A DNA stretch of 64,000 bases from assembly GCF_000184685.1 (NCBI RefSeq), contig NC_014830.1, forward strand, positions 806,001 to 870,000, written 5' to 3'. This stretch comes from Intrasporangium calvum DSM 43043. Its GTDB lineage: Bacteria; Actinomycetota; Actinomycetes; Actinomycetales; Dermatophilaceae. This document shows, in pieces, positions 1 through 64,000 of this stretch. The translations under genes were made by a program, and so were the position numbers. The notes beneath the pieces were generated by a model. That model ran no database searches. It was not told the DNA's origin and saw only the letters and a program-made list of their open reading frames with translations. Position 1 is the stretch's first letter, and every line of letters begins with the position of its first letter.

Positions 1-472
1 CCTCGGTGGGGACGGGAGCGCCCGGACGCAGGTCGCGGTACGACGGCCCCAGCCCCGCGACCGACGGACCCAGCACCTCGGGAACCGTGCGCACGACGTG
101 GGTGCCGTCGCTGCCCCGCCACAGGAGGGCGCGGGCCCACAGGTCGTCGACGAGGGAACGGACGGTCGGCGCCTCCGCCTCGCTCACCCCGAGCAGCCCG
201 AGCACCGGGTGCAGGTCCTCCGATCGGGTCGGCTCGGCAGCGACGACGAGCGCCTCGAGCACCCGGAGATGGCCTTCGTCCAATGCGTCGATCGCCCGCT
301 GGACACTGGCTCGCGTCGAGGCCCGCGCGGCGAGGCTGGTCAGGTCGGCGGGGGCTGGCCTCGCGAGGTCCGGGCGCGACAGCACCAGCGTGGCGAGCTC
401 CCGGTCGTCGCGGCCCCGGATGTCGTCGGCCAGGCTCCGGCCCGTCGCGGGTTCCCGCCTGTTGATGGCCAC
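1..472 (-). CDS. helicase-associated domain protein (N-terminal part, runs off the window)
   Basis: The reverse strand encodes an open frame from a GTG at 472 to the window edge, about 157 residues. The N-terminus reads ADDIRGRDD, then SRPDLARPAPADLTSLAARA, then RASVQRAIDALDE. This pattern is typical of large actinobacterial proteins with an XPB/Ssl2-like helicase C-terminal-associated region, usually annotated as helicase-associated domain protein. I know no experimentally defined role. The start is chosen because no ATG lies near and the conserved N-terminal block begins shortly after it. The gene diverges from the aldose epimerase with about 36 bp between the starts. The C-terminal part is outside the window, so the domain content cannot be checked. 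Confidence 0.7.
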   Translation of the reverse strand, partial: MAINRREPATGRSLADDIRGRDDRELATLVLSRPDLARPAPADLTSLAARASTRASVQRAIDALDEGHLRVLEALVVAAEPTRSEDLHPVLGLLGVSEAEAPTVRSLVDDLWARALLWRGSDGTHVVRTVPEVLGPSVAGLGPSYRDLRPGAPVPTE

Positions 473-508
473 CCACCCAACCTAGACGCAGCAGCTAGCG
501 TGGACGTC

Positions 509-1498
509 ATGAGCGCCGTCTCCCCAGAGCCCGCGCGGCCGTCGTTCGCCGCCGCATCCGCCGCGCCGACCGGCCAGCAGTGGACGATCGGACGCGGCCC
601 GTTCGAGGCAACCGTGGTCGAGGTGGGCGGGGGCCTGCGCAGCCTCACGCTCGCCGGGGCACCGCTCGTCGCCGGCTACGGCCCGGACGAGCGCTGCCAG
701 TCCGGCCGAGGGCAGCAGCTGATGCCCTGGCCCAACCGGATCCGCGACGGGCGCTACACGTGGGAGGGCAAGGCGCACCAGCTGCCGCTCACCGAGGTCG
801 CCAAGGCCAACGCCAGCCACGGACTGGTCCGCTGGGCGATCTGGGAGCTGATCGAGCTCGAGCCCGACTTCGTCACGGTGGGATACCGGCTCTATCCCCA
901 GCCGGGCTGGGACCACCCGCTCGACCTCCGCACGACCTATGTGCTCGACGAGAGCGGGCTCGTGGTCACGGCCGCCGCGCGCAACGTCGGCAGCTCGCCC
1001 GCGCCCTTCGGCTACGGCGCCCACCCCTACCTCGCCATCGGCTCCACGCCCCTGCACGACGTGTGGGTCAAGGTGCCCGCTGCCACCTGGTTGCGGACCG
1101 ACGAGCGCGGCCTGCCGGTCGGACCGGAGAGTGTCGAGGGGGCTGCGCTCGACCTCCGCCAGGGGCGGGCGCTGGGCGGCACGACCCTCGACACCCCCTT
1201 CACCGACGTCCAGCGCGACGACGACGGGATGTGGCGCTGCGAGGTTGCCACCGACACCGTGGGCCGGCTCGTCCTCTGGGCCGACGCCGCGTTCCCGTGG
1301 CTGCAGGTCTTCACCGGGGTGGTGGAGAAGGGGCTGGGTGAGCCCGGCATCGCCGTCGAGCCGATGACCTGTCCCCCTGAGGCGTTCAACTCGGGCGAGT
1401 CCCTCGTCACCCTCGGACCCGGTGAGGAGTGGACCGGGACGTGGGGAATCTCACCCGTCCGTGACGACCCCGGCGCGTCCAGGCCCCTGATCGGCTGA
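509..1498 (+). CDS. aldose 1-epimerase family protein
   Basis: This 329-residue cytoplasmic enzyme is predicted to interconvert the alpha and beta anomers of a sugar such as glucose or galactose. It has the galactose mutarotase fold signatures in order: PWPNRIRDG around residue 73, NASHGLVRW with the first conserved His, GYGAHPYL with the catalytic His, and AVEPMTCPPEAFN with the catalytic Glu near the C-terminus. The frame is open further upstream, but ATG 509 is preferred because the conserved domain begins some 20 residues later and the preceding frame has no family similarity. A GTG at 500 is an alternative start. Substrate preference cannot be read from sequence. Confidence 0.9.
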   Translation: MSAVSPEPARPSFAAASAAPTGQQWTIGRGPFEATVVEVGGGLRSLTLAGAPLVAGYGPDERCQSGRGQQLMPWPNRIRDGRYTWEGKAHQLPLTEVAKANASHGLVRWAIWELIELEPDFVTVGYRLYPQPGWDHPLDLRTTYVLDESGLVVTAAARNVGSSPAPFGYGAHPYLAIGSTPLHDVWVKVPAATWLRTDERGLPVGPESVEGAALDLRQGRALGGTTLDTPFTDVQRDDDGMWRCEVATDTVGRLVLWADAAFPWLQVFTGVVEKGLGEPGIAVEPMTCPPEAFNSGESLVTLGPGEEWTGTWGISPVRDDPGASRPLIG

Positions 1499-1594
1499 GC
1501 ACGCGCCGTCAGGGTTTGCAGCCAGCAGATAGGCTTGGCGGCATCGCTCGACCACGTGGTCGGCGCGCGCATCAGACGAGCAACGAGGTGGACT

Positions 1595-1990
1595 GTGCCG
1601 ACTGGCAAGGTCAGGTTTTTCGACGCCGACAAGGGCTTCGGCTTCATCGCCGAGGACGACGGCGCGGACGTGTTCCTGCACGCCAACGCCCTGCCCGAGG
1701 GCGTGACGACCCTGAAGAAGGGGACCCGCGTCGAGTTCGGCATCGTCGAGGGGCGCAAGGGCGCCCAGGCCCTGCAGGTCCGGGTGCTCGATCCCGCCCC
1801 CTCCCTCGTGGCCAAGCGCCGTGAGCGCGACCGCAAGCCCGCCGAGGAGATGGTCGTCATCATCGAGGACGTCATGCAGGTCCTGGACGAAGTGAGCAAC
1901 GGCCTGCGCAAGGGCCGCTACCCCGACCGCGAGTTCGGCACGAAGGTCGCCCAGGCGCTCCGCAAGGTTGCCGACCAGCTCGAGGGCTGA
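1595..1990 (+). CDS. cold-shock domain protein with C-terminal extension
   Basis: This 131-residue protein starts at GTG with VPTGKVRFFDADKGFGFI, an intact cold-shock domain over about residues 1-65. It has the RNP1 motif (KGFGFI) and the RNP2-like DVFLH, which bind single-stranded RNA or DNA. The remaining 65 residues are charged and helical and are not part of the minimal Csp fold. The long form with this tail is common in actinobacteria. The gene ends 4 bp before the DUF3027 gene, so the two are probably cotranscribed. It probably acts as a nucleic-acid chaperone, but inducibility by cold is not visible here. Confidence 0.9.
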   Translation: MPTGKVRFFDADKGFGFIAEDDGADVFLHANALPEGVTTLKKGTRVEFGIVEGRKGAQALQVRVLDPAPSLVAKRRERDRKPAEEMVVIIEDVMQVLDEVSNGLRKGRYPDREFGTKVAQALRKVADQLEG

Positions 1991-1994
1991 CCCG

Positions 1995-2900
1995 ATGACC
2001 CCCACGATCACCCCGAAGCGGGACACGGCCAAGTCGGACGCCGTGCTCCTCGCCGCCCTCGACCTCGCCCGCGACGCGGCCGTCTCGATCGCCGAGCCCG
2101 GCACCGTCGGCGCCCACGCCGGCATGGAGATGCTCGGTGAGCGGCTCGCGATGCACTGGTTCGAGTGCACCTCGCCCGGCTACCACGGCTGGCGCTGGGG
2201 CGTCAGCGTGGCCCGCGTGCCCCGGGCCAAGGTGGCCACGATCTGCGAGACCAACCTGCTCCCCGGCCCCGACGCGATCCTCGCGCCCGAGTGGCTGCCC
2301 TACTCCGAGCGGCTCGCTCCCGGCGACCTCGGCCCCGGGGACGTGCTGCCCAAGCGGGCCGACGACCCCTACCTCGTGGCCGGGTTCGAAGCGACCGGCG
2401 ACGAGGACGTCGACCAGATGGCCTTCTTCGAGCTCGGCCTCGGCCGGCCGCGCGTCCTCTCCGCCGAAGGGCGCGAGGCCGCCGCGACGCGCTGGTACGC
2501 CGGCGCGAGCGGCCCGACCGCAGAGGTCGCGGTCAAGGCCAGCGCCCCGTGTTCGACGTGCGGGTACTTCGTGCCGATGGCCGGTGCCCTGCGGGCCGTC
2601 TTCGGAGTCTGCGCCAACGAGTGGAGCCCGTCGGACAGCAGGGTCGTCTCCCTGGACCACGGGTGTGGCGCCCACTCGGAGACCGATGTCGAAGCCCCGG
2701 AGCCCACGCCCATGGGTGAGCCGATCGTCGACGAGCTCGCCGTCGACCTCGAGGTGCTCGAGCGGGAGCCCGAGGAGGACCAGGCCACCGAAGGTCCGTA
2801 CCCCGAGGGTCAGACCCCCGAGCTGGAGCCCACTGAGCTGGAGCCCACTGAGCTGAAGCCCACTGAACCGGATGCTGACGGGACCGACGAACGGGACTGA
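1995..2900 (+). CDS. DUF3027 family protein
   Basis: This 301-residue protein belongs to the actinobacterial DUF3027 family, recognised by MHWFECTSPGYHGWRWGV and by the CSTCGYFVPMAG segment with paired cysteines. Function is unknown. The family is widely conserved and usually sits next to a cold-shock protein gene, as here. The C-terminus is acidic and ends in a short degenerate repeat built on LEPTE (three units, residues about 277-292), probably disordered. Start ATG 1995 lies 4 bp after the upstream stop. A copy of the dispersed GTATGCCGCTGGGC-type repeat begins immediately after the stop codon. Confidence 0.85.
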   Translation: MTPTITPKRDTAKSDAVLLAALDLARDAAVSIAEPGTVGAHAGMEMLGERLAMHWFECTSPGYHGWRWGVSVARVPRAKVATICETNLLPGPDAILAPEWLPYSERLAPGDLGPGDVLPKRADDPYLVAGFEATGDEDVDQMAFFELGLGRPRVLSAEGREAAATRWYAGASGPTAEVAVKASAPCSTCGYFVPMAGALRAVFGVCANEWSPSDSRVVSLDHGCGAHSETDVEAPEPTPMGEPIVDELAVDLEVLEREPEEDQATEGPYPEGQTPELEPTELEPTELKPTEPDADGTDERD

Positions 2901-2916
2901 GCCCAGCGGCATACGG
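2901..2916 (-). repeat. dispersed repeat copy 1 (GCCCAGCGGCATACGG)
   Basis: This reverse-orientation copy of the 14-20 bp motif starts at the first base after the DUF3027 stop codon, in the 31-bp gap between two convergent genes. See the finding on the dispersed repeat. Confidence 0.85.
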
Positions 2917-2931
2917 CCTCGCCGGTTGCGG

Positions 2932-3180
2932 TCAGACGGCGTCCTCGGCGTTGCCCCGCCCGCGGCGCACGTAGAGCCAGCCGATCCCGCCGAGGACGAT
3001 CCCGGCCACGCACGCCCACGGCCACCAGTCCCGGTCACCCGCGTGCAGCGCCGGCACGGCGAGGGTGGCGACGAGGGCCACCGCCCACCCGACGACGCCC
3101 CACTCGATGATCCTCAGCATCGGCACGTGGACCGGCTGGAGCGGCTCTCCGGGGCCGCGCGGAGGGGTCTGGTCGGTCAC
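2932..3180 (-). CDS. DUF2530 family membrane protein
   Basis: This 82-residue protein matches the small actinobacterial DUF2530 family. It has an N-terminal proline-rich cytosolic segment and two transmembrane helices (about residues 25-47 and 52-70, with DWWPWACVAGIVLGGIGWLY in the second), ending in an Arg-rich tail. Function is unknown. It is convergent with the DUF3027 gene and divergent from the purine permease gene, whose start is 83 bp away. Confidence 0.8.
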   Translation of the reverse strand: MTDQTPPRGPGEPLQPVHVPMLRIIEWGVVGWAVALVATLAVPALHAGDRDWWPWACVAGIVLGGIGWLYVRRGRGNAEDAV

Positions 3181-3263
3181 GGGGCCAGCCTAGGTGATTC
3201 GGCGTCGACGACCTGCGCGGGTCGAAGCGCGCGAGCCGCGGCCCCGCCGCTAGAGTGCGCGCC

Positions 3264-4757
3264 ATGTCGACCCAAACCACCAGGCGTCCGGCGCCCACCG
3301 GACTCGACGGCTTCTTCAAGATCTCGGAGCGCGGCTCGACCGTCGCGCGCGAGGTCCGAGGCGGCTTCGTCACCTTCTTCACGATGGTCTACATCGTGGT
3401 CCTCAACCCGATCATCCTCTCCGGCGCGACCGACGGCTCAGGCCTGATGATCGGCGGCGTCGCCGACCTCGAGCAGAGCAAGCTGCTCGTCGCCGTCGGC
3501 ACCGCCGTCATCGCCGGGGTCATGTCGATCCTCATGGGGCTCGTCGCGAACTTCCCGATCGCGCTCGCCGCCGGCCTCGGCATCAACGGCCTCATCGCCG
3601 GAATGGTCTTCACCCATGCCGCCGAGGGCATCACCTTCGCCGACCTCATGGGCCTCGTCGTCCTCGAGGGCATCATCATCCTCGTCCTGGTCCTGACCGG
3701 GTTCCGCAAGGCGGTCTTCCGGGCGATCCCGGCACCGCTCAAGGTCGCCATCTCGGTCGGCATCGGCCTGTTCATCGCCTTCATCGGTGTCATCGACGCC
3801 GGCTTCGCGCGTCGCCCGACGTCGCCCGGGTCGGTCCCGAGCGAGCTCGGCATCGGGGGCAGCCTCAACGGCTGGCCGACGCTCGTCTTCGTGTTCGGCG
3901 TCTTCCTCATCGCGGTGCTGCTCATCCGCAAGGTCAAGGGGGCGATCCTGCTCGGCATCGCGTCCGCCACGGTCGTCGCCATCCTCATCGAGGCGATCTT
4001 CAAGATCGGGCCGCGCATCTACACCGACCAGGGCCTGCAGAACCCCGAGGCCTGGCAGCTGACCGTCCCCGCCCTGCCCGAGTCGATCACCAACACCCCC
4101 GACCTCGGCATCCTCGGCCAGTTCAGCCTGCTCGGCTCGTTCGAGAAGCTCGGAATGGTCACGGCGGTCATGTTCGTCTTCTCCCTGCTGCTCGCCGACT
4201 TCTTCGACACGATGGGCACGGTCGTCGCCATCGGCACCGAGGCCGAGCTGCTCGACGAGGAGGGCAACCCGCCGCACACCGACCGGATCCTCGTCGTCGA
4301 CTCGATCGCCGCGATCGCCGGTGGTGCCGGCGGGGTCAGCTCGAACACGAGCTACATCGAGTCCGCCGCCGGTGTCGAGGAGGGCGCCCGGACCGGCCTC
4401 GCGTCCGTCGTCACGGGTGTGCTCTTCCTGCTCGCGACGTTCCTCGCGCCGCTCTTCGCGATCGTCCCGTCCGAGGCGGCGGCTCCGGCTCTGGTCATCG
4501 TCGGCTTCCTCATGATGATGCAGGTCAAGAACATCGACTGGGACGACATGGAGGTCGCCCTGCCGGCCTTCCTGACGATCGTGCTCATGCCGTTCACCTA
4601 CAACATCACCGTCGGCATCGGGGCGGGGTTCATCGCCTGGGTGCTCGTCAAGATCGCTCGGGGACATGCCCGCCAGGTGCACCCGCTCCTGTGGATCGTG
4701 TCGGCGTTCTTCGTCATCTACTTCGTCAAGACGCCGCTGGAGGGCGTGCTCACCTGA
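3264..4757 (+). CDS. NCS2-family purine permease (AzgA-like)
   Basis: This 497-residue inner-membrane permease probably imports purine bases (adenine, guanine or hypoxanthine) by cation symport. It opens with the AzgA-type sequence GFFKISERGSTVAREVRGG, then TFFTMVYIVVLNP. Many hydrophobic segments follow, consistent with the 14-helix NCS2 fold, including LADFFDTMGT and SSNTSYIESAAGVEEGARTG, conserved blocks around the substrate site. ATG 3264 is chosen; an in-frame GTG nine bases upstream is possible. The gene is monocistronic and followed by a strong hairpin. The exact purine specificity is not readable. Confidence 0.9.
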   Translation: MSTQTTRRPAPTGLDGFFKISERGSTVAREVRGGFVTFFTMVYIVVLNPIILSGATDGSGLMIGGVADLEQSKLLVAVGTAVIAGVMSILMGLVANFPIALAAGLGINGLIAGMVFTHAAEGITFADLMGLVVLEGIIILVLVLTGFRKAVFRAIPAPLKVAISVGIGLFIAFIGVIDAGFARRPTSPGSVPSELGIGGSLNGWPTLVFVFGVFLIAVLLIRKVKGAILLGIASATVVAILIEAIFKIGPRIYTDQGLQNPEAWQLTVPALPESITNTPDLGILGQFSLLGSFEKLGMVTAVMFVFSLLLADFFDTMGTVVAIGTEAELLDEEGNPPHTDRILVVDSIAAIAGGAGGVSSNTSYIESAAGVEEGARTGLASVVTGVLFLLATFLAPLFAIVPSEAAAPALVIVGFLMMMQVKNIDWDDMEVALPAFLTIVLMPFTYNITVGIGAGFIAWVLVKIARGHARQVHPLLWIVSAFFVIYFVKTPLEGVLT

Positions 4758-4769
4758 GACAACCCCTTC

Positions 4770-4809
4770 CCGTATGCCGCTGGGCCCGCTTCCGCACGGA
4801 GGCGGGCCC
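4770..4809 (+). terminator. hairpin terminator that includes dispersed repeat copy 2
   Basis: Twelve bases after the permease stop, a forward repeat copy (CCGTATGCCGCTGGGC, 4770-4785) runs directly into a GC-rich hairpin. GGGCCCGCTTCC pairs with GGAGGCGGGCCC (one G-T mismatch) around a 4-base loop. The end of the repeat supplies the first stem bases. There is no U-tract, as is usual for actinobacterial terminators. Confidence 0.65.
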
Positions 4810-4838
4810 TCGTGCGTGGCCGGCCCCGCTCAGACCCC

Positions 4839-4910
4839 GCAACACACCCGCTTGTCGACTGCACCCCCCGTCTGCAGCAGGCGCGAGCAGTCGATGAGCG
4901 GGTGTGTTGC
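4839..4910. repeat. 24-bp inverted repeat with 24-bp loop
   Basis: Arms 4839-4862 and 4887-4910 match at 22 of 24 positions and begin and end with GCAACACACCCGC. The element lies between the permease terminator and the marR promoter region. No gene overlaps it. It could be a transcribed stem-loop or a mobile palindromic unit. Confidence 0.7.
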
Positions 4911-4924
4911 CAAGCGAGGGAATG

Positions 4925-4946
4925 ATTAGCACAACTAATAAGTTAG
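4925..4946. promoter_or_regulatory. probable MarR operator
   Basis: This is an AT-rich stretch in otherwise GC-rich DNA with two overlapping palindromes: ATTAG-CACAA-CTAAT (4925-4939) and CTAATAAGTTAG (4935-4946). It lies 40-60 bp before the marR start codon. MarR repressors bind such short inverted repeats and often repress their own operon. The binding is inferred. Confidence 0.6.
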
Positions 4947-4985
4947 GGTCATTAGTAGAGCACTCGACCCGACCCAGGACCGCGC

Positions 4986-5432
4986 ATGACCTCCCCGCCT
5001 TCCCAGCCCGTCTCCCACCCAGAGCTCGTCACCATGGCCAACGACATCCGGCTCGCCTGCATGCGGATCTCACGGCGGGTGCGTTTCGAGTCGGACCAGG
5101 AGCTCGCCCCGCACCACTTCTCCGTCCTCGCCCGCCTCGAGGACGCACCGCGCACCAACAGCGAGCTGGCCGAGATCGAGCGGATCTCCGCCCCGAGCAT
5201 GAAGCGCACGACGACGCACCTCGTCGAGGCGGGCTACGTCTCCCGCGCTGACGACCCCCTGGACGGGCGCCAGGTCATCCTCTCCCTGACGGAGGAGGGC
5301 CGCGCCGCCGTCGAGCGCGTCCGTCGGCACCGTGACGAGTGGATGCTCGACCGTTTCGCCACCCTCACCGAGGCCGAGCTCGACCTGCTGCAGCGGGCCA
5401 GTGCGGTCTTGGGCAAGGTGGCGAGCAAGTGA
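4986..5432 (+). CDS. MarR-family transcriptional regulator
   Basis: This 148-residue winged-helix regulator has the MarR fold: RTNSELAEIERISAPSMKRT is the recognition-helix region and DPLDGRQVILSLTEEG the wing with the conserved Asp/Arg. It probably binds as a dimer to the palindromes 40-60 bp upstream and controls the downstream exporter. The stop codon overlaps the next gene's GTG by four bases, so marR, the MFS transporter and a 32-residue ORF form one operon. Its ligand is probably a drug or phenolic compound exported by the MFS protein, but that is inference. Confidence 0.9.
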   Translation: MTSPPSQPVSHPELVTMANDIRLACMRISRRVRFESDQELAPHHFSVLARLEDAPRTNSELAEIERISAPSMKRTTTHLVEAGYVSRADDPLDGRQVILSLTEEGRAAVERVRRHRDEWMLDRFATLTEAELDLLQRASAVLGKVASK

Positions 5433-6706
5433 GTCCGACCTTCCACTCCCTCGGGGTGCCGAACTACCGCAAGTATGCCGCCGGGGCCCTCGTGTCGAAC
5501 ATCGGCACGTGGATGGGGCGGGTCGCCCAGGACTGGCTCGTCCTGACCGTCCTCACCGACCACTCGGCCTCGGCGCTCGGCATCGTCACCGGCCTCCAGT
5601 TCCTCCCCTTCCTGCTCCTCGCGCCGTGGGGTGGGATGATCGCCGACCGCTTCCCCAAGCGTCAGATCATGCTTGTCACCCAGAGCGCCCTGCTCGTCAC
5701 CGCGTTGGCGCTGGCCCTCCTGACCGGCGCCGGGATCGTCGAGCTCTGGCACGTCTATGCGCTCGCGCTCGCCCAAGGAGTCGCAACGGCGATCGACAAC
5801 CCATCGCGCCAGGCCTTCGTCTCCGAGATGGTCGACCACGACCACCTCGCCAACGCGGTCGCACTCAACAGCGCCTCGTTCAACCTCGGTCGGCTCATCG
5901 GCCCCGGCGTGGCCGGCCTCATCATCGCCTGGTTCGGCATCGCACCGGCCTTCTACGTCAACGCCTTCACGTTCGTCTTCGTACTCGTGGCCCTGCTCAG
6001 CATGGACGAGAAGACCCTGACCCCGGCGCCGCGGGCCCGCGGGAAGGGGCAGATCCGTGAAGGGCTGCGCTACGTGCGGCGCCGCCCCGACCTCATGCTC
6101 ATCATGAGCCTCGTCTTCGTGCTGGGGACGTTCGGGATGAACTTCCAGCTGACGACGGCCCTGATGTCGACCCAGGTGTTCCACAAGGGTCCGGGTGAGT
6201 ACGGCCTGCTCGGCTCGATCATGGCGATCGGCTCGCTCGCCGCAGCGCTCCTGTCGGCCCGGCGCCATCCGCGGATGCGGGTGCTCGTCATCGCCCTCGT
6301 CGGCTTCACCCTCTCGACGGCGCTGCTCGCCACCGCCCCGAGCTACGAGCTGTTCGCGGTCTACCTCGTGCCGACCGGACTGTCCGCCCTCACCGCACTC
6401 ACCACAGCGAACGCCATGGTCCAGATCAGCGTCTCCCCGGAGATGCGGGGCCGTGTCATGGCGCTCTACATGGCGATCTTCATGGGGGGAACCCCGTTCG
6501 GGGCCCCGATGCTCGGCTGGATCGGTGACGTCTGGGGTGCCCGCTGGACCATCGCCATCGGCACGATCTCCGTCGGGCTGAGCGTGGGTGCTGTGGTCCT
6601 CTGGGTGGCACGGAGGCAGAATGTTGCGGTGACCTTCCAGACGCAGGGTCGGCCGCGCGTCCGGATCCGGCTCGACCGCCCGACCACCCCCGAGGTGGCG
6701 AAGTGA
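5429..6706 (+). CDS. MFS exporter (MFS_3 / EntS-like)
   Basis: This 425-residue transporter of the major facilitator superfamily has the layout of the MFS_3 group that includes the enterobactin exporter EntS. The N-terminal GTWMGRVAQDWLVL, the LAPWGGMIADRFPKR loop (motif A) and IDNPSRQAFVSEMV are characteristic. About 12 helices are expected. The GTG start overlaps the marR stop (GTGA), so the protein is probably translationally coupled and de-repressed by the MarR ligand. The C-terminus is a basic cytosolic tail. Substrate unknown. Confidence 0.85.
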   Translation: MSPTFHSLGVPNYRKYAAGALVSNIGTWMGRVAQDWLVLTVLTDHSASALGIVTGLQFLPFLLLAPWGGMIADRFPKRQIMLVTQSALLVTALALALLTGAGIVELWHVYALALAQGVATAIDNPSRQAFVSEMVDHDHLANAVALNSASFNLGRLIGPGVAGLIIAWFGIAPAFYVNAFTFVFVLVALLSMDEKTLTPAPRARGKGQIREGLRYVRRRPDLMLIMSLVFVLGTFGMNFQLTTALMSTQVFHKGPGEYGLLGSIMAIGSLAAALLSARRHPRMRVLVIALVGFTLSTALLATAPSYELFAVYLVPTGLSALTALTTANAMVQISVSPEMRGRVMALYMAIFMGGTPFGAPMLGWIGDVWGARWTIAIGTISVGLSVGAVVLWVARRQNVAVTFQTQGRPRVRIRLDRPTTPEVAK

Positions 6707-6801
6707 ACTTCCGCACCCGGCACCGGGTGACCATGGCCGCGCTCGCGCTCTTCATCGCCATCGCCGTCGTGGCGGCGGTGGTCAACGCGCTGGGCGGCTG
6801 A
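6703..6801 (+). CDS. 32-residue single-pass membrane peptide
   Basis: This short open frame starts at a GTG overlapping the MFS stop by four bases (GTGA). It reads a basic N-terminus followed by one hydrophobic helix (MAALALFIAIAVVAAVVNAL) and ends GG. The overlap repeats the arrangement at the marR/MFS junction, which supports real translation. It may be an accessory peptide of the transporter, but no family was recognised. Confidence 0.55.
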   Translation: MNFRTRHRVTMAALALFIAIAVVAAVVNALGG

Positions 6802-6821
6802 CCGGTCAGAGCAGAGGTATG

Positions 6822-6871
6822 CCGCTCAGCTCGGCCCGCGTCGCCCTTCCCAGGGGCGCGGGGCTGAGCGG
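6822..6871. terminator. bidirectional hairpin containing dispersed repeat copy 3
   Basis: The repeat copy GGTATGCCGCTCAGC (6817-6831) supplies the left arm CCGCTCAGC. The right arm GCTGAGCGG is at 6863-6871. Inside, CCCGCG pairs with CGCGGG, giving a long imperfect stem between two convergent genes. It probably terminates both transcripts. Confidence 0.6.
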
Positions 6872-6903
6872 AGCGGCACACGTCCCTCAGCAGCGGTGAG
6901 CGG

Positions 6904-7167
6904 TCAGGCGGGCTGGCCGCTGGCCACGCGCCGCCGGTGCGCGACGCTGTAGGTCAGGCCGGTCAGCGCGACCGCGACGAGCGCGATGGTGACGATGGCG
7001 ACCCAGCTGGGGCCCGGGTCTGGCGTCGGCGGCGGAACCGGGGATCTCCCGGAGCCCTCGCCCAGACCTGGGTCGACGTAGGCGAGCGCGCGAGTGGTGT
7101 TCCAGACGACCCACGCGGTGAGCGCTGCCATGGTGGCAGTGATGCGAACTGCGATGTGCTTTGACAT
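6904..7167 (-). CDS. small secreted or membrane protein of unknown function
   Basis: This 87-residue protein has an N-terminal hydrophobic helix (about residues 6-28, possibly a signal anchor), a Pro-rich middle (PVPPPTPDPGPSW) and a second helix (VAIVTIALVAVALTGLTYSV) followed by a basic tail. That predicts two membrane passes with a short extracytoplasmic loop. No family was recognised. It is downstream of and codirectional with the lytic transglycosylase, with an 11-bp tandem repeat in the 188-bp gap between them. Confidence 0.6.
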   Translation of the reverse strand: MSKHIAVRITATMAALTAWVVWNTTRALAYVDPGLGEGSGRSPVPPPTPDPGPSWVAIVTIALVAVALTGLTYSVAHRRRVASGQPA

Positions 7168-7270
7168 CTCGGGACCCTCCCTGTCAGTGGTGCTTACCCG
7201 TGCACCGAGGCTGCGCCCAGCCGGTATCAGTGGGGTATTGGGCGACCAGCTGATGACGAACCGATACCGT

Positions 7271-7358
7271 GCGACCGCTCGGCGACCGCTCGGCCACCGC
7301 TCGGCGACCGCTCGGCCACCGCTCGGCGACCGCTCGGCGACCGCTCGGCGACCCCTCA
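7271..7358. repeat. 11-bp tandem repeat array
   Basis: About eight units of GCGACCGCTCG, with C for G at the third position in two units and degeneration in the last unit, end at the stop codon of the lytic transglycosylase gene. The array lies immediately downstream of the coding region and could vary in length by slippage. Confidence 0.9.
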
Positions 7359-8657
7359 GGGGCAGGTGACGATGGCCTCGTCGAGGATGCAGACCACCTC
7401 TCCGCTCGAGGGGTCGACGACGCGCACGAGGCCGGAAGGGTCGCCGAGCAGCGTCGGGAGGTGTGGCAGTGCGAGCAGGTCGCCGATGCTGAGCGAGGCC
7501 GTCGAGGGCAGCGGCGTGTCCACCGGCAGGGTGGGCAGGGGCACCCGCACCGTCGTGGGGAGCTGCGCCGTCGGGATCGGCAGGCGCGGGGCAGGCGTGC
7601 TCGGTCGCGGAGCGGGGGCCGGGTCCGCGGTGGGGGACGAGGATGTGGGGCTGGGCGTGCGCGTCGGCTCGGAGGACCCCGATGCTGTGGCCGTCGGGCT
7701 CGGCCGAGTCGATGAGGGGTCGGACGACGGTGCGGCACCGCCACCCCAGGCGAAGCCCGAGCCCGGGGGCGTCTGCGTGCCTGAGCCTTCGGCGGGGCGC
7801 GCCGCCGAGATGGCGCTCATCGGCACGACGGTCACGCCGGAGCGGTACGCCTCCGCGATGGCGAGGACGCTCCGGGCGTAGTCGTCGGAGTGGTTGTAGC
7901 GCAGGACGGCGTCCCGGGCCTGGGCCGGGTCCCGCAGGTCGCCGATGCCCGAGCAGAGATAGACCCCTGCGGCCGCGGCCGAGTCGGCCATGCTCTGCGG
8001 GTTCGTGGCGCCGTCGCCGTCGCCGTCGCGGCCGGCGGTCCGCCAGGTTCCGGGGATGAACTGCATCGGCCCGACCGCGCGGTCGTAGACCCCGTCCCGG
8101 TCCCAGCGTCCGTCGTCGGTGTCGGTGATGCGTGCCGTGCCGCTGCGGCCGTCGAGGGGGATGCCGATGATGCCGGGCCGGGCGACTCCCGCCGGGTCGA
8201 GCGCGTTGCCGCCGAACCGTGCGTGGTTGCTCTCGACCCGGCCGATGGCCCCGAGCAGCGCCCAGTCGAGGCCACACGCGGGGTCGAGCGAGCCGAGCAG
8301 CTCCGCCGCCCGTCGATAGGCCGCCAATGCCGGAGCGGGGATGCCGTTCCCGTCGATCCGGACCGGGGCGAGACCGCCGACGAGCCGGGCGGCCGCAGCG
8401 GCAACGGAGGGGACGGGCACGCTGGGGAACGGGTCCGTGAAGGTGCGGTAGACCGGGGGCAGCTGCATCGGGGCGGGCGGTGGTCCCGCGCTCGGGTAGC
8501 GCGGGCTCGCCCCACCCCTGAGGGCCTCGTCCGGCACCCCTCCCGACGAGACGCCCGCCCCGGCGGCGAGCGCCACACCGGTCGTCGCCAGGGCGATGGC
8601 GGGCAGGACGGCCACGGCGCGCCGGGCGACCTCCTTGACGCGGACGATCCGGACCAC
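7356..8657 (-). CDS. secreted lytic transglycosylase (MltB/SLT_2-like)
   Basis: This 433-residue exported protein is predicted to cleave peptidoglycan glycan strands. It has a signal sequence (AVLPAIALATTGVALAAGAG, about residues 16-35), then a lytic transglycosylase domain with LGAIGRVESNHARFGG carrying the catalytic Glu, and DRAVGPMQFIPGTW. The C-terminal third is low-complexity Pro/Ser/Thr, probably a wall-spanning spacer, ending in a short CILDEAIVTCP segment with two Cys. The GTG at 8657 is chosen for the GGAGGAG ribosome-binding site just upstream; a longer frame to 8777 has no signal-like start. Confidence 0.85.
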   Translation of the reverse strand: MVRIVRVKEVARRAVAVLPAIALATTGVALAAGAGVSSGGVPDEALRGGASPRYPSAGPPPAPMQLPPVYRTFTDPFPSVPVPSVAAAAARLVGGLAPVRIDGNGIPAPALAAYRRAAELLGSLDPACGLDWALLGAIGRVESNHARFGGNALDPAGVARPGIIGIPLDGRSGTARITDTDDGRWDRDGVYDRAVGPMQFIPGTWRTAGRDGDGDGATNPQSMADSAAAAGVYLCSGIGDLRDPAQARDAVLRYNHSDDYARSVLAIAEAYRSGVTVVPMSAISAARPAEGSGTQTPPGSGFAWGGGAAPSSDPSSTRPSPTATASGSSEPTRTPSPTSSSPTADPAPAPRPSTPAPRLPIPTAQLPTTVRVPLPTLPVDTPLPSTASLSIGDLLALPHLPTLLGDPSGLVRVVDPSSGEVVCILDEAIVTCP

Positions 8658-8772
8658 GGTGACTCCTCCACTTCCTCGCCGACGGTTGCTGAGCCACCGT
8701 CGCCGGTGACCCACCCTGGTCAACGAGCGAGCGGCGCAGAGGTCACGGCCGAGGCGCTGCCACGGCAGGAAA

Positions 8773-8818
8773 TGCACACTCGACTCGACGGGTGGAGCCC
8801 CACCCCCTCGAGTGTGCA
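8773..8818. repeat. inverted repeat between the transglycosylase and serC
   Basis: Perfect 11-bp arms TGCACACTCGA (8773-8783) and TCGAGTGTGCA (8808-8818) surround a 24-base loop. The element sits upstream of the transglycosylase gene and downstream of serC, so it may be the serC terminator or a transcribed stem-loop. Confidence 0.6.
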
Positions 8819-8886
8819 GTTCGTGCCGCGCCGCACCCCCCTCGTGGACCCCGGGAGGACGCTGAGGCGAGTCGCGAGCGGGAGGA

Positions 8887-8901
8887 GCTCAGCGGCATAC
8901 G
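8887..8901 (-). repeat. dispersed repeat copy 4 (GCTCAGCGGCATACG)
   Basis: This reverse-orientation copy lies 13 bp beyond the serC stop codon, in the gap before the lytic transglycosylase gene. It has the GCTCAGC variant also seen at 6.8 and 37.3 kb. Confidence 0.8.
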
Positions 8902-8913
8902 CCCCGGTGTGGC

Positions 8914-10140
<1,227 letters not shown>

Positions 10141-10216
10141 TCACCGGCCCATTGAACCGTAGGTGCCCACCTGCTGGACACGCCCGACCGCTGTGTGGAC
10201 GCCCACAGCGCCGATG

Positions 10217-10234
10217 CCGTATGCCGCTGGGCCC
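10217..10234 (+). repeat. dispersed repeat copy 5 (CCGTATGCCGCTGGGCCC)
   Basis: This forward copy is in the serC / AbiEi-like divergent region, about 145 bp upstream of serC and outside any gene. Confidence 0.85.
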
Positions 10235-10312
10235 GTCCCCGGGACCACGCCGGCTCAACGGTCGGCTGGGCCGGCGTCGACGTGAGCGGCGGAGGGGTTC
10301 TGCGGTCGGAAA

Positions 10313-10349
10313 GACCTCGATGCGTCGCCTTGAGCCGACGCATCCAGGT
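10313..10349 (+). repeat. left copy of 37-bp direct repeat flanking the AbiEi-like gene
   Basis: The core is a near-perfect palindrome with arms TGCGTCG and CGACGCA. The whole 37-bp block recurs in the same orientation at 11527-11563 with 35 of 37 positions identical. The two copies bracket the AbiEi-like gene. Confidence 0.85.
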
Positions 10350-10494
10350 CAATGGGTGACCTCGGGTCGTCCCGTCGGATTCCTCAGTGCGGCAGCGCCG
10401 TGCCTGTCCACATCCACGGCCGGTGGGAGGGGTTGTCCACAGTCCGGGAGATGGAGTCGCGCCTGACCCGGCGCAATCGGGGACCGTGACCGCC

Positions 10495-11379
10495 ATGGAC
10501 CTTTCACACGTCGCCCGGCGCGAGGTCTTCTCGGCCGCGTGGGCACGGGCGGCCGGACTCGACTCGGATGCTGTGGCGCGGGCCGTGGTCGACGGCCGGG
10601 CGCACCCGCTCCTTCGCGGGTGGTACGCGACGCGCGCACCGCTCGACGACACCGACTGGAACCGACTCGCGTCGCGCGCGGCGTTCCTCCACTTCGGCGG
10701 CCGGGCAATGGTGAGTCACCAGTCCGCACTGGTCTGGGCCAGCCTGCCCGTCATGTATGCCGGCCTGCGCACCGTCCATCTCACCCGGACCGTCCCCGGG
10801 TCCTCGCGCCGTCGCCGGGGTCTGATGCTGCACCGTTCGGTGGCCGGAGTGCCGAAGGGCGACCGGGTGCCGCTGGCGGTCGCGATCGTCCAGTCCGGTC
10901 TGGTGGCCGAGCCGCTCACCGCCCTGATCGCAGCAGATGCCGCGCTGCATGCCGAGAAGGTGGACGGGGCCGACCTCGAGGAGGCTCTCGACCTGCTCGG
11001 CGGGTCGCGCCACATCACTCCGGTGCGGGCGATGCTGGACCACGCCGATGGGCGGATCCAGTCTCCGGGGGAGAGTATCGCCGGCCATCGGCTGCGCCAG
11101 CTCGGATGGCAGGTGGAGCCACAGTTCACCGTGGAGACGGACGAGGGCGCGGTGTTCGCCGACTTCAGGATCGTCGGGACCAGAGTGCTGGTGGAGGTCG
11201 ACGGCAAGGTCAAGTACCGCGGCGATGACGGCCCCGACGCCCTCTTCCGTGAGAAGCGCCGGGAGGATGCCATCCGCCGCAAGGACTGGCGGCTGGTCCG
11301 GCTCGTCATGGCCGAGCTCGACGACCTGCCACTCATCGAGGGCCGGGTCAACGAGCAGGTCGCGGGCGCAGCGGCCTGA
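10495..11379 (+). CDS. AbiEi-like / DUF559 domain protein
   Basis: This 294-residue protein has an N-terminal winged-helix segment of the kind found in AbiEi type IV antitoxins (SHVARREVFSAAWARAAGLDS, then RGWYATRAPLDDTDWNRLAS). The C-terminal domain resembles DUF559/Vsr-type endonuclease-like folds (residues about 195-285), with ADFRIVGTRVLVEVDGKVKY, an Asp...Glu-x-Asp-x-Lys pattern that could be a PD-(D/E)XK site. Solitary genes of this type are numerous in actinobacteria and their role is unknown. No cognate AbiEii nucleotidyltransferase is adjacent; one with a different partner is at 43.8 kb. The gene is bracketed by 37-bp direct repeats. Confidence 0.75.
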   Translation: MDLSHVARREVFSAAWARAAGLDSDAVARAVVDGRAHPLLRGWYATRAPLDDTDWNRLASRAAFLHFGGRAMVSHQSALVWASLPVMYAGLRTVHLTRTVPGSSRRRRGLMLHRSVAGVPKGDRVPLAVAIVQSGLVAEPLTALIAADAALHAEKVDGADLEEALDLLGGSRHITPVRAMLDHADGRIQSPGESIAGHRLRQLGWQVEPQFTVETDEGAVFADFRIVGTRVLVEVDGKVKYRGDDGPDALFREKRREDAIRRKDWRLVRLVMAELDDLPLIEGRVNEQVAGAAA

Positions 11380-11444
11380 CTCGCCGCTGGCCGGGTGGGC
11401 GAGCCGAGCACTCGCGCGCTCCACGGTGCGGCGCCTCGACCTGG

Positions 11445-11501
11445 CTGCGTGGCGTCCACCCGGCTGCGTGGCGTCCACCCGGCTGCGTGGCGTCCACCCG
11501 G
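11445..11501. repeat. 19-bp tandem repeat, three copies
   Basis: Three exact head-to-tail copies of CTGCGTGGCGTCCACCCGG are followed by a partial fourth, 65 bp after the AbiEi-like stop codon. Confidence 0.9.
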
Positions 11502-11526
11502 CTGCGTCCTTGCCATGCGTCGCCCT

Positions 11527-11563
11527 GACCTCGTTGCGTCGCCTTGAGGCGACGCATCCAGGT
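11527..11563 (+). repeat. right copy of 37-bp direct repeat flanking the AbiEi-like gene
   Basis: Here the palindromic core is perfect (TGCGTCGCC-TTGA-GGCGACGCA, in two arms). It matches 10313-10349 at 35 of 37 positions and has the same orientation. Confidence 0.85.
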
Positions 11564-11576
11564 TCTTCCGACGCTC

Positions 11577-11684
11577 GAGGTAGTGCACCGGGGCCGGAGG
11601 TGGTGCGCGCGAGGTCCGGAGGTAGTGCACCGGGGCCGGAGGTGGTGCGCGCGAGGTCCGGAGGTGGTGCGCCGGGGCCGGAGG
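11577..11684. repeat. 42-bp tandem repeat, about 2.5 copies
   Basis: Two exact 42-bp units (11577-11618, 11619-11660) are followed by a degenerate partial one. Each unit alternates two related 20-22 bp blocks starting GAGGTAGTGC and GAGGTGGTGC. The array abuts the 3' end of citA. With the neighbouring repeats it fills the 314-bp gap after the AbiEi-like gene. Confidence 0.9.
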
Positions 11685-11693
11685 TGGGCGCGG

Positions 11694-12815
11694 TCAGTGG
11701 GCGAGGTCCGCGGTCCAGCCCTCGACGTCCTCGGGCCGGCGCGGACCCTCCCCGATGTAGCGCGACGACGGCCGGATGAGGCGCCCGGTGAGCTTCTGCT
11801 CGAGGATGTGGGCCGACCACCCGGCCGTGCGCGCGCACGTGAACATCGGGGTGAACATCGACGCCGGTACCTGCGCGAAGTCGAGGATGACGGCGGCCCA
11901 GAACTCGACGTTCGTGGCGAGGACGCGGTCGGGCCTGCGGGCCTGCAGCTCCTCGAGCGCAGCCTTCTCCAGGGCGGCCGCGGCCTCGAAGCGGGGCGCG
12001 CCGAGCCGCTCGCAGGTCGCCCGCAGGACCCGGGCGCGAGGGTCCTCGGCCCGGTAGACCCGGTGGCCGAACCCCATCAGCCGCTCGCCGCGGTCGAGCA
12101 CCCCCTTGACGTAGGCCGTCGCGCCGCCCTCGCGCTCGACACCGTCCAGCATGTGCAGCACCCGCGACGGCGCGCCTCCGTGCAGCGGTCCGGACATCGC
12201 ACCGACGGCCCCGGAGAGGGCGGCCGCCACGTCGGCTCCGGTGGAGGTGATGACCCGGGCGGTGAAGGTCGATGCGTTCATCCCGTGCTCGGCTGCGGAG
12301 ACCCAGTAGGCGTCGACGGCCTCGACGTGCTTCGGGTCGGGCTCACCGCGCCAGCGGATCATGAAGCGTTCGGTGATCGTGGTGGCCTTGTCGACCTCGG
12401 CCTGGGGCACCATCGGCTTGTCGAGCCCGCGGGCGGACTGGCCGACGAAGGACAGCGCCATCACCGCGGCCCGTGCGAGGTTCGCCCGGACCTCCTCCGG
12501 CTCGATGTCGAGGGTCGGCCGGAAACCCCACCCTGGGGCGAGCATCGCCAGCGCGGACTGGACGTCGACCCGGACGTCCCCGGTGTGCACGGGCAGCGGG
12601 TAGGGCTCGGCGGGCGGCAGGCCGGGATTGAACTTGTTGTCGACGAGCAGCCCCCAGACGTTGCCGAACGAGACGTGCCCGACGAGGTCCTCGATGTCGA
12701 CGCCGCGATACCGCAGGGCGCCGCCCTCCCTGTCCGGCTCTGCGATCGTCGACTCGAAGGCGATGACACCCTCGAGGCCTGGCTTGAAGTCCGGGTCCGG
12801 CGCGTGGTCTGCCAT
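11694..12815 (-). CDS. citA: citrate synthase 2
   Basis: This 373-residue citrate synthase of the actinobacterial CitA type condenses acetyl-CoA and oxaloacetate. It carries the active-site motifs SAAEHGMNAS (first His), MGFGHRVYRAEDPRA (second His with CoA-binding residues) and AVILDFAQVP (Asp). The start at ATG 12815 (MADHAPDPDFKPGLEG) matches the family N-terminus; a frame extension to 12920 is Gly/Arg-rich and unsupported. It is convergent with the AbiEi-like gene and divergent from a pentapeptide-repeat gene. Confidence 0.93.
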   Translation of the reverse strand: MADHAPDPDFKPGLEGVIAFESTIAEPDREGGALRYRGVDIEDLVGHVSFGNVWGLLVDNKFNPGLPPAEPYPLPVHTGDVRVDVQSALAMLAPGWGFRPTLDIEPEEVRANLARAAVMALSFVGQSARGLDKPMVPQAEVDKATTITERFMIRWRGEPDPKHVEAVDAYWVSAAEHGMNASTFTARVITSTGADVAAALSGAVGAMSGPLHGGAPSRVLHMLDGVEREGGATAYVKGVLDRGERLMGFGHRVYRAEDPRARVLRATCERLGAPRFEAAAALEKAALEELQARRPDRVLATNVEFWAAVILDFAQVPASMFTPMFTCARTAGWSAHILEQKLTGRLIRPSSRYIGEGPRRPEDVEGWTADLAH

Positions 12816-12927
12816 GACGTTCCTTGTCGGGTCGTTGGCGCCGGGCGGTCTGCCACCCCGGCGTGGGCCACCAGCCATTCTGCACATCGCAGCCGTCCCT
12901 GTCCGACGGGGCTGAGACACTCACCGT

Positions 12928-13584
12928 ATGCCGTCACCCGGGGAGCGATCCGCCTTCGCCCACGCCGTTCTCTCCGGACGGGACGGCGTGGACTTCGACC
13001 TCGTCCACTTCAGGGGCACCGACCTGAGTCGGGCTCAGCTCGAGGGCGGCAGCTTCCTCGAATGCACGCTGGAGGGCTGCATCCTCGATGACGTCCACCT
13101 CGAGTCGTCGCGGTGGTCCGAGTGCCGTTGGGAGCGCGTCGTCGGCGCGGGCGTCCTCATGCAGCGGGCGAGCCTGGTCGATGTCACCATCGACGGGTCA
13201 CGGTTGGCGGCTGTCTCGGCCTGTGGGTCGACGTGGCGGGACGTCACTGTGACGGGCGGCAAGGTCGACTTCCTGAACCTGCGCGGGGCCCGGCTCAGGA
13301 ACGTCCGCTTCATCGACTGCATCGTCACCGAGCTCGACCTCGCGGAGGCCACGGTTGACGGGCTCAGCTTCGAGGGGTGCACTCTCGTCGAGCCGGAGTT
13401 CGGCAGGGGGCTGTATGCCGCTCTCGACCTCTCCGGGGAAACGCTGCGGTCCCCCTGTGGGCTGGCCTCGCTCAAGGGCGCGACGGTGAGCCGCCTGCAG
13501 CTGATCGAGCTGGCGGACGTGCTCGCGGCCGAGCTGGGGCTGCACGTCACCGACCTGATCCATCCTCCGGGCCGCAACGGGTGA
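12928..13584 (+). CDS. pentapeptide-repeat protein
   Basis: This 218-residue protein is composed largely of pentapeptide repeats (A/C-D/N-L/F-x-x), for example GTDLSRAQLEGGSFLECTLE and LRGARLRNVRFIDCIVTELD. These are expected to fold as a right-handed quadrilateral beta-helix. The final 50 residues are helical. Some relatives mimic DNA and protect gyrase (Qnr, MfpA), but similarity is not enough to claim that here. The gene is divergent from citA with 112 bp between starts. A DUF4326 remnant begins at its stop codon. Confidence 0.85.
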   Translation: MPSPGERSAFAHAVLSGRDGVDFDLVHFRGTDLSRAQLEGGSFLECTLEGCILDDVHLESSRWSECRWERVVGAGVLMQRASLVDVTIDGSRLAAVSACGSTWRDVTVTGGKVDFLNLRGARLRNVRFIDCIVTELDLAEATVDGLSFEGCTLVEPEFGRGLYAALDLSGETLRSPCGLASLKGATVSRLQLIELADVLAAELGLHVTDLIHPPGRNG

Positions 13585-13887
13585 GGCTCCCGCAACCGCA
13601 GCCTGCCGCCTGGCGCCTTATCGGTCGCGGCGCCCACCCGCTGGGCGAGTCCCTGCGGCCCTGCGGCCAGGACGCCAACGGCCGCCGCGGCCGCCGTCGA
13701 ACACTTCCGCGGCTACCTCGCCGGCAACCCGGCACTGGTGCAACTGGCGCGGACAGAGCTGACTGGGCTGAACCTCGCCTGTTGGTGTGCACCCCATCAG
13801 CCGTGCCACGCGGACGTCTGGCTGGCACTCGTCAACCGCGATCGCGAAGAACCGGGACGGAGTTCATCGGGATTGGCCGCGCGGTGA
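13585..13887 (+). pseudogene. DUF4326 gene lacking its start
   Basis: The frame directly after the pentapeptide stop encodes PTRWASP, then TAAAAAVEHFRGYLAGNPALV and finally NLACWCAPHQPCHADV, the Cys/His hallmark of DUF4326 proteins. The family normally begins some 15-20 residues earlier with an RRRTKGWR-like stretch and an ATG. Here an in-frame TGA lies immediately before the conserved part and no usable start exists. The usual GRPTRWGNPF appears as APTRWASP, losing its Gly-Asn. The open 100 codons end at a TGA. I read it as a 5'-truncated remnant, perhaps recently fused to the end of the pentapeptide gene. Confidence 0.7.
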
Positions 13888-13913
13888 GTCCGACCCTTCC
13901 CTACACTCGCGGA

Positions 13914-14831
13914 ATGCCTTCCCCACGGGCCGCCGCGGCTCTCGTCCTCCTCGGCGTCGTCGGGCTCGCCGGCTGCGACACGCCCAGCAGCCCTCACGCG
14001 CTGAGGGTGGCCACGACGACCGGCGTGGCGCTGTCGTCCGAGGGCGCCACGCCAGCTGCCGCACCGACCGTGGCCTCGTGCCCCACCCCTGACGCGAACA
14101 CCACGCCCGCCGAGGCCTGGGCCGCCGCCGTGAGCGCCCTCGAGGGAGCGGACACGAGCACGTACCGGGTGAGGTCGGAGACCGCCCTGCCCGTAGGCAC
14201 GCTCACCCGCTCCATCACGGTCCGAGTCGATGAGTCGACGCAACGGGCTGAGTTCGCGGGCTCGTTCAGCGCCCACAAGAAGGACGGCGAGCCCGTCCAG
14301 ACGTCGGTCACCCTCGTCATGGACGGTGATGAGGGCTACGTCCACTCGCCGGCCTGGACCGGCCGTCAACGCGGCAAGTGGCTCCGCGTGAACCAGGCCC
14401 TCCTCGCCGAGGCGGAGATCCCGTTGGAGCTGCAGGCCGTGAGCTCCCTGCCGCCCCAGCTCGCGAGCTTAGAGCCGCACGGCGTGAGGGAGTTGCACGG
14501 TCTGCGTGTCATCGATGGCCGGATCTCCGCGGAGGACGGCCTCTCCCTGCTCGGCCTCTCCCACGTCGCCGCCATGGACCCACAGCTGGCGGAATCGCTC
14601 ACCGGGATGCTCGGCGTATCGGCCAGGCTGAACAACGCCGGGTGTCTGGACACGGTCGAGCTGAGCGGCGAGAACAGCCAAGTCACCGGATCCTCGGAGG
14701 CAGTTCCGGCGGCTGTCCTGGACGCGCTCATCCGAGCGAGCACCACAGTCCTCTACATCTCGTCCGTCGGTGCGCCCCAGAGCATCGCCGTACCGCCGCC
14801 CGACGCCATCGTCGACGGCGGGCGCATCTAA
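13914..14831 (+). CDS. lipoprotein of unknown function
   Basis: This 305-residue protein has a lipoprotein signal peptide and lipobox LAGC with Cys21. A Thr/Ala-rich linker follows, then a domain starting ALEGADTSTYRVRSETALPVG that resembles the beta-rich fold of actinobacterial LppX/LprG-like or DUF-type surface lipoproteins. Those families bind lipids or lipoglycans, but the match is only by general pattern. The start ATG 13914 places the signal peptide at the N-terminus. It is preceded by the DUF4326 remnant and convergent with a small basic protein. Confidence 0.75.
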   Translation: MPSPRAAAALVLLGVVGLAGCDTPSSPHALRVATTTGVALSSEGATPAAAPTVASCPTPDANTTPAEAWAAAVSALEGADTSTYRVRSETALPVGTLTRSITVRVDESTQRAEFAGSFSAHKKDGEPVQTSVTLVMDGDEGYVHSPAWTGRQRGKWLRVNQALLAEAEIPLELQAVSSLPPQLASLEPHGVRELHGLRVIDGRISAEDGLSLLGLSHVAAMDPQLAESLTGMLGVSARLNNAGCLDTVELSGENSQVTGSSEAVPAAVLDALIRASTTVLYISSVGAPQSIAVPPPDAIVDGGRI

Positions 14832-14915
14832 GCCAGGTCGTACGCCACGCTCAGGGCGTCCGGGGATCGCGGTCTCAGGGCCAGACGGTGCATCTGAGTC
14901 CCGGGGGTGGCCGGG

Positions 14916-15320
14916 TCAGTTGATGGCGCCTGGCCGACCGCGCCGGAGGGCCGAGGTGGCGGCGTCCTTGGCCCGGTCCGTCGCCGTCAGCTTGTCGGTC
15001 GGGCTGATCCGCTTGGTCAGGTCCGCGCCCTGGAGCAGCCGGGGGAGCGGTGTCACCGACACGGGGTAGACCGTGATCGCCGTGTCGCCGCTGAAGACGA
15101 TCCACAGCGACTGGTCGCCTTCGTAGACCTTGAGGATGCTGCCGTCCGAGAGTGACTTCGCATGGTCGAAGGCCTTCTTCCGAGCCTTCTCGCTCGCGAT
15201 CACCTTCTGGGCGGCTTCCTTCGCCGGCTCCCGCAGAGCCTTGCTCGCCACCCAGATCTGCGGGCCGTACTTGGCTCCGACCTTGACGATCTTCGAGACC
15301 GCCTTGCCCTTGCCTGCCAT
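14916..15320 (-). CDS. small basic protein of unknown function
   Basis: This 134-residue protein opens MAGKGKAVSKIVKVGAKYGP and has a Lys/Ala-rich helical first half. A beta-strand section follows (SILKVYEGDQSLWIVFSGDTAITVYPVS) and then a basic C-terminus. The length and basic N-terminus recall small nucleic-acid-associated proteins, but no family was recognised. ATG 15320 has a GAGGAGTC ribosome-binding site 4-5 bases upstream. It is divergent from pdxH, with starts 57 bp apart. Confidence 0.7.
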   Translation of the reverse strand: MAGKGKAVSKIVKVGAKYGPQIWVASKALREPAKEAAQKVIASEKARKKAFDHAKSLSDGSILKVYEGDQSLWIVFSGDTAITVYPVSVTPLPRLLQGADLTKRISPTDKLTATDRAKDAATSALRRGRPGAIN

Positions 15321-15377
15321 TGCTGACTCCTCGTCGGTCGTCGGTCTGGGTTCTGAGGGAAACCCTAGTCTGGCTCC

Positions 15378-16070
15378 ATGTCGACACCCGATCCGAAGGA
15401 CCCCGGCCACGTCGCCCATGGGGGCGGACTGCTCGAGTCCGACGTGCCGGCCTCCCCTTACCCCCTGCTGCGGGCCTGGGTCGATGCAGCCCTGGCAGCC
15501 GCGGCAGCCCGCGAGGACGTCCCGGAGCCGTCGGCCATGGCCGTGGCGACGGTGGACCCCGACGGTGCTCCGAACGTCCGCACGGTGCTCATGCGGTTCC
15601 TCGACGAGCGTGGCCCCGGTTTCGTCACCAACCTCCGATCGACCAAGGCCGACGAGCTCGCCGCGAACCCGCGCATCGCCGCGACCCTGACCTGGCCCTC
15701 ACTCTTCCGAGCGGTCCGCTTCCGGGGTGTGGCCGAGCTGGTCGACCGCAGAGAGGTCGAGGCATACTTCAGCTCCCGGCCCTACGGCTCCAGGCTGTCC
15801 GCGTGGGCCTCGGAGCAGTCGCGGCCGGCGCGGGATCGGGAGGAGCTCAAGGAGCGGTGGGTCGCGGCGCTGGCGCGCTTCCCGGACCGGGGCCGCGTCG
15901 ATGACGTGCCCGTTCCCGACTTCTGGGGCGGCTATCGCGTCCGATGCGACGAGGTGGAGTTCTGGGCCGGGCGGCGGGACCGCCTCCACGACCGCATCGT
16001 CTTCGCTCGGACCGGCCACGGCACCCTCTCCGATGCCGGCTCCTGGGCGCGATCGCGACGACAGCCCTGA
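15378..16070 (+). CDS. pdxH: pyridoxamine 5'-phosphate oxidase
   Basis: This 230-residue FMN enzyme oxidises pyridoxine or pyridoxamine 5'-phosphate to PLP. Recognisable are SAMAVATVDPDGAPNVRTVLMR, FVTNLRSTKADELAANP, EQSRPARDREEL and the PLP/FMN-binding C-terminal FWGGYRVRCDEVEFWAGR. The typical C-terminal WxRxRxxP appears as WARSRRQP. The gene is followed by a hairpin terminator. Confidence 0.93.
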   Translation: MSTPDPKDPGHVAHGGGLLESDVPASPYPLLRAWVDAALAAAAAREDVPEPSAMAVATVDPDGAPNVRTVLMRFLDERGPGFVTNLRSTKADELAANPRIAATLTWPSLFRAVRFRGVAELVDRREVEAYFSSRPYGSRLSAWASEQSRPARDREELKERWVAALARFPDRGRVDDVPVPDFWGGYRVRCDEVEFWAGRRDRLHDRIVFARTGHGTLSDAGSWARSRRQP

Positions 16071-16146
16071 CGAGTCCGCCCGGCCATGAGATGCACCAGT
16101 GGCGGGGGACGAGGCACGGCGCAGCGCACGAACCGGACAAGGAGAC

Positions 16147-16175
16147 AGGGCAGCCCGACCAAGTCGGACTGCCCT
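16147..16175 (+). terminator. hairpin terminator after pdxH
   Basis: AGGGCAG and CTGCCCT, with inner CCGA/TCGG separated by single mismatched bases, form a stem of about 12 positions around the loop CCAAG. It lies 77 bp after the pdxH stop. Confidence 0.75.
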
Positions 16176-16253
16176 GCACTCATCCTGCGTGCGGGTGGGG
16201 ACGCGACTATCGCGTGGCCACCTCGCACGTTCCGGAAGAAGTCACTTCTCGGA

Positions 16254-17360
16254 TCACCTCCTTCCTTGTTGCTTCCCCCGACCGTACGACGGAGCAGCGG
16301 CCGCCGCCAAGGGGTTATCCCGAACCGGTTCGCTCCGCCCCACCCGGCGCCCGTGGGGCGACGCGGACTCGGCCACGGTCCGTGGACCCCGACCGAGGAG
16401 GGCGAGCAGGAGGGGGATCTCGACGTAGGCGTGCGGGCTGGTCAGGGCGTCCTGCACCCCGACGCCCAGCGAGTAGTTGCTGACGAGCAGCACCGCGAAC
16501 ACCGCGGCCGCGAGGAAGCCGATGGCCCAGACCCGTGCTCCCGTCAGCCAGGGGAGGCGCTCCTCGAGGTCCGCCGCCGCGTCCGGCGCGTGTCGCGGGA
16601 AGAAGACGACCCAGGTGAGCAGGTGCATGGTCTCCAGGAAGGCGAAGACGGCGAGCAGGCGGTTGCCCACCATGGCGCCCTCGCCGCCCGTCTGCTGGAC
16701 CCCGGCGATCACGCCGTGCCCGTCCCCGACGAGGCTGCGGACGAAGGTGGTGTCCGTCCCGATCCACGCGTCCGCGGCTCCGACGAGGATGAGGACGGGG
16801 ATGACCAGGGCCCAGCCGACCTGCAGGGCGCGGAACACCCTCCGGGACCGGACCGACGGCAGCCGGCGCGACCAATCCCAGACGAAGGCGACGACTGCGA
16901 CGAGGTGCAGGTGCACCACGGCGAGGAAGTGCTGCTCGGGCCAGCGCAGCGACGCGACGGCCGCGACGCCGGTCAGCACCCACGCCGACGACCACTGGCC
17001 CCGTCCGAGCACCCGGGGTACCGACACGGCGACGATGGCGTACCCGAGGACGATCTCGACGACGTTGCCGGGGCGACCGACCAGCCCGCCGAGGAGTCGG
17101 GCGGCGACGATCCCGACGACGAGCAGGGCCACCAGGCGGAGGAACGGTCGACCCAGGCCGAGCGCGAGGCCCGAGAATCGCCCCGCGACGTAGCGCAGTT
17201 CGAGCACGGCGTGGAGGACGCCGAGGAGGAGGACGCCGAGGACCACGGTGCTGACCGCCGACATCAGCGAGACCACGAGCGCACCCGTCACGACGGCGAG
17301 GAACGAAGCGAAGAGGACGCCCACCCGGGGAGCCGGCCCTGCCGGGCCTGGAACGCTCAC
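16254..17360 (-). CDS. polytopic membrane protein with intramembrane histidines
   Basis: This 368-residue protein has about nine hydrophobic helices. Histidines sit inside or next to helices in LLLGVLHAVLELRYVAGR, VVHLHLVAVVAFVWDW and FAFLETMHLLTWVVFFPRH. This recalls metal-binding membrane proteins such as the Brp/Blh beta-carotene oxygenase family, but the defining motifs are not clear, so no function is assigned. The C-terminus is a basic tail of about 45 residues. The gene diverges from the MFS-ideR pair. Confidence 0.7.
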   Translation of the reverse strand: MSVPGPAGPAPRVGVLFASFLAVVTGALVVSLMSAVSTVVLGVLLLGVLHAVLELRYVAGRFSGLALGLGRPFLRLVALLVVGIVAARLLGGLVGRPGNVVEIVLGYAIVAVSVPRVLGRGQWSSAWVLTGVAAVASLRWPEQHFLAVVHLHLVAVVAFVWDWSRRLPSVRSRRVFRALQVGWALVIPVLILVGAADAWIGTDTTFVRSLVGDGHGVIAGVQQTGGEGAMVGNRLLAVFAFLETMHLLTWVVFFPRHAPDAAADLEERLPWLTGARVWAIGFLAAAVFAVLLVSNYSLGVGVQDALTSPHAYVEIPLLLALLGRGPRTVAESASPHGRRVGRSEPVRDNPLAAAAAPSYGRGKQQGRR

Positions 17361-17389
17361 GACGCCGAGCCCGCGGCCGTTCGGGCAGC

Positions 17390-17409
17390 GAGCCCAGCGG
17401 CATACGGCC
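17390..17409 (-). repeat. dispersed repeat copy 6 (GAGCCCAGCGGCATACGGCC)
   Basis: This full 20-base reverse copy is 30 bp upstream of the membrane-protein start, in the divergent region before the MFS gene. The 20 bases are identical to the copy in cobG at 60.9 kb. Confidence 0.88.
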
Positions 17410-17607
17410 GGCCGGTGGGGTGGCGCTGACGGCGGAGGGACACGTCGTCATCGTTTCCGGCCCGTCCGGTGCCGAGCGAGCGCAGTTGCGCAATCGTTAG
17501 GGCGTCGTGCCACGTCCGAGACCGCTGAGCACGAGCGGTCCTCGGCCGGGTGACCACGTCGTGGCCACATGGTGAGACGGTGCCCGCGGAGCCGTAGGGT
17601 GCGAAGG

Positions 17608-18846
17608 ATGACCGTGCCCAGCCCGCACGAGCCGGGCCCCAGGGGGACGCTCCGGGCCATCGCGCTGTCGGCGTACGGTCCGACCCTCCTGGCCTCGACC
17701 GGTACCGGGGCCATCGCCCCGATCATCGCCGTCTCGGGGCGGGAGCTGGGGGCCTCGGTCGGCGTGGCAGCACTCCTCGTCGCGGCACTCGGACTGGGCA
17801 CCCTGCTCGGCGACCTGCCCTCAGGTGCGCTCGCCGCACGCATCGGGGAGCGTCCGGCGCTGCTCGTCGCGGCACTCGTCGAGGCGGGTGGCATGCTCGT
17901 GTCGGCGACGGCTCGGTCGCTCGCGATGCTCTTCGTCGGGGTCGTCGTCATCGGGCTCGCCGCGTCCCTCTTCGGGCTCGCCCGGCAGGCGTACCTCACC
18001 GAAGCCGTCCCCGTCGCCATGCGGGCGCGCGCACTCTCGACGCTGGGAGGAGTGCACCGCATCGGCTACTTCGTCGGGCCGTTCGCCGGGTCGCTCGTCG
18101 TCGCTCGGTGGGACGTGGCCGCCGCCTACGTCGTCGGGGTCGTCGCGAGCCTGGCCGCGTTCGTCCTCGTCCTCGTCGCCCCGGACATCACCCGCCGCCA
18201 GGGTCTCGGCCCGCGGCCTGCTCGCCAGCGTTCGGTCGCCTCCGTCCTCCTCGAGCACCGGAGGGTGCTGCTGACGCTGGGCGTCGGCGCCATGTGGGTC
18301 TCCGGCGCCCGCACCGTCCGGGAGGCCCTCGTGCCGCTGTGGGCAGAGTCGGTGGGTCTGTCGCCCAGCCAGACCGCACTCGTCTTCGGGATCTCCGGAG
18401 CCGTCGACATGCTGCTCTTCTATCCCTCGGGCTGGCTGATGGACCGCCACGGCCGGGTCGCCGCAGCCGTGCCCAGCATGCTCGTCCTCGGCCTCGGTAT
18501 GGCTCTGCTGCCCCTCAGCACGACGCTCGTGGCGGTCACCGCCGCGGCCACGGTCCTCGGGCTCGGCAATGGCCTCGGCGCCGGCCTCATCATGACGCTC
18601 GGTGCGGACGCCTCCCCCGTGGAGGGGCGCTCCCAGTTCCTCGGAGGATGGCGCCTGTGCGCGGATGTGGGAAGAGCCGCCGGTCCGCTGGCGTTGTCCG
18701 GGTTGAGCGCCGTCATGACGCTCGGGGCGTCGGCCGTCGTCCTCGGGGTCGGTGCGGTGGCTGGTGCGGTGTGGTTGCGCATCTGGGTGCCCCGGCACGA
18801 CCCGACCCGAGCGTCGCGAGCCATGAAGGATTCTTTGAGAGAGTAG
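17608..18846 (+). CDS. MFS transporter
   Basis: This 412-residue transporter has 12 predicted helices. Motif A appears as GDLPSGALAARIGERPALL after helix 2 and again as YPSGWLMDRHGRVAAAVPS in the second half, typical of drug/proton antiporter-type MFS proteins. Its stop is 4 bp before the IdeR-family gene, so the two are cotranscribed. Pairing with an iron regulator suggests metal- or siderophore-linked export, but the substrate is unknown. Confidence 0.85.
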   Translation: MTVPSPHEPGPRGTLRAIALSAYGPTLLASTGTGAIAPIIAVSGRELGASVGVAALLVAALGLGTLLGDLPSGALAARIGERPALLVAALVEAGGMLVSATARSLAMLFVGVVVIGLAASLFGLARQAYLTEAVPVAMRARALSTLGGVHRIGYFVGPFAGSLVVARWDVAAAYVVGVVASLAAFVLVLVAPDITRRQGLGPRPARQRSVASVLLEHRRVLLTLGVGAMWVSGARTVREALVPLWAESVGLSPSQTALVFGISGAVDMLLFYPSGWLMDRHGRVAAAVPSMLVLGLGMALLPLSTTLVAVTAAATVLGLGNGLGAGLIMTLGADASPVEGRSQFLGGWRLCADVGRAAGPLALSGLSAVMTLGASAVVLGVGAVAGAVWLRIWVPRHDPTRASRAMKDSLRE

Positions 18847-18850
18847 GACC

Positions 18851-19576
18851 GTGACCGACCTCATCGACACCACCGAGATGTACCTCCGGACGATCTTCGA
18901 GCTGGAGGAGGAGGGGATCATCCCGCTCCGGGCACGGATCGCCGAGCGGCTGGGGCACTCCGGGCCCACGGTGTCGCAGACCATCGCGCGCATGGAGCGC
19001 GACGGCCTCGTCAGCGTGACGGGGGACCGGCACCTGGACCTCTCGGACGAGGGGCGGCTCATCGCGACGCGGGTCATGCGCAAGCACCGCCTCGCCGAGC
19101 GACTCCTCGTCGACGTCATCGGGCTCGAGTGGGAGTACGCCCATGACGAGGCGTGCCGGTGGGAGCACGTCATGTCCGAGAAGGTCGAGCGCAAGATCCT
19201 CAGCCTGCTCGGGGACGGGTTGGAGTCGCCCTACGGCAACCCCATCCCCGGCCTGGAGGAGCTGGGCCTCGAGGTCGCCGGTGACTTCCTCAGCGGCCTC
19301 GTCGCCTTGACGGAGGCGGCCGGCGAGGAGCCCGTGGCCCTGACGATCCGGCGGATCGGCGAGCCGGTCCAGGTTGATCCCGAGGCGCTGGCCCTGCTGA
19401 CGTCGGCCGGGCTGATGCCCGGAGAGCGCGTCACGGTCCAGCGCGAGGACGGCCGGATCCTCGCCTGTCGGGAAGGGACGGACCGGTCGACCGGGGTCTC
19501 GCTCCCCGAGGACGTCGCGGTCCACGTCTTCGGTCAGCGTGAGAGCGTGCCGACCGCCGGGACGGACCACGCCTGA
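18851..19576 (+). CDS. iron-dependent repressor, DtxR/IdeR family
   Basis: This 241-residue metalloregulator binds Fe(II) or Mn(II) and then DNA. The N-terminal winged helix has HSGPTVSQTIARMERDGLVS as recognition region. The dimerisation/metal domain has TTEMYLRTI (Met10 ligand), KHRLAERLL, and HDEACRWEHVMSEKVERK, which supplies the Cys, Glu and His ligands of the primary site. The C-terminal SH3-like domain (residues about 145-235) is present. The full-length three-domain layout and Cys in the metal site fit IdeR/DtxR rather than MntR. GTG start, 4 bp after the MFS stop. Confidence 0.92.
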   Translation: MTDLIDTTEMYLRTIFELEEEGIIPLRARIAERLGHSGPTVSQTIARMERDGLVSVTGDRHLDLSDEGRLIATRVMRKHRLAERLLVDVIGLEWEYAHDEACRWEHVMSEKVERKILSLLGDGLESPYGNPIPGLEELGLEVAGDFLSGLVALTEAAGEEPVALTIRRIGEPVQVDPEALALLTSAGLMPGERVTVQREDGRILACREGTDRSTGVSLPEDVAVHVFGQRESVPTAGTDHA

Positions 19577-19617
19577 TACCCACTCGGAGAAAGTTGTCCC
19601 CAACTCGTGATCAGGAC

Positions 19618-19646
19618 GTGACAACCGCTGGGTGTTTGGATAGTTT
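19618..19646 (+). promoter_or_regulatory. predicted sigma-70-type promoter for the NlpC/P60 gene
   Basis: GTGACA (19618-19623), a 17-bp spacer and TAGTTT (19641-19646) lie about 35 bp upstream of the riboswitch core. Transcription would begin near 19653 and include the whole aptamer. Confidence 0.5.
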
Positions 19647-19679
19647 GATCGGGCTCGCTCCGCACGGGGAGAGCGCCCT

Positions 19680-19870
19680 GGGCCGGATCGCCAAGTCCTG
19701 CCACCGGACCGGGGGTCGTCTGACACCGCATGGCAGGAGCGGGGGAACCATTCTCCGGGCGTCGAGAGACGCCCTTGGGGTCAAGTCCTCCCGAGGACCT
19801 TCGGGTCCGAGCGAGGGCCGGGTAGTACCTCCCACCCGAACCCGACAGCTCACCTCGCAGGCGTCGAGAG
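19680..19870 (+). ncRNA. c-di-AMP riboswitch (ydaO-yuaA type)
   Basis: The leader carries the conserved blocks of the ydaO-yuaA aptamer in order: CGCCAAGTCCTGCC, GCAGGAGCGGGGGAACC, CTTGGGGTCAAG, and CCGACAGCTCACCTCGCAGGC just before the start codon. This class senses cyclic di-AMP and is the usual leader of NlpC/P60 and Rpf wall hydrolases in actinobacteria, where ligand binding lowers expression. The context here (an NlpC/P60 gene starting at 19878) agrees. A terminator-like or start-sequestering stem was not resolved by eye. Confidence 0.88.
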
Positions 19871-19877
19871 GTAGCAC

Positions 19878-20672
19878 GTGGCTCTTAACGTTGCCGGGCG
19901 TCACCGCGCCCCGGGTCGCTACAACCCGTTGTCAGAGCTCAAGCTCATCGCCAAGGAGTCCGCGCAGCCGGCCGTGAAGGGTGCCGCGATCGTGGCGGCC
20001 TCCGGTGGTCTCGTCGCGACGTTCGCGCAGCCGGCTGCCGCCGATGGCCAGGCCGCCGCACCGGTCAACGCCGCGCCGAGCAGCGCGGCCGTCGTCGGGC
20101 CCCAGGCGGCCACGATCAAGGCGGCCAGTGCGCTCAACGCCATCGGCTTCGCCGAGAAGGCCACGACGAAGGCGCAGACCGTCAAGCCGATCGTCATCAA
20201 GGACGTCGTCGTCGAGAAGGAACGCGCCGCGCGGGAGGCTGCGCAGGCGGCCGAGCGCGCCGCAGCGGCGCGTAGCGACGCGCAGGACCGGGCCTCCCGC
20301 ACGACCACCGAGCGAACCCCGATCGCCGACCCGGCGCCGTCCGCCTCAGGAATCGTCGGCATCGCCCAGTCCATGATCGGCGTGCCGTACGTCTACGGCG
20401 GCAGCACCCCGAGCGGTTTCGACTGCTCCGGGTTCACCTCCTGGGTCTACCGTCAGGCCGGCATCTCGATCCCGCGCACGGCCTCGCAGCAGCAGGCCTC
20501 GGCGACCCGGGTGAGCACGCCGCAGCCCGGTGACCTCGTCTTCTTCGGCTACCCGGCCTACCACGTCGGCATCTACGTCAGCCCCGGTCGGATGATCGAC
20601 GCGCAGCGTCCCGGGACGGTCGTCGGCTACCACTCGATCTGGACCACCCCGTGGGGCTACGGCCGCTACTGA
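19878..20672 (+). CDS. secreted NlpC/P60 peptidoglycan endopeptidase
   Basis: This 264-residue protein is predicted to cleave stem peptides of peptidoglycan. The N-terminus has a basic segment and a hydrophobic export helix (GAAIVAASGGLVATFAQPAAA, about residues 35-55). A helical Ala/Glu-rich linker follows, then a C-terminal NlpC/P60 domain (about residues 155-264). The catalytic Cys183 is in FDCSGF and His229 in YHVGIYV. GTG 19878 has GAGAGG upstream and is the first start after the riboswitch. Expression is probably lowered by high c-di-AMP. Confidence 0.92.
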   Translation: MALNVAGRHRAPGRYNPLSELKLIAKESAQPAVKGAAIVAASGGLVATFAQPAAADGQAAAPVNAAPSSAAVVGPQAATIKAASALNAIGFAEKATTKAQTVKPIVIKDVVVEKERAAREAAQAAERAAAARSDAQDRASRTTTERTPIADPAPSASGIVGIAQSMIGVPYVYGGSTPSGFDCSGFTSWVYRQAGISIPRTASQQQASATRVSTPQPGDLVFFGYPAYHVGIYVSPGRMIDAQRPGTVVGYHSIWTTPWGYGRY

Positions 20673-20705
20673 GCCCCCAGCCCCAAGGGCACCCCGGCAC
20701 GTCCC

Positions 20706-20734
20706 GAGCCCCCCACCGTCGCGGTGGGGGGCTC
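20706..20734 (+). terminator. strong hairpin terminator
   Basis: A perfect 12-bp stem, GAGCCCCCCACC and GGTGGGGGGCTC, surrounds a 5-base loop, 33 bp after the NlpC/P60 stop. Confidence 0.85.
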
Positions 20735-20809
20735 GTCACGTCCGCCCGTCCCCCGCCGAACCGGCTGACGAACCGGCTGACGAACCGCCCGACGTGGGAG
20801 ACTGAACTG

Positions 20810-21493
20810 ATGACCGACCAGTCCGCTGCCGAGTCCACGACCCCCGTCATCCTCGAGCTCTGGTCGGATCTGGTCTGCCCGTGGTGCTGGATCTCCAAGC
20901 GGCGCGTCGAGGCGGCGGTCGCTGCGTTCGAGCGGCCGCATGACGTCACCTTGCGCATGCGTTCCTACGAGCTCGACCCCCTCCTGCCGGTCGGCGAGAG
21001 GATGGGCGTCGCCGAGCACCTGGGGCGGAAGTACGGCGGAGGTGTCGAGGGTGGCCGGTTGATGAATGCCCACGTCAGCGACGTCGCCCTCGATGACGGG
21101 CTGAGCTTCGACTGGCATCGGGCCGTGCGCGCCAACACGTTCGACGGGCACCGCCTGTGTGCGCTGGCCCTCGAGCTGGGCGGGCCGGCATTGCAGTCCG
21201 CTGCCTACGAGCGCTTCCACTCCGCGCACTTCCGCGAGGGACTGCCCATCGACGACCACGGGGTCCTCCAGCGGCTCGCCGCCGAGGCGGGACTCGACGA
21301 ACGCCGGGTCGCCGCGGTCCTGGCGGGTGACGACTACGCGGCCCGGGTCCGCGAGGACGAGGAGCTCGCCCGCTCCATGGGTGTGACGAGTGTGCCGTTC
21401 CTCCTCGCGAACGGCCACGCGGCGACCTCGGGGGCGCGCTCCGTGGAGGACTACCTCGCGTTGCTTCGCGGGGTCGTGACCGAGGGCGTCTGA
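20810..21493 (+). CDS. DsbA-family oxidoreductase (FrnE-like)
   Basis: This 227-residue cytoplasmic thioredoxin-fold protein has an N-terminal strand LELWSDLVCPWCWISKRR with the CPWC redox motif and a C-terminal cis-Pro region (GVTSVPFLLANGHAATSGA). The DsbA helical insertion lies between them. FrnE-like proteins act as thiol-disulfide oxidoreductases or isomerases; no signal peptide is present. The start ATG 20810 follows a short tandem repeat of about 12 bp (CGAACCGGCTGA) and a GGGAG ribosome-binding site. Confidence 0.9.
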   Translation: MTDQSAAESTTPVILELWSDLVCPWCWISKRRVEAAVAAFERPHDVTLRMRSYELDPLLPVGERMGVAEHLGRKYGGGVEGGRLMNAHVSDVALDDGLSFDWHRAVRANTFDGHRLCALALELGGPALQSAAYERFHSAHFREGLPIDDHGVLQRLAAEAGLDERRVAAVLAGDDYAARVREDEELARSMGVTSVPFLLANGHAATSGARSVEDYLALLRGVVTEGV

Positions 21494-21678
21494 CTCCGCC
21501 CGATGGTCGGTCGGCCAACAGCGAGCCACGGGCGGAGGTCGACGAGGGCGCCGCACCAGGCACATCTGCCCTGCGCCGGCCGCGACGGCCACTCCTCGAG
21601 GCTCGCCAGCAGGCGCGCCGCGGTCCCCGTGGTGAAGACGTGGGGGCACGCCTCCGTCGGATGCGGGGCCTCGACCAT
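21451..21678 (-). CDS. small zinc-ribbon-like hypothetical protein
   Basis: This 75-residue frame contains HVFTTGTAARLLASLEEW followed by RCAWCGALVDLRPWL, a CxxC pair that could form half of a zinc site together with ACPH near the N-terminus. Codon use is GC-rich at third positions, as in neighbours. It overlaps the 3' end of the DsbA-like gene by 43 bp on the other strand. No family was recognised; coding status is moderately likely. Confidence 0.45.
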   Translation of the reverse strand: MVEAPHPTEACPHVFTTGTAARLLASLEEWPSRPAQGRCAWCGALVDLRPWLAVGRPTIGRSQTPSVTTPRSNAR

Positions 21679-21709
21679 GTCGTGACCGTAGGGCGCGCTG
21701 GTGACAGGT

Positions 21710-21759
21710 CCGTATCCCGCAGGTCCGTATCCCGCAGGTCCGTATGCCGCTGGGCTCGG
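21710..21759 (+). repeat. dispersed repeat copy 7 with two partial tandem copies
   Basis: The full copy CCGTATGCCGCTGGGCTCGG (21740-21759) is preceded by two 15-bp units GGTCCGTATCCCGCA that repeat its left half. It lies between the small minus-strand gene and the STAS gene. This is the only place where the motif looks partly amplified in tandem. Confidence 0.85.
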
Positions 21760-21767
21760 TTCCCGGG

Positions 21768-22136
21768 TCAGGGCCCTCCGCGCCGGCTGGGTTCGCCGGA
21801 CGCGGCGTCGAGGGTGTCGTGGAGCGGGATCACCGTCTGGATGCTGGTCAGCTCGAGCACGGCGCGGATCGGAGCGTCGCGGGGAACGACGAGGGCCAGG
21901 TCCTGGCGTCGGTGCCCGAGCCGCTGGGCGAGGCGGAAGAGCATCGCGATGGCGGCGCTGTCGAGATACGTCGTGCCGCGCAGGTCGAGGATCACTCGGG
22001 CCGGGTCGTCCGCGAGTTCCGTGGTGATGGCCTGCCTCACCTCGTCGACGTTGGCGAGGTCGATCTCGCCACTGACCTGGACGTGGCGCACGCGGCCGGA
22101 GTGTTCGTGTGAGGTGATGTGGGCCACGCGGGTCAC
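21768..22136 (-). CDS. STAS-domain anti-sigma factor antagonist
   Basis: This 122-residue single-domain protein resembles SpoIIAA/RsbV. Key segments are VRHVQVSGEIDLANVDEVRQ and VILDLRGTTYLDSAAIAMLF, where the Ser after the Asp is the expected phosphorylation site. It would bind an anti-sigma kinase when dephosphorylated. The GTG start overlaps the stop of the upstream phosphatase/kinase gene (GTGA), so they are translationally coupled. A longer frame upstream is Arg-rich shadow. Confidence 0.85.
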   Translation of the reverse strand: MTRVAHITSHEHSGRVRHVQVSGEIDLANVDEVRQAITTELADDPARVILDLRGTTYLDSAAIAMLFRLAQRLGHRRQDLALVVPRDAPIRAVLELTSIQTVIPLHDTLDAASGEPSRRGGP

Positions 22137-24280
22137 CCGCTCTTCCTCGGGCCGATGGTGACGCGGCGGCGCAGGTGCACCACGGTCCCGTCGCCGGTGC
22201 GGTCGACGTCGACGGCGTCGGTCAGCGCCTGCATCAGCTGGAGTCCCCACCCGCCACCGCGATCTGAGGGCGCTCGCCACTGGCCGCGGTCACGCACCCA
22301 CATCTCCAGCAGGTCCTCGTCGAGCCGAGCCTCGAGCTCGAGGTCGCCGGGAGCCGCGGCGTAGGCGTGCTGGACGACGTTGGCGCACGCCTCGCCGCAG
22401 GCCACCAGGATGTCGTTCTCGTCGTCCTTGGTCACCCCGGCGTCGCGCAGCCACTGCCGGAGCGAGCCGCGCGCCAGGGACAGCATCCGGGCTTCGGCGG
22501 GGACGGTGAGACGCCACGGTCCGGCGACGACTGGCAGGGGCCGTACGGCGATCAGGGCCACGTCGTCGGCGAGGTGGTGCGGCTCGATCATCGTGGTCAG
22601 CAGGTGGTCGCAGAGGCGCTCCAGGTCCTCGCCCGCCATCGCTGCGGCGGCGGTGCACAGCCGGTCGAGACCCTCGGTGATCGAGGCGCCGCGCCGCTCC
22701 ACGAGACCGTCCGTGTACAACAGGAGCGTCGCGCCGGGCTCGAGCCGGTGGACCGACTCCTCGTAGATGGCTTCGGCCGTGACACCGACCGGCGGTGCGA
22801 GTCCGACCTTGAGGTAGCTCGCGCCGGTCGCGGAGAAGGCGAGCACGGGCGGGTGGCCGGCGCTCGCGACGCGCAGCCGGCGGGTGCGCGGGTCGAGCAC
22901 GGCGTAGAGGAGCGTGACCATCTCCGGCATCGGCAGCTGTGACACGAGGCGGTGGACGCTGCGGAGCACGGACGCGGGTGAGGTGTCCTGGAGGGCGTAG
23001 ACGCGCAGCGCCATCCGCACCTGGGCCATGGTCGCGGCGGCTGAGACGCCGTGACCGGCCACGTCGCCGATCGCGAGCCCGACCTGGCCATCCGGGAGCT
23101 GCAGCACGTCGTACCAGTCGCCGCCGATCTGCACGTCGCTCGTCGCCGGCACGTAGCGGGCGGCAACCGCCACACCTGGGACGTCCGGGAGTCGGGCCGG
23201 GAGCAGGCTGCGCTGCAGGGTCTCGGCGATGTCGTGCTCCCGTTGGGCCCGGGCCTCCTCGTGGCTCAGCTGTTCCTGCGCCTCGAACCGTTCGCGGATC
23301 TCGGTCTCGAGCTGGTCGTTGAGCGCCGAGAGCTCAGCCGTGCGCACCGCCACCCGCGCCTCGAGGTCGGCGGCCGCCGCCTCGAGCGCCCGGGTCGCGG
23401 AGTTGCGTTCGCTGACCACGGCCGCCAGGACGAACGAGGCGAGGGCGATCGAGGCGTTGAACGCCTGGAGGGCGAGCATCTGGTCGATCAGCGGCCTGCC
23501 TCGGAAGGTGCCGAGGCCGCGGGCGGCCGACCACGTCGTGATGGCTGAGGCGATGAGGGCGGCAGGTGCTGCGGCGCGCAGCTGGTAGCGCCACGCGGCC
23601 CAGCCGACGACGGGGAGGGCGAGGAAGAGGACCTGCAAGGTCCGGGCGGCCCACGCCGTGGCGACGACGACGGTGACGAGGATCGCCACCATCTCGGCTG
23701 ACTGCCGCAGCGGCCAGGACGGCAGGTCCCGCAGGAGGGGCAGGCTCAGCAGGAAGGGCGTCACGATGAGCACGCCCATGGCGTCGCCGGTCCACCAGAC
23801 CGCCCAGGTCGCGGGCAGCTCTGCGTAGGAGATGGCGTCGGACCACGCGAGGGCGAGGGAGCCGATCAGCGCGCTGATGAGGGTGCTGGCGAGAGCCGCG
23901 AGGACGATGCCGAGGGCGTCCCGCTGCCGGTCGAGCTGTCGGCGAAAGCCGATGGCCTCGAGGACGAGGACCGCCACGAGCGGTGCGAGCGTGTTGCCGG
24001 CGGCGGTGGCCACGGCGGCGAGCGGTCCGGCGCTGAGCGGGAGGTTGACGGCGAGTGCCGCGGCAGCGACCGCCGGCCAGAGCCAGCGACCGACGACGAC
24101 GAAGGCGGCCACGGCGATGCCCGTCGGCGGCCACAGGGGCGTGACGTTCTCGCCGACGAGCGAGAGGCTGAGACCCAGGTGCGCCCCGAGGTAGTAGGTC
24201 ACCGCGGCGGCGACGGACCAGCGGGCGCGCTCGCCCGTCAGCGCGCGCCACCACCCCGCGGGCCCAGAGGTAACCGTCAC
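22133..24280 (-). CDS. MASE1-PP2C (RsbU-like)-HATPase (RsbW-like) fusion protein
   Basis: This 715-residue membrane protein is built in three parts. Residues about 1-300 form a MASE1-type sensor with eight hydrophobic helices (starting GAHLGLSLSLVGENVTPLWPP). A coiled coil (about 300-355) leads into a SpoIIE/PP2C phosphatase domain (QIGGDWYDVLQLPDGQ, GDVAGHGVSAAATMAQ, LLLYTDGLVERRGASI). The C-terminal domain is an anti-sigma HATPase (NDILVACGEACANVVQHAY and GGGWGLQLMQAL). It should act both as phosphatase of, and kinase for, the STAS partner encoded next. The sigma factor it controls is not in the window. Confidence 0.88.
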   Translation of the reverse strand: MTVTSGPAGWWRALTGERARWSVAAAVTYYLGAHLGLSLSLVGENVTPLWPPTGIAVAAFVVVGRWLWPAVAAAALAVNLPLSAGPLAAVATAAGNTLAPLVAVLVLEAIGFRRQLDRQRDALGIVLAALASTLISALIGSLALAWSDAISYAELPATWAVWWTGDAMGVLIVTPFLLSLPLLRDLPSWPLRQSAEMVAILVTVVVATAWAARTLQVLFLALPVVGWAAWRYQLRAAAPAALIASAITTWSAARGLGTFRGRPLIDQMLALQAFNASIALASFVLAAVVSERNSATRALEAAAADLEARVAVRTAELSALNDQLETEIRERFEAQEQLSHEEARAQREHDIAETLQRSLLPARLPDVPGVAVAARYVPATSDVQIGGDWYDVLQLPDGQVGLAIGDVAGHGVSAAATMAQVRMALRVYALQDTSPASVLRSVHRLVSQLPMPEMVTLLYAVLDPRTRRLRVASAGHPPVLAFSATGASYLKVGLAPPVGVTAEAIYEESVHRLEPGATLLLYTDGLVERRGASITEGLDRLCTAAAAMAGEDLERLCDHLLTTMIEPHHLADDVALIAVRPLPVVAGPWRLTVPAEARMLSLARGSLRQWLRDAGVTKDDENDILVACGEACANVVQHAYAAAPGDLELEARLDEDLLEMWVRDRGQWRAPSDRGGGWGLQLMQALTDAVDVDRTGDGTVVHLRRRVTIGPRKSG

Positions 24281-24545
24281 ACGCCGAGCCTAGGGATCCG
24301 GGGGCGACTGCACCCGGGTTTGGGGCCAGACGCACTGCGGTCAGCTCGCGCAGCGCCGAGGACCGGCGTCTCTTCGTAGTTCAGCGGGTGCGCGCCGGCG
24401 GACTCGACGGCCAGCGCCAGGCGCTCGGGGAAGCGGTCGATGACGATGACCTCGGCCGCTCCGAGCAAGGTCGCGCTGAGCGCCGCGAACTGACCGACCG
24501 GCCCGGCTCCCCACACGGCGACCACGTCGCCCGGCTGGATGTCAC
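24277..24545 (-). pseudogene. remnant of zinc-dependent alcohol/formaldehyde dehydrogenase
   Basis: The reverse strand encodes only the middle of a medium-chain dehydrogenase: QPGDVVAVWGAGPVGQFAAL, then GAAEVIVIDRFPERLALA and AGAHPLNYEET, which is the Rossmann NAD-binding region. The zinc-binding N-terminus and the C-terminal catalytic part are missing. The frame continues into unrelated Arg/Pro-rich sequence and stops at 24277, overlapping the start of the MASE1 gene. It is a deletion remnant next to a broken SRPBCC gene. Confidence 0.75.
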
Positions 24546-25113
24546 ATTGCTCGGCACACGCTTCCGTTCACGCTCCCGTCGTCGGGAACCGGCTGCGCAC
24601 GACGCTGGAAGACGGTGCTGCGCGCCTCGAGCCCGTCGGGCAGCGCGTCCGCTGCGCACCACGTCGCCGGTCTCGAGCACCTGCTTGAACCGGCGCAGGT
24701 CGTGTCGCACCTGCTGCTCCGGCTCCTCACCGAACAGGGTGGCGACGGCTTGCCCGAGCTTGCCGCCCGGCAGGTCGTAGTGCAGCGCGACGCTCACCTC
24801 GGTCCCCCGGTCGCCGGGGGCGGGGGCGAAGTGCACTGTGCCGGAGTTGTCGATGTCGGCGCCGGGGAGGCTGCGCCAGGAGATCCTCGGCAGGTTGGTG
24901 AAGTCGCGCCAGAAGGCGTAGACCTCGTCGGGCGGGCGGTTGACGGTGACGGAGGCTCGCAGGGCCAGCGGCCCGGGTCTGCCGCGGCCGTGCTGTCCCG
25001 TGCGGGTGCGTGCCCGCTGCACCGCCGCGCCCACTCCCAGTGCTGTGACGGCGAGGGCCGCCGCGCGGCGGCCCCGCGAAGTTGTGCTGCGTCGACGTGT
25101 GTGGAGTGCCCAT
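24544..25113 (-). pseudogene. frameshifted SRPBCC (cyclase/dehydrase-like) gene
   Basis: The central domain is clear: ASVTVNRPPDEVYAFWRDFT, FGEEPEQQVRHDLRRFKQVL, ETGDVV. The expected continuation ALPDGLEARSTVFQRRAQPV lies in another frame, consistent with one extra G near 24651. At the 5' end, ATG 25113 has a good ribosome-binding site (GAGGTGAG), but its frame differs from that of the hydrophobic segment AAALAVTALGVG, so a second indel is likely. SRPBCC proteins bind hydrophobic ligands; this one is probably not functional. Confidence 0.7.
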
Positions 25114-25235
25114 GACTCACCTCTTCCCGGCCCCTGACGCGCCGTGCTCGTCAGCGTTGCGGTCCCTTGGGGTCCTACCCGTTCGGCCGGTCACTGCCAC
25201 ACCGTCGAGCCGGCTGGTCGGGGAGCTCTCTCCGG

Positions 25236-25254
25236 CCGTATGCCGCTGGGCTCG
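25236..25254 (+). repeat. dispersed repeat copy 8 (CCGTATGCCGCTGGGCTCG)
   Basis: This forward copy lies between the broken SRPBCC gene and the 3' end of the histidine kinase gene. The 210-bp gap shows no other feature. Confidence 0.88.
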
Positions 25255-25323
25255 TCCCGAACGTGTCTGCAGTGGCCGACGGGGCTGGGGAGCGGTCTGC
25301 CGTCCATCCGGTGCGAGAGGACG

Positions 25324-26457
25324 TCAGTGGGGCAGCCGGGTGAAGGTCGGCAGGGTGAGGGTGAAGGTGGACCCGCGGCCGGGCCCGGGGCTGTCGGCCT
25401 CGAGGCTGCCCTGGTGGGCGTCGGCGATGGCGCGGCTGATCGTGAGGCCGAGGCCGGATCCGGCGCGGTCGCGGTCCCGTGCGGTGTCGCCGCGGTAGAA
25501 GCGCTCGAAGACGTGCGGCAGCTGGTCGGCGCTCATGCCGTCGCCGGTGTCGGCGACGGAGATCTCGACCGTGCCGTCCGAGCTTCGGGCCGAGAGACGG
25601 ACCGTGCCGCCCGCATGGGAGTGTCGCAGGGCGTTGGCCAGCAGGTTGTCGAGCACCTGCCCGAGCCGTCGGGGGTCGACGTCCACGTCCACGTCGGGTG
25701 CGTCGTCGACGTCGGCGAGGAGCTCGACGCCGCGCCGGGCGAAGGCCTCCCGCTTGGCCTGGAACGCGGACCAGAGGAGGTCGCGGACGGGCCGCACCGA
25801 GCGCTCGAGGCCGAGCCGGCCCTCCTCGGCCCGGGACACGTCGTCGAGGTCGGCGGCCAAGCGGGCCAGGCGCTCGGTCTGCTCCGTCATGACCCGCTCG
25901 GTGTCGGAGCTCCACGTCGTGACGCCGTCACGAAGGCCCTCGCAGTAGACGGTGAGCGTGGCGATCGGGGTCCGGAGCTCGTGCGCGAGGTCGGAGAGGA
26001 GTCTGCGCCGGGTGTCCTCGGTCTGCTCGAGCTGGCTCGCCATGAGGTTGAACGCCCGGCCCAGCTCGTCGAACTCGACGCCGGAGCCGAAGTCGCCGAC
26101 CCGGGCGCCCAGGTGGCCCCGGGACACCTCGCGCGCGGCCTTGGCGAGCGCCCCGAGGGGGGCCTGGAGCCGCCGGGTCACGTACCACGTCACCGCGGCC
26201 GCACAGACGAGGGCGAAGGCGAGGGCGACGCCGAGGGACACGAACGCCGAGTCCCGGTAGGCCTCCTCGATGTGGGCGAGCTCGGGGGAGTTGGGGACGT
26301 GGCCGGCCTCGAGCATGTGCTGGTGGAACAGTGGCGGTCCGACGAACGCGGCGACGAGGCTGGCTGTGAGGACGCTGGCGCCGAGAACGAGGACCTGGGC
26401 GAGCATGAGGCGCGGCGCGAGGCCACGCCCCAACGAAGTCTGGCGGTCGGTGCTCAC
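25324..26457 (-). CDS. sensor histidine kinase
   Basis: This 377-residue membrane kinase has two transmembrane helices (about residues 18-40 and 72-96) with a short extracytoplasmic loop of about 30 residues that contains FHQHMLEAGH. A HAMP domain follows, then the dimerisation/H-box LLSDLAHELRTPIATL (His near residue 160) and an HATPase domain with N box LLANALRHSH, DTGDGM and GSGLGL. The start overlaps the response-regulator stop by four bases. Its place beside a CopA/CueP locus suggests copper sensing; the His/Met residues in the small loop would fit, but this is inference. Confidence 0.9.
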   Translation of the reverse strand: MSTDRQTSLGRGLAPRLMLAQVLVLGASVLTASLVAAFVGPPLFHQHMLEAGHVPNSPELAHIEEAYRDSAFVSLGVALAFALVCAAAVTWYVTRRLQAPLGALAKAAREVSRGHLGARVGDFGSGVEFDELGRAFNLMASQLEQTEDTRRRLLSDLAHELRTPIATLTVYCEGLRDGVTTWSSDTERVMTEQTERLARLAADLDDVSRAEEGRLGLERSVRPVRDLLWSAFQAKREAFARRGVELLADVDDAPDVDVDVDPRRLGQVLDNLLANALRHSHAGGTVRLSARSSDGTVEISVADTGDGMSADQLPHVFERFYRGDTARDRDRAGSGLGLTISRAIADAHQGSLEADSPGPGRGSTFTLTLPTFTRLPH

Positions 26458-27203
26458 GTCGCCGCGCCCTGACCCATCCGGTATCCCACACCGCGAACCG
26501 TGTCGATGTACCGGGGCGTGGTGGGGTCGTCGCCGAGCTTGCGCCGGATGTGGCCGACGTGGACGTCGACGATGTGCTCGTCACCGACCCACGCGATGTC
26601 CCAGACCTCGTCGATGAGCTGCCGCCGGGAGAAGGCGTACTTCGGGCGGGCGGAGAGGACGTCGAGGATGTCGAACTCGGTCCGCGTCAGCAGGACGGCG
26701 CTTCCGGCCACCGAGACGCTGCGTCCCGCTGGGTCGATCGTCAGGTCCCCGAAGAGGCGGGCCGGCTCCTCGCGATGGGCCTGGTCGCGCGACGACCCGG
26801 CGCCGCGTTGGCGCGGCCTGCGCAGGACGGCCTGGACCCGCGCGACGAGCTCGCGGGCGCTGAAGGGCTTCGTGATGTAGTCGTCGGCCCCGACCGAGAG
26901 GCCGATGATCCGGTCCATCTCGTCGCCCCGTGCCGTCAGCATGAGCACGTAGCAGTCGGAGAAGGTGCGGATCTGGCGGCACACCTCGACCCCGTCGAGG
27001 CCGGGGAGTCCCAGGTCGAGGACGATGACGTCGGGGTCCAGCGCGCGTGCCATGGACAGGGCGTCGGGCCCGGTGTAGGCCTCGGACACCGAGTAGCCGG
27101 CGCGCGCGAGATAGGTGCTGACCATCTGGGCCAGCGCGCGCTCGTCATCGACGACGAGAACGCGACGGGCGGGGGCGGCGGCGTCGGCCGGAGGGGACTG
27201 CAT
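26454..27203 (-). CDS. OmpR/PhoB-family response regulator
   Basis: This 249-residue protein has an N-terminal receiver domain (LVVDDE, phosphoacceptor Asp63 in VIVLDLGLPG, Lys in DDYITKPFS). The C-terminal winged-helix DNA-binding domain (LLTRTEFDILDVL, HIVDVHVGHIRRKLGDDP, IDTVRGVGYRM) follows. It is translationally coupled to the kinase. Direct repeats with 11-bp spacing lie in its own divergent promoter region (27262-27283) and before cueP (30099-30131), good candidates for its binding sites. Confidence 0.92.
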   Translation of the reverse strand: MQSPPADAAAPARRVLVVDDERALAQMVSTYLARAGYSVSEAYTGPDALSMARALDPDVIVLDLGLPGLDGVEVCRQIRTFSDCYVLMLTARGDEMDRIIGLSVGADDYITKPFSARELVARVQAVLRRPRQRGAGSSRDQAHREEPARLFGDLTIDPAGRSVSVAGSAVLLTRTEFDILDVLSARPKYAFSRRQLIDEVWDIAWVGDEHIVDVHVGHIRRKLGDDPTTPRYIDTVRGVGYRMGQGAAT

Positions 27204-27261
27204 GGCGTCAGTCTGCCGCGCCGGAGCGGCCGGCGTCCGCAACTGCCCCGGCTGCGTGGAA

Positions 27262-27283
27262 CTTCGTCAAACCTTCATGGAAT
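27262..27283. promoter_or_regulatory. candidate response-regulator box (two 11-bp direct repeats)
   Basis: CTTCGTCAAAC is followed at once by CTTCATGGAAT. OmpR/PhoB-type regulators bind head-to-tail 11-bp repeats. The site is in the divergent region between the response regulator and the SHOCT-protein gene, so it could serve both. Confidence 0.6.
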
Positions 27284-27357
27284 CGTCGCGGGGCACAGAC
27301 AAGCCGGGGCGAGGATGTGACTCAGGAGACATTCCCTCATCGAGAGGAGGCAACCCC

Positions 27358-27609
27358 ATGTGGGGACACGGATGGGACTACGGCGCCGAGTGGTGGATGT
27401 GGGGCCTCATGCTCGTGGGCACCATCGGCTTCTGGCTGCTCGTGGCCTACGTCGTGCGCGCCGTGATCCTGGGTCGACGGCCCGAGGGTGACACCTCGGC
27501 ACCGCGAAACGTCGAGCCGCTCCGGCTGCTCGACGAGCGACTCGCGCGCGGCGAGATCGACATCGAGGAGTACCAGCGCACGAGGAACGTCCTCCGCAAC
27601 GCCCACTGA
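27358..27609 (+). CDS. SHOCT-domain small membrane protein
   Basis: This 83-residue protein has a Trp-rich N-terminus ([15 protein letters not shown]), one transmembrane helix ([21 protein letters not shown]) and a C-terminal SHOCT domain ([20 protein letters not shown]). SHOCT proteins are common in metal and stress loci but have no defined activity. A GAGAGGAGG ribosome-binding site precedes ATG 27358. It is divergent from the two-component genes and upstream of copA. Confidence 0.85.
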
Positions 27610-27654
27610 GCGTCGTCCGCCGCCTCCCGGGAATGGGTGGGCGGCCCCTGGCTG

Positions 27655-27683
27655 TTGCCATGAATACCCCCCCAGGGTACCTT
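27655..27683 (+). promoter_or_regulatory. copA promoter with CsoR-type operator
   Basis: TTGCCA (27655-27660), a 17-bp spacer and TACCTT (27678-27683) form a promoter 45 bp before copA. The spacer and -10 region contain ATACCCCCCCAGGGTAC (27664-27680), a TACCC/GGGTA inverted repeat of the form bound by the Cu(I)-responsive repressor CsoR. No csoR gene is in the window, so the repressor would act in trans. Confidence 0.7.
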
Positions 27684-27727
27684 GGAGCGAACTGGCGCCA
27701 AGGATGGACCGACCCTCAGGAGACGTC

Positions 27728-30136
27728 ATGACGACGCAGACCGTGCTGCACGTCGGTGGGCTGCACTGGGCCACCTCGGAGCCCGCGATCGAGAAGGCGC
27801 TGCGGCAGCGACCCGGCGTCACGGCCGTACGGGCGAACGCCCTCTCCCAGACAGCGTCCGTCGAGTTCGACCCCAGCAGAACGAGCGTCGAGCAGCTCGC
27901 CGGTTGGGTGCGTGAGTGCGGTTACCACTGCTCAGGGGAGTCGGTCCCGTCGCACGTGTGCCCGGCCCCCGACGCGACCCGGGCTCCCGGACGCGAGCCA
28001 GCCCAGCGGCATACGGCAGCCGGGCCCGCCGGCCACGAGGGCCACGATGCCCACGAGGGCCACGAGAGTGGCGGGTCCGCGCTGGCCTCGCCGCACGAGA
28101 TGATGGGTCACGGTGGCCACGCCGGAATGTCGATGGACGACATGGTCCGCGACATGCGCAACCGCTTCGTCGTCGCTGCCGTGCTGTCCGTGGGCATCAT
28201 GCTGTGGTCGCCGATGGGGCGGGACATGCTCGGGTTCGGCGTGCCCGCACCGGTCGGCCTGCGCGACGACGTGTGGGCCCTCGTCCTCAGTCTGCCCGTC
28301 GTCTTCTACTCCGGCTGGATCTTCTTCGACGGCGCCGTGAGGGCCCTGCGCAACCGCACGCTCGACATGATGGTCCTCGTCGCGGTCGCGATCGCCGCCG
28401 GCTGGCTCTACAGCCTCTACGTCACCGTGACCGGCGGGGGAGAGGTGTTCTACGAGGCGGCCGCGATGCTGACCACGTTCGTCCTGCTCGGCCACTGGTT
28501 CGAGATGCGGGCCCGCGGCGGCGCGAATGACGCGATCCGCACCCTCATCGACCTCGCCCCGCCGATGGCGACGGTGTTGCGCGACGGCGGGCCGGTCGAC
28601 GTCCCGACCGCCGAGGTCGTCGTCGGCGACCTCGTCCTCGTTCGCCCCGGCAGCAAGGTGCCGGTCGACGGTGTCGTCGAGGACGGGCAGTCCGACGTGG
28701 ACGAGTCGATGGTCACGGGCGAGAGCCTTCCGGTGGCGAAGTCCGTCGGGTCCCAGGTGATCGGCGCCTCGATGAACACGACGGGGACGCTTCGGGTGCG
28801 CGCGACGAAGGTCGGCTCGGAGACGGCTCTCGCCCAGATCGTCGCCCTCGTCCAGGAGGCGCAGAACTCCAAGGCTCCCGGCCAGCGACTCGCGGACAAG
28901 GCGGCCTTCTGGCTCGTCCTCGTCGCCCTGGTCGGTGGACTCGTCACCTTCCTCGCCTGGCTGGGGATCGGCGCCGACGTGCAGGTGGCGTTGCTCTTCG
29001 CGATCACCGTCGTCGTGATCACCTGCCCCGACGCCCTGGGCCTCGCGACGCCGACCGCGATCATGGTCGGGACCGGCCTCGGCGCGAAGCGGGGAGTCCT
29101 CTTCAAGAACGCCACGGCGCTCGAGAGCTCGGCGCGCATCGACACCGTCGTCATGGACAAGACCGGAACCCTCACCAAGGGTGAGCCCGAGGTGACCGGA
29201 GTGGTGACGGAGGGCATCTCAGAGGCCGAGGTGCTGCCGCTCGTGGCCGCCGTGGAGAAGGAGTCCGAGCACCCGCTCGCTGCGGCCGTCGTGTCGTATG
29301 CCGCTGAGCGCGGTCTCGCAGACCAGGTCGCCTCACGCTTCCGCAACGTCCCCGGCCACGGTGCCGTCGCGGACGTCGACGGGCGTCGCGTCGTGATCGG
29401 CAACCGAAAGCTGATGGCGACCGAGGGTGTGGAGCTCGGCGGGCTGCTGGCTCAGAGTGACGAGCTCGCCTCCGCCGGGCACACGGCGGTGCTCGTGGGC
29501 GTGGACGGCGTCGGGGTCGCGGTGATCGGCCTCGCGGACGCCGCGCGGGAGACCTCGGCCGAGGCGGTCCGCTCCCTGCACGAGCTGGGCGTGCGCGTCG
29601 TGATGCTCTCGGGGGACAACCGGGCCACCGCTGAGCGCATCGCCGGGCAGCTCGGCATCGACACCGTCATCGCGGAGGTGCTCCCGGGTGACAAGGCGGC
29701 CAGGATCGCCGAGCTCCAGCAGGAGGGCCGGTCCGTGGCCATGGTCGGTGACGGCGTCAACGACGCGCCGGCCCTGGCGCAGGCGGATGTCGGCATCGCG
29801 ATCGGAGCCGGCACCGACGTCGCCATCGAGACGGCTGACGTGGTGCTGATGCGCTCGGATCCCCTGGACGTGCCGACCGCGCTCCGGGTCGGACGCGGGA
29901 CGCTGCGCAAGATGCGGCAGAACCTCGGCTGGGCGGTCGGCTACAACACGATCGCCCTCCCGATTGCGGCGGGAGTCTTCGCAGGGTGGGGGCTGACGTT
30001 GCGTCCTGAGGTCGCGGCCCTGTCGATGTCGGGGTCGAGCCTCATCGTCGCGGTGAACGCCCTGCTGCTCCGGCGGCTGCCACTGCCCACGCCGGCGGCT
30101 TCACCAGACCTTCATGGACCCTTCGTCGAACGGTGA
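27728..30136 (+). CDS. copper-type P1B ATPase with CPD motif
   Basis: This 802-residue heavy-metal exporter probably moves Cu(I) out of the cytoplasm. The N-terminal HMA-like fold (residues 1-70) has lost the CxxC. A His-rich linker follows ([14 protein letters not shown], then [15 protein letters not shown]), the pattern of CopB-like pumps. The membrane and catalytic parts are intact: TGES in the actuator, phosphorylated Asp477 in [23 protein letters not shown], and [20 protein letters not shown]. The transmembrane metal motif is Cys433-Pro-Asp, where CPC or CPH is usual. The linker and the C-terminal nucleotide domain each contain a dispersed-repeat sequence in frame. Confidence 0.9.
28001..28016 (-). 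repeat. dispersed repeat copy 9, inside the copA linker
   Basis: GCCCAGCGGCATACGG is read in frame as PAQRHTA between the degenerate HMA domain and the His-rich stretch, a position that tolerates insertions. Confidence 0.85.
29294..29309 (+). repeat. possible dispersed repeat copy 10, inside copA
   Basis: TCGTATGCCGCTGAGC is read as SYAAER in the nucleotide-binding domain. The residues are plausible for the family, so chance similarity cannot be excluded. Confidence 0.45.
30099..30131 (+). promoter_or_regulatory. candidate response-regulator box (three 11-bp direct repeats)
   Basis: CTTCACCAGAC, CTTCATGGACC and CTTCGTCGAAC follow head to tail without gaps, inside the last codons of copA and just before cueP. 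They share the CTTC(A/G)T core with 27262-27283. The spacing is that of PhoB-type tandem boxes. Confidence 0.65.
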
Positions 30137-30159
30137 ACCTCGTCGGCGAGAGTGGTGCC

Positions 30160-30804
30160 GTGAACCAGCAGCAGCTCTCAGCCCACCGTCCGACCCGATC
30201 CCGTCGCCGCCTCGCCTGGGTCGCCGCAGGAATGGCCTCGCTCGTGCTCGTCGCCGGCTGTGCCAGCGGCGCGGACGACCCGGGCACCGCGGCTCCGGGC
30301 GCACCCGCTGCAGCAGCGGTTGCCGGCTCCGAAGCCGAGGCGATCCTCGCCAAGCTCGGGATGTCCGGGCGCAGCGCCACGGACGTCGTGACCGGCCTCG
30401 ACCAGGCGACCGACCGCAACAAGGACATCTTCGCGTCGGTCCGCTACGACAAGCTCGTCCTCAAGGACGGTGGGACCGAGACCGAGGTCGCCCTTCCCGG
30501 CGACAAGTTCTACCTCTCCGTCGCGCCCTACGTGAACCAGACGCACGACTGCTTCTACCACAGCCTGACCACCTGCACCGGCGAGCTCGCTGGACAGGAC
30601 GTCGACGTCAAGATCGTCGACTCGGCCGGTAAGACCTTGGTGGAGGGTCCGCAGAAGATCTACGCCAACGGCTTCGTCGGCTTCTGGCTGCCGCGCGACA
30701 TCAAGGGCACCATCACCGTGACGCAGGCGGGACGGACGGCCACGTCGGCGATCTCCACCGACAAGGAAGCGGCGACCTGCCTCGCCACGCTCAAGCTCAT
30801 CTGA
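30160..30804 (+). CDS. cueP: CueP-family copper-binding lipoprotein
   Basis: This 214-residue exported protein has an Arg-rich N-terminus, a hydrophobic helix and lipobox VAGC (Cys34). The mature part matches CueP: VRYDKLVLKDGGTETEVALP, FYLSVAPYVNQTHDCFYHSL, TTCTGEL, NGFVGFWLPRDIKGT and the C-terminal TCLATLKL. The conserved Cys residues in HDCFYH, TTC and ATC are those expected to hold copper. CueP supplies or sequesters periplasmic Cu in Salmonella; here it would act outside the membrane next to CopA. GTG 30160 is chosen; GTG 30133 overlaps copA and is an alternative. Confidence 0.88.
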   Translation: MNQQQLSAHRPTRSRRRLAWVAAGMASLVLVAGCASGADDPGTAAPGAPAAAAVAGSEAEAILAKLGMSGRSATDVVTGLDQATDRNKDIFASVRYDKLVLKDGGTETEVALPGDKFYLSVAPYVNQTHDCFYHSLTTCTGELAGQDVDVKIVDSAGKTLVEGPQKIYANGFVGFWLPRDIKGTITVTQAGRTATSAISTDKEAATCLATLKLI

Positions 30805-30919
30805 GCCACGTCGCTCTCCCAGACCGGGAACACGCCCAGTACGGTTCGGTAATCCACCGGGCGAGTCCCGTTGAGGGCCATACTGAGTCGCATCAGCTGA
30901 ACCCCAGAGAGGAACTCGC

Positions 30920-31366
30920 ATGGCAAGCCGTACCGCAAGGACCCTCGGCATGATCGTCGCCATCGTCGGCATCCTGATGATCGTCGCCGGCGGCGTCACG
31001 TACTACATGGTTCACAACGAACTCAAGGCTGCGAAGATCACCGTCGCGGAGGATTCCTCGATGCTCGCCGGCGACAAGGTGGATGGCCCCTTCTCGGCCT
31101 ATGCCCAGGCCCAGGTCATCGACAAGCACGCGCTCGAGGCCACCGGTGGCAAGACCTACGCGCAGCTGGACCGTGAGGACCCGCTGCGTCAGACGGCGAT
31201 GTCGGCGTCGTTCCTGCGAGCCTCCCTCTTCACCTCGGTCGTCGCCTTCGGTGTCGCCGCGATGGCCATGGGGATCGGACTGGTGCTGCTCCTCATCGGT
31301 TGGGCGCTGATGAGCCTCAGCCGACGGGACGTCGTCCACGACCGGGCTCCGGCCGCGACGGTCTGA
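30920..31366 (+). CDS. two-helix membrane protein of unknown function
   Basis: This 148-residue protein has an N-terminal helix (LGMIVAIVGILMIVAGGVTYYMV), an extracytoplasmic domain of about 65 residues beginning NELKAAKITVAEDSSMLAGD, and a C-terminal helix (SVVAFGVAAMAMGIGLVLLLIG). Relatives in actinobacteria are often mislabelled as aromatic ring-opening dioxygenase LigA. Function unknown. A GAGAGGAA ribosome-binding site precedes ATG 30920; a hairpin terminator follows. Confidence 0.75.
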   Translation: MASRTARTLGMIVAIVGILMIVAGGVTYYMVHNELKAAKITVAEDSSMLAGDKVDGPFSAYAQAQVIDKHALEATGGKTYAQLDREDPLRQTAMSASFLRASLFTSVVAFGVAAMAMGIGLVLLLIGWALMSLSRRDVVHDRAPAATV

Positions 31367-31407
31367 TCCGGGAATGAGCGCCCACCCGCCGGCCGCGGGT
31401 GAGCAGG

Positions 31408-31439
31408 AGGGCGGTGCCAGCTCCGGCTGGCACCGCCCT
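31408..31439. terminator. bidirectional hairpin terminator
   Basis: A perfect 13-bp stem, AGGGCGGTGCCAG and CTGGCACCGCCCT, encloses a 6-base loop between two convergent genes. Confidence 0.85.
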
Positions 31440-31458
31440 TCGCGGTGCTGGCCCCGCG

Positions 31459-31950
31459 TCAGTCAGTGGCGAACACCTGCGGCGAGCTGGTCTTGAGGTG
31501 GGTGCGGAGCCACTTGGCGGTGCCCTCCGCCTCCTCACGGTAGGACGTGGCGACCTGCTCCAGGTTCGCCTGCCGGGCGGCCTTCGCGGCCTGCAGCAGG
31601 ATCACCCAGCTGATCTCGGCACGCTGGGCCATGAGGTAGGCGTCCCGGAGGTCGATGACGAGCATCATCCCGGTGGCCTCCGAGCGCCCGAGGACCGTGC
31701 TGGCCATGCGGCGGAGCGTGTCCGCCGCTCCTCCGGGCGACGTTCCCGCCTCTGAGTCGGGAAGGGAGGCGCCCAGGTCCTCGGCAAAGGGCGTGAGCTT
31801 CGCGAGGTGCTCCCGGCAGCGCTCCGCCAGGGCGTGTGACATGTGATAGACGTCGTGCTCGGTCGCATGACGTCCGCCCAACGTCGCCAGTGTCTTTGCG
31901 AGGCCCTCCTCGGCCTCCCGGACGAGGCCCACTGCCTTGTCGAGCTTCAT
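31459..31950 (-). CDS. helical protein coupled to the molybdopterin oxidoreductase
   Basis: This 163-residue protein is predicted almost entirely helical, with His/Glu-rich turns in GGRHATEHDVYHMSHALAER and CREHLAKLTPF that could hold metal as in ferritin-like or hemerythrin-like bundles. No family was identified. Its ATG overlaps the stop of the upstream molybdopterin oxidoreductase gene by four bases, so the two are translationally coupled. It may be a chaperone or partner subunit of that enzyme. Confidence 0.7.
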   Translation of the reverse strand: MKLDKAVGLVREAEEGLAKTLATLGGRHATEHDVYHMSHALAERCREHLAKLTPFAEDLGASLPDSEAGTSPGGAADTLRRMASTVLGRSEATGMMLVIDLRDAYLMAQRAEISWVILLQAAKAARQANLEQVATSYREEAEGTAKWLRTHLKTSSPQVFATD

Positions 31951-34289
31951 GACGTCATCTTCTTGACACTGACGGCGGCGAGCTTGACCTGCGGCTGCTT
32001 GGAGACCGGGTCCCAGGCGGTCAAGGTCAGCTCGTTCGCCGCGGTCGGGTGGGCCTGCTCGGGGGCGTCGCTTGACGACGTGTCGCCGAGTCGGTCCCGG
32101 TAGCCGTAGTGGAAGGGCGCGAACACCACCCCTTCGCGGGAGCCGGTGAGCCGGGCCGGAGCCTCGAGGTGCCCGCGAGCCGACTCGACGCGGACCAGGT
32201 CGCCCTCGACGATGCCGAGCGCCTCCGCGTCAGCGGCGGCCAGCTCGACCCACGGACGCGGTGCCGCATCCTGGAGCTGCCGGGCCCGGCCCGTCTTCGT
32301 GCGGGTGTGGAAGTGGTACGTCGTTCGGCCGCTCGTGAAGAGGAACGGGCGCTCCTCGCTCGGCGGTTCGTGCGGCGGGTGGTGGTGGGCCGCCTTGAGG
32401 ATCGCGCGGCCCGCCGCGCCGAGGTCGGCGTGGTCCTTGCGCTCGAAGGCCGCCCCCGTCGTCAAGTCATGGCCGTAGTCCTCGCAGTACGCGGTGTCGG
32501 TGTTGAACCGATGGTCGGTGTAGAGCCGCTCCGTCCCCTCGGGTGCCGACTCGGTGCAGGGCCACTGGATCCCCGAGCCGCCGCGCAGCTTGGCGTAGCT
32601 CAGCCCGCTGTAGTCGCAGGGGCGTCCCCGCGTGACCTCCTTGAAGGCCTCGAAGCACTCCTCCGGTGTACTCCACTTGACCAACGGCTGACCGTCCTTG
32701 TCCTGCAGACCCAGCCCAGCGGCATACGACAGGAAGATCTCGAGGTCGGGCTTGGCCTCTCCCGGCGGCTGGACCGCACGCTCGGAGAGGTGCACGGTCC
32801 GATCGTGGTTCGTGTACGTGCCCACCTTCTCGCCCCACAGGGCGGCCGGCAGCACGACGTCCGCCAAGGCTGCGGTCTCGGTCAGGAACGCGTCACTCAC
32901 CACGAGGAAGAGCCTGTCCTGCTTGAGGATCGAGCGGATCCGGTGCAGCTCCGGGAGCGAGACCGCGGGGTTCGTGCCCGACACCCAGAGGAATCGGATC
33001 GACCCCTCTTCGGCGTAGCGCATGATCTGCATGATGTGCGTCGGCGGAGCCCAGGAGGGGATCTGGGCGGGCTCGACGTTCCACAGCCGAGCCAGGTCGG
33101 CCACATGCTGGGGGTTCTGCCAGTTCCGCATGCCGACGAGGTCGCCGTCCGCGCCGGTCTCCCGGGTGTTCTGCGCGGTCGGCTGTCCGTTCAGCTGGAA
33201 GACCGAGCACCCCGGCTTGCCGATCATGCCGCGGAGCAGGGTGATGTTGTTGACCTGGCAGGCGGAGGCCGTCGCCTCGTGGGACTGGTAGACGCCCTGG
33301 AGGCAGGTGGACACGAGGCGCTGCGCTTCGCCGATGACCCGGGCCGCGCGCTCGATGTCCGCTGCCGCCACCCCGCAGATCCCCGCCACCGTGTCGGGGT
33401 CGTAGGCCGCGACGACCTCCGCGAGACGGTCGAAGCCGATCGTGTGCTGGTCCACGAAGTCGGTGTCGACCATGCCGTTGCGGATGAGCGCGGCCTGGAT
33501 GCCGTTCAGCAGCGCGAGGTTGGTGCCGGGCCTGACGGCCAGGTGGACCTCGGCTCGTTCGGCCACCGCCGTGCGGCGCGGGTCGACGACGACGAGCCGC
33601 GGTGGCTCCGGTCCCTCGAGCCGGTCGAGCACCCGCGCCCAGAGCACGGTGTGCGTCTCGGCCATGTTGTGGCCCACGAGGAAGAGGGTGTCGCAGAGAT
33701 CGAAGTCGGCGAGGCTGCCCGGGTCCCCATCGGTGCCGAAGGACTCCTTGAGGGCGAAGTCCGACGTCGCGGTGCAGAGCCGGGTGTTCGCGTCGAGGTG
33801 TGGTGTGCCGATGCCGCCGCGGACGATGAGGCCCAAGGTGTAGTAGTCCTCCAGGAAGAGCTGCCCGCTCGTGAAGAAGCCCATCCCGAGTGGCCCGTGA
33901 CGTCTGAGGACCTCGCGGCTGCGCTCGACCACGAGGTTCATCGCTTCGTCCCACGAGGCCGCCCGCAGCTCGCCACCGTCCCGGACCAGAGGAGTGGTGA
34001 GGCGGTCCGGCGACCGGTTCGCCTGCCACCCGAAGAGGCCCTTGGGGCCGAGTCTCCCGTGGTTGACCCGGTCCTGCTCACGGCCCCGGACCCCGACCAT
34101 CCGGCCACCCTGGACCGCGATGTCGATGCCGCAGCCGTTCGAACACAGGACACAGGCGGACTGATGCCATTCGACGTCCGACTCCCGGACGCCCTCGTCC
34201 AGGTACATGTCGACCCGGGCGGGCCACGGGTCCCCCGGCAGGTGTGGGGTCCGCGGCCCCCAGACGTCCTCGATGCGGTTGATGCTCAT
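31947..34289 (-). CDS. molybdopterin oxidoreductase, NasA/FdhF-like
   Basis: This 780-residue cytoplasmic enzyme of the bis-MGD family resembles assimilatory nitrate reductases and formate dehydrogenases. The N-terminal Fe-S region has Cys46, Cys49 and Cys53 (CVLCSNGCG), but the usual fourth Cys (GRLCPKG) is Gly81 in GRLGPKGLFGW. Molybdopterin-binding segments follow (GQLFLEDYYTLG, DANTRLCTATSDFALKESFG, VDPRRTAVAERA), as does a C-terminal molydopterin-dinucleotide domain (TSGRTTYHFHTRTKTGRARQ). No electron-transfer partner is adjacent, only the 163-residue helical protein. AGGAGG precedes ATG 34289. Substrate uncertain. Confidence 0.85.
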   Translation of the reverse strand: MSINRIEDVWGPRTPHLPGDPWPARVDMYLDEGVRESDVEWHQSACVLCSNGCGIDIAVQGGRMVGVRGREQDRVNHGRLGPKGLFGWQANRSPDRLTTPLVRDGGELRAASWDEAMNLVVERSREVLRRHGPLGMGFFTSGQLFLEDYYTLGLIVRGGIGTPHLDANTRLCTATSDFALKESFGTDGDPGSLADFDLCDTLFLVGHNMAETHTVLWARVLDRLEGPEPPRLVVVDPRRTAVAERAEVHLAVRPGTNLALLNGIQAALIRNGMVDTDFVDQHTIGFDRLAEVVAAYDPDTVAGICGVAAADIERAARVIGEAQRLVSTCLQGVYQSHEATASACQVNNITLLRGMIGKPGCSVFQLNGQPTAQNTRETGADGDLVGMRNWQNPQHVADLARLWNVEPAQIPSWAPPTHIMQIMRYAEEGSIRFLWVSGTNPAVSLPELHRIRSILKQDRLFLVVSDAFLTETAALADVVLPAALWGEKVGTYTNHDRTVHLSERAVQPPGEAKPDLEIFLSYAAGLGLQDKDGQPLVKWSTPEECFEAFKEVTRGRPCDYSGLSYAKLRGGSGIQWPCTESAPEGTERLYTDHRFNTDTAYCEDYGHDLTTGAAFERKDHADLGAAGRAILKAAHHHPPHEPPSEERPFLFTSGRTTYHFHTRTKTGRARQLQDAAPRPWVELAAADAEALGIVEGDLVRVESARGHLEAPARLTGSREGVVFAPFHYGYRDRLGDTSSSDAPEQAHPTAANELTLTAWDPVSKQPQVKLAAVSVKKMTS
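32714..32728 (-). repeat. possible dispersed repeat copy 11, inside the molybdopterin gene
   Basis: GCCCAGCGGCATACG in the coding sequence is read in frame as SYAAGLG on the minus strand. The residues fit a helix, so this may be a true copy or chance. Confidence 0.5.
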
Positions 34290-34494
34290 CGAACGAACCT
34301 CCTCCTGCTCCTGTTGCTGCTCCTGCGGCTGGGCCGCGTCAGACTCGTGCGCTCACCCGGCCTCGGCGGACGTGGATGCGGCGGTGACGCCCGTCTGCCG
34401 TCATGCCGGGGACTTACCCGCGCGGCTCAAGACACGAACGCGGGTGGAACGCCCGTTCGGCGCACTGCCGATTGGGCGGCGGCGCTGAGGGAAC

Positions 34495-36048
34495 ATGAGG
34501 AGTATGGGCGGTTCGCAGCACGACGAGATCGAGCGGAAGTACGACGTGGAAGCGGGGACCGTCTTCCCCAACCTGGCCGAGGTTGAGGGCGTGGCACACG
34601 TGGGTCAGCCCGAGGAGCTCGATCTCGAGGCGGTGTACTTCGACACGGCCGATCTCGACCTGGCTCGCCACGGGGTCACGCTGCGGCGTCGCACCGGCGG
34701 GCACGATGCAGGCTGGCACCTCAAGCTGCCCAGAGTGAGTGACACCCGAACGGAGGTGCACGAACCGCTCGGGGACGCCGGGGAGCAGGTGCCGGACGCG
34801 CTCGTCGCCCCCATTCGCGCCATGGTGCGGGACCGGCCACTCCAACCGGTGGTCCGCCTCGCCACGGCGCGCCGCGAGTACGCCCTCCACGACGCCGCGG
34901 GAGGTGTCATCGCCACCGTCTGCGACGACCAGGTGCGCGCCGAACGGCTCGACGGGACAGGGGGACCCGGCTCGCGCGACAGCCTCGTCCAATCCTGGCG
35001 GGAGTGGGAGCTGGAGCTCGACCAGGGGGTGGAGGCGCTGCTCGACGTCGTCGAGGAGCAGCTGCTTGCGGCAGGCGCCGCACCAGCTGCCTCGGGGTCG
35101 AAGCTGCTCCGCGCGCTCGGTGATCTGCCGCCCGCCGAGCCGCCCGGCTCGGAGCACGCACCGACGGGATCGGCGCGCGCACTCTTCTCTGCCCACCTCG
35201 CCGAGCACACCGCCAAGCTGCACAGGCAGGATTCCGCGGTGCGGGCGGGCCGTCCTGAGGGCATCCACAAGCTTCGGATCGCCGGGCGGCGACTCCGCTC
35301 GGCCCTCGCGACGTGGCGTCCACAGCTCGACGGAGCGGCCACCGAGCCGGTGCGGGACGAGCTGCGCTGGCTCGGCGAGCAGCTGGCCCCGGCTCGCGAC
35401 GCGCAGGTCCTCCGCGAGCACCTCGCCGAGGTCCTGTCCGACCAGCCGGCGGAGCTGGTCGTCGGCTCGGTGGCCGCCCGCATCGACGACGAGCTGGGAG
35501 CGGCCTACCTCGCCGGTCGCGATCGTGCGGTGGAGGCGCTGGACGGCGACCGCTACCTCCGGCTGCTCGACGCCCTCGACCGGCTCATCGAGTCCCCGCC
35601 TCTGACATCCGGGAGTGAGGAGGCGGCCGAGCAGGTCGTGAAGGGACTGCTGCGCCGGGACGCCAAGCGGCTGCGGCGGGCGGTCCGTGACATCGATGCG
35701 GCAGGGGAACCCGGCGAGCGCGACGTCGCCTTCCACGAGGCCCGCAAGAAGGCCAAGCGCCTCCGGTATGCGGGTGAGATGGCCCGGCCGGTCCTCGGGA
35801 AGAAGGCCCGCTCCCTGGCAGCCTCCGCCAAGAAGGTGCAGGAGGCCCTGGGTGTCCACCAGGACTCCGTCGTCGCTCGCGAACGGCTGCGAGAGCTCGG
35901 GATGCAGGCGCACCTCGGCGGTGAGAACGCCTTCACGTTCGGGCGGCTGCACGGTGTGGAGGAGGCGCGCGCCGTCAGGGCCGAGGCCGACTTCGACCGG
36001 GCCTGGAAGCGGCTCCGGCGCAAGCACCTGAACCACTGGCTGGGCTAG
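34495..36048 (+). CDS. CYTH and CHAD domain protein
   Basis: This 517-residue protein combines an N-terminal CYTH domain (residues about 1-200; ExExK signature as EIERKYD, then YFDTADLDLARHGVTLRRR and WHLKLPR) with a C-terminal CHAD domain (about 225-517; GIHKLRIAGRRLRSALATW, HEARKKAKRLRYAGEM). CYTH enzymes hydrolyse triphosphates; CHAD domains bind polyphosphate granules through conserved His and Lys. The fusion is common in actinobacteria, probably acting on polyphosphate. GAGGGAAC precedes ATG 34495. Confidence 0.92.
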   Translation: MRSMGGSQHDEIERKYDVEAGTVFPNLAEVEGVAHVGQPEELDLEAVYFDTADLDLARHGVTLRRRTGGHDAGWHLKLPRVSDTRTEVHEPLGDAGEQVPDALVAPIRAMVRDRPLQPVVRLATARREYALHDAAGGVIATVCDDQVRAERLDGTGGPGSRDSLVQSWREWELELDQGVEALLDVVEEQLLAAGAAPAASGSKLLRALGDLPPAEPPGSEHAPTGSARALFSAHLAEHTAKLHRQDSAVRAGRPEGIHKLRIAGRRLRSALATWRPQLDGAATEPVRDELRWLGEQLAPARDAQVLREHLAEVLSDQPAELVVGSVAARIDDELGAAYLAGRDRAVEALDGDRYLRLLDALDRLIESPPLTSGSEEAAEQVVKGLLRRDAKRLRRAVRDIDAAGEPGERDVAFHEARKKAKRLRYAGEMARPVLGKKARSLAASAKKVQEALGVHQDSVVARERLRELGMQAHLGGENAFTFGRLHGVEEARAVRAEADFDRAWKRLRRKHLNHWLG

Positions 36049-36137
36049 GTCGCAGTTGCGGCCCATCCTGCCGTCGACCCCGCCGGGGGAGCTGCAGGGC
36101 CCCGCACTACCGTGGTGAGCAACGAGAGGAGTTCGCA

Positions 36138-36476
36138 ATGATCGTCATGACAACGCTCGGGCCCGGCGACACCGTGGGGGGCGGCCTGGGGCGCGCGGCC
36201 CGCGTTGCAGTGGCCGACGTGACCGACGGGCAGATCACATCGTGGACCGAGGTGCCGGTCGGGTGGGACTCCCTGCACGGCGAGGGGACCGAGGGCTCGC
36301 ACCACGCGCGGATCGCCACCTTCCTCAAGGAGCAGGGCATCGAGGTCGTCGTGACCGAGCACGTCGGGCTCGGGATGCAGCGGATGCTCGGCACGATGGG
36401 CCTGCGCCTCGTCCAAGGCGCCCACGGGGACGCCCGGCAGGCCGTGGTCACGGCCGCCGGGACCGCTTCTGGCTGA
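36138..36476 (+). CDS. NifX/NifB-like (dinitrogenase cofactor-fold) small protein
   Basis: This 112-residue protein has the ribonuclease-H-like fold of the NifX/NafY/NifB C-terminal family (IPR003731): ADVTDGQITSWTEVPVGWD, EGSHHARIATFLKEQGIEVV, EHVGLGMQRMLGTMGLRLV. In diazotrophs these proteins carry iron-molybdenum cofactor precursors. No nif genes are present here, and stand-alone members are widespread with unknown roles. It sits between the CYTH-CHAD gene and cobIJ (convergent). Confidence 0.8.
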   Translation: MIVMTTLGPGDTVGGGLGRAARVAVADVTDGQITSWTEVPVGWDSLHGEGTEGSHHARIATFLKEQGIEVVVTEHVGLGMQRMLGTMGLRLVQGAHGDARQAVVTAAGTASG

Positions 36477-36559
36477 CTTCCTGGGTGACCTCCTGGCCGC
36501 CCAGACCCTGGGCCGGTGCGGCACGGCGGAAACGCCCGAGGGCGCCGGGGTCGTCTGTC

Positions 36560-38113
36560 TCAGACGGCGGCCGGCTCAGGGACGAACCGCGGCGTCCAGA
36601 CCCTGCCCTCGGCGGTGACCCGGGTCCCGCTGGCCCCGATGATGAGCAGGCACTTCATGTCGATCGTCTCCGGGGAGAGGGCGCCGAGCGTCGTCACCGT
36701 CAGCGACTCCTCCGCGCGCCCGACGTCCCGGCCCACGACGACGACCGTGTCCGGCCCGCGGACCTCGAGCAGCACGTCCTGGGCGAGCGCGACCTGCTCG
36801 GTCCGGGTGCGCGACGCCGGGTTGTAGATCGCGAGGACGAGGTCCGCGTCGGCGGCCGCGCGGAGGCGGCGCTCGATCACGGACCACGGCTTGAGCCGGT
36901 CGGACAGGGACATGACCGCGAAGTCGCCGCCGAGCGGGGCCCCCGCGCGGGCCGCCACGGCCTGCGCCGCGGTGACTCCCGGGACGACCCGCACCGGCAC
37001 CTCGGCGAAGGCAGGGTCCTCCGCGGCCTCGAACACCGCTGCTGCCATCCCGAAGACGCCGGCGTCGCCGCCGGACACGACCGCGACCCGGTCGCCGGAC
37101 CTGGCCAGCTCGAGCGCGTGGCGGGCACGATCCACCTCGACCGTGTTGCCCGATGGGTGCCTCGTGAGCCCGGGCCGCTGTGGCACCCGGTCGACGTAGG
37201 GCGCGTAGCCCACCACGTGGTCGACCTCCGCGAGCACGGCGCTCGCCTCGGGCGTCAGCCACCGGTCGGGTCCCGGGCCGAGTCCCACGACGACGACCTC
37301 ACCCAGCCCCCCACCCGACGATTCCGTATGCCGCTGAGCCGGCTCAGCGGCATACGGAATCGTCGCGCGCCCGGCTGAGTCGTTGCGGAGGTCCCGGCCA
37401 GGCACGACGACCATCGACATGTACGGGACGCTGGCGGGGTCGACCTCCGTCACGGGGAGGACCCGCTCGACCGACGAGGTCGCGCGCTCGACGTAGCGCG
37501 CGTCCTCGAGCCGGCCCGCCTGGCGGAGCGCCTCGACGACGGCGGGGAAGGTGCGGCCGAGCTTCATGACGACCGCGGCCTCGGTGTCGGCGAGGCGGCG
37601 AGCCAGCTCGGGGACCGGCAGCGTGCCGGGAAGGATGGTGAGGACGTCCTCGTGCCGGCACAGCCCGGTCGCGACGGCGGCCGCGGAACCGCTCACCGAG
37701 GTGACTCCCGGGACGACCTCGGAGTCATAGCGGTCCGCGAGGCGGTCGTGGAGGTACATGTAGGTGCCGTAGAAGAGCGGGTCGCCCTCGGCGATCACCG
37801 CGACGTTGCGGCCCGCGTCGAGGTGCGCCGCGAGACGCGCGGCCGACTCATCGTAGAAGTCCGCCATCAACCCGTGGTAGCCGAGCGGATGGTCGGTCGC
37901 TCCCGTCGTGACGGGGTAGGCGAGCAACTCCTCGACGGCATCGTGGCGGAAGTACCGGGCTGCGATCCGGCGAGCGATCGAGTCACCCTTCGGGCCGCTG
38001 TGGAACGCGACGACGTCCGCGGCCCGGATGATCCGAGCGGCCTTGATGGTGACGAGTTCCGGGTCGCCGGGGCCGACCCCGACACCTCGGAGCCACCCGG
38101 CGGTGCGCTTCAC
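36560..38113 (-). CDS. cobIJ: bifunctional precorrin-2 C20- / precorrin-3B C17-methyltransferase
   Basis: This 517-residue cytoplasmic fusion performs two SAM-dependent steps of aerobic cobalamin synthesis. The CobI half (about 1-245) has GVGVGPGDPELVTIKA and AVIAEGDPLFYGTYMYL. The CobJ half (about 270-517) has VVVVGLGPGPDRWLTP, VVSGGDAGVFGMA and YNPASRTRTEQ. The linker (about residues 250-268, read IPYAAEPAQRHTESSGGG) is encoded by two head-to-head dispersed repeats forming a perfect palindrome. GTG 38113 overlaps the cobH stop by four bases. Confidence 0.93.
   Translation of the reverse strand: MKRTAGWLRGVGVGPGDPELVTIKAARIIRAADVVAFHSGPKGDSIARRIAARYFRHDAVEELLAYPVTTGATDHPLGYHGLMADFYDESAARLAAHLDAGRNVAVIAEGDPLFYGTYMYLHDRLADRYDSEVVPGVTSVSGSAAAVATGLCRHEDVLTILPGTLPVPELARRLADTEAAVVMKLGRTFPAVVEALRQAGRLEDARYVERATSSVERVLPVTEVDPASVPYMSMVVVPGRDLRNDSAGRATIPYAAEPAQRHTESSGGGLGEVVVVGLGPGPDRWLTPEASAVLAEVDHVVGYAPYVDRVPQRPGLTRHPSGNTVEVDRARHALELARSGDRVAVVSGGDAGVFGMAAAVFEAAEDPAFAEVPVRVVPGVTAAQAVAARAGAPLGGDFAVMSLSDRLKPWSVIERRLRAAADADLVLAIYNPASRTRTEQVALAQDVLLEVRGPDTVVVVGRDVGRAEESLTVTTLGALSPETIDMKCLLIIGASGTRVTAEGRVWTPRFVPEPAAV
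37316..37365. repeat. 50-bp perfect palindrome of two dispersed-repeat copies (12 and 13)
   Basis: The left half (37316-37340) and right half (37341-37365) are exact reverse complements with no loop. Each half contains CCGTATGCCGCTGAGCC or its complement. It lies wholly in the coding sequence between the CobI and CobJ domains. Confidence 0.95.
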
Positions 38114-38784
38114 AGCTCCTCCTCGCGGGCCAGGGCGTTGAGGGCGGACGCGGCCAGCGCCGATCCGCCGCGGCGCCCGTGGACGACGAGCCACGGGACG
38201 CCGAACGGGTTGTCGGCGAGCGCCACCTTGGACTCCGCCGAGCCGATGAAGCCCACGGGCGCACCGATGATCGCCGCCGGGCGGGGGCCGCCGTCCGCGA
38301 TGAGCTCGAGGAGGTGGAAGAGGGCCGTCGGTGCGTTGCCGATGGCGACGACGGCCCCCTCGAGGCGATCCCCCCACAGGGACACGGCTGCCGCGGACCG
38401 CGTGGTGCCCCAGGCGCGGGCCAGGTCGGGGACCCGGTCGTCCCTCAGGGTGCACACGACCTCGTTGTCGCGGGGCAGGCGGGCCCGCGTGATGCCCGAG
38501 GCGATCATCCGGGCATCCGTGAAGATCGGCGCTCCCTCGTCGAGGGCCATCCGCGCGGCGGCGACGACGCGGGGGTGGACGGCGATGTGCTCGGTGAGGG
38601 CGACGTCGCCGCTCGCGTGGACCATCCGGACGGCCACGACCCGGGCGTCCTCGGGCAGGTGGTCGAGCCGCGCCTCGGCGCGGATCGTGGCGAACGACCG
38701 GCGGTAGATCTCCTGGCCGTCCGTCTCGTAGGCGTAGCGACGGGTCGGTGGAGACGCGGTGGGGGGTGAGGAGTGCGCAGACAT
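38110..38784 (-). CDS. cobH: precorrin-8X methylmutase
   Basis: This 224-residue enzyme moves the C-11 methyl to C-12, converting precorrin-8X to hydrogenobyrinate. Signatures are MVHASGDVALTEHIAVHPRV (active-site His), ARMIASGITRARLP and AIIGAPVGFIGSAESK. It is translationally coupled to cobIJ. In related genomes cobG precedes cobH directly; here cobG is about 22 kb away beyond the accessory region. Confidence 0.93.
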   Translation of the reverse strand: MSAHSSPPTASPPTRRYAYETDGQEIYRRSFATIRAEARLDHLPEDARVVAVRMVHASGDVALTEHIAVHPRVVAAARMALDEGAPIFTDARMIASGITRARLPRDNEVVCTLRDDRVPDLARAWGTTRSAAAVSLWGDRLEGAVVAIGNAPTALFHLLELIADGGPRPAAIIGAPVGFIGSAESKVALADNPFGVPWLVVHGRRGGSALAASALNALAREEEL

Positions 38785-38827
38785 TGGCCGCCATCGTAGG
38801 GCGCCCCGTCGGCCGTCGTTGCGGCGC

Positions 38828-39241
38828 CTACTGCGAAGTCAATCCAGAGGACCGCAGGAACCGGTCGACCTGGATCCGCAACGCCACCCGTGACGGATTG
38901 GGCCTTGGTGTCCGGTACCGCACGGCGTATCGCTCCTCCGCGCGTCGAATCGAGGCAGGATCCGACCTCACCTCGACCGTCCCCTCGATGGTCGACCACC
39001 GGCGCCCGGCCACCTGGCAGGCCGCGACCCTGGGGTCGGCCGAGGCGTGGACCGCCTTGAGCGAGCTCCGGGACGTGATGACCCAGGCACACTGCCACTC
39101 GACATCGAGAGCCACGCCGACCGGGGTCACGTGTGGCCTACCGTCGATGCGCAACGTTGTCAGGGTGCACAGGTGACGTTCGCTCCAGAACTCCAAGAGC
39201 GATTCCGGGAAGTCGTCCCAGTCGGGTACCCACGCAGTCAC
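38828..39241 (-). CDS. PPOX-class split-barrel flavin/F420 protein
   Basis: This 137-residue protein has the pyridoxamine-phosphate-oxidase-like barrel. FWSERHLCTLTTLRIDGRPHVTPVGVA is the first part, then WVITSRSSLKAVHASADPRVAACQVAGRRW. Actinobacterial relatives bind F420 or heme and reduce varied substrates. GTG 39241 (VTAWVPDWDDFPESL) begins the domain; the frame extends upstream without similarity. It lies 44 bp before cobH and could be transcribed into it. It may be the first gene of the inserted island. Confidence 0.8.
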   Translation of the reverse strand: MTAWVPDWDDFPESLLEFWSERHLCTLTTLRIDGRPHVTPVGVALDVEWQCAWVITSRSSLKAVHASADPRVAACQVAGRRWSTIEGTVEVRSDPASIRRAEERYAVRYRTPRPNPSRVALRIQVDRFLRSSGLTSQ

Positions 39242-39389
39242 GCAACCATCTTCCCATCGGCACGAGCACCACTTTGCGGCGCTCTGCCCCATTTCCGCAC
39301 AACGACTCTCCGGCAGATCCGAGACCCGCGCGCCCCGGAGCCCGCGGATGGACGCGCAATCACGCGGGATGCCCTCAGTCCGAGCACTC

Positions 39390-39560
39390 GCCGTGCGCTG
39401 CGTCGACCAACAGGTCGATGTGAACACCGAGGAGATGAAGTCTGAGTCGAATGTTCCGACGACCGGATGGAACCCGTACAGCATCCGCATCAACCAGCAG
39501 TGGCGGATCTGCTTCACCTGGACACCCGCGGAAGACGTCGAGATCGGCGACCATCACTGA
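39390..39560 (+). pseudogene. HigB-type toxin, C-terminal remnant
   Basis: The frame ends YSIRINQQWRICFTW then PAEDVEIGDHH, the C-terminal hallmark of HigB/RelE-superfamily mRNA interferases (usually NxxWRICFxW...DVEIxDYH). The N-terminal half, with the catalytic basic residues, is not recognisable in any frame. The open frame runs from an ATG at 39348. Confidence 0.65.
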
Positions 39561-39574
39561 TCGAAGGAGGAACA

Positions 39575-39622
39575 AAGACGGCGACCACCCCCGATCCACC
39601 CGGGGAGGTCCTCCCATCCTGA
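39575..39622 (+). pseudogene. HigA antitoxin, N-terminal stub
   Basis: Fourteen bases after the HigB remnant, a frame reads KTATTPDPPGEVLPS and then TGA. HigA proteins begin with such a xTxxPDPPGEVLREEF stretch. The ATG is lost and the HTH is missing. Together with the preceding remnant it marks a decayed higBA module. Confidence 0.55.
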
Positions 39623-40157
39623 CCCCGCTGGAGGTCAAACCCGCTAGCGGCATCGAGGTCAGAGGGATCACCTCGGCGCCCTCCTCGACCAGATCCATCC
39701 CCTGCAGAGCGCCCGACTCACCCGAGTGCTACGCGGCGAAGTGGGGCAGGTCCGACTCCCTTGACCCCGTGTCCGCGAGATTGCTGTGGCCCGACTTCTT
39801 CACTCGCCAAACGGCAGGATACAAACTTGGCTACCGCATGTCGGCACCGGCCGAAGAACGTCGGCTACAGGTCCCTCGATGGACGGTGGCTCGACGCCGA
39901 AGAATGCAGGCAACCAGCCAGCTGTCTGAAGTCAGACCATGGCGACGTCGTCCTAGCCGAAGACCCCCGTTGCTCCCGTCGTCTAGTGCGCTAGCCTCCC
40001 CGTTTCACGCGACGTGGCCGGAGCGTTCCTGACGGCCGGGAGATTCGCGCGCGTCCTGCGCCATCGGACGACAAGCCGGTGGAGGAGATCGACACGGTCC
40101 AGACGATTCGTTCCCTCGCCGCCTGGTCTCGGTGAAGAGATTCTCGGTCGGTCAGCG
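39623..40157. other. gene-free stretch in the island
   Basis: Short open frames exist on the plus strand (to 39994 and 40032), but codon use is irregular and no family signature was seen. It is probably decayed sequence. Confidence 0.5.
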
Positions 40158-41042
40158 TCAGCCGAGCCGAGACCGGATGGCCGACACCGCCTGCTCGAAG
40201 GTGGCGGTCTCCGCCCAGAACACATCCCCAGGCTTGCCGTCGGTCCACGGGAGGACCAGCTCGTCGAAGCCGGCATCGCGGGCACGCTCGGCGGCGTCCA
40301 CGTATCCCTGGACGTCGTCACCGGGACGGACCGCGCCGAAGCCGAGGAGCAGCGACCTGCGCATCTGCGCCACGTCCCTCCCGTGGCGCTCGCACGCCGC
40401 CTCGACACCGGCGGCCTGCTGCCGCAACGTCGACCAGTACTCCGCGGCGCTCTGTCCCCCGATCTCCGGTCCACCGAAGGTGCTCCACCCGTCGCCGTAG
40501 CGTGCCGCGAGATCGAAGCCGCGCGGGCCGTGCGCGGCGACCAGCAGGAAGGGCCGCTCCGTCCCCGGTGGCAACGGCAGCGTCTGCAGCCCGCTGAAGC
40601 CCACCTCCGAGCCGTGCCACTCCGGCGCGCCCTCCCAGAGCGCTGCCAGTGCCTCCGCCGTCTCTGCGAAGCGGGCGCTCAACCGGCCGAACGGAACCGC
40701 CTTCCCCCGGTCGGCCGCGGCGTCGTGCAATGTGCCGGCACCGAGGCCGAGGACGACCCGCCCGCCGCTGATGTCGTTCACCGTTGCGGCCGCGCGCGCC
40801 AGCGGCACCGGGGTCCTGAAGGCAGCGGAGGACACCAGCGGTCCGAGCTCCAGCCGATCGGTGATCGTCGCCGCCGCCGCCAAGATGGTCCACCCGTCGG
40901 CGAGCCAACGTCCGGGCACGCTCGGGTGGGTCAGGTGGTCGGCGACGTAGAGCACGTCGAAGCCGAAGGCCTCGATCTGCCGGCTCACCTTCGAGAAGTC
41001 CTGCCAGGGTCGTGTCTGCAGCACCAGTGCGCCCAGCCTCAT
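40158..41042 (-). CDS. LLM-class F420-dependent oxidoreductase
   Basis: This 294-residue TIM-barrel protein of the luciferase-like family probably uses F420H2 or FMN. Typical segments are FDVLYVADHLTHPSVPGRW, LGPLVSSAAFRTPVPLARAA, DISGGRVVLGLGAG and GDGWSTFGGPE near the C-terminal third. The natural substrate is unknown. It is divergent from the SnoaL-like gene. Codon use and GC are host-like, so it may predate or have arrived with the island. Confidence 0.88.
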   Translation of the reverse strand: MRLGALVLQTRPWQDFSKVSRQIEAFGFDVLYVADHLTHPSVPGRWLADGWTILAAAATITDRLELGPLVSSAAFRTPVPLARAAATVNDISGGRVVLGLGAGTLHDAAADRGKAVPFGRLSARFAETAEALAALWEGAPEWHGSEVGFSGLQTLPLPPGTERPFLLVAAHGPRGFDLAARYGDGWSTFGGPEIGGQSAAEYWSTLRQQAAGVEAACERHGRDVAQMRRSLLLGFGAVRPGDDVQGYVDAAERARDAGFDELVLPWTDGKPGDVFWAETATFEQAVSAIRSRLG

Positions 41043-41230
41043 CAGAGCCTCCTCGGTCGATACCTCGATTGTGGACGCTCACCCGGCTGCGCGGGGCCTG
41101 AATGGCCACGTCGGTTCGGGGACGGGCCGCTAGCGCGCGCCCATCCTCCTTCGTGTGGCTCGTGCGGTCCTGTTCAGGGCCGCTGCCGGATGCCTACCCC
41201 CTTGTGGGTCGCGGCGTCTACATTCGAGGC

Positions 41231-41632
41231 ATGATCGCCGACCACGAGACCGGGCTCGCCATCCGCGCCCTTGTCGAGCAGACGTACGCGGCCATGTCCA
41301 CTCCCGGATCCGAGGTCAGCGAGCTCTTCAGTGCCGAAGACATCGCCATCGCGGGCTCAGGCCAGGGCGAGCTCTGGACCGGCCCGGAGGAGGCGGTGGC
41401 CGCCGCGAGCGCGGTCTCGTCGTGGGGCCTGCGCTGGACGCCGGAGACCGTCACGGTCTGGCGACGAGGTGAGGTCGCCTGGGCGCAGATCCTCGGATCG
41501 GTGCATGTCGTTCGGGACGGGATCGACGAGGTCGTCCCGTACTGGACGACGGGCGTCTTCCAGCGCGACGGCGACCGCTGGACATGGGCCTACTGGGGCG
41601 GGTCGGAGCCACAGGCATCGGCAAAGGTGTGA
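41231..41632 (+). CDS. SnoaL-like (NTF2-fold) protein, DUF4440 type
   Basis: This 133-residue alpha+beta cone protein has LAIRALVEQTYAAMST followed by SELFSAEDIAIAGSGQGE, and a C-terminal strand pair WTTGVFQRDGDRWTWAYW. This resembles SnoaL_3 / DUF4440 proteins, which bind or isomerise small molecules. Function cannot be assigned. ATG 41231 follows a GAGG ribosome-binding site. It is convergent with the methyltransferase gene (11 bp gap). Confidence 0.75.
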   Translation: MIADHETGLAIRALVEQTYAAMSTPGSEVSELFSAEDIAIAGSGQGELWTGPEEAVAAASAVSSWGLRWTPETVTVWRRGEVAWAQILGSVHVVRDGIDEVVPYWTTGVFQRDGDRWTWAYWGGSEPQASAKV

Positions 41633-41643
41633 CCACCCTCGGG

Positions 41644-42660
41644 TCACGCGATGCCGGTGATGACGTTGTAGCCGGTCTCGGAGGGCCTCACGGTCACGGT
41701 GCCGAAGCCACCTCGAGACAGCGCGTCGACGACCCAGTCAGGCCCATCTGCACCGTGTCCCGCGCCGCCCGCAGCCAAGTTCTCCTGGAGGCACCAGAGC
41801 AGCATTGACGCGTAGATGACGACGGAGAAGGGTTCGCGCGCGTCCACCGCGAGATCACCAGTCATCGTCGGCTCGACGACCATGAACGCACCGCCCGGGC
41901 GGAGCACGGCATGCACCTCGAAGGCGACCTTGACGGGATCTCCGAGGTGGTGGAAGGCATCGAGGCACATGACGAGGTCATAGGTGCGGTCGCGCGGCAG
42001 CTGCTCCGCGTCGGCGACCCGCAGCTCGGCGTTTCCCGGGAGCTCGGCTTGCTGCTCACCCTGAGCGACGACGACGTCGAAGCCCACCACGTGGGCACGA
42101 GGGAACGCCCGCGCGGCCAGGCCCACGGCATCGCCGTTCCCGCACGCGATGTCGGCGATCGCGCCTCCCTCACGGAGCGCGTCGCCGACTCCGTCCACGC
42201 CGGCGATCCACTCGTCGACCAAGGCGGCCGAGTACGTGGGGGTGTTGATACGGCCGACCGCCGGCCCGAAGGCGTGGTCGTAGACGCCCGGCCCCACCCC
42301 CCGCCCCGACACCACGGCGGCGGCCACGTCATCCATGACCTCGGACATGCCGTCCACGAACGCGAGCACGCCGCGAACATCACTGGGGAATCCCGGGCCC
42401 ATCACTGCCCGGGTCTGCTCCGTGGCGTGGAAGCGGTCGCCCTCGACCTCGACATGGCCGGCGGCCGTGAGGGCACGCAGCCACTCCAACGTGTTGCGTA
42501 GATCGGTGCCCGCCTGCTGGCTGATCTCGTCCACGGTGCCGCCGCCGGAGAGCAGTGCCTCGAGCAGACCGGTTCGAGCGCCGAGGGCCAGCATCGTGAT
42601 CGAGTACCAGCCGAACAGGTCCTGCGCGAACTTCCCGAAACCCTGCTGTTCGTCGGTCAT
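41644..42660 (-). CDS. SAM-dependent methyltransferase with N-terminal winged helix
   Basis: This 338-residue protein is built like Rv2258c-type methyltransferases. A winged-helix dimerisation segment (about residues 15-95; LLEALLSGGGTVDEISQQAG) precedes a class I Rossmann methyltransferase with GAIADIACGNGDAVGLAARAF (SAM-binding), RVADAEQLPRDRTYDLVMCLDAFHHL and HAVLRPGGAFMVVEP. The substrate is unknown. ATG 42660 (MTDEQQGFGKF) is taken as the start. Confidence 0.88.
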   Translation of the reverse strand: MTDEQQGFGKFAQDLFGWYSITMLALGARTGLLEALLSGGGTVDEISQQAGTDLRNTLEWLRALTAAGHVEVEGDRFHATEQTRAVMGPGFPSDVRGVLAFVDGMSEVMDDVAAAVVSGRGVGPGVYDHAFGPAVGRINTPTYSAALVDEWIAGVDGVGDALREGGAIADIACGNGDAVGLAARAFPRAHVVGFDVVVAQGEQQAELPGNAELRVADAEQLPRDRTYDLVMCLDAFHHLGDPVKVAFEVHAVLRPGGAFMVVEPTMTGDLAVDAREPFSVVIYASMLLWCLQENLAAGGAGHGADGPDWVVDALSRGGFGTVTVRPSETGYNVITGIA

Positions 42661-42817
42661 CGCCGTCTCCCTCCCTCGGAGAGCTGCCACGAGGCCTTCC
42701 AGCAGGTGCCGGCCGGCAGAGCGTGGCCTTCCCTCGATTGAAGCACCACCGGCTAATCTCCACCGGCGATCATCGAGTCTGTCCTGTCAGCGCTCGCTGC
42801 CCCGTGGCTGGGGCAGC

Positions 42818-43081
42818 GTGGACGTCGTACCGATGACCGAGGGGCACGCCGAGGCCGTCCTGCGGATCTACCAGCTCGGCATCGACAGGGGAGGCGACGC
42901 TCGAGACCCGAGTGCCCCGACTGGGCCAACTTTGACTCGGCCGTCTTCCCCACGAATGTCGCAAGCCTCGCCCTGCACCGCAGCAAAGGCCTCCGCGATG
43001 TCGGCACGCGAAAACGGATAGCCGGCACCGTGACATGTGACGCGACATCGTGCTGATCGAGCGACGCAGCCCGCTGGTTGA
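42818..43081 (+). pseudogene. GNAT acetyltransferase with internal deletion and frameshifts
   Basis: The start encodes VDVVPMTEGHAEAVLRIYQLG, the N-terminus of a phosphinothricin-type N-acetyltransferase. The next block ETRVP is in another frame, and the acetyl-CoA-binding middle is missing. The C-terminal pieces FPTNVASLALHRSKG, VGTRKRIA and RDIVLIERRSPLV follow in shifted frames, ending at TGA 43081. Roughly half the gene has been lost. Confidence 0.8.
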
Positions 43082-43189
43082 CTTGAACGGTGAGCAACGT
43101 GCCGAGGCGCTCGGGTGAGATCAGCGCCGAGGAGCTGGCCTCGCGGAGGATCACGGGCCCTTCGAGCCGCTGACGGTCCCGGAGGCCGC

Positions 43190-43372
43190 TGGATCCGTGG
43201 TCGGAGTGGAAGATCGCACCGGTCAGGCTGCCGCGCGTCACCGCGGCCGCTTTGAGCGCCTCGAGGAGGAGCTCGGTGCGCATGGCAGTCGATCACGGTG
43301 GCCAGAGAGAGGTTCGTGCCGCCGGCGATCGGCAGATAGGGGATGTCCCCGACGTAGCACGATCCGTCCGCA
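43190..43372 (-). pseudogene. IS3-family transposase (DDE domain) remnant
   Basis: On the minus strand YVGDIPYLPIAGGTNLSLAT then VIDCH is followed, one frame away, by RTELLLEALKAAAVTRGSLTG and AIFHSDHGS. These are the first and second catalytic Asp regions of IS3 OrfB. The rest is missing. Confidence 0.75.
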
Positions 43373-43379
43373 ACTGTTC

Positions 43380-43586
43380 CGGTCGTCACCGCCGTCAAGG
43401 ACCAGCACCACGGTCTCCAGCAGGCGGGCTCCGGTGTCGAAGCCCAGGCGCAACTCTCGCTCGGGCCGCGCGGTCATCAAGAGGCTCGATCCACAGCGAC
43501 CATTCTGCGGCTTGGATCGCATCCTCGCAGGAGACTCCGTGCTTGAGCGCTCTCGGGTGGACCTTCACGCGGCTGAAGTGACGCAC
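43380..43586 (-). pseudogene. toxin-like protein gene, frameshifted and truncated
   Basis: The frame begins MRHFSRVKVHPRALKHGVS, CEDAIQAAEWSLWIEPL, then shifts to RELRLGFDTGARLLETVVLV and LDGGDD. Short proteins of this pattern occur in toxin-antitoxin settings in actinobacteria. The expected ending (an ALKARPQY-like tail) is missing, because the frame runs into the IS3 remnant. Confidence 0.6.
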
Positions 43587-43723
43587 CGGGTGTTCCCCGT
43601 GGCAGGCGTGGACGCGAGAAGGCGTGAGGGCGGTTCACGGGACTTGCTAGGCGTTCGGTCGCCGCCCGACACCGCGTTACGTTGACCCTTTTTGGGCGAT
43701 CGTCGGTATATGGAGCGGCGATA

Positions 43724-43740
43724 CAGGACAGGCTGTCCTG
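43724..43740. other. small hairpin in a gene-free gap (43587-43815)
   Basis: CAGGACAG and CTGTCCTG are perfect 8-bp arms with a one-base centre, 76 bp downstream of the nucleotidyltransferase stop. They may end its transcript. Nothing else is recognised in this 229-bp gap. Confidence 0.5.
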
Positions 43741-43815
43741 AAGGGTGATCGTCATCATGATGAGGAAGAAGATGATCAAGAAGGAGAGGGACAGGGAGGT
43801 GGAGGTCATTGCGGC

Positions 43816-44549
43816 TCAGCCGTTGAGCCTCGCCGCGCGCTCGAGTCGCTCGAGGGCCTCGGCGGCATTCTCTGCGGCCATCGCGGAGTCGTCTTTTCGG
43901 CAGCTGATGAGCATTTTCCGCAGTCGTGTGCGGTCCTTATTCACCAGTTCAGTCTCTCGGAAGTCGCGAGCCGATATGAGGCTGGCCAGCACGACGAAGT
44001 CGGCGCAGTGACGCGCGTTGGCCCTGTCCGAGGGAATCTCGGTCCGGGCAGCGGCCTTTGCCACGAGGGCTCCGACGATGTTGGGGCGCAGCACCGTGCC
44101 GGTTCGGCCCTCAACCAGTACGAGGACGGGCTCGCTGCGGCTGAGGGCCTGAGTGGTGCCGGCCGACGGGATGGTCGGGGCGCCCGCGGCGCCGGTGCTC
44201 GCGGCGGCACGTTCGCCGACGCCTTCGGGGATCAGGACGTCGATCTGGGCAAGCTCGCGACGCCAGCGGTGCTGGGTGCCGTCGCCGGAGATGTCGGCGG
44301 TGAAGCCCAGGTCCTTCAGCGCGCCGGTGAAGGTCGCGAGGATCGTTGGGGAGGCGTGGATGTTGACGACCGTGTCGACGTCGTTGGTCGGACGGGTGGG
44401 GGACACGCCCGCTCGGCGCAGTGCAGGTGCACGAGCTGACCGCCAATGAGGGTCCAGTTGGAGTTCACCTGCTCATAGAGGTCCATCAGGGCGTGCCAGG
44501 ACTGCTTCTGGGCCTCACTCAGGGCGGGTAGTTGCACGGCTTCAGTCAC
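43816..44549 (-). CDS. AbiEii-like nucleotidyltransferase, frameshifted at a C tract
   Basis: The gene begins at GTG 44549 (VTEAVQLPALSEAQKQSWHA) with WTLIGGQLVHLHCAERAC, the N-terminal GG-containing nucleotidyltransferase motif. After the run of five Cs (44398-44402 on the plus strand) the frame changes. The next family block, PTRPTNDVDTVVNIHASP, with the metal-binding D-x-D, continues one frame away to the stop at 43816. One more C would restore a 244-residue protein. It overlaps the HTH gene by 8 bp. It may be a toxin of the AbiEii/MenT type that is switched off, a slippage switch, or a sequencing error. Confidence 0.7.
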
Positions 44550-45324
44550 GGCTCGCTCCGACGACTCCTGCTGCGCGGGCGACGAGTCGGAAGTCCAGGT
44601 CGGCAAGGCAGCGGATGGCTTGGCTCTTCTCGCGGAGGCCATCGTGCTCGGCCAAGTCGGCAGCGAGCGCGAGCGGGGAGCGAGCAGCGTCGTCGAGCGC
44701 CTCGTGGAGCGGATTCGCGGCATCCGAGGGCACCACGTGCAGGATGACGTTGGCGCGAGAGCGCGGAGCGGGAGAGAGCAGGTAGTCATCGACGAGGGCG
44801 TTGAGATTGTCGGAGGACACATATGCTTCGGCCACGTCGCCGAAGGAGAGGCCCGACTCGTGCAGCGAGACACCGGAGAGGTGAACGCGGTTGTCTTCGC
44901 GGAGGTCCGGCAGGTCCCGCGGGGAAGCGGCGAACAGGGCTCGCTCAGCCCGGTTGCGCAGAGCCTTCACGATGTGGGCCGCGGCCTCCTCGAGGTCAGC
45001 CGAGGACCCGTGGACTAGCAGGTTCCGCAGCCGCGAGCGGGCGCGGGATCGGGCCGAGGGGCTGAGGCCAGAGGAAGCCTCGTCGCCAGCCGCGACTGCG
45101 AGCAGGTCCCAAGCGGACTTGGCCGACAGGGGACGCCCCGGTCCGGCGTGGTGCTTAAGGCGACGCAGTTCGTCCCTCTCCATGGCCCACTGGTTCCCGA
45201 TCTTCTCAGCGGCCAGCGAGCCTTGTCGTATGCGCTGATGGACGCGCTGCGAGTGGACACCGAGCATCTGAGCAGCCTCGGCTACGCTCACATACCTACC
45301 AGCCACGTTGCGCCTTCCCTTCAC
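44542..45324 (-). CDS. HTH (excisionase/MerR-like) partner of the nucleotidyltransferase
   Basis: This 260-residue protein has an N-terminal winged helix (VSVAEAAQMLGVHSQRVHQR, IRQGSLAAEKIGNQWAMERD). A long helical C-terminal domain of unknown fold follows, ending DLDFRLVARAAGVVGASRD. Its gene overlaps the nucleotidyltransferase start. A perfect palindrome across the predicted -10 region (45341-45355) suggests it represses its own operon. By layout it is the antitoxin or regulator of a two-gene system. The GTG at 45324 is used; GTG 45306 is an alternative. Confidence 0.75.
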   Translation of the reverse strand: MKGRRNVAGRYVSVAEAAQMLGVHSQRVHQRIRQGSLAAEKIGNQWAMERDELRRLKHHAGPGRPLSAKSAWDLLAVAAGDEASSGLSPSARSRARSRLRNLLVHGSSADLEEAAAHIVKALRNRAERALFAASPRDLPDLREDNRVHLSGVSLHESGLSFGDVAEAYVSSDNLNALVDDYLLSPAPRSRANVILHVVPSDAANPLHEALDDAARSPLALAADLAEHDGLREKSQAIRCLADLDFRLVARAAGVVGASRD

Positions 45325-45340
45325 GTCCGCCTAGGTTTGC

Positions 45341-45355
45341 TGCAATACTATTGCA
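45341..45355. promoter_or_regulatory. operator palindrome and promoter of the HTH-nucleotidyltransferase pair
   Basis: TGCAAT-ACT-ATTGCA is a perfect inverted repeat. On the minus strand it covers a likely -10 (TAGTAT), 18 bp from TTGCCG. It begins 17 bp before the HTH start codon, as expected for autoregulation. Confidence 0.65.
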
Positions 45356-45479
45356 TCTTATAGGGTTCCGGCAATCATGCGCGTGCTGGCAGCGTCGGGG
45401 TCGCGTACCCATCGGCGCCCCACCTGCCTGGGAGGGCTGTCCCTGGCTGGTGACATCGACGCCGGCAGCAACCGGGGGA

Positions 45480-46153
45480 TCAGACTCCGGCAACGTAGGC
45501 GGTCAGGAAGGGGACGCCGTGCCGGTCGAGGTTGCCCCGGGCGCGGTCGTAGTGCTCGGTCGTGCGCGGGTCGGCGTGGCGGGGCAGGATTTGCGCGTCG
45601 CGCAGTGGGACTCCGGCGTCCAAGGCGTTGGTGATCGCGGCGTGCCGCAGCGAGTGGGGGCTGATGTGGCGCGGGATCCCGGCGGCCTTCGCGATCCTCG
45701 CGACCATCCGGTAGACGTCGCGTCGGTCGCTCGGCTTCCCGGAGACCGGTCGCAGCACCAGCGTCCCGATGTGCGCTGGCCGCGGCAGGCTTCCAGCGCT
45801 CGTAGCACGGGGACCGTCACCCGCATGGTGGCGGGCTTGTTGCCCTTGCCGACCAAATGCAGGACGCGGTGCCCGCGCAGCGTGTCGGCGTAGTCCTCGA
45901 TCCGGACCGCCGCCGCTTCGGACGCTCGGAGAACGTTGATGCCAAGCAGGTAGGCCAAGGCGCCGTGGTGCACGGTGATGGTCTGGGCGACCTGCAGGAA
46001 CCGGATCAGCTCGAGCCGGTCCAGGCCCTGGATGCCGGTCTCGTCGCGGTGGACTTTCGGCAGCCGAGCGTAGACCGGCCGGGTCCGCGGCGATGACCCC
46101 GTCGATGTGGGCGAAGCGGAAGAATCCGCGTACGCCGTGCATCATCGTCGTTT
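45480..46153 (-). pseudogene. tyrosine integrase, 3' part, separated from its 5' part by a transposon
   Basis: Reading from 46153: TMMHGVRGFFRFAHIDGVIA; then, in a second frame, YARLPKVHRDETGIQG and LEACRGQ; then, in a third, HIGTLVLRPVSGKPSDRRDV, HSLRHAAITNALDAGVP (His-x-x-Arg) and TEHYDRARGNL with the nucleophilic Tyr, to the stop at 45480. At least two frameshifts are present. The missing N-terminus is at 49590-49834 on the other side of the Tn554-like element. Confidence 0.82.
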
Positions 46154-46220
46154 CCCACGAGTTCACGAAAACTGAAGCCCGTCGTGGCGGGAACTCAAGG
46201 GTGGGGTCGCGGTGAGACGC

Positions 46221-47996
46221 TCATTGGGGTGTGTCGGTTCGCGAACCCGCGGGGTCGGTGGTGAAGGCGTCCAGGTCGGGGTGGCTCACGGTGCGCGCGT
46301 AGTGCTCGGCGGTCTCGATTGTGACGCCGAAGAAGTCGCAGATGCGGCGCAGGTCGCTGCCGGCGTTCGCCTCGGCCAGGATCCGGTCCTGGCGCAAGGC
46401 GTCTGCGGACATGCCGAGCTTGTCGGTGAGCCAGGGGACGCGGACCTGCTCGGGGGTGGCGGCCGACCTGGCATGGATGAGGAAGTGCGGGTTGATGCAG
46501 CCCGGCCACCGCTCGCGTCGGTAGGCGAGGTACCGGTCGAGCCGGGCCTTGGTCGCCGGGGCCAGCAGGATGCTCCGATCGGGCAGCGTGATCCGGTTGT
46601 CGCGGACCTCGAACAGGTGCAGGGCGCAGGCCTCCCGGGGGCGCAGCCCGTGGATGCCGATCAGCGTGGTGATGGCGGCGGTGGCGGGGTCGTCGGAGTC
46701 GAACGCGGCCCGGATGGCGGCGGTGGCGATGGGCATCGGGGTGCGCCGCTCGAGGGTGCCGACCCGAATCCGCGCGGTCGGGTTGACGAACAGGAGCCGG
46801 TGGCCCTTGAGGGTGGTGAATATCGAGCGCAGGGCGGCACCGAGAGTGGCCCGGGGGGTGCCCTCGCCGGGGAGCACGGCGAGGATGTCGGAGCGTGTGA
46901 TCTCGCGCAGGGAGTGGTGCCCGTCCGCGGCCCAGGCCCGCAGGGTGGGCATGGCCCACAAGGTGCGGGTCCTGATGGTGCCCTCGCTGCGGGGATGGCT
47001 GCGTGGCGGGACTGTGCTGCCGTGGTGCAGGACCTCGAACCAGGTCTGCAGCTCGCTGGCCATCGCTTCGGGCAGGCCGTGCAGCTGCCGTGTGAACCAG
47101 GTGACCAGCCTCGGAGGACGGTCATCGAACAGCAGGTCGGCCTCGGTCAGGACTGCCATCGGCAACCGGACCCGCAGCCCGTCCTCGATCAGTTGTTGAA
47201 CATCGGTTGCCCTGACGGGCGGTCCATAGAGACGGGACCGGGCTTGCAGCACCCGCAACGTGATCCGCGTCTCTTTGGTCTGCCGGGTGGTCCAGCCGTA
47301 GCGGGCGGCGTGCTCGAGGGTGAGCTGGTCGAGCAGCGCCGCGAACCGGCTGCTGGGCGGGTCACCGAACCCGTACCGGCGGGCTGGATCCTCGATGGGG
47401 TGGTACGCGAACAGGTCGAGCTGGCCCGGGCCCGGGGCAGTAGGGGCGGCTGGTTCACCGGCGGTGGGGTCCTCCTCGACCGGGTGGCGCTGGTCCCGGG
47501 GCCGGCGGTAGTCCCGCCGGGGGTGAGGCCGGTAGCCGTTGCGGGGGTTGGTCATGTTCGCGAACCACAGCTGCTGGCCGGCCTGGTTGGCGCTCAGGAC
47601 GTCGCGAGGAAGACCGAGCTGGGCCTGACGGGTGAAGGTCTGGGCCCAGCACAGCCGGCACGCCTGGTGCTGGTTGACCGCGAGCTCCCTGTGGCAGCAG
47701 ATGCATTCGCCGGCCCCGGGGTGAGCGTAGCGCCATGCCGTGCAGGCCAGGCAGAGCCGGCCTCGCAGCCGGGTCACGCCCCAGGCGAGACAGTCGCGAC
47801 AGGAGTCAGGCGCTTGCGGGGCGAGCGGGTGGCACAGGCGGCACAGCCCACTGGACCAGTAGTCGCCGTCCCGCCCACAGCGGCGGCATGGCAGCGGCCT
47901 GCCCTTGGATCCCGGCTTGCAGTCGTAGCACCAGCCTCGCTTCCGGTATGCCTCGGGCCTACGGCTGCAGCCTTGGCACATGGGCGGGGCGGTCAT
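46221..47996 (-). CDS. TnpB-like tyrosine recombinase with N-terminal zinc ribbons
   Basis: This 591-residue protein begins with at least five CxxC pairs (residues about 5-130: CQGCSRR, CYDC, CRRCGRDGDY, CRLC, CRDC, CLAC, CICC, CRLCW), suggesting several zinc ribbons that bind DNA or partners. A helical core-binding region follows (about 210-400). The C-terminal catalytic part has GIHGLRPREACALHLFEV (first Arg region) and FFGVTIETAEHYARTV with the Tyr. The internal HxxR is not obvious, as in other TnpB-type recombinases. The start overlaps the stop of the HTH gene by four bases. Confidence 0.75.
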   Translation of the reverse strand: MTAPPMCQGCSRRPEAYRKRGWCYDCKPGSKGRPLPCRRCGRDGDYWSSGLCRLCHPLAPQAPDSCRDCLAWGVTRLRGRLCLACTAWRYAHPGAGECICCHRELAVNQHQACRLCWAQTFTRQAQLGLPRDVLSANQAGQQLWFANMTNPRNGYRPHPRRDYRRPRDQRHPVEEDPTAGEPAAPTAPGPGQLDLFAYHPIEDPARRYGFGDPPSSRFAALLDQLTLEHAARYGWTTRQTKETRITLRVLQARSRLYGPPVRATDVQQLIEDGLRVRLPMAVLTEADLLFDDRPPRLVTWFTRQLHGLPEAMASELQTWFEVLHHGSTVPPRSHPRSEGTIRTRTLWAMPTLRAWAADGHHSLREITRSDILAVLPGEGTPRATLGAALRSIFTTLKGHRLLFVNPTARIRVGTLERRTPMPIATAAIRAAFDSDDPATAAITTLIGIHGLRPREACALHLFEVRDNRITLPDRSILLAPATKARLDRYLAYRRERWPGCINPHFLIHARSAATPEQVRVPWLTDKLGMSADALRQDRILAEANAGSDLRRICDFFGVTIETAEHYARTVSHPDLDAFTTDPAGSRTDTPQ

Positions 47997-48316
47997 GCCG
48001 GTGGCTGGCTCCGGCTCCGGCCCGGGGTACGGCGCCGGCCGGATGAGGCGGTTCGCGCGTTGGCCGTCGTCTTCGTGGCGGGCTTGCGGGCGGCGACTGC
48101 CTCGGGCTCGCAGATCAGCAGGTCGGCTGGGGTGCAGCCGAGGACGAAGCAGATCACGTCGAGATCGTCCAGCCGGATCGTGGTCGGGGTGCCGGTCCAC
48201 AGCCCCGACATCTTCCCGGCGCTGATGTCCAGGCCGGCCTCGGCCAGCATCCGGCGTAGCTCGGTCGACTTCCAGATCCCGGCCTCGGCGGCCTTCATCC
48301 GCATGTTCCAACGCAT
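47993..48316 (-). CDS. XRE-type HTH protein of the Tn554-like element
   Basis: This 107-residue protein has a Cro/CI-like helix-turn-helix: STELRRMLAEAGLDISAGKM, SGLWTGTPTTIRLDDLDVIC and FVLGCTPADLLICEP. The basic C-terminal tail is disordered. It sits where Tn554 would carry a small accessory gene, but between the two recombinase genes. It is separated from the TnpA-like stop by 4 bp and overlaps the TnpB-like start (ATGA), so all three are coexpressed. It probably regulates them. Confidence 0.8.
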   Translation of the reverse strand: MRWNMRMKAAEAGIWKSTELRRMLAEAGLDISAGKMSGLWTGTPTTIRLDDLDVICFVLGCTPADLLICEPEAVAARKPATKTTANARTASSGRRRTPGRSRSQPPA

Positions 48317-48320
48317 CGGT

Positions 48321-49421
48321 TCATCGCTCCTGGCGGGTGGTCATGGTCCCGAGGCGGTCCAGGGTCCGCTGGTTCGCAGCAGCCCAGGACGCCTCGATAT
48401 GGGTGGAGTGGACGTGGATGTACTGGGTGGTCGTGGAGAGCCAGCTGTGTCCCATCAGCTCTTGGATCGCCTTGAGGCTCATGCCTTGCTGGTACAGATG
48501 GGACGCGCAGTAGTGGCGCAGCACGTGCGGGGTGAGCCGACCGGTCCACGTCGGCAGCCACGCCTGCACGGCGTGCCCGAGGCCGGCGCGCAATGCCTCG
48601 GCGCCGATCCGGGTGGCGTGCCCGGTCATCGCGTCTCGTCGTTCGCTCGGCAGCAGTGGCGCGCTCGGGTCGTCGGCATCGTCGCCGAACTGGTGGCGTA
48701 CGTCGGTCAGCCACCACTCCAGCAGCGCGTCGACCTCGTCGATGGCCGGCACGATGCGGATCTTGGCGCCGCGGCCGCGGCTGCCCTTGCCGTGTCGCAC
48801 ATGCAGCTTGCCGTGGGCACCGAGGTCGGGGTGCCAGTCGCCGATGTCGAGCATCACGGTTTCGTTGATCCGCAGCCCGACTCGTCGCCACAGCGAGGCC
48901 GCGAGGTAGTCCCGGGCCGCCGGCAGGTACTTGCGGGCCACGGGCAGCGCCTGGCCCCAGGAGGCGAACAGGGCGCCGACCTCGTCGGTCGTCGGCGGGA
49001 TACGCGCTGCGGTTGCCGCGGCAACGGCGCGCGGCCGGTTGAACTCGTCGATCGGCTGGGTGACGACCTGCCCGAACAGCGCATGGATGTCGCCCTGGTA
49101 GCGGGCGATCACGAACTCGTAGAACTTCGCCAACGCTGTTGCCTTGCCCGCCACGGTCGAGGTGGCCAGCCGGCGCTCACGACGTGCCGCGCGCAAGTAG
49201 CGGTCGGCGTCCTCGGGCTGCGCGCTCCACAACGGGGCACCCAGGAACCGCGCGAACTCGAAGACGACCGAGCGGTCCGCCGCGGTCGTCGCGTCCAGGG
49301 TCCCCGCCGCGGCCGACGCCAGCGAGTACTGGTCGATCATCTCCTGCTCGAACGCCTCGACGTCCAGACTGCCGTGCAGGCTTCGGGCCGAGTCCACCGA
49401 GCGGACCACTGCCAGTGTCAT
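48321..49421 (-). CDS. TnpA-like tyrosine recombinase
   Basis: This 366-residue phage-integrase-type recombinase has an N-terminal SAM-like core-binding domain (about 50-150; TAADRSVVFEFARFLGAPLW). The catalytic domain has LWRRVGLRINETVMLDI (first Arg), VRHGKGSRGRGAKIR (Lys in the beta hairpin), LTPHVLRHYCASHLYQQG (HxxR) and LMGHSWLSTTTQYIHVH (His/Tyr). It is the first gene of the three-gene element. Confidence 0.88.
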   Translation of the reverse strand: MTLAVVRSVDSARSLHGSLDVEAFEQEMIDQYSLASAAAGTLDATTAADRSVVFEFARFLGAPLWSAQPEDADRYLRAARRERRLATSTVAGKATALAKFYEFVIARYQGDIHALFGQVVTQPIDEFNRPRAVAAATAARIPPTTDEVGALFASWGQALPVARKYLPAARDYLAASLWRRVGLRINETVMLDIGDWHPDLGAHGKLHVRHGKGSRGRGAKIRIVPAIDEVDALLEWWLTDVRHQFGDDADDPSAPLLPSERRDAMTGHATRIGAEALRAGLGHAVQAWLPTWTGRLTPHVLRHYCASHLYQQGMSLKAIQELMGHSWLSTTTQYIHVHSTHIEASWAAANQRTLDRLGTMTTRQER

Positions 49422-49589
49422 CGAACCCCCGCTTCACGAAATGAGGTGCTAGCTCTGAAACCTAGCATCAGCGTCAGGAATCCTGAGGATCTGTCGAGGC
49501 GTGTTCGGGATCAAGCCGGGCTGCATCGCAGCAGGTCACAGACGTGCCAAGGCTGTTCCCCGTGGATCGAACCTGAGGCAACTGAAATA

Positions 49590-49834
49590 ACGACCGTGGA
49601 GTCCATCAGGCCTCGGTCACCAAGGCCGCGGATGTAGAGCTCGACATGCGCTCGTTGGACCCCGACCAGCGGGTCGAGCCCGTTGCCCTCGCACCAGGAG
49701 AACCACTCCCGCAGCTGGTAGGCGTACAGGACGTGGGTGTGCCCGGCGTAGCGGGCGAGATACGACACGGCCGCGAGCTGAGCGGTCGACATCGCCGCCG
49801 GCTGGAACGGCAGCAGCGTTGTTGGGCTGGACAT
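49590..49834 (-). pseudogene. tyrosine integrase, 5' part
   Basis: The frame starts ATG 49834 (MSSPTTLLPFQPAAMSTAQL) and encodes the N-terminal core-binding domain: YLARYAGHTHVLYAYQLREW, FSWCEGNGLDPLVGV, RAHVELYIRGLGDRGLMDST. It then runs into the Tn554-like element and stops at 49511. The natural continuation is at 46153. Confidence 0.82.
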
Positions 49835-49984
49835 GGCCTCACCTCACGCGGCGAGAAGACAAGCGGCCCAGACCCCGCTCGCCGCCACCGCAGCCGGGCA
49901 GCCGGACTCCTCGAAACTAGACCGCTCCAGTCGCGTCCGCTCGCGGCTGTTAGACGATTGTCGGCGGGACCGGTGTCCGGCCAG

Positions 49985-50186
49985 ACTCGGTTCCAGGTGC
50001 CCGGTGGGCTGCTCTTCTCGCGGCTGCCCACCAGTGTGATCGGTGTGGCTCTCTTTCGGTTTGCATCCCGCCGGGTGCCGTGACGAGGTGTGGCTCCAGA
50101 GGGGACTGCCCTGCTCGTAACAGCAATGCCCGCCTCGCGATCCCTGCAAGTGCACGACGAGACGAGGACGAGGTGTCGAGATTGCG
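49985..50186 (+). ncRNA. leader of IS110 element A, probable bridge RNA
   Basis: The 200 bp before the transposase is non-coding but conserved with element C, including GCCAGACTCGGT, GCTGCCCACCAG, GATCGGTGTGGCTC and GGGGACTGCCCTGCTCGTA. IS110-family elements transcribe a structured bridge RNA from this region to choose donor and target DNA. The loops that differ between copies would be the guide segments. Strand and ends are inferred. Confidence 0.6.
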
Positions 50187-51476
50187 ATGGTGTTCATGGG
50201 GGTCGATCCCCACAAGCTGTCGGTGACGATCGAGGTCGTCGATGACCACGAGAGCGTGCTGGGCACGGGTCGGTTCGCCACCGACAAGGCCGGGTACGCC
50301 GCGATGCGCAAGCAGGTGCGGGGGTGGCCGGAGCGGGTCTGGGCGGTCGAGGGCAGCAACGGCGCCGGCCGGCCGCTGGCGCAGCGGCTGCTCGCCGACG
50401 GTGAGCACGTCGTGGACGTCCCCGCGAAGTTGTCGGCCCGGGCCCGGTTGCTCGACACCGGCCACAACCGCAAGACCGACGCCCACGACGCGCACGCCGT
50501 CGCGGTCGTCGCGGTGCGCACTCCGGGGTTGCGGGTGCTGTCCTACGACAGCGAGCTCGAGGCGCTGCGGATGCTCGTCGACCGCCGGGAGGAGCTGACC
50601 CGGCAACGCGTGCAGACCGTCAACCGGTTGCAGCGGCTGCTCTCCGAGCTGACCCCCGGGAAGGCGAAGAAGGACCTGACCGCCTTGCAGGCCAAGGCAA
50701 TCCTCGCTTCGGTGCGGCCCCGGGACCTGGCCGGCAAGACCCGGCGCCGGCTCGCGGTCGAGCAGCTGACCGAGTTGGTCGCGGCCGACAAGAAGACCAA
50801 GGCGCTGAGCAAGGAGCTGAAGGCGATCGTCTTGTCCCGCGGGTCGCACCTGATGGACCTGCGCGGCGTCGGCCCGGTGGTCGCCGCGCGCACGTTGGCC
50901 GACGTCGGTGACGTGGCGCGGTTCGCCGACCGGAACCGGTTCGCGTCCTGGACCGGTACCGCCCCGTTGGACGCGTCCTCCGGCGAGCAGGACCGACACC
51001 GGCTGTCGCGGGCCGGGAACCGGCGGATGAACCACATGATCCACATCGCCGCGATCAGCCAGATCCGACTCGCCAGCGAGGGCCGGACCTACTACCGGCG
51101 CAAGCTCGCCGAGGGCAAGAAGCCCCTCGAGGCGATCAGGTGCCTCAAGCGCAGGATCTCCGACGCCCTCTACCGCCAGCTCGTCGCCGACGCCCGTGCC
51201 GTTGAAACGGGCCCGGGAGGGCACTGCGGGGCGACTCAAGAATCCAGCGCGGTCGACCTGCCCCCGCACATCGACACTTCGGATCAGCCACTTCCCGGAC
51301 CCGCACCTACCACGCTACCGGCCGCCGTGGCCCGTGCGAACCCCCACCCGGGCTCGGCTCCCCAGATGACGCGACGACGCGCCGGAGCCGTCAAGGTGGA
51401 GCGCCCCACCGGACGAACGACCTTGACGGCGACCAGCGCCGGCGCACACTCGAAAGAGCCGATCCCGGCCCCTTGA
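50187..51476 (+). CDS. IS110-family transposase
   Basis: This 429-residue recombinase has the DEDD RuvC-like N-terminal domain (MGVDPHKLSVTIEV, WAVEGSNGAGRPLAQ, DTGHNRKTDAHDAHAV). The C-terminal Tnp_20 domain has HhH motif LRGVGPVVAARTLADVG and the serine-containing WTGTAPLDASSGEQDRHRLS and GNRRMNHMIHIAA. A Pro/Thr-rich tail of about 80 residues is longer than in most relatives. The frame is intact, so the element may be active. Confidence 0.93.
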   Translation: MVFMGVDPHKLSVTIEVVDDHESVLGTGRFATDKAGYAAMRKQVRGWPERVWAVEGSNGAGRPLAQRLLADGEHVVDVPAKLSARARLLDTGHNRKTDAHDAHAVAVVAVRTPGLRVLSYDSELEALRMLVDRREELTRQRVQTVNRLQRLLSELTPGKAKKDLTALQAKAILASVRPRDLAGKTRRRLAVEQLTELVAADKKTKALSKELKAIVLSRGSHLMDLRGVGPVVAARTLADVGDVARFADRNRFASWTGTAPLDASSGEQDRHRLSRAGNRRMNHMIHIAAISQIRLASEGRTYYRRKLAEGKKPLEAIRCLKRRISDALYRQLVADARAVETGPGGHCGATQESSAVDLPPHIDTSDQPLPGPAPTTLPAAVARANPHPGSAPQMTRRRAGAVKVERPTGRTTLTATSAGAHSKEPIPAP

Positions 51477-51534
51477 CGACAGAGGGGAGCCGGAGTGACG
51501 CACCCTCGCCGTACACCCACGTGGCAAGTCCGGC

Positions 51535-51768
51535 ATGCTCACTCTCGTGAGTGGCTACTTGGCACGACGTAGGGAGCGCCGAGAACCCCTCCGACCGTTA
51601 CGCCGCTTGGGCGATTGTCCCGAGTGTCGTCACCCGTGGCTTGAGCACCCGGGCACGGGAAACGAGCTCGACGGGATGTGCGGCGAGTGTGCATACGAGT
51701 TCGAGCAGGACCCAGCGGCAGACCTCTGCGCCGGGCTGCCGGCCCGGACTGCCCAAACGCCAAAGTAG
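51535..51768 (+). CDS. small zinc-ribbon protein
   Basis: This 77-residue frame holds DCPECRHPWLEHPGTGNELD and MCGECAYEFEQDP, two CxxC pairs 26 residues apart that would form one zinc ribbon. Such small proteins occur in actinobacteria without known function. The N-terminus is Arg-rich. The gene starts 35 bp beyond IS110 element A. Confidence 0.6.
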   Translation: MLTLVSGYLARRRERREPLRPLRRLGDCPECRHPWLEHPGTGNELDGMCGECAYEFEQDPAADLCAGLPARTAQTPK

Positions 51769-51900
51769 ACGCACCCATGGCAGCCCTGTGACGGACGCAA
51801 GCTGTTGCCTTGCGTTTCGGGCCGCTGGCGAAGTGATGGCGGTGCCCGCGTAGAGTCGGGTGCGGCCTTGGTTCCTTGGTACGCGGCGAACAGGTGATGG

Positions 51901-52070
51901 ATGAAGTACCGCGAGTTCATCGGGACCCGCCTGCTCGCAATGCTCGTCCTCGTTCCGGCAAGGTTCTTCATTTCGCTGGGTTGGAGGGATCGGGCTGGTG
52001 GCTGGTCGCAGCTGTGCTTTATGTGCCGCTGTGCCTTGCGATCGTTGGCTACCTCAATCGCAATCACTAG
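51901..52070 (+). pseudogene. small two-helix membrane protein, apparently frameshifted
   Basis: One frame gives MKYREFIGTRLLAMLVLVPA then RFFISLG. The frame that ends at 52070 gives LEGSGWWLVAAVLYVPLCLA then IVGYLNRNH. Joined near 51975 they would make a plausible two-helix protein of about 56 residues. Either a one-base indel broke it, or one of the two frames is real alone. Confidence 0.4.
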
Positions 52071-52460
52071 CGAGAACACTGGACGAGCATGCCGTGACGG
52101 AGGCCAGGAGCACGTTGCCCGGTCGGGCCGCACAGGGTGCGGCTCGACAGCCCTCTCATGCACGGGCGGAACTCGGCGTACCTCCGCACCGCCCGAGCCT
52201 TCAACTCAGACGGGTACCGCCTGCGTGTGTCTCCTGGCATGACTCCAGCCCTCCCAAGGATCGGAGTCTCCAGACCTGCTGGAGCGGTTCCGTCATGACC
52301 ACGACCCGAGCCTGGCCGGGTATTCCCCGCCCGATGTGTCACAGAGGCTCAGACACAGGTCAATGAAACACGAGTTTCCCGGAACCACGAGCCAGAGGTA
52401 CCCGTCGGCAGTACTGTCCTCGTGGCGCACCGACGCGTCCATGCAACTCAGGGAGGATCC
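52071..52460. other. 390-bp gap with possible IS remnant
   Basis: On the minus strand near 52200-52260 a frame reads RRRYPSELKARAVRRYAEFR, similar to the first helix of IS3 OrfA proteins, but nothing follows. Otherwise only the ribosome-binding site GGGAGGATCC before the hydrolase GTG at 52461 was recognised. Confidence 0.4.
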
Positions 52461-54317
52461 GTGTCTCTACGTGCACGTCGCACGAGCCTATTAGCTTTCA
52501 CAACTACTGCCCTGGTGTCTACGGTGCTGCCCATAAGCATCGTCGCCGCGCCTACCGCCGCAGCCGCAACGTACCCGAGGAGCGTTTCCGTCGCTCTGGT
52601 GCCGAACTCGTCGGGCCGCGTCAATAACGGCGGCTTCCTACCCACGATGGGCTTCCCCGACGGCTACGTTCCGACGTTCACAGACGTGGCTCCCGACTCC
52701 ATTGTCCAAGACGTCGCGAACCCGCTTACTGGGTTCGACACAGTGGTCTTCAACGGCATCTGCGACATCGACACGTTCTTAAGCAACGCAATCTTCAAGG
52801 CACGCGTCGAAGGCTTCGTGCAGGCCGGCGGGAAGCTTATTATCTGGGACTCCGAGTGCACCAGCACCGACTACTCGAAGTTCGCACTGCCGTTTAAGAC
52901 GAGCAATCCAGGCGCAGCTGGAGCCAGCGGCACGCTCACTGACGTCGAGAACAATACGCTCAGCAGCACCGATCCTCAGTCCCCGCTCTACGTCGACACT
53001 GTCGCCGTCTCGACAGGGACGGACGCGGTGGGGGACGCTAACGTCTTCACCACCTACGACCCCAACTGGTTCGTTGACCTCAAGGCGACGAACGTACTGG
53101 GAGTCAACGGGCCGGCTCACGCCTACGCGAAGCTCGGACAAGGCTTGGTTATCTACTCAGGGCTCGACAAGGATGACATGGGATGGGGAGGGTTCGACGC
53201 AACCTCCTCGTCCGGGGCAGTGCATCTAAACCGCATCTGGCTCCTTGAGCTGCTGCAGCCGTGGGACCCTGACGGGCTCCCCCGAACTCTGCCTGCGGGG
53301 ACGACGCACGAGTACGTGGCGCTGGGCGATTCATATTCAGCAGGAGAGGGGCTCAGCCCTTACCTTCCGGGGACCGACCAGCCGTCGATTTCCGAGCCGA
53401 ACCACAATGTATGCCACAGGTCGGACCAAGCCTACTCTTACGTCCTACACGACCGGTATTACACGAAGCCACCCCTCCCAATGTTTGTCGCTTGCAGCGG
53501 GTCCATCACGAATGATCTGTTTGCACCAAACAACGCCGTGAACATGAAGCTGGATGGGTCTGCACCTGAAGACCCGCAACTGGATGCGATCACCAGCCAG
53601 ACCAAACTGGTCACGCTAACTATGGGCGGCAATGATGTAGGTTTTGTCGATATTGTTTCGGCATGTGCTGCCAATCTCATCGCTTGGGTCCCGAGTTGCC
53701 AGAACACAAAGGTGAAGTTGTGGGCGCCCAATCCACCCCGGTTTTACGAGAAGTCCCTCTCGTCTATCGTTGACTCCCGAATGCAGGCATTGAAGGGAAC
53801 TGCGAGTGCTAGCACGTTCCCCTTGTTTGGGGATTCACCGGCACGCGCCTATGGGCAAGCAAAGCCGATCCACTCTTGGTCAGCGATTCTCAAAGAGATC
53901 AAGAAGCGCGCAGCCCCAGACGCCAAGATCATCATCGCCGGCTACCCCCAGTTGCTGAGCGACAAGAATGGCTACGTCTGGGATGCGCCAGGATCCTCCT
54001 ACCTCACGATTGGCCGCGTTGGCCCAACAAATATCCTCATCCGAAAGGGACCGGCGTCGTGGATCCGGAGCAAGATCGCGGAGGCAAATCAAGGGATTCG
54101 GGCGGCAGCCGAGGGCATGAATGATCCGAACGTCCAGTACGCGGACGTAGCGGCCGAGTTCACTGGCCATGCGATAGGTGACTCGGAGCCCTGGATCTTC
54201 TTGGTTACGGGATCCGGCAAGGACGATCTGGATAGCCGCAGTCTGCATCCAACGGCTGACGGACAGAAGGCATACGAACTTGCCGTCGCGAAAGCCCTCA
54301 ATAAAACCCCCTCGTGA
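52461..54317 (+). CDS. secreted SGNH/GDSL-family hydrolase
   Basis: This 618-residue exported protein has a signal peptide (about residues 1-36, ending AAPTAAAA). An N-terminal domain of about 240 residues follows (VSVALVPNSSGRVNNGGFLP, VVFNGICDIDTFLSN), which resembles glutamine-amidotransferase-like or flavodoxin-like folds. The C-terminal SGNH esterase domain (about 290-618) has block I YVALGDSYSAGEG, block III TLTMGGNDVGF and block V LHPTADGQKAY, so Ser, Asn and His are present. Substrate could be a lipid or polysaccharide ester. Its base composition is clearly less GC-rich than neighbours, with AT-ending codons, a sign of transfer. Confidence 0.85.
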   Translation: MSLRARRTSLLAFTTTALVSTVLPISIVAAPTAAAATYPRSVSVALVPNSSGRVNNGGFLPTMGFPDGYVPTFTDVAPDSIVQDVANPLTGFDTVVFNGICDIDTFLSNAIFKARVEGFVQAGGKLIIWDSECTSTDYSKFALPFKTSNPGAAGASGTLTDVENNTLSSTDPQSPLYVDTVAVSTGTDAVGDANVFTTYDPNWFVDLKATNVLGVNGPAHAYAKLGQGLVIYSGLDKDDMGWGGFDATSSSGAVHLNRIWLLELLQPWDPDGLPRTLPAGTTHEYVALGDSYSAGEGLSPYLPGTDQPSISEPNHNVCHRSDQAYSYVLHDRYYTKPPLPMFVACSGSITNDLFAPNNAVNMKLDGSAPEDPQLDAITSQTKLVTLTMGGNDVGFVDIVSACAANLIAWVPSCQNTKVKLWAPNPPRFYEKSLSSIVDSRMQALKGTASASTFPLFGDSPARAYGQAKPIHSWSAILKEIKKRAAPDAKIIIAGYPQLLSDKNGYVWDAPGSSYLTIGRVGPTNILIRKGPASWIRSKIAEANQGIRAAAEGMNDPNVQYADVAAEFTGHAIGDSEPWIFLVTGSGKDDLDSRSLHPTADGQKAYELAVAKALNKTPS

Positions 54318-54346
54318 CGCTCTAGCCGCAACGAGATGAGCGCGCC

Positions 54347-54386
54347 GGCCAGGCGCGATGGTGTCGCAGACCCGTCGCGCCTGGCC
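54347..54386 (+). terminator. hairpin after the SGNH hydrolase
   Basis: Perfect 12-bp arms GGCCAGGCGCGA and TCGCGCCTGGCC enclose a 16-base loop, 30 bp after the stop. The rest of the gap to 54602 holds nothing recognised. Confidence 0.7.
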
Positions 54387-54602
54387 GTTCCCCACGCTGT
54401 ACCCACGAGGCTCGGCCGGCTGCGTCGTCCTCGAGGACGATGCCGGGGTCCCTCCCCGTGGCGGCCGAGTCGGTGCCCACCGAGGGACGGCATGCGCCCC
54501 CGTCCCACCCGACTCCTGCCACCGGAAGTGCGAGGCGAGGTCGATCGGGGCCTTGGTAACCCGGGAGCCAACGATGAAACCGCGGCCCGGCCTCTAACAG
54601 GC

Positions 54603-55015
54603 TCATCCCAAACGACGGTGTAGCGACGGTTTGAAGCCGCCAGTCTCGAGCAGTGATCTGGCGATGTAGTAGGTCAAGGTTCGGAAGCCGAGGGCGGAGC
54701 CGCGCAGGTGCTCCAGGCGCTCGTTGAGCGCTTCAGTGGGTCCGGTGCTGGTGCCCGGACGCTGAAAGTACGCGCGCACGTCGCCGGCGCGCTGGGCCAG
54801 GGTCCGGCCGAGCCGGGTAACTGCGCTATTGCGGCGGCGATGTCCCCGCCGCACCCAGTCGACGAGCGCGGGCATCCCTGCCCTGGCCCGGGCGCGGTCG
54901 GGGTCGCTGTACGCAGCGATCATCCGCTGGTAGACCCCCAGGTGGCCTCCACCCCAACCTGCTCTTCGGCGACGAACAGGAGGATGAAGCGATCGGGGAC
55001 TTGTTGCCGCATTGT
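54603..55015 (-). pseudogene. ISL3-family transposase, C-terminal remnant
   Basis: Minus-strand frames give VPDRFILLFVAEEQVGVEAT then, shifted by one base at a run of five Cs near 54945, VYQRMIAAYSDPDRARARAG, DVRAYFQRPGTSTGPTEALN and HLRGSALGFRTLTYYIARSL. This is the C-terminal third of an ISL3 transposase, including the last catalytic Glu region. It differs from the intact ISL3 copy at 56.4 kb. Confidence 0.8.
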
Positions 55016-55029
55016 CTCTCCGCAGAACG

Positions 55030-55197
55030 ATGCATGGCATGCCAAAGAAGTACGACGCCGCCACGAAAGAGCGGGCGGTCAGGATGGTCCAGGAGCAGTT
55101 GCCGGAGTACGGGGGGTCGCTGACGAAGGTGCGCGCCGCGCATTGGGAGCAGGTTGCGGTTGCCCAAGGACACGGTGCGTGGGTTGTGCCGCCGTGA
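55030..55197 (+). pseudogene. IS3-family OrfA remnant
   Basis: MHGMPKKYDAATKERAVRMV then QEQLPEYGGSLTK matches the N-terminal helix-turn-helix of IS3 OrfA. The later part (AHWEQVAVAQGHGAWVVPP) is degenerate, and no OrfB follows because an IS5 element begins at 55251. Confidence 0.65.
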
Positions 55198-55250
55198 GTG
55201 AGTCCAGCTTCAATGTGGGCGCAATGACGCTGGCCCTATCTGGGCTACTA

Positions 55251-56238
55251 GAGCGTGTCTCCCAAACTTGAGCGGCCCATCCTGAGAGTGTCGGACTCAT
55301 GGTGCGACAGGGTCAGGTTTCTGACGAGTTCTGGGCGGTCGTGGAGCCGCTGCTGCCGTGTTCGGCGGGTCGTCGCGGGCGGCGCTGGTCCGATCACCGT
55401 CGGGTTCTGGAGGGGATCTGTTGGCGGTATCGCACCGGGTCTCCGTGGCGGGATGTGCCCGAGGAGTTCGGTCCGTGGCAGACCTTGTGGAAGCGGCATT
55501 TCCGCTGGTCAACCGACGGCACGTATCACCTGATGATGGCCGCGGTGCAGCAGGCCGGACTGGTCGATGAGAACGCCACCGACGATGTTGAGCACCTCCT
55601 GTCGGTGGACTCGACGATCGTGCGGGCGCACCAGCACGCGGCCGGCGCCCGGCACGACTCGGCCACCGCGGAGGTCGTTTCCGAGCCTGCAGGCCACACA
55701 GGGGGCAGGATCGAATTACAAGAATCTGCCGCCCGAGCCGGCTGACCACGCGCTGGGGCGCTCCCGCGGCGGACTGTCGACGAAGATCCACACGCTGGCC
55801 GACCAGGCCACCGCCACGGTCCAGATCCGGTTGACCGGTGGGCAGGCCGGGGACAACCCGCAGCTGATCCCGCTGATCGAGGACTACCGCTCGGCCGGGA
55901 AGCGTCCGCCGTTCCGGCTGCTGGCCGACAAGGCGTACTCGCACCCGTCGACACGAACTCGACTGCGAGCGTTCAAGATTGCGCACACGATCCCGGAGCG
56001 TTCCGACCAGATCGCGCGCCGCAAGGCCAAGGGCAGCCGCGGTGGGCGCCCACCGGGCTTCGACCCGGGCGCCTACAAGAAGCGCAACACCGTCGAGCGC
56101 AGCTACCTGCGGCTCAAGCAGTGGCGCGGCATCGCCACCCGCTACGACAAACAGGCCCGAACGTTCCTCGGTGGTGTCCTGCTCGGTGCCAGCCTCATCT
56201 ACTTCACGACCCACTGATGGGAATCAAGAGACACGCTC
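55251..56238 (+). mobile_element. IS5-family (IS427-group) insertion sequence
   Basis: The ends are GAGCGTGTCTC at 55251 and GAGACACGCTC at 56238, perfect 11-bp inverted repeats. They are flanked by TA on both sides (55249-55250 and 56239-56240), the short duplication typical of this group. Length 988 bp. Confidence 0.9.
55299..56217 (+). CDS. IS5-family transposase in two frames
   Basis: The first frame (55299-55745) encodes VSDEFWAVVEPLLPCSAGRR and SVDSTIVRAHQHAAGARHDS with the first catalytic Asp. The second, shifted by +1 (to 56217), encodes NYKNLPPEPADHALGRSRGG, LSTKIHTLADQ, LLADKAYSHPSTRTRLRAF (second Asp) and YKKRNTVERSYLRLKQWRG (Glu). The frames overlap around 55660-55740. Many IS427-group elements make their transposase by programmed frameshifting, but the direction and slippery site here are unclear, so this may also be a broken copy. 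Confidence 0.85.
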
Positions 56239-56283
56239 TAGCCATATTGCCCCTTCCGGGGCGCCCGTTCCGGGCTGAAAATG

Positions 56284-57682
56284 GGCTCCTCTGACCCTTC
56301 CGTGGGTGGTTCTCGGGCTGGCTGAACGGGGGCACGCCGTTCCCGCATAGGTTTTGGGCTGTCTAAAGGTCCAGAACCATTGGAGCGGAGAACGGCGTGC
56401 GTGATGCCAGCCTATGGCGTGCCCTGTTGGGCGTCGACAAGACGGTCATCGAACAGGTCGAGTTCGACGAGGACGAGCAGCTGCTGGTCGCGCAGGTGCG
56501 TCCTCGGAGTCGGGCTCGGAGCCGGTGCGGGGTGTGTGGACGGTCGTGTCCGGGCTACGACGGCGGTGAGGGCAGGCGGCGGTGGCGGGCGTTGGATCTG
56601 GGCACCGTCCAGGTGGTGCTGGAGGCGGACGCGCCTCGCGTCTCGTGCCGTCAGCACGGGGTGGTTGTCGCGGCGGTGCCGTGGGCGCGGCACGGGGCGG
56701 GGCACACGTACGCGTTCGACGAGCAGGTCGCGTGGCTGGCCACGCAGGCCTCGAAGACGACCGTGACGCAGCTGATGCGGATCGCCTGGCGCACGGTCGG
56801 GTCGATCATCACGAGGGTGTGGGCCGACACCGAGAGGCAGTTCGACCGGTTCGCCGGTCTGAAACGGATCGGGATCGACGAGATCAGCTACAAGCGCGGT
56901 CACCGGTACCTGACCATCGTGGTCGACCACGACAGCGGCCGACTGGTGTGGGCCGCGCCCGGGCGGGACAAGGCCACCCTGCACGCGTTCTTCGACGCCC
57001 TCGGTGAGCAGCGTTGCGCCGCAGTCACGCACGTGTCCGCGGACGGCGCGGACTGGATCGCCAAGGTCGTCACCCAGCGGTGCCCGCAGGCGGTCCGCTG
57101 CGCTGACCCGTTCCATGTCGTCTCCTGGGCCACCGACGCGCTCGACGAGGTGCGCCGGGACGCGTGGAACCAGGCGCGTGGCGCGGTCACCCGGCGCCGG
57201 GCGGGCCGGGCCAGCGGCCACGCGAAGGACCTCAAGGGGGCCCGGTACGCGTTGTGGAAGAACCCGGGCAATCTGACCGAGAAGCAGCAGGCCAAGCTCG
57301 CGTGGGTGGCCAGGACCGACCCGCGGCTCTACCGCGGATACCTGCTGAAGGAGGGCCTGCGGCTCGTCTTCCAGCTGCCCCACCAGCAGGCTGCCGAAGC
57401 GCTCGACCGGTGGGTCGCGTGGGCCCGACGGTGCCGCATCGAGGCGTTCGTGACCCTGCAGCGACGCATCGTCAAACACCGCGACTCCATCCTCGCCGCG
57501 ATCGAGCACGGCCTCTCGAACGGTCGTATCGAGTCGGTCAACACGAAAGTCCGCCTGATCACGCGCATCGCATTCGGGTTCCGCTCGCCAGAGTCCCTGA
57601 TCGCCCTGGCCATGCTCAGCCTCGGCGGTCACCGCCCCGTCCTGCCCGGCCGGAACTGACCCACGGATCAGTCAGTAGAGCC
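56284..57682 (+). mobile_element. ISL3-family insertion sequence with 8-bp target duplication
   Basis: Imperfect 24-bp inverted repeats start GGCTCCTCTGACC at 56284 and, on the other strand, GGCTCTACTGACT at 57682, both ending TCCGTGGGT. The 8-bp TGAAAATG flanks both ends (56276-56283 and 57683-57690). This is the duplication length expected for ISL3. Total 1399 bp. Confidence 0.92.
56397..57659 (+). CDS. ISL3-family transposase
   Basis: This 420-residue DDE transposase has an N-terminal zinc-binding region (SRCGVCGRSCPGYDGG), a helix-turn-helix (TVTQLMRIAWRTVGSIITRV) and the catalytic domain: RIGIDEISYKRGHRYLTIVV (first Asp), VSADGADWIAKVVTQRCPQA (second Asp) and the C-terminal SNGRIESVNTKVRLITR with the Glu. 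GTG start. Intact and probably functional. Confidence 0.93.
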   Translation: MRDASLWRALLGVDKTVIEQVEFDEDEQLLVAQVRPRSRARSRCGVCGRSCPGYDGGEGRRRWRALDLGTVQVVLEADAPRVSCRQHGVVVAAVPWARHGAGHTYAFDEQVAWLATQASKTTVTQLMRIAWRTVGSIITRVWADTERQFDRFAGLKRIGIDEISYKRGHRYLTIVVDHDSGRLVWAAPGRDKATLHAFFDALGEQRCAAVTHVSADGADWIAKVVTQRCPQAVRCADPFHVVSWATDALDEVRRDAWNQARGAVTRRRAGRASGHAKDLKGARYALWKNPGNLTEKQQAKLAWVARTDPRLYRGYLLKEGLRLVFQLPHQQAAEALDRWVAWARRCRIEAFVTLQRRIVKHRDSILAAIEHGLSNGRIESVNTKVRLITRIAFGFRSPESLIALAMLSLGGHRPVLPGRN

Positions 57683-57690
57683 TGAAAATG

Positions 57691-57893
57691 GGCTTGTGGC
57701 CGTCTGGTGACGCCGTTTCTCTATGCTCCGTTGAGGGCGTCTGCTAGCCGGGCGCGGGGGTCATGCTGTGGGCGCCTTCATTGTTGCCGCGATGGTCGAG
57801 CACGAGGACTAGATTCCGTTTGTTGCCTGGTGGTCCCCCCAGACGGCCACGCCGTCGAGTGACAGAACGCGTGGAGGTGGGAGATGAGCAACG
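57691..57893 (+). ncRNA. leader of IS110-family element B, possible bridge RNA
   Basis: About 200 bp of non-coding DNA precede the transposase, including the complementary segments GGCCGTCTGG and CCAGACGGCC, able to pair over about 130 bp. By family rule this region may encode the bridge RNA. The element's left end is probably near GAAAATGG at 57684, and a matching CCATTTTC is at 59234-59241 on the right. Confidence 0.45.
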
Positions 57894-59174
57894 GTGTTCG
57901 CCGAGTCGACCGATGAGGAGCAGATCATCGAGCGGGTCGCTGCCTTGGACATCGGCAAGGCCGAGTTGGTCTGCTGTGTAAGAGTCCCGGCGTCGGGTGG
58001 TTCGAGCCGGCGGGTGCAGGAGGTGACCACTCACACGACGATGACCCGATCGCTGGCGGAGCTGGCCAACCGGTTGGTCGACCTGCGTGTCGAGCGGGTC
58101 GTGATGGAGGCGACCAGCGACTACTGGAAGCCGGTGTTCTACCTGCTGGAAGCCCACGGCCTGAACCCGTGGCTGGTCAACGCTCGGGACGTCAAGCACC
58201 TGCCGGGCCGGCCGAAGACCGACGTGCTTGACGCGGTGTGGCTGTGCAAGGTCGCCGAACGTCAGATGCTGCGGCCCAGTTTCGTGCCACCGCGACCGAT
58301 CCGGGTGCTGCGCGACCTGACCCGCTACCGCATCGATCTGGTCGCGGCCCGCACCGCGGAGAAGAATCGGGTGGAGAAGCTGCTGGAGGATGCCTGCATC
58401 AAGCTGTCGGTGGTCGCCAGCGACATTTTCGGGGTGTCGGGTCGGGCGATGATGGCTGCGCTGATCGCTGGGGAGCGTGACCCCAAGGTGCTCGCGGACC
58501 TGGCCAGGGCACGGCTGCGGGCCAAGATCGCAACCCTCGAGGAGGCGTTCGCCGGGTTGCCGGCGGGCGGCTTCGATGACCACCACCGGTTCCTGCTGGA
58601 ACGGATGCTGGGCCGCGTTGATGCCATCGATGCCGACATCGCGGTGCTGGACGCCCAGATCGAGGCTCACCTGGCCCCTTTCGACCAGGCGGTCCAGCGC
58701 CTGGATGAGATCCCCGGGATCGGACCGGTCTCGGCCGCGATCGTCATCGCCGAGGTCGGGCTGGACATGACCCAGTTCCCGACCGCCGGGCACCTGTGCT
58801 CGTGGGCGAAGTTCTCCCCGGGCATCAAGTCCTCCGCCGGCAAGAGCAAGGGCAACGGATCCACCGGACACGGGAACCGCTACCTAGCGAGGGTGCTGGG
58901 CGAGGCTGCGGTCATGGCCGGACGCAGCGACACGTTCCTCGGTGAGCGATACCGCCGGATCGCGCGACGTCGCGGGAAGAAGAAGGCGATCGTCGCGGTC
59001 GGTCGCTCCATGCTGGTCATCATCTGGCACCTGCTGTCCGATCCGGACGCCCGGTTCCGCGACCTCGGCGCCGATCACTTCACCCGCTCGGTCAACGCCG
59101 ACGCCCGGAAACGCAACCACATCCGACAACTCGAAGCCCTCGGCTACCGCGTGACCCTCGAATCCGTCGCCTGA
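57894..59174 (+). CDS. IS110-family transposase (second subgroup, IS1111-like)
   Basis: This 426-residue DEDD recombinase has RVAALDIGKAELVCCVRVP, VVMEATSDYWKPVFYLLEAH, VKHLPGRPKTDVLDAVWL, then GIGPVSAAIVIAEVG and CSWAKFSPGIKSSAGKSKG with the Tnp_20 serine region. It is only distantly similar to the transposases of elements A and C. Short sequences GAAAATGG and CCATTTTC near its presumed ends would fit the subterminal repeats of the IS1111 group. The frame is intact. The ISL3 element inserted at its left edge. Confidence 0.9.
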   Translation: MFAESTDEEQIIERVAALDIGKAELVCCVRVPASGGSSRRVQEVTTHTTMTRSLAELANRLVDLRVERVVMEATSDYWKPVFYLLEAHGLNPWLVNARDVKHLPGRPKTDVLDAVWLCKVAERQMLRPSFVPPRPIRVLRDLTRYRIDLVAARTAEKNRVEKLLEDACIKLSVVASDIFGVSGRAMMAALIAGERDPKVLADLARARLRAKIATLEEAFAGLPAGGFDDHHRFLLERMLGRVDAIDADIAVLDAQIEAHLAPFDQAVQRLDEIPGIGPVSAAIVIAEVGLDMTQFPTAGHLCSWAKFSPGIKSSAGKSKGNGSTGHGNRYLARVLGEAAVMAGRSDTFLGERYRRIARRRGKKKAIVAVGRSMLVIIWHLLSDPDARFRDLGADHFTRSVNADARKRNHIRQLEALGYRVTLESVA

Positions 59175-59274
59175 CGCAGATATAAGCCGCGCTCCGAACG
59201 TCACCCCTCCGCGCCTACCTGCCCACACGTCCTCCATTTTCGGACTAGACACTTTCGGTAGGGCCGATGTCTGG

Positions 59275-59467
59275 CCAGACTCGGTCCAGGTGCTCGGCGA
59301 GGCGCTCTCTATTGGGCTGCCCACCAGCGCGATCGGTGTGGCTCACCAGCGGTCTGCGGCCCCGCCGGGCGCCGTGACGAGGCGTGGCTCAAGAGGGGAC
59401 TGCCCTGCTCGTAGTAGCACTGCCCACCTCGCCGTCCACATCGGTCACGAGCGAAGGAGAGCAGCAG
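59275..59467 (+). ncRNA. leader of IS110 element C, probable bridge RNA
   Basis: This is the counterpart of 49985-50186. Conserved blocks GCCAGACTCGGT, GCTGCCCACCAG, GATCGGTGTGGCTC and GGGGACTGCCCTGCTCGTA are kept in order, while the sequences between them differ. The pattern fits a structured RNA with variable guide loops. Confidence 0.6.
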
Positions 59468-60680
59468 ATGCGACACATCATCATCGGGGTCGACCCGCAC
59501 AAGCTGTCGGCCACCATCGAGGTCCTCGACGAGCACGAGAGGATCCTGGGTTCGGGCCGTTTCACCACGGACCGGGCCGGCTACGCGGCAATGCGCATGT
59601 ACGCGAAGGCCTGGCCGGAGCGCACCTGGGCGGTCGAAGGCGCCAACGGCGTTGGCCGGGCGCTGGCGCAGCGGCTGCTGGAAGCAGGCGAACGGGTGCT
59701 GGACGTCCCGGCCAAACTCGCCGCACGGGTGCGTCTGTTCGACACCGGGCAGGGCCGCAAGACCGACGCGCTGGACGCGCACTCGATCGCGGTCGTGGCG
59801 GTACGCACCAAGGGCCTGCGGGTGCTGCAGGTCGACGGCGACCTGGAGGCGCTGCGGATCCTGTCGGATCGCCGCGACGCGCTGAGCAGGCGGCGGGTCC
59901 AGATCGTCGACCGACTCCAGGCCCTGCTCGCGGAACTCCTGCCGGGACGGGCGAAGAAGGACATCACCACCGGGCAGGCAAAGGCGATGCTCTCCTCGGT
60001 CCGCCCGCGCGACGTCGCCGGGAAGATCCGCCGCCGGACCGCCGCCGAGGAGCTGGCCGAGCTGGTCGTGGTCGAGGCGAAGATGAAGAAGGCCAGCGCC
60101 GAGCTGAAGGCGATGGTCCTGGCCCGCGGCTCGACGGTGATGGACCTGCACGGTGTCGGGCCCGGCGGTCGCGGCCCGCGTCCTGGCCGACGTCGGCGAC
60201 GTGGCCCGGTTCGCCGACCGGAACTGGTTCGCGTCCTGGACCGGCACCGCCCCCATCGAGGCCTCCTCCGGCGAGATCGTCCGACACCGGCTCTCCCGGG
60301 CCGGGAACCGGCGGATGAACCACATGATCCACATCGCCGCGACCACCCAGATCCGCCTGAACACCCCCGGCCGGGCCTACTACCTGCGCAAGCTCGCCTC
60401 CGGCAAGACCAAGGCCGAAGCGATGCGCTGCCTCAAACGCCGAATCTCAGACGCCCTCTACCGACAGCTGCTCGCCGACGCCAGAGCCGTCGCACCGGCG
60501 GCAGCTGAAACGGGCCCGGGAGGGCACCGCGGGGCGTCACACAAATCCAGCGCGGCCGGCTCGCACCCGCACACCGGCACTTCGGATCAGCCACTTCCCG
60601 GACCCGCACAGGCGACGCTACCCGGACCGGCCACAGTGAGGAAGACCAACGCCATCAGGTACTTCCAACCCGCCACTTGA
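59468..60680 (+). pseudogene. IS110-family transposase with one-base insertion
   Basis: The first frame (59468 onward) encodes the DEDD domain (IGVDPHKLSATIEVLDEHER, WAVEGANGVGRALAQRLLEA). In the HhH motif, element A reads GVGPVVAARTLADVG; here an extra G near 60157 changes the frame, and AVAARVLADVGDVARFADRN continues in the next frame to 60680. The rest (GNRRMNHMIHIAATTQIRLN) is intact. Without the insertion it would encode a protein of about 403 residues. Confidence 0.88.
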
Positions 60681-60763
60681 CGTCAGAGGGGAGCCGCTGT
60701 GACGCTTCCCAACAGTGAGCGAAGAGGGCGCCCAGATGGGCCGGTATCGCGGAGCCACCCCGG

Positions 60764-61897
60764 TCAGTCCTGGTCCAGAGCCTCCATCGCCGCGTCGATC
60801 GACAGCGGCGCGAGCAGGTCCACGTAGTCGCCGGCAGGCGCGCCACACCGGCGGTCACATCCGGACACGTGCACGGGAAGCGAGCCCAGCGGCATACGGC
60901 CAACCAGTTCGCGAGCGAAGGCATGGGTGTCGATGGTGGACTTCGCGCATCCGGGCAGCCCGGTGCACGCGTGGAGCCGGGCCCAGGGGGACCGTGCCGA
61001 GACCGCAAGCCCGGACTCCGCGAGGCGGTCGAGCGACCCCGCCGCACCCTCGATGACGAGGCTCCTCCACGGGGTGGCGACGACGTGGGTGGCGACGACG
61101 TGGGTGGCGGCCTCGCCGAGGGCTGCGACGTGCGCAGCGGTGAGCAGGCCCAGGGGCACTCCGACGACTGCGTGGCGACCGTGCTGCCCCAGCGCGGCTG
61201 GCGCTCCCCGCGGCAGCGTGACGGGGGACGCGCCGCCCGGACCGATCGGCACGCCGAGCTCGCGGACGTGCCAGGCAGTGGACCCGAGCCGTTCTCGGGC
61301 AGCGAGGAACGAGCGAGCGAGCTCGAGGGCCAACGGCACCGCCGCTCCCGCGTCCACCACCCATCCGCGATCGCTCCCGCCGGCCATGAGGGTCACCGAG
61401 CCGGACGGCATCGCGAGGAGGCCGACGTCGAACCCGAAGCCGGCGACGTCGCCCCGCCCGTCGTCGACCGCGAAGAGGAAGCGGCCCGGCAGCGCCGCGA
61501 GATCGGGGTTGGCGCACAGCCCCTCGTCCAGCTCGCGCACCAGGCTGCGCACGTCGCCGATCCCCTGGCCATCGAGGCCCGAGAGGGGTGACGCGACGAT
61601 GTTGCGGGCCAGCTCGTGCGGCTGGGACGGCACGAGGCCGGTCGCGACGATGGCCGCCCTGACGTCGGCGGGCACCGGGTCGGGCAGGCCGCGCAGCTGA
61701 AGGGCGCCGCGTGACGTCAGCTGGAGGGAGTGATCCGGTTGCGAGGCAACGATGTCGAGCAGCTGAACGAGCGCCGCCACCGGCACGGGGCGGGCGCCGG
61801 TGCGGATCCGCACGATCGCTCCGTCCGCAGCGCCGAACGGCCGAGCGACCCCGGGGCAGAGGTCGGCCCGCTCCCGGGTGGAGACATCGGTTGCCAT
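60764..61897 (-). CDS. cobG: precorrin-3B synthase
   Basis: This 377-residue Fe-S/siroheme-type enzyme of aerobic cobalamin synthesis is related to sulfite and nitrite reductases. Two half-domains are seen: DHSLQLTSRGALQLRGLPD and HELARNIVASPLSGLDG in the first, and the 4Fe-4S ligands ACTGLPGCAKSTIDTHAFA with VHVSGCDRRCG in the second. A 15-bp tandem duplication gives THVVATHVVAT in frame, and a dispersed repeat copy is read GRMPLGSLP between the two Cys clusters. It is codirectional with cobH-cobIJ but 22 kb upstream of them, and diverges from cobN. Confidence 0.9.
   Translation of the reverse strand: MATDVSTRERADLCPGVARPFGAADGAIVRIRTGARPVPVAALVQLLDIVASQPDHSLQLTSRGALQLRGLPDPVPADVRAAIVATGLVPSQPHELARNIVASPLSGLDGQGIGDVRSLVRELDEGLCANPDLAALPGRFLFAVDDGRGDVAGFGFDVGLLAMPSGSVTLMAGGSDRGWVVDAGAAVPLALELARSFLAARERLGSTAWHVRELGVPIGPGGASPVTLPRGAPAALGQHGRHAVVGVPLGLLTAAHVAALGEAATHVVATHVVATPWRSLVIEGAAGSLDRLAESGLAVSARSPWARLHACTGLPGCAKSTIDTHAFARELVGRMPLGSLPVHVSGCDRRCGAPAGDYVDLLAPLSIDAAMEALDQD
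60882..60901 (-). repeat. dispersed repeat copy 14, inside cobG
   Basis: GAGCCCAGCGGCATACGGCC is identical to copy 6 over 20 bases. It is read in frame between the two cysteine clusters of CobG, next to the Fe-S site. Confidence 0.88.
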
Positions 61898-61964
61898 GCC
61901 GCGATGCTAGACGGGCCTCATGCCCCGAAGGTAGGCGTCGCCCGGTGGGCGTGTCCGGCGAACG

Positions 61965-62115
61965 CGCCGCTAGGGTGTCCGCAGCGTCGTCGACCAGGAA
62001 CCCGGTGCGAGCCCGGGACGGTCCCGCCACTGTGAGCGCGCCCTCCGGGGCCGTGAGTCAGGAACTGCCGGCACGCTTCACATCCGACCGAACGCAGGGC
62101 GTGGACACCCGGCGA
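61965..62115 (+). ncRNA. cobalamin riboswitch
   Basis: The leader of cobN contains GGTGCGAGCCCGGGACGG, TCCCGCCACTGTGAGCGCG and the B12 box GTGAGTCAGGAACTGCCGGC, the conserved core of adenosylcobalamin riboswitches. It would lower cobN expression when cobalamin is plentiful. The 228-bp divergent cobG/cobN region holds no other feature. Confidence 0.92.
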
Positions 62116-62125
62116 AGGAGCCCCC

Positions 62126-64000
62126 ATGACGCGCATCGTGCTGCTCAGCACCTCCGACACAGACCTGCTCAGTGCCCGCGCGAGCGGCGCCGACTACGTG
62201 GTGGCCAACCCGACGCGACCCGGTCACACCGAGCTGGGGGACGCCATCCACGCCGCTGACGTCGTCGTCGCGCGCATCCTCGGGGGCCCGCAGGACCTCT
62301 GCGATGGGTTCCGCCGGGTCCGCGACACCGGGGCGCCGCTCGTCGTGCTCGGTGGTGAGCAGGCCCCCAACGCCGAGCTGATGGAGCAGTCCACCGTCGC
62401 GCCGGGGATCGTCGCCGAGGCACACCGCTACCTGGCCCAGGGCGGCCCGGAGAACCTCCGGAACCTGCATGCCTTCCTCTCCGACACGATCCTGCTCACC
62501 GGGGACGTCTTCGACCCGCCGGCCGAGCAGCCGCTGTGGGGCGTCACCCAGTCCCGTATGCCGCTGGGCTCGGTTGCGTCACGACGTCACCCACGCGTTG
62601 CCATCCTCTACTACCGGGCACACCACTCCGCCGGGAACGTCGCCCACGTCGAGGCGCTCGCCGACGCCGTCGCGGAGGCGGGTGGGATCGGCACCCCGAT
62701 CTTCGTCACCTCGCTTCGCGACGCTCCCGCAGACCTGCTCGAGCACCTGCGCGGCTATGACGTGCTCGTGACGACGGTCCTGGCGGCGGGCGGCACGCGC
62801 CCCGCCGCCGCCGGTGCCGGTGGGGATGACGAGGGCTGGGACGTCGCGGCGCTCGCCCAGCTCGACGTGCCGATCCTGCAGGGCCTGACCCTGACGTGGA
62901 GCCGCGAGCAGTGGGCGGCGAGCGACGACGGGATGAGTCCGCTGGATGTGGCGACACAGGTGGCCGTCCCGGAGTTCGATGGACGGATCATCGCAACGGC
63001 GTTCTCGCACAAGGAGGTTGACGCGGACGGGCTCCCGCACTACGTCCCGGACGCGGAGCGGTGTCGGCGCCTCGCGACGCTGGCGGTCAACCATGGCCGC
63101 CTGCGTCACACGCCGGTCGAGGAGCGCCGGGTCGCGCTGGTCCTCTCGGCCTACCCGACGAAGCACTCCCGCATCGGCAACGCGGTCGGGCTCGACACGC
63201 CGGTCTCGATCATCCGTCTGCTCCGGGCGATGCGCGAGCAGGGCTACGACCTCGGCGTCCCCGGCGAGATCCCGGGCACGGGCCCGCTCGACCCGGTCGC
63301 GGACGAGGCGCCGGACACGACCGCAGGCAACGCCCTCATCCACGCCCTCATCGAGGCCGGCGGCCAGGACGAGGACTGGCTGACCCAGGAGCAGCTGTCC
63401 GGTCAGCCGGTTCGGATCCCTGCGGCGCGTTACCGCGACTTCTTCGCCACGCTCCCGGCGGAGCTGCGCGACGCTGTCACCGAGCACTGGGGGGAGGCCC
63501 CGGGCGAGCTCTTCGTCGACCGGCATCTCGACGCGGACGGCGAGATCGTCGCGGCGTCGCTGCGGGCCGGCAACGTCGTCGTCATCGTCCAGCCGCCCCG
63601 GGGCTTCGGCGCGAACCCGATCGCGATCTACCACGATCCCGACCTGCCGCCGACGCACCACTACCTGGCCGTCTACGACTGGCTGGCCAGGGACTTCGGT
63701 GCCCACGCGATCGTCCACATGGGAAAGCACGGCAACCTCGAGTGGCTCCCCGGCAAGAATCTTGCTCTCTCGGCGGCGTGCGGGCCCGACGCGACGATCG
63801 GCTCGATCCCGCTCGTCTACCCGTTCCTCGTCAACGACCCGGGCGAGGGCAGCCAGGCCAAGCGCCGTGCCCACGCGACGATCGTCGACCACCTCGTGCC
63901 GCCGATGGCGCGGGCCGAGTCCTACGGTGACATCGCCCGGCTCGAGCAGCTCCTCGACGAGTACGGCAACGTCTCGGTCATGGACCCGGCCAAGGCGCCG
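62126..64000 (+). CDS. cobN: cobaltochelatase large subunit CobN (runs off the window)
   Basis: The first 625 residues of the ATP-dependent cobaltochelatase subunit are present; the family is usually about 1200 residues or more. The subunit inserts Co(II) into hydrogenobyrinate a,c-diamide together with CobS and CobT or ChlI/D-type partners. Visible motifs are HRYLAQGGPENLRNLHAFL, SAYPTKHSRIGNAVGLDTP, PARYRDFFATL-like region and HMGKHGNLEWLPGKNLALS. ATG 62126 follows GAAGGAG. A dispersed repeat copy is read SRMPLGS in frame at about residue 145. Confidence 0.93.
   Translation, partial: MTRIVLLSTSDTDLLSARASGADYVVANPTRPGHTELGDAIHAADVVVARILGGPQDLCDGFRRVRDTGAPLVVLGGEQAPNAELMEQSTVAPGIVAEAHRYLAQGGPENLRNLHAFLSDTILLTGDVFDPPAEQPLWGVTQSRMPLGSVASRRHPRVAILYYRAHHSAGNVAHVEALADAVAEAGGIGTPIFVTSLRDAPADLLEHLRGYDVLVTTVLAAGGTRPAAAGAGGDDEGWDVAALAQLDVPILQGLTLTWSREQWAASDDGMSPLDVATQVAVPEFDGRIIATAFSHKEVDADGLPHYVPDAERCRRLATLAVNHGRLRHTPVEERRVALVLSAYPTKHSRIGNAVGLDTPVSIIRLLRAMREQGYDLGVPGEIPGTGPLDPVADEAPDTTAGNALIHALIEAGGQDEDWLTQEQLSGQPVRIPAARYRDFFATLPAELRDAVTEHWGEAPGELFVDRHLDADGEIVAASLRAGNVVVIVQPPRGFGANPIAIYHDPDLPPTHHYLAVYDWLARDFGAHAIVHMGKHGNLEWLPGKNLALSAACGPDATIGSIPLVYPFLVNDPGEGSQAKRRAHATIVDHLVPPMARAESYGDIARLEQLLDEYGNVSVMDPAKAP
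62554..62573 (+). repeat. dispersed repeat copy 15, inside cobN
   Basis: CCGTATGCCGCTGGGCTCGG is identical to copy 7 over 20 bases. It is read in frame between the N-terminal region and the first conserved CobN block (HPRVAILYYRAHHSAGN). Confidence 0.9.

Follow-up and report, generated by a model that had tools for sequence, protein, structure and literature searches.

A tyrosine-integrase gene of the window (the whole stretch of 64,000 nucleotides that was analysed) is split in two by three other genes, which raises the question of whether a mobile element was caught within it and, if so, of which group. The original prediction had described a transposon-like unit of the Tn554 type. Positions 46150-49589 were confirmed as a discrete mobile element inserted into a tyrosine-integrase gene, and the following features were assigned.

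49590..49834, minus strand: N-terminal piece of the tyrosine-integrase target (alignment to homologues L046-L050)
46150..49589, minus strand: whole mobile element, 3,440 bp (empty homologous sites L046-L050 and an identical second copy in a paralogous target)
49568..49589, minus strand: left-end 22-mer, N17-GTTC-N (same geometry in 14 copies with the left end available)
49422..49589, minus strand: 5' non-coding region, 168 bp, between the left end and tnpA
48321..49421, minus strand: tnpA-like tyrosine recombinase, 366 aa (PF00589, E 1.5e-21)
47993..48316, minus strand: Cro/CI-type HTH protein, 107 aa, third core gene (PF13443 HTH_26, E 5.6e-15)
46221..47996, minus strand: predicted large degenerate tyrosine recombinase, 591 aa (profile, Foldseek, conserved residues)
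46150..46166, minus strand: right end, GAAC-N5 followed by the terminal hexamer GGAAAC (46150-46155)
45480..46149, minus strand: C-terminal piece of the tyrosine-integrase target, frame disturbed relative to the second copy

Six of the homologous loci returned by the search were inspected. Five of them (L046-L050), from which the borders were taken, carry uninterrupted, open frames that read through the junction, so that the integrase is really split, at exactly 49589/49590 and 46149/46150; the sixth, L056, has no insertion at the site either, but its own frame is broken. The reading frames were as described: two tyrosine recombinases of 366 and 591 residues and a small HTH gene, with a gap of 4 bp between tnpA and the HTH gene and an overlap of 4 bp between the latter and the large recombinase gene. 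The element contains neither cargo nor a fourth gene. A larger single element comprising both integrase and trio, which the original prediction had named as the counter-case, was looked for and not found; it was ruled out by the existence of intact integrases without the trio and by the presence of the trio in unrelated genes.

A second copy (copy B) is located in the same genome at about G000:C1 3,873,599-3,878,390. Over the element, 0 mismatches separate it from the window copy, except for an insertion with a transposase (Pfam rve and HTH_Tnp_1) in the large gene, and it occupies exactly the same site of a paralogous integrase that is ~88% identical to the window target. Relative to copy B, the window copy has a frame shift in the C-terminal piece of the interrupted integrase. 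The empty homologues and this identical copy support a transposon-like unit caught within an integrase gene.

In the TnpA-like protein, residues R184, K212, H299, R302, H325 and Y334, which form the complete tyrosine-recombinase catalytic set, are invariant in 16 of 16 aligned sequences. The large protein, whose reading frame is also contained in a longer frame with an earlier start, gave zero matches at E<=1 against Pfam and NCBIfam, an integrase match in PHROGs (E 1.8e-7) and, when a profile was built from 18 of its relatives, a match to XerA (E 4.6e-7). The structure prediction suggested for this protein pointed to a recombinase fold: Foldseek ranks 1-14 were all tyrosine recombinases, with low TM-scores and a weak AlphaFold query model (pLDDT 59.6, pTM 0.30, alignment of 7 sequences). 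Tyr566, R535, R538 and eight cysteines are invariant in all 18 relatives, while a box-I Arg is found in 7/18, a box-II His in 1/18 and a box-III His in none, as the boxes were assigned here. The number of CxxC pairs (at least five in the original prediction) was corrected to eight, all within the N-terminal 116 residues. Profile, Foldseek and residue conservation indicate that this protein is a degenerate tyrosine recombinase.

The trio and its gene order were searched for in other actinobacteria, as had been proposed, and the insertion sites were compared. The HTH gene lies between both recombinase genes in 14/14 trio-bearing plasmid loci opened; 13 of these genes are annotated as HTH or Cro/CI and one (L045) as conserved hypothetical, yet the latter aligns. 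Identity of the HTH protein across 14 relatives is 49-84%. The 5' region measures 167-172 bp in all nine elements with both points resolved and, in the window, contains two TTCNTGA motifs, at 49473-49480 and 49433-49440, with a spacing of 40 bp, the motif having been picked by eye after reading these same sequences.

Relatives are few: the large protein was matched in 8 of 396 genomes of the phylum, the genome under study included, several of the matches being weak; in viral contigs, a first scan returned no relative and a second scan one (L110). Relatives occur in other actinobacteria, many of them on plasmids, and plasmids lacking the element exist. Outside Streptomyces NBC_00984, 11 relatives were resolved; in 10 of them, the element is situated at the very 3' terminus of a homologous gene for a conjugation ATPase, to which it provides the stop codon.

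The ends follow the rule N17-GTTC...GAAC-N11 in 15 copies, 10 of which were placed independently of this rule. L039, L041, L068, L017 and the right end of L015 were placed by the end motif alone, and the counts exclude L044, L045, L070, L075, L078, L012 and L014 (right ends) as well as L110 (candidate ends). For the copies on two plasmids of NBC_00984, the stretch of full identity coincides exactly with the predicted 3,843 bp, and the flanks differ. Likewise, the similarity between L013 and L016 (91.8%) starts 2 bp outside the predicted left ends and stops exactly at the predicted right ends. Symmetric terminal inverted repeats were rejected upon inspection by eye: only GTTC/GAAC is clear, at 17 versus 11 nt from the ends. 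In L015, the right end adjoins the left end via ACCTGC, the joint expected of a circle or a tandem.

Insertion without target duplication, a trait of the Tn554 family, was observed for the window element against its empty homologues and in four filled/empty plasmid pairs (L042/L065, L069/L071, L040/L074 and L043/L073), where, before application of the end rule, the junction was ambiguous by up to ~4 bp (L042) or 2 bp (L043). Tn554 (PMC3414803, PMC10214605) also shares with the trio two tyrosine recombinases, a small third protein and site-specificity. Two recombinases are present, but the reported match to TnpA/TnpB was one of gene size, and the assignment to Tn554 was not supported as written. 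The trio has no TnpC-type protein; its HTH_26 protein lies between the recombinases and not after them. This comparison was made through a single proxy, a pNL1 element from the list of Van Houdt et al., with the pair at 136.7-140.1 kb inferred to be the listed one and the long recombinases of pNL1 and pNOCA01 taken to be Tn554-type. Against this single-sequence proxy, the large recombinase had no usable match (hhalign probability 0.06%) and the small one a weak match (BLASTP E 2e-5, 23%). The third pNL1 protein matches the TnpC-type DUF6262 just below the cut-off (E 6.8e-6); DUF6262 had no match among the window proteins, nor had the HTH profile in the third pNL1 protein.

Van Houdt et al. 2012 (PMC3414803) list actinobacterial Tn554-related pairs, Famint36/41 and Famint27/33. 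Like the trio, these combine a normal-size tyrosine recombinase with a long one encoded in the same orientation, occur on plasmids as well as chromosomes of actinobacteria and are at times present in identical copies; in the part of that paper used here they differ by long proteins of 611-828 aa and by a third gene that is TnpC or missing. Both kinds are found on pNOCA01: a 411+797 aa pair at 109.9-113.5 kb, which fits the table entry (given there without coordinates), and a trio at 24.4-27.6 kb. The long protein of this trio had no usable match to the 797-aa protein (hhalign probability 2.8%, E 0.016 over 52 columns). Identity of the trio with Famint36/41 on pNOCA01 was therefore rejected in favour of the second, longer pair, a rejection based on protein length and gene order, Table 2 listing the accession only. 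The trio thus appears not to be among the 2012 pairs, as far as this part of the paper goes, and no description of it was found in a literature search of titles and abstract starts.

Other groups resemble the trio in part. Strand-biased circularizing integrative elements (SE, PMC10214605) have the order intA-small gene-intB, inverted end motifs, a 6-bp spacer and forms with cargo. However, in the portion of the description used here, their core comprises four genes (intA, tfp, intB, srap) and is reported in Gammaproteobacteria, and both recombinases contain RHRY, whereas the window element has three genes with HTH_26 in the middle and a large protein without this set. GInt elements (PMC5385486) combine several tyrosine recombinases, one missing a catalytic residue, with a small protein, but as described there have three recombinases, against two in the window element, as well as GinD, 2.5 to 70 kb of cargo and other hosts. 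RIT elements (PMC3414803) are ~3.5 kb long, with three overlapping genes, and can reside within other mobile genes, but all three of their proteins are tyrosine recombinases, whereas the middle gene of the trio encodes the HTH_26 protein. Overall, the trio would work like Tn554, SE and GInt elements, but without TnpC and with a different large recombinase.

One alternative reading is that the trio belongs to the Tn554/SE group as a typical representative, in which the six bases flanking the donor on the left are copied to the right end of the new insertion; we consider it rather unlikely. The lack of target duplication and the 6-bp spacer geometry agree with it. Within the group L041, L042, L068 and L069, all six pairs agree in 20/20 bp inside the hexamer, and in the hexamer itself at 4, 4, 3, 6, 4 and 4 of 6 positions, as the copying footprint predicts. 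The L041/L068/L069 pairs say little because their targets are 89-90% identical and may stem from one insertion, and so do the L013/L015/L017 pairs, with targets 82-93% identical. L013 and L016 share the hexamer ACCTGC although their ATPase genes are only 31% identical, which speaks against copying; on the other hand, ACCTGC is identical to the left six of L015, so that an L015-like donor would fit. In the identical pairs, window copy/copy B and L076/L077, both members have the same hexamer, which matches the other copy's left six in only 1 or 2 of 6 positions. The window pair says little here because its left flanks are nearly equal (5/6). The left-to-right copying reported for SEs and Tn554 was seen in neither identical pair, so that the intermediate may differ or the donor may be a third copy; a shared third donor could rescue the copying model, and the remaining groups give signals in both directions. 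Membership is further opposed by the missing TnpC and the large recombinases without a usable hhalign match.

Copy B could also stem from segmental duplication or gene conversion rather than from two insertions, with a trio that may be dead. The same site in homologous genes, the right hexamer GGAAAC common to both copies and the broken large gene of copy B would agree with this. However, the 0 mismatches inside give way at the element ends to a flank difference of ~12%, from which it also follows that the window insertion is not due to chance. The first mismatch is the 6th base past the left end and the 19th past the right end, and a conversion tract would need to end within 6 bp of the left and 19 bp of the right end. 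With relatives cleanly inserted in unrelated genes as well, this origin is improbable. A module with a regulatory or immunity function in conjugative plasmids, immobile alone, would account for the frequent position at the conjugation-ATPase 3' end but is highly improbable, given plasmids without the trio, insertions in integrase genes of the genome under study, the two other sites occupied in NBC_00984, and elements 88.8% identical in DNA (L042 and L069) whose target ATPases are 53.6% identical in protein.

The window element is thus, with high probability from its sequence, a self-contained, cargo-free transposon moving by site-specific recombination. TnpA would cut and exchange strands at the element ends and at the target. 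As conservation suggests, the large protein, with its zinc-ribbon-like head, recombinase fold and few catalytic residues, may be a partner subunit that shapes recognition of the ends or the target. The conserved HTH protein would bind the 168-bp 5' region, possibly at the TTCNTGA sites, and build the recombination complex and/or control the operon, as TnpC, Srap and GinD do in other groups. A circular intermediate would join right and left ends via the 6-bp spacer and integrate at a weakly conserved site, the left side keeping the target's six bases and the right side receiving the carried six.

Tentatively, and with a little less than even confidence, the trio may stand for a group of its own among prokaryotic tyrosine-recombinase transposons, in addition to ICE/IME, SE, GInt, RIT and Tn554. 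Its obligate members would be a complete recombinase, a catalytically degenerate one with a zinc-ribbon head and an HTH protein of high conservation; it would nest in genes of other mobile elements (conjugation-ATPase 3' ends, integrases) and perhaps move its own terminal hexamer from site to site. The cooperation of two or three tyrosine recombinases in Tn554, RIT, SE and GInt is an open problem in the field. The trio makes this division of labour testable: it measures 3.4 kb, its ends are exact, related plasmids offer both filled and empty sites, one genome contains an intact and a broken identical copy, and the catalytic residues of the partner recombinase are naturally decaying. It would also help to identify integrase neighbours annotated as 'hypothetical protein' on conjugative plasmids of actinobacteria. 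Finally, because some relatives carry cargo, for example metal-transport genes, for which this class of elements is a vehicle, the window element is a minimal form of a wider class, as had been proposed.

The ORF listing of the window contained the three genes of the original prediction (tnpA, 366 residues; an HTH gene, 107 residues; a large recombinase gene, 591 residues), with the 4-bp gap and overlap claimed between them. The presence of integrase pieces on both sides of this trio (49590-49834, N-terminal; 45480-46149, C-terminal) was borne out, and the element is an insertion within the integrase gene:

46150-49589, minus strand: mobile element, 3,440 bp

Six integrase homologues (L046-L050 and L056), selected from many database matches, were examined; all six were continuous across the insertion site, with frames open in five and broken in L056. 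When compared with uninterrupted homologues, the target flanks rejoined with neither loss nor duplication. The C-terminal piece of the window's integrase was frame-shifted as well. A second copy (copy B, on locus L004) was found in the same genome, with 0 mismatches to the window copy (copy A) inside the element; the integrase flanks of the two differed by about 12%. Since the two copies are identical, the element appears to have been recently active. In copy B, the large recombinase gene is interrupted by a transposase element (L004:7008-8354; ORFs of 109 and 311 residues matching Pfam HTH_Tnp_1 and rve), which we take to be IS3-like. Beyond these two copies, a search of the own genome with the integrase piece gave no match above 34% identity. 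Filled and empty plasmid sites were paired as L042/L065, L069/L071, L040/L074 and L043/L073; for L068 and L041, divergence from the empty sites L071 and L072 was too great for the junctions to be placed. The predicted lack of cargo was confirmed, the 71 bp from the large gene to the right end being gene-free. The window element is a real cargo-free transposon.

Around the integrase copies, IS110-type transposase genes lie close to both (window 50187-51476 and L004:2251-3546), and identity between window 49941-50500 and the corresponding L004 stretch reaches 98.9%. Directly downstream of the interrupted integrase, 44542-45324 encodes a 260-residue excisionase-type HTH_17 protein, which may once have been part of the same older element as the integrase.

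The ends followed one rule in 15 copies (left end present in 14; L017 has the right end only): the element starts, on the left, 17 nt ahead of GTTC and finishes, on the right, 11 nt past GAAC, the final six of these 11 nt being the terminal hexamer. Both ends were placed independently of the rule in ten copies: A and B; L040, L042, L043 and L069, by comparing filled with empty sites, which left an ambiguity of up to about 4 bp in L042 and 2 bp in L043; L076 and L077; and L013 and L016. For L039, L041, L068 and L017, and for L015 on the right, placement relied on the motif. Identity between L076 and L077 spans exactly the predicted first to last base (3,843 bp) within different surroundings, and similarity between L013 and L016 runs from 2 bp outside the left end to the exact right end. 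The cargo-free copies (n=8) measure 3,365-3,499 bp, the cargo-bearing ones (L076, L077, L013, L016 and L015) 3,843-6,383 bp, and copy B, with its inserted transposase element, 4,792 bp; L017 is open on its left side. At L015:4249-4274, a right end (..GAGCTTCTAACCTGC) immediately precedes the full element's own left end. This joint is either a tandem insertion or a solo right end; a circle would have the same joint.

SE and Tn554-related elements are reported to place at the new right end a copy of the six bases that flank the donor on the left (PMC10214605). The trio elements may do likewise, the new right hexamer being the donor's left six (the target bases just outside its left end). ACCTGC, the hexamer of L013 and L016, equals the left six of L015, itself preceded by another right end, so that an L015-like donor would fit. 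Among L041, L042, L068 and L069 the 20 bp inside the hexamer are identical in all six pairs, but the hexamer matches at 4, 4, 3, 6, 4 and 4 of six positions. However, in the identical pairs A/B and L076/L077 the hexamer is common to both members and never equals the partner's left six, and L013 and L016 share ACCTGC despite targets that are 31% identical. A shared third donor could account for the identical pairs. As L041, L068 and L069 (targets 89-90% identical) may descend from one insertion, and L013, L015 and L017 (82-93%) from another, hexamer comparisons within these two groups are weakened.

In L040, L041, L042, L043, L068, L069, L013, L015, L016 and L017 the element sits at the very 3' end of a gene, head opposed to it, and the ten genes, which are among the eleven flanking genes compared, belong to one family. 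The ten genes are mutually similar, many pairs being just 25-35% identical and some giving no match; nine contain a P-loop (the L016 ORF, from a mixed contig, is a 275-residue fragment). In each of the ten, the last 3-69 bp of the gene, stop codon included, fall inside the element, which thus supplies a new gene end. On annotated plasmids, the target lies within a conjugation cluster, next to SCO6880- or VirD4-type genes. L039 likewise adjoins a type II secretion F gene, with 66 bp inside the element. The L042 and L069 elements share 88.8% identity in DNA, against 53.6% in protein for their targets; these are separate insertions at homologous sites. L076 and L077 are located at other sites, and the window insertion is the exception, mid-gene in an integrase that it destroys. 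Cargo, where present, follows the large gene and precedes the right end:

L015: ArsR regulator, cation-efflux protein and HupE/UreJ protein
L013: MerR regulator and a small protein without Pfam match; same ORFs in L016
L017: CNNM/CorC protein and an ORF without match
L077: GNAT acetyltransferase; same protein accession in L076

In TnpA, R184, K212, H299, R302, H325 and Y334 were kept in 16 of 16 aligned sequences. The large protein had no Pfam or NCBIfam match at E<=1; it matched a PHROGs integrase (1.8e-7), and among PDB entries its family profile matched XerA (E 4.6e-7), XerD and lambda Int. The structure prediction proposed for its recombinase fold was run and gave a poor AlphaFold model (pLDDT 59.6, pTM 0.30, 7 sequences), with which Foldseek placed tyrosine recombinases at ranks 1-14, three at E<=0.001, with low TM-scores. 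Where at least five CxxC pairs had been claimed, eight were counted, the first beginning at residue 7 and the last at residue 113. Eight Cys are conserved without exception in 18 relatives, as are R535, R538 and Y566. Of the 18, seven retain the box-I Arg and 11 have Ser/Thr in its place; one has His at the box-II His position, and box III is without His. The boxes were assigned by means of the PDB profile alignment.

In 14 relatives the HTH protein shares 49-84% identity with that of the window, versus 29-71% for the large protein (n=17) and 44-80% for TnpA (n=15): it belongs to the core and is no passenger. HTH_26 is confirmed for L013 and L110 as well. The left end lies 167-172 bp from tnpA in nine of nine elements. 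TTCNTGA, picked by eye from the 5' regions themselves, occurs 11 times in total over 13 such regions, versus 0.7 in shuffles; because six of the 13 are without it and the regions are related, this count is a description, not a test. In L070 it stands at -59/-39/-19; the window has it at -59/-19. These repeats, 20 or 40 bp apart upstream of tnpA, lie in window 49422-49589 and L070:2887-3056, the latter with three in a row.

The Tn554-like designation was supported in part: the trio element appears to work like Tn554, SE and GInt elements, yet fails a defining feature of each, Tn554 being compared by proxy. In the pNL1 element, which stands in for Tn554, the gene order is short-long-small, and the small protein matches DUF6262 just below the cut-off; neither its small nor its long protein matched the trio proteins in single-sequence comparisons, which are able to miss remote kinship. 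Van Houdt et al. 2012 (PMC3414803) described actinobacterial pairs related to Tn554, in which the long proteins have 611-828 residues. Plasmid pNOCA01, which carries the trio's closest relative (Nocardioides JS614, 69.6% by plasmid tblastn), has a second and different unit, made up of two recombinases of 411 and 797 residues (L111:874-4511; NC_008697 109873-113510), with no HTH annotated. The pNOCA01 entry in PMC3414803 fits this pair at 109.9-113.5 kb rather than the trio at 24.4-27.6 kb. Aligned by hhalign, the trio large family and the 797-residue family gave a probability of 2.8% (E 0.016, 52 columns).

The proposed search for the same gene order was carried out, and the HTH gene lay between the recombinase genes in all 14 trio-bearing loci opened, mainly best-scoring records with a few chosen for a visible HTH or second copy. 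By tblastn, the large protein matched 91 of 72,556 plasmid records (at least 80% covered in 22); the ten genera named among them are actinobacterial. A genome_contigs scan gave six loci, five actinobacterial plus L016, labelled an Anaerolineales MAG. Among 396 genomes of the phylum, the large protein matched in eight (E<=0.001, several weakly) and the HTH protein in eight (E<=1e-10), the own genome included in both. One relative is on a contig filed as viral (L110, IMGVR_UViG_2932377721_000001), where a gene for a DUF4262 protein follows the trio. On the Streptomyces NBC_00984 plasmid, another short/long recombinase pair (L076:7822-10509) starts about 1.1 kb past the trio copy, and integrase-domain matches with equal scores occur at a second place.
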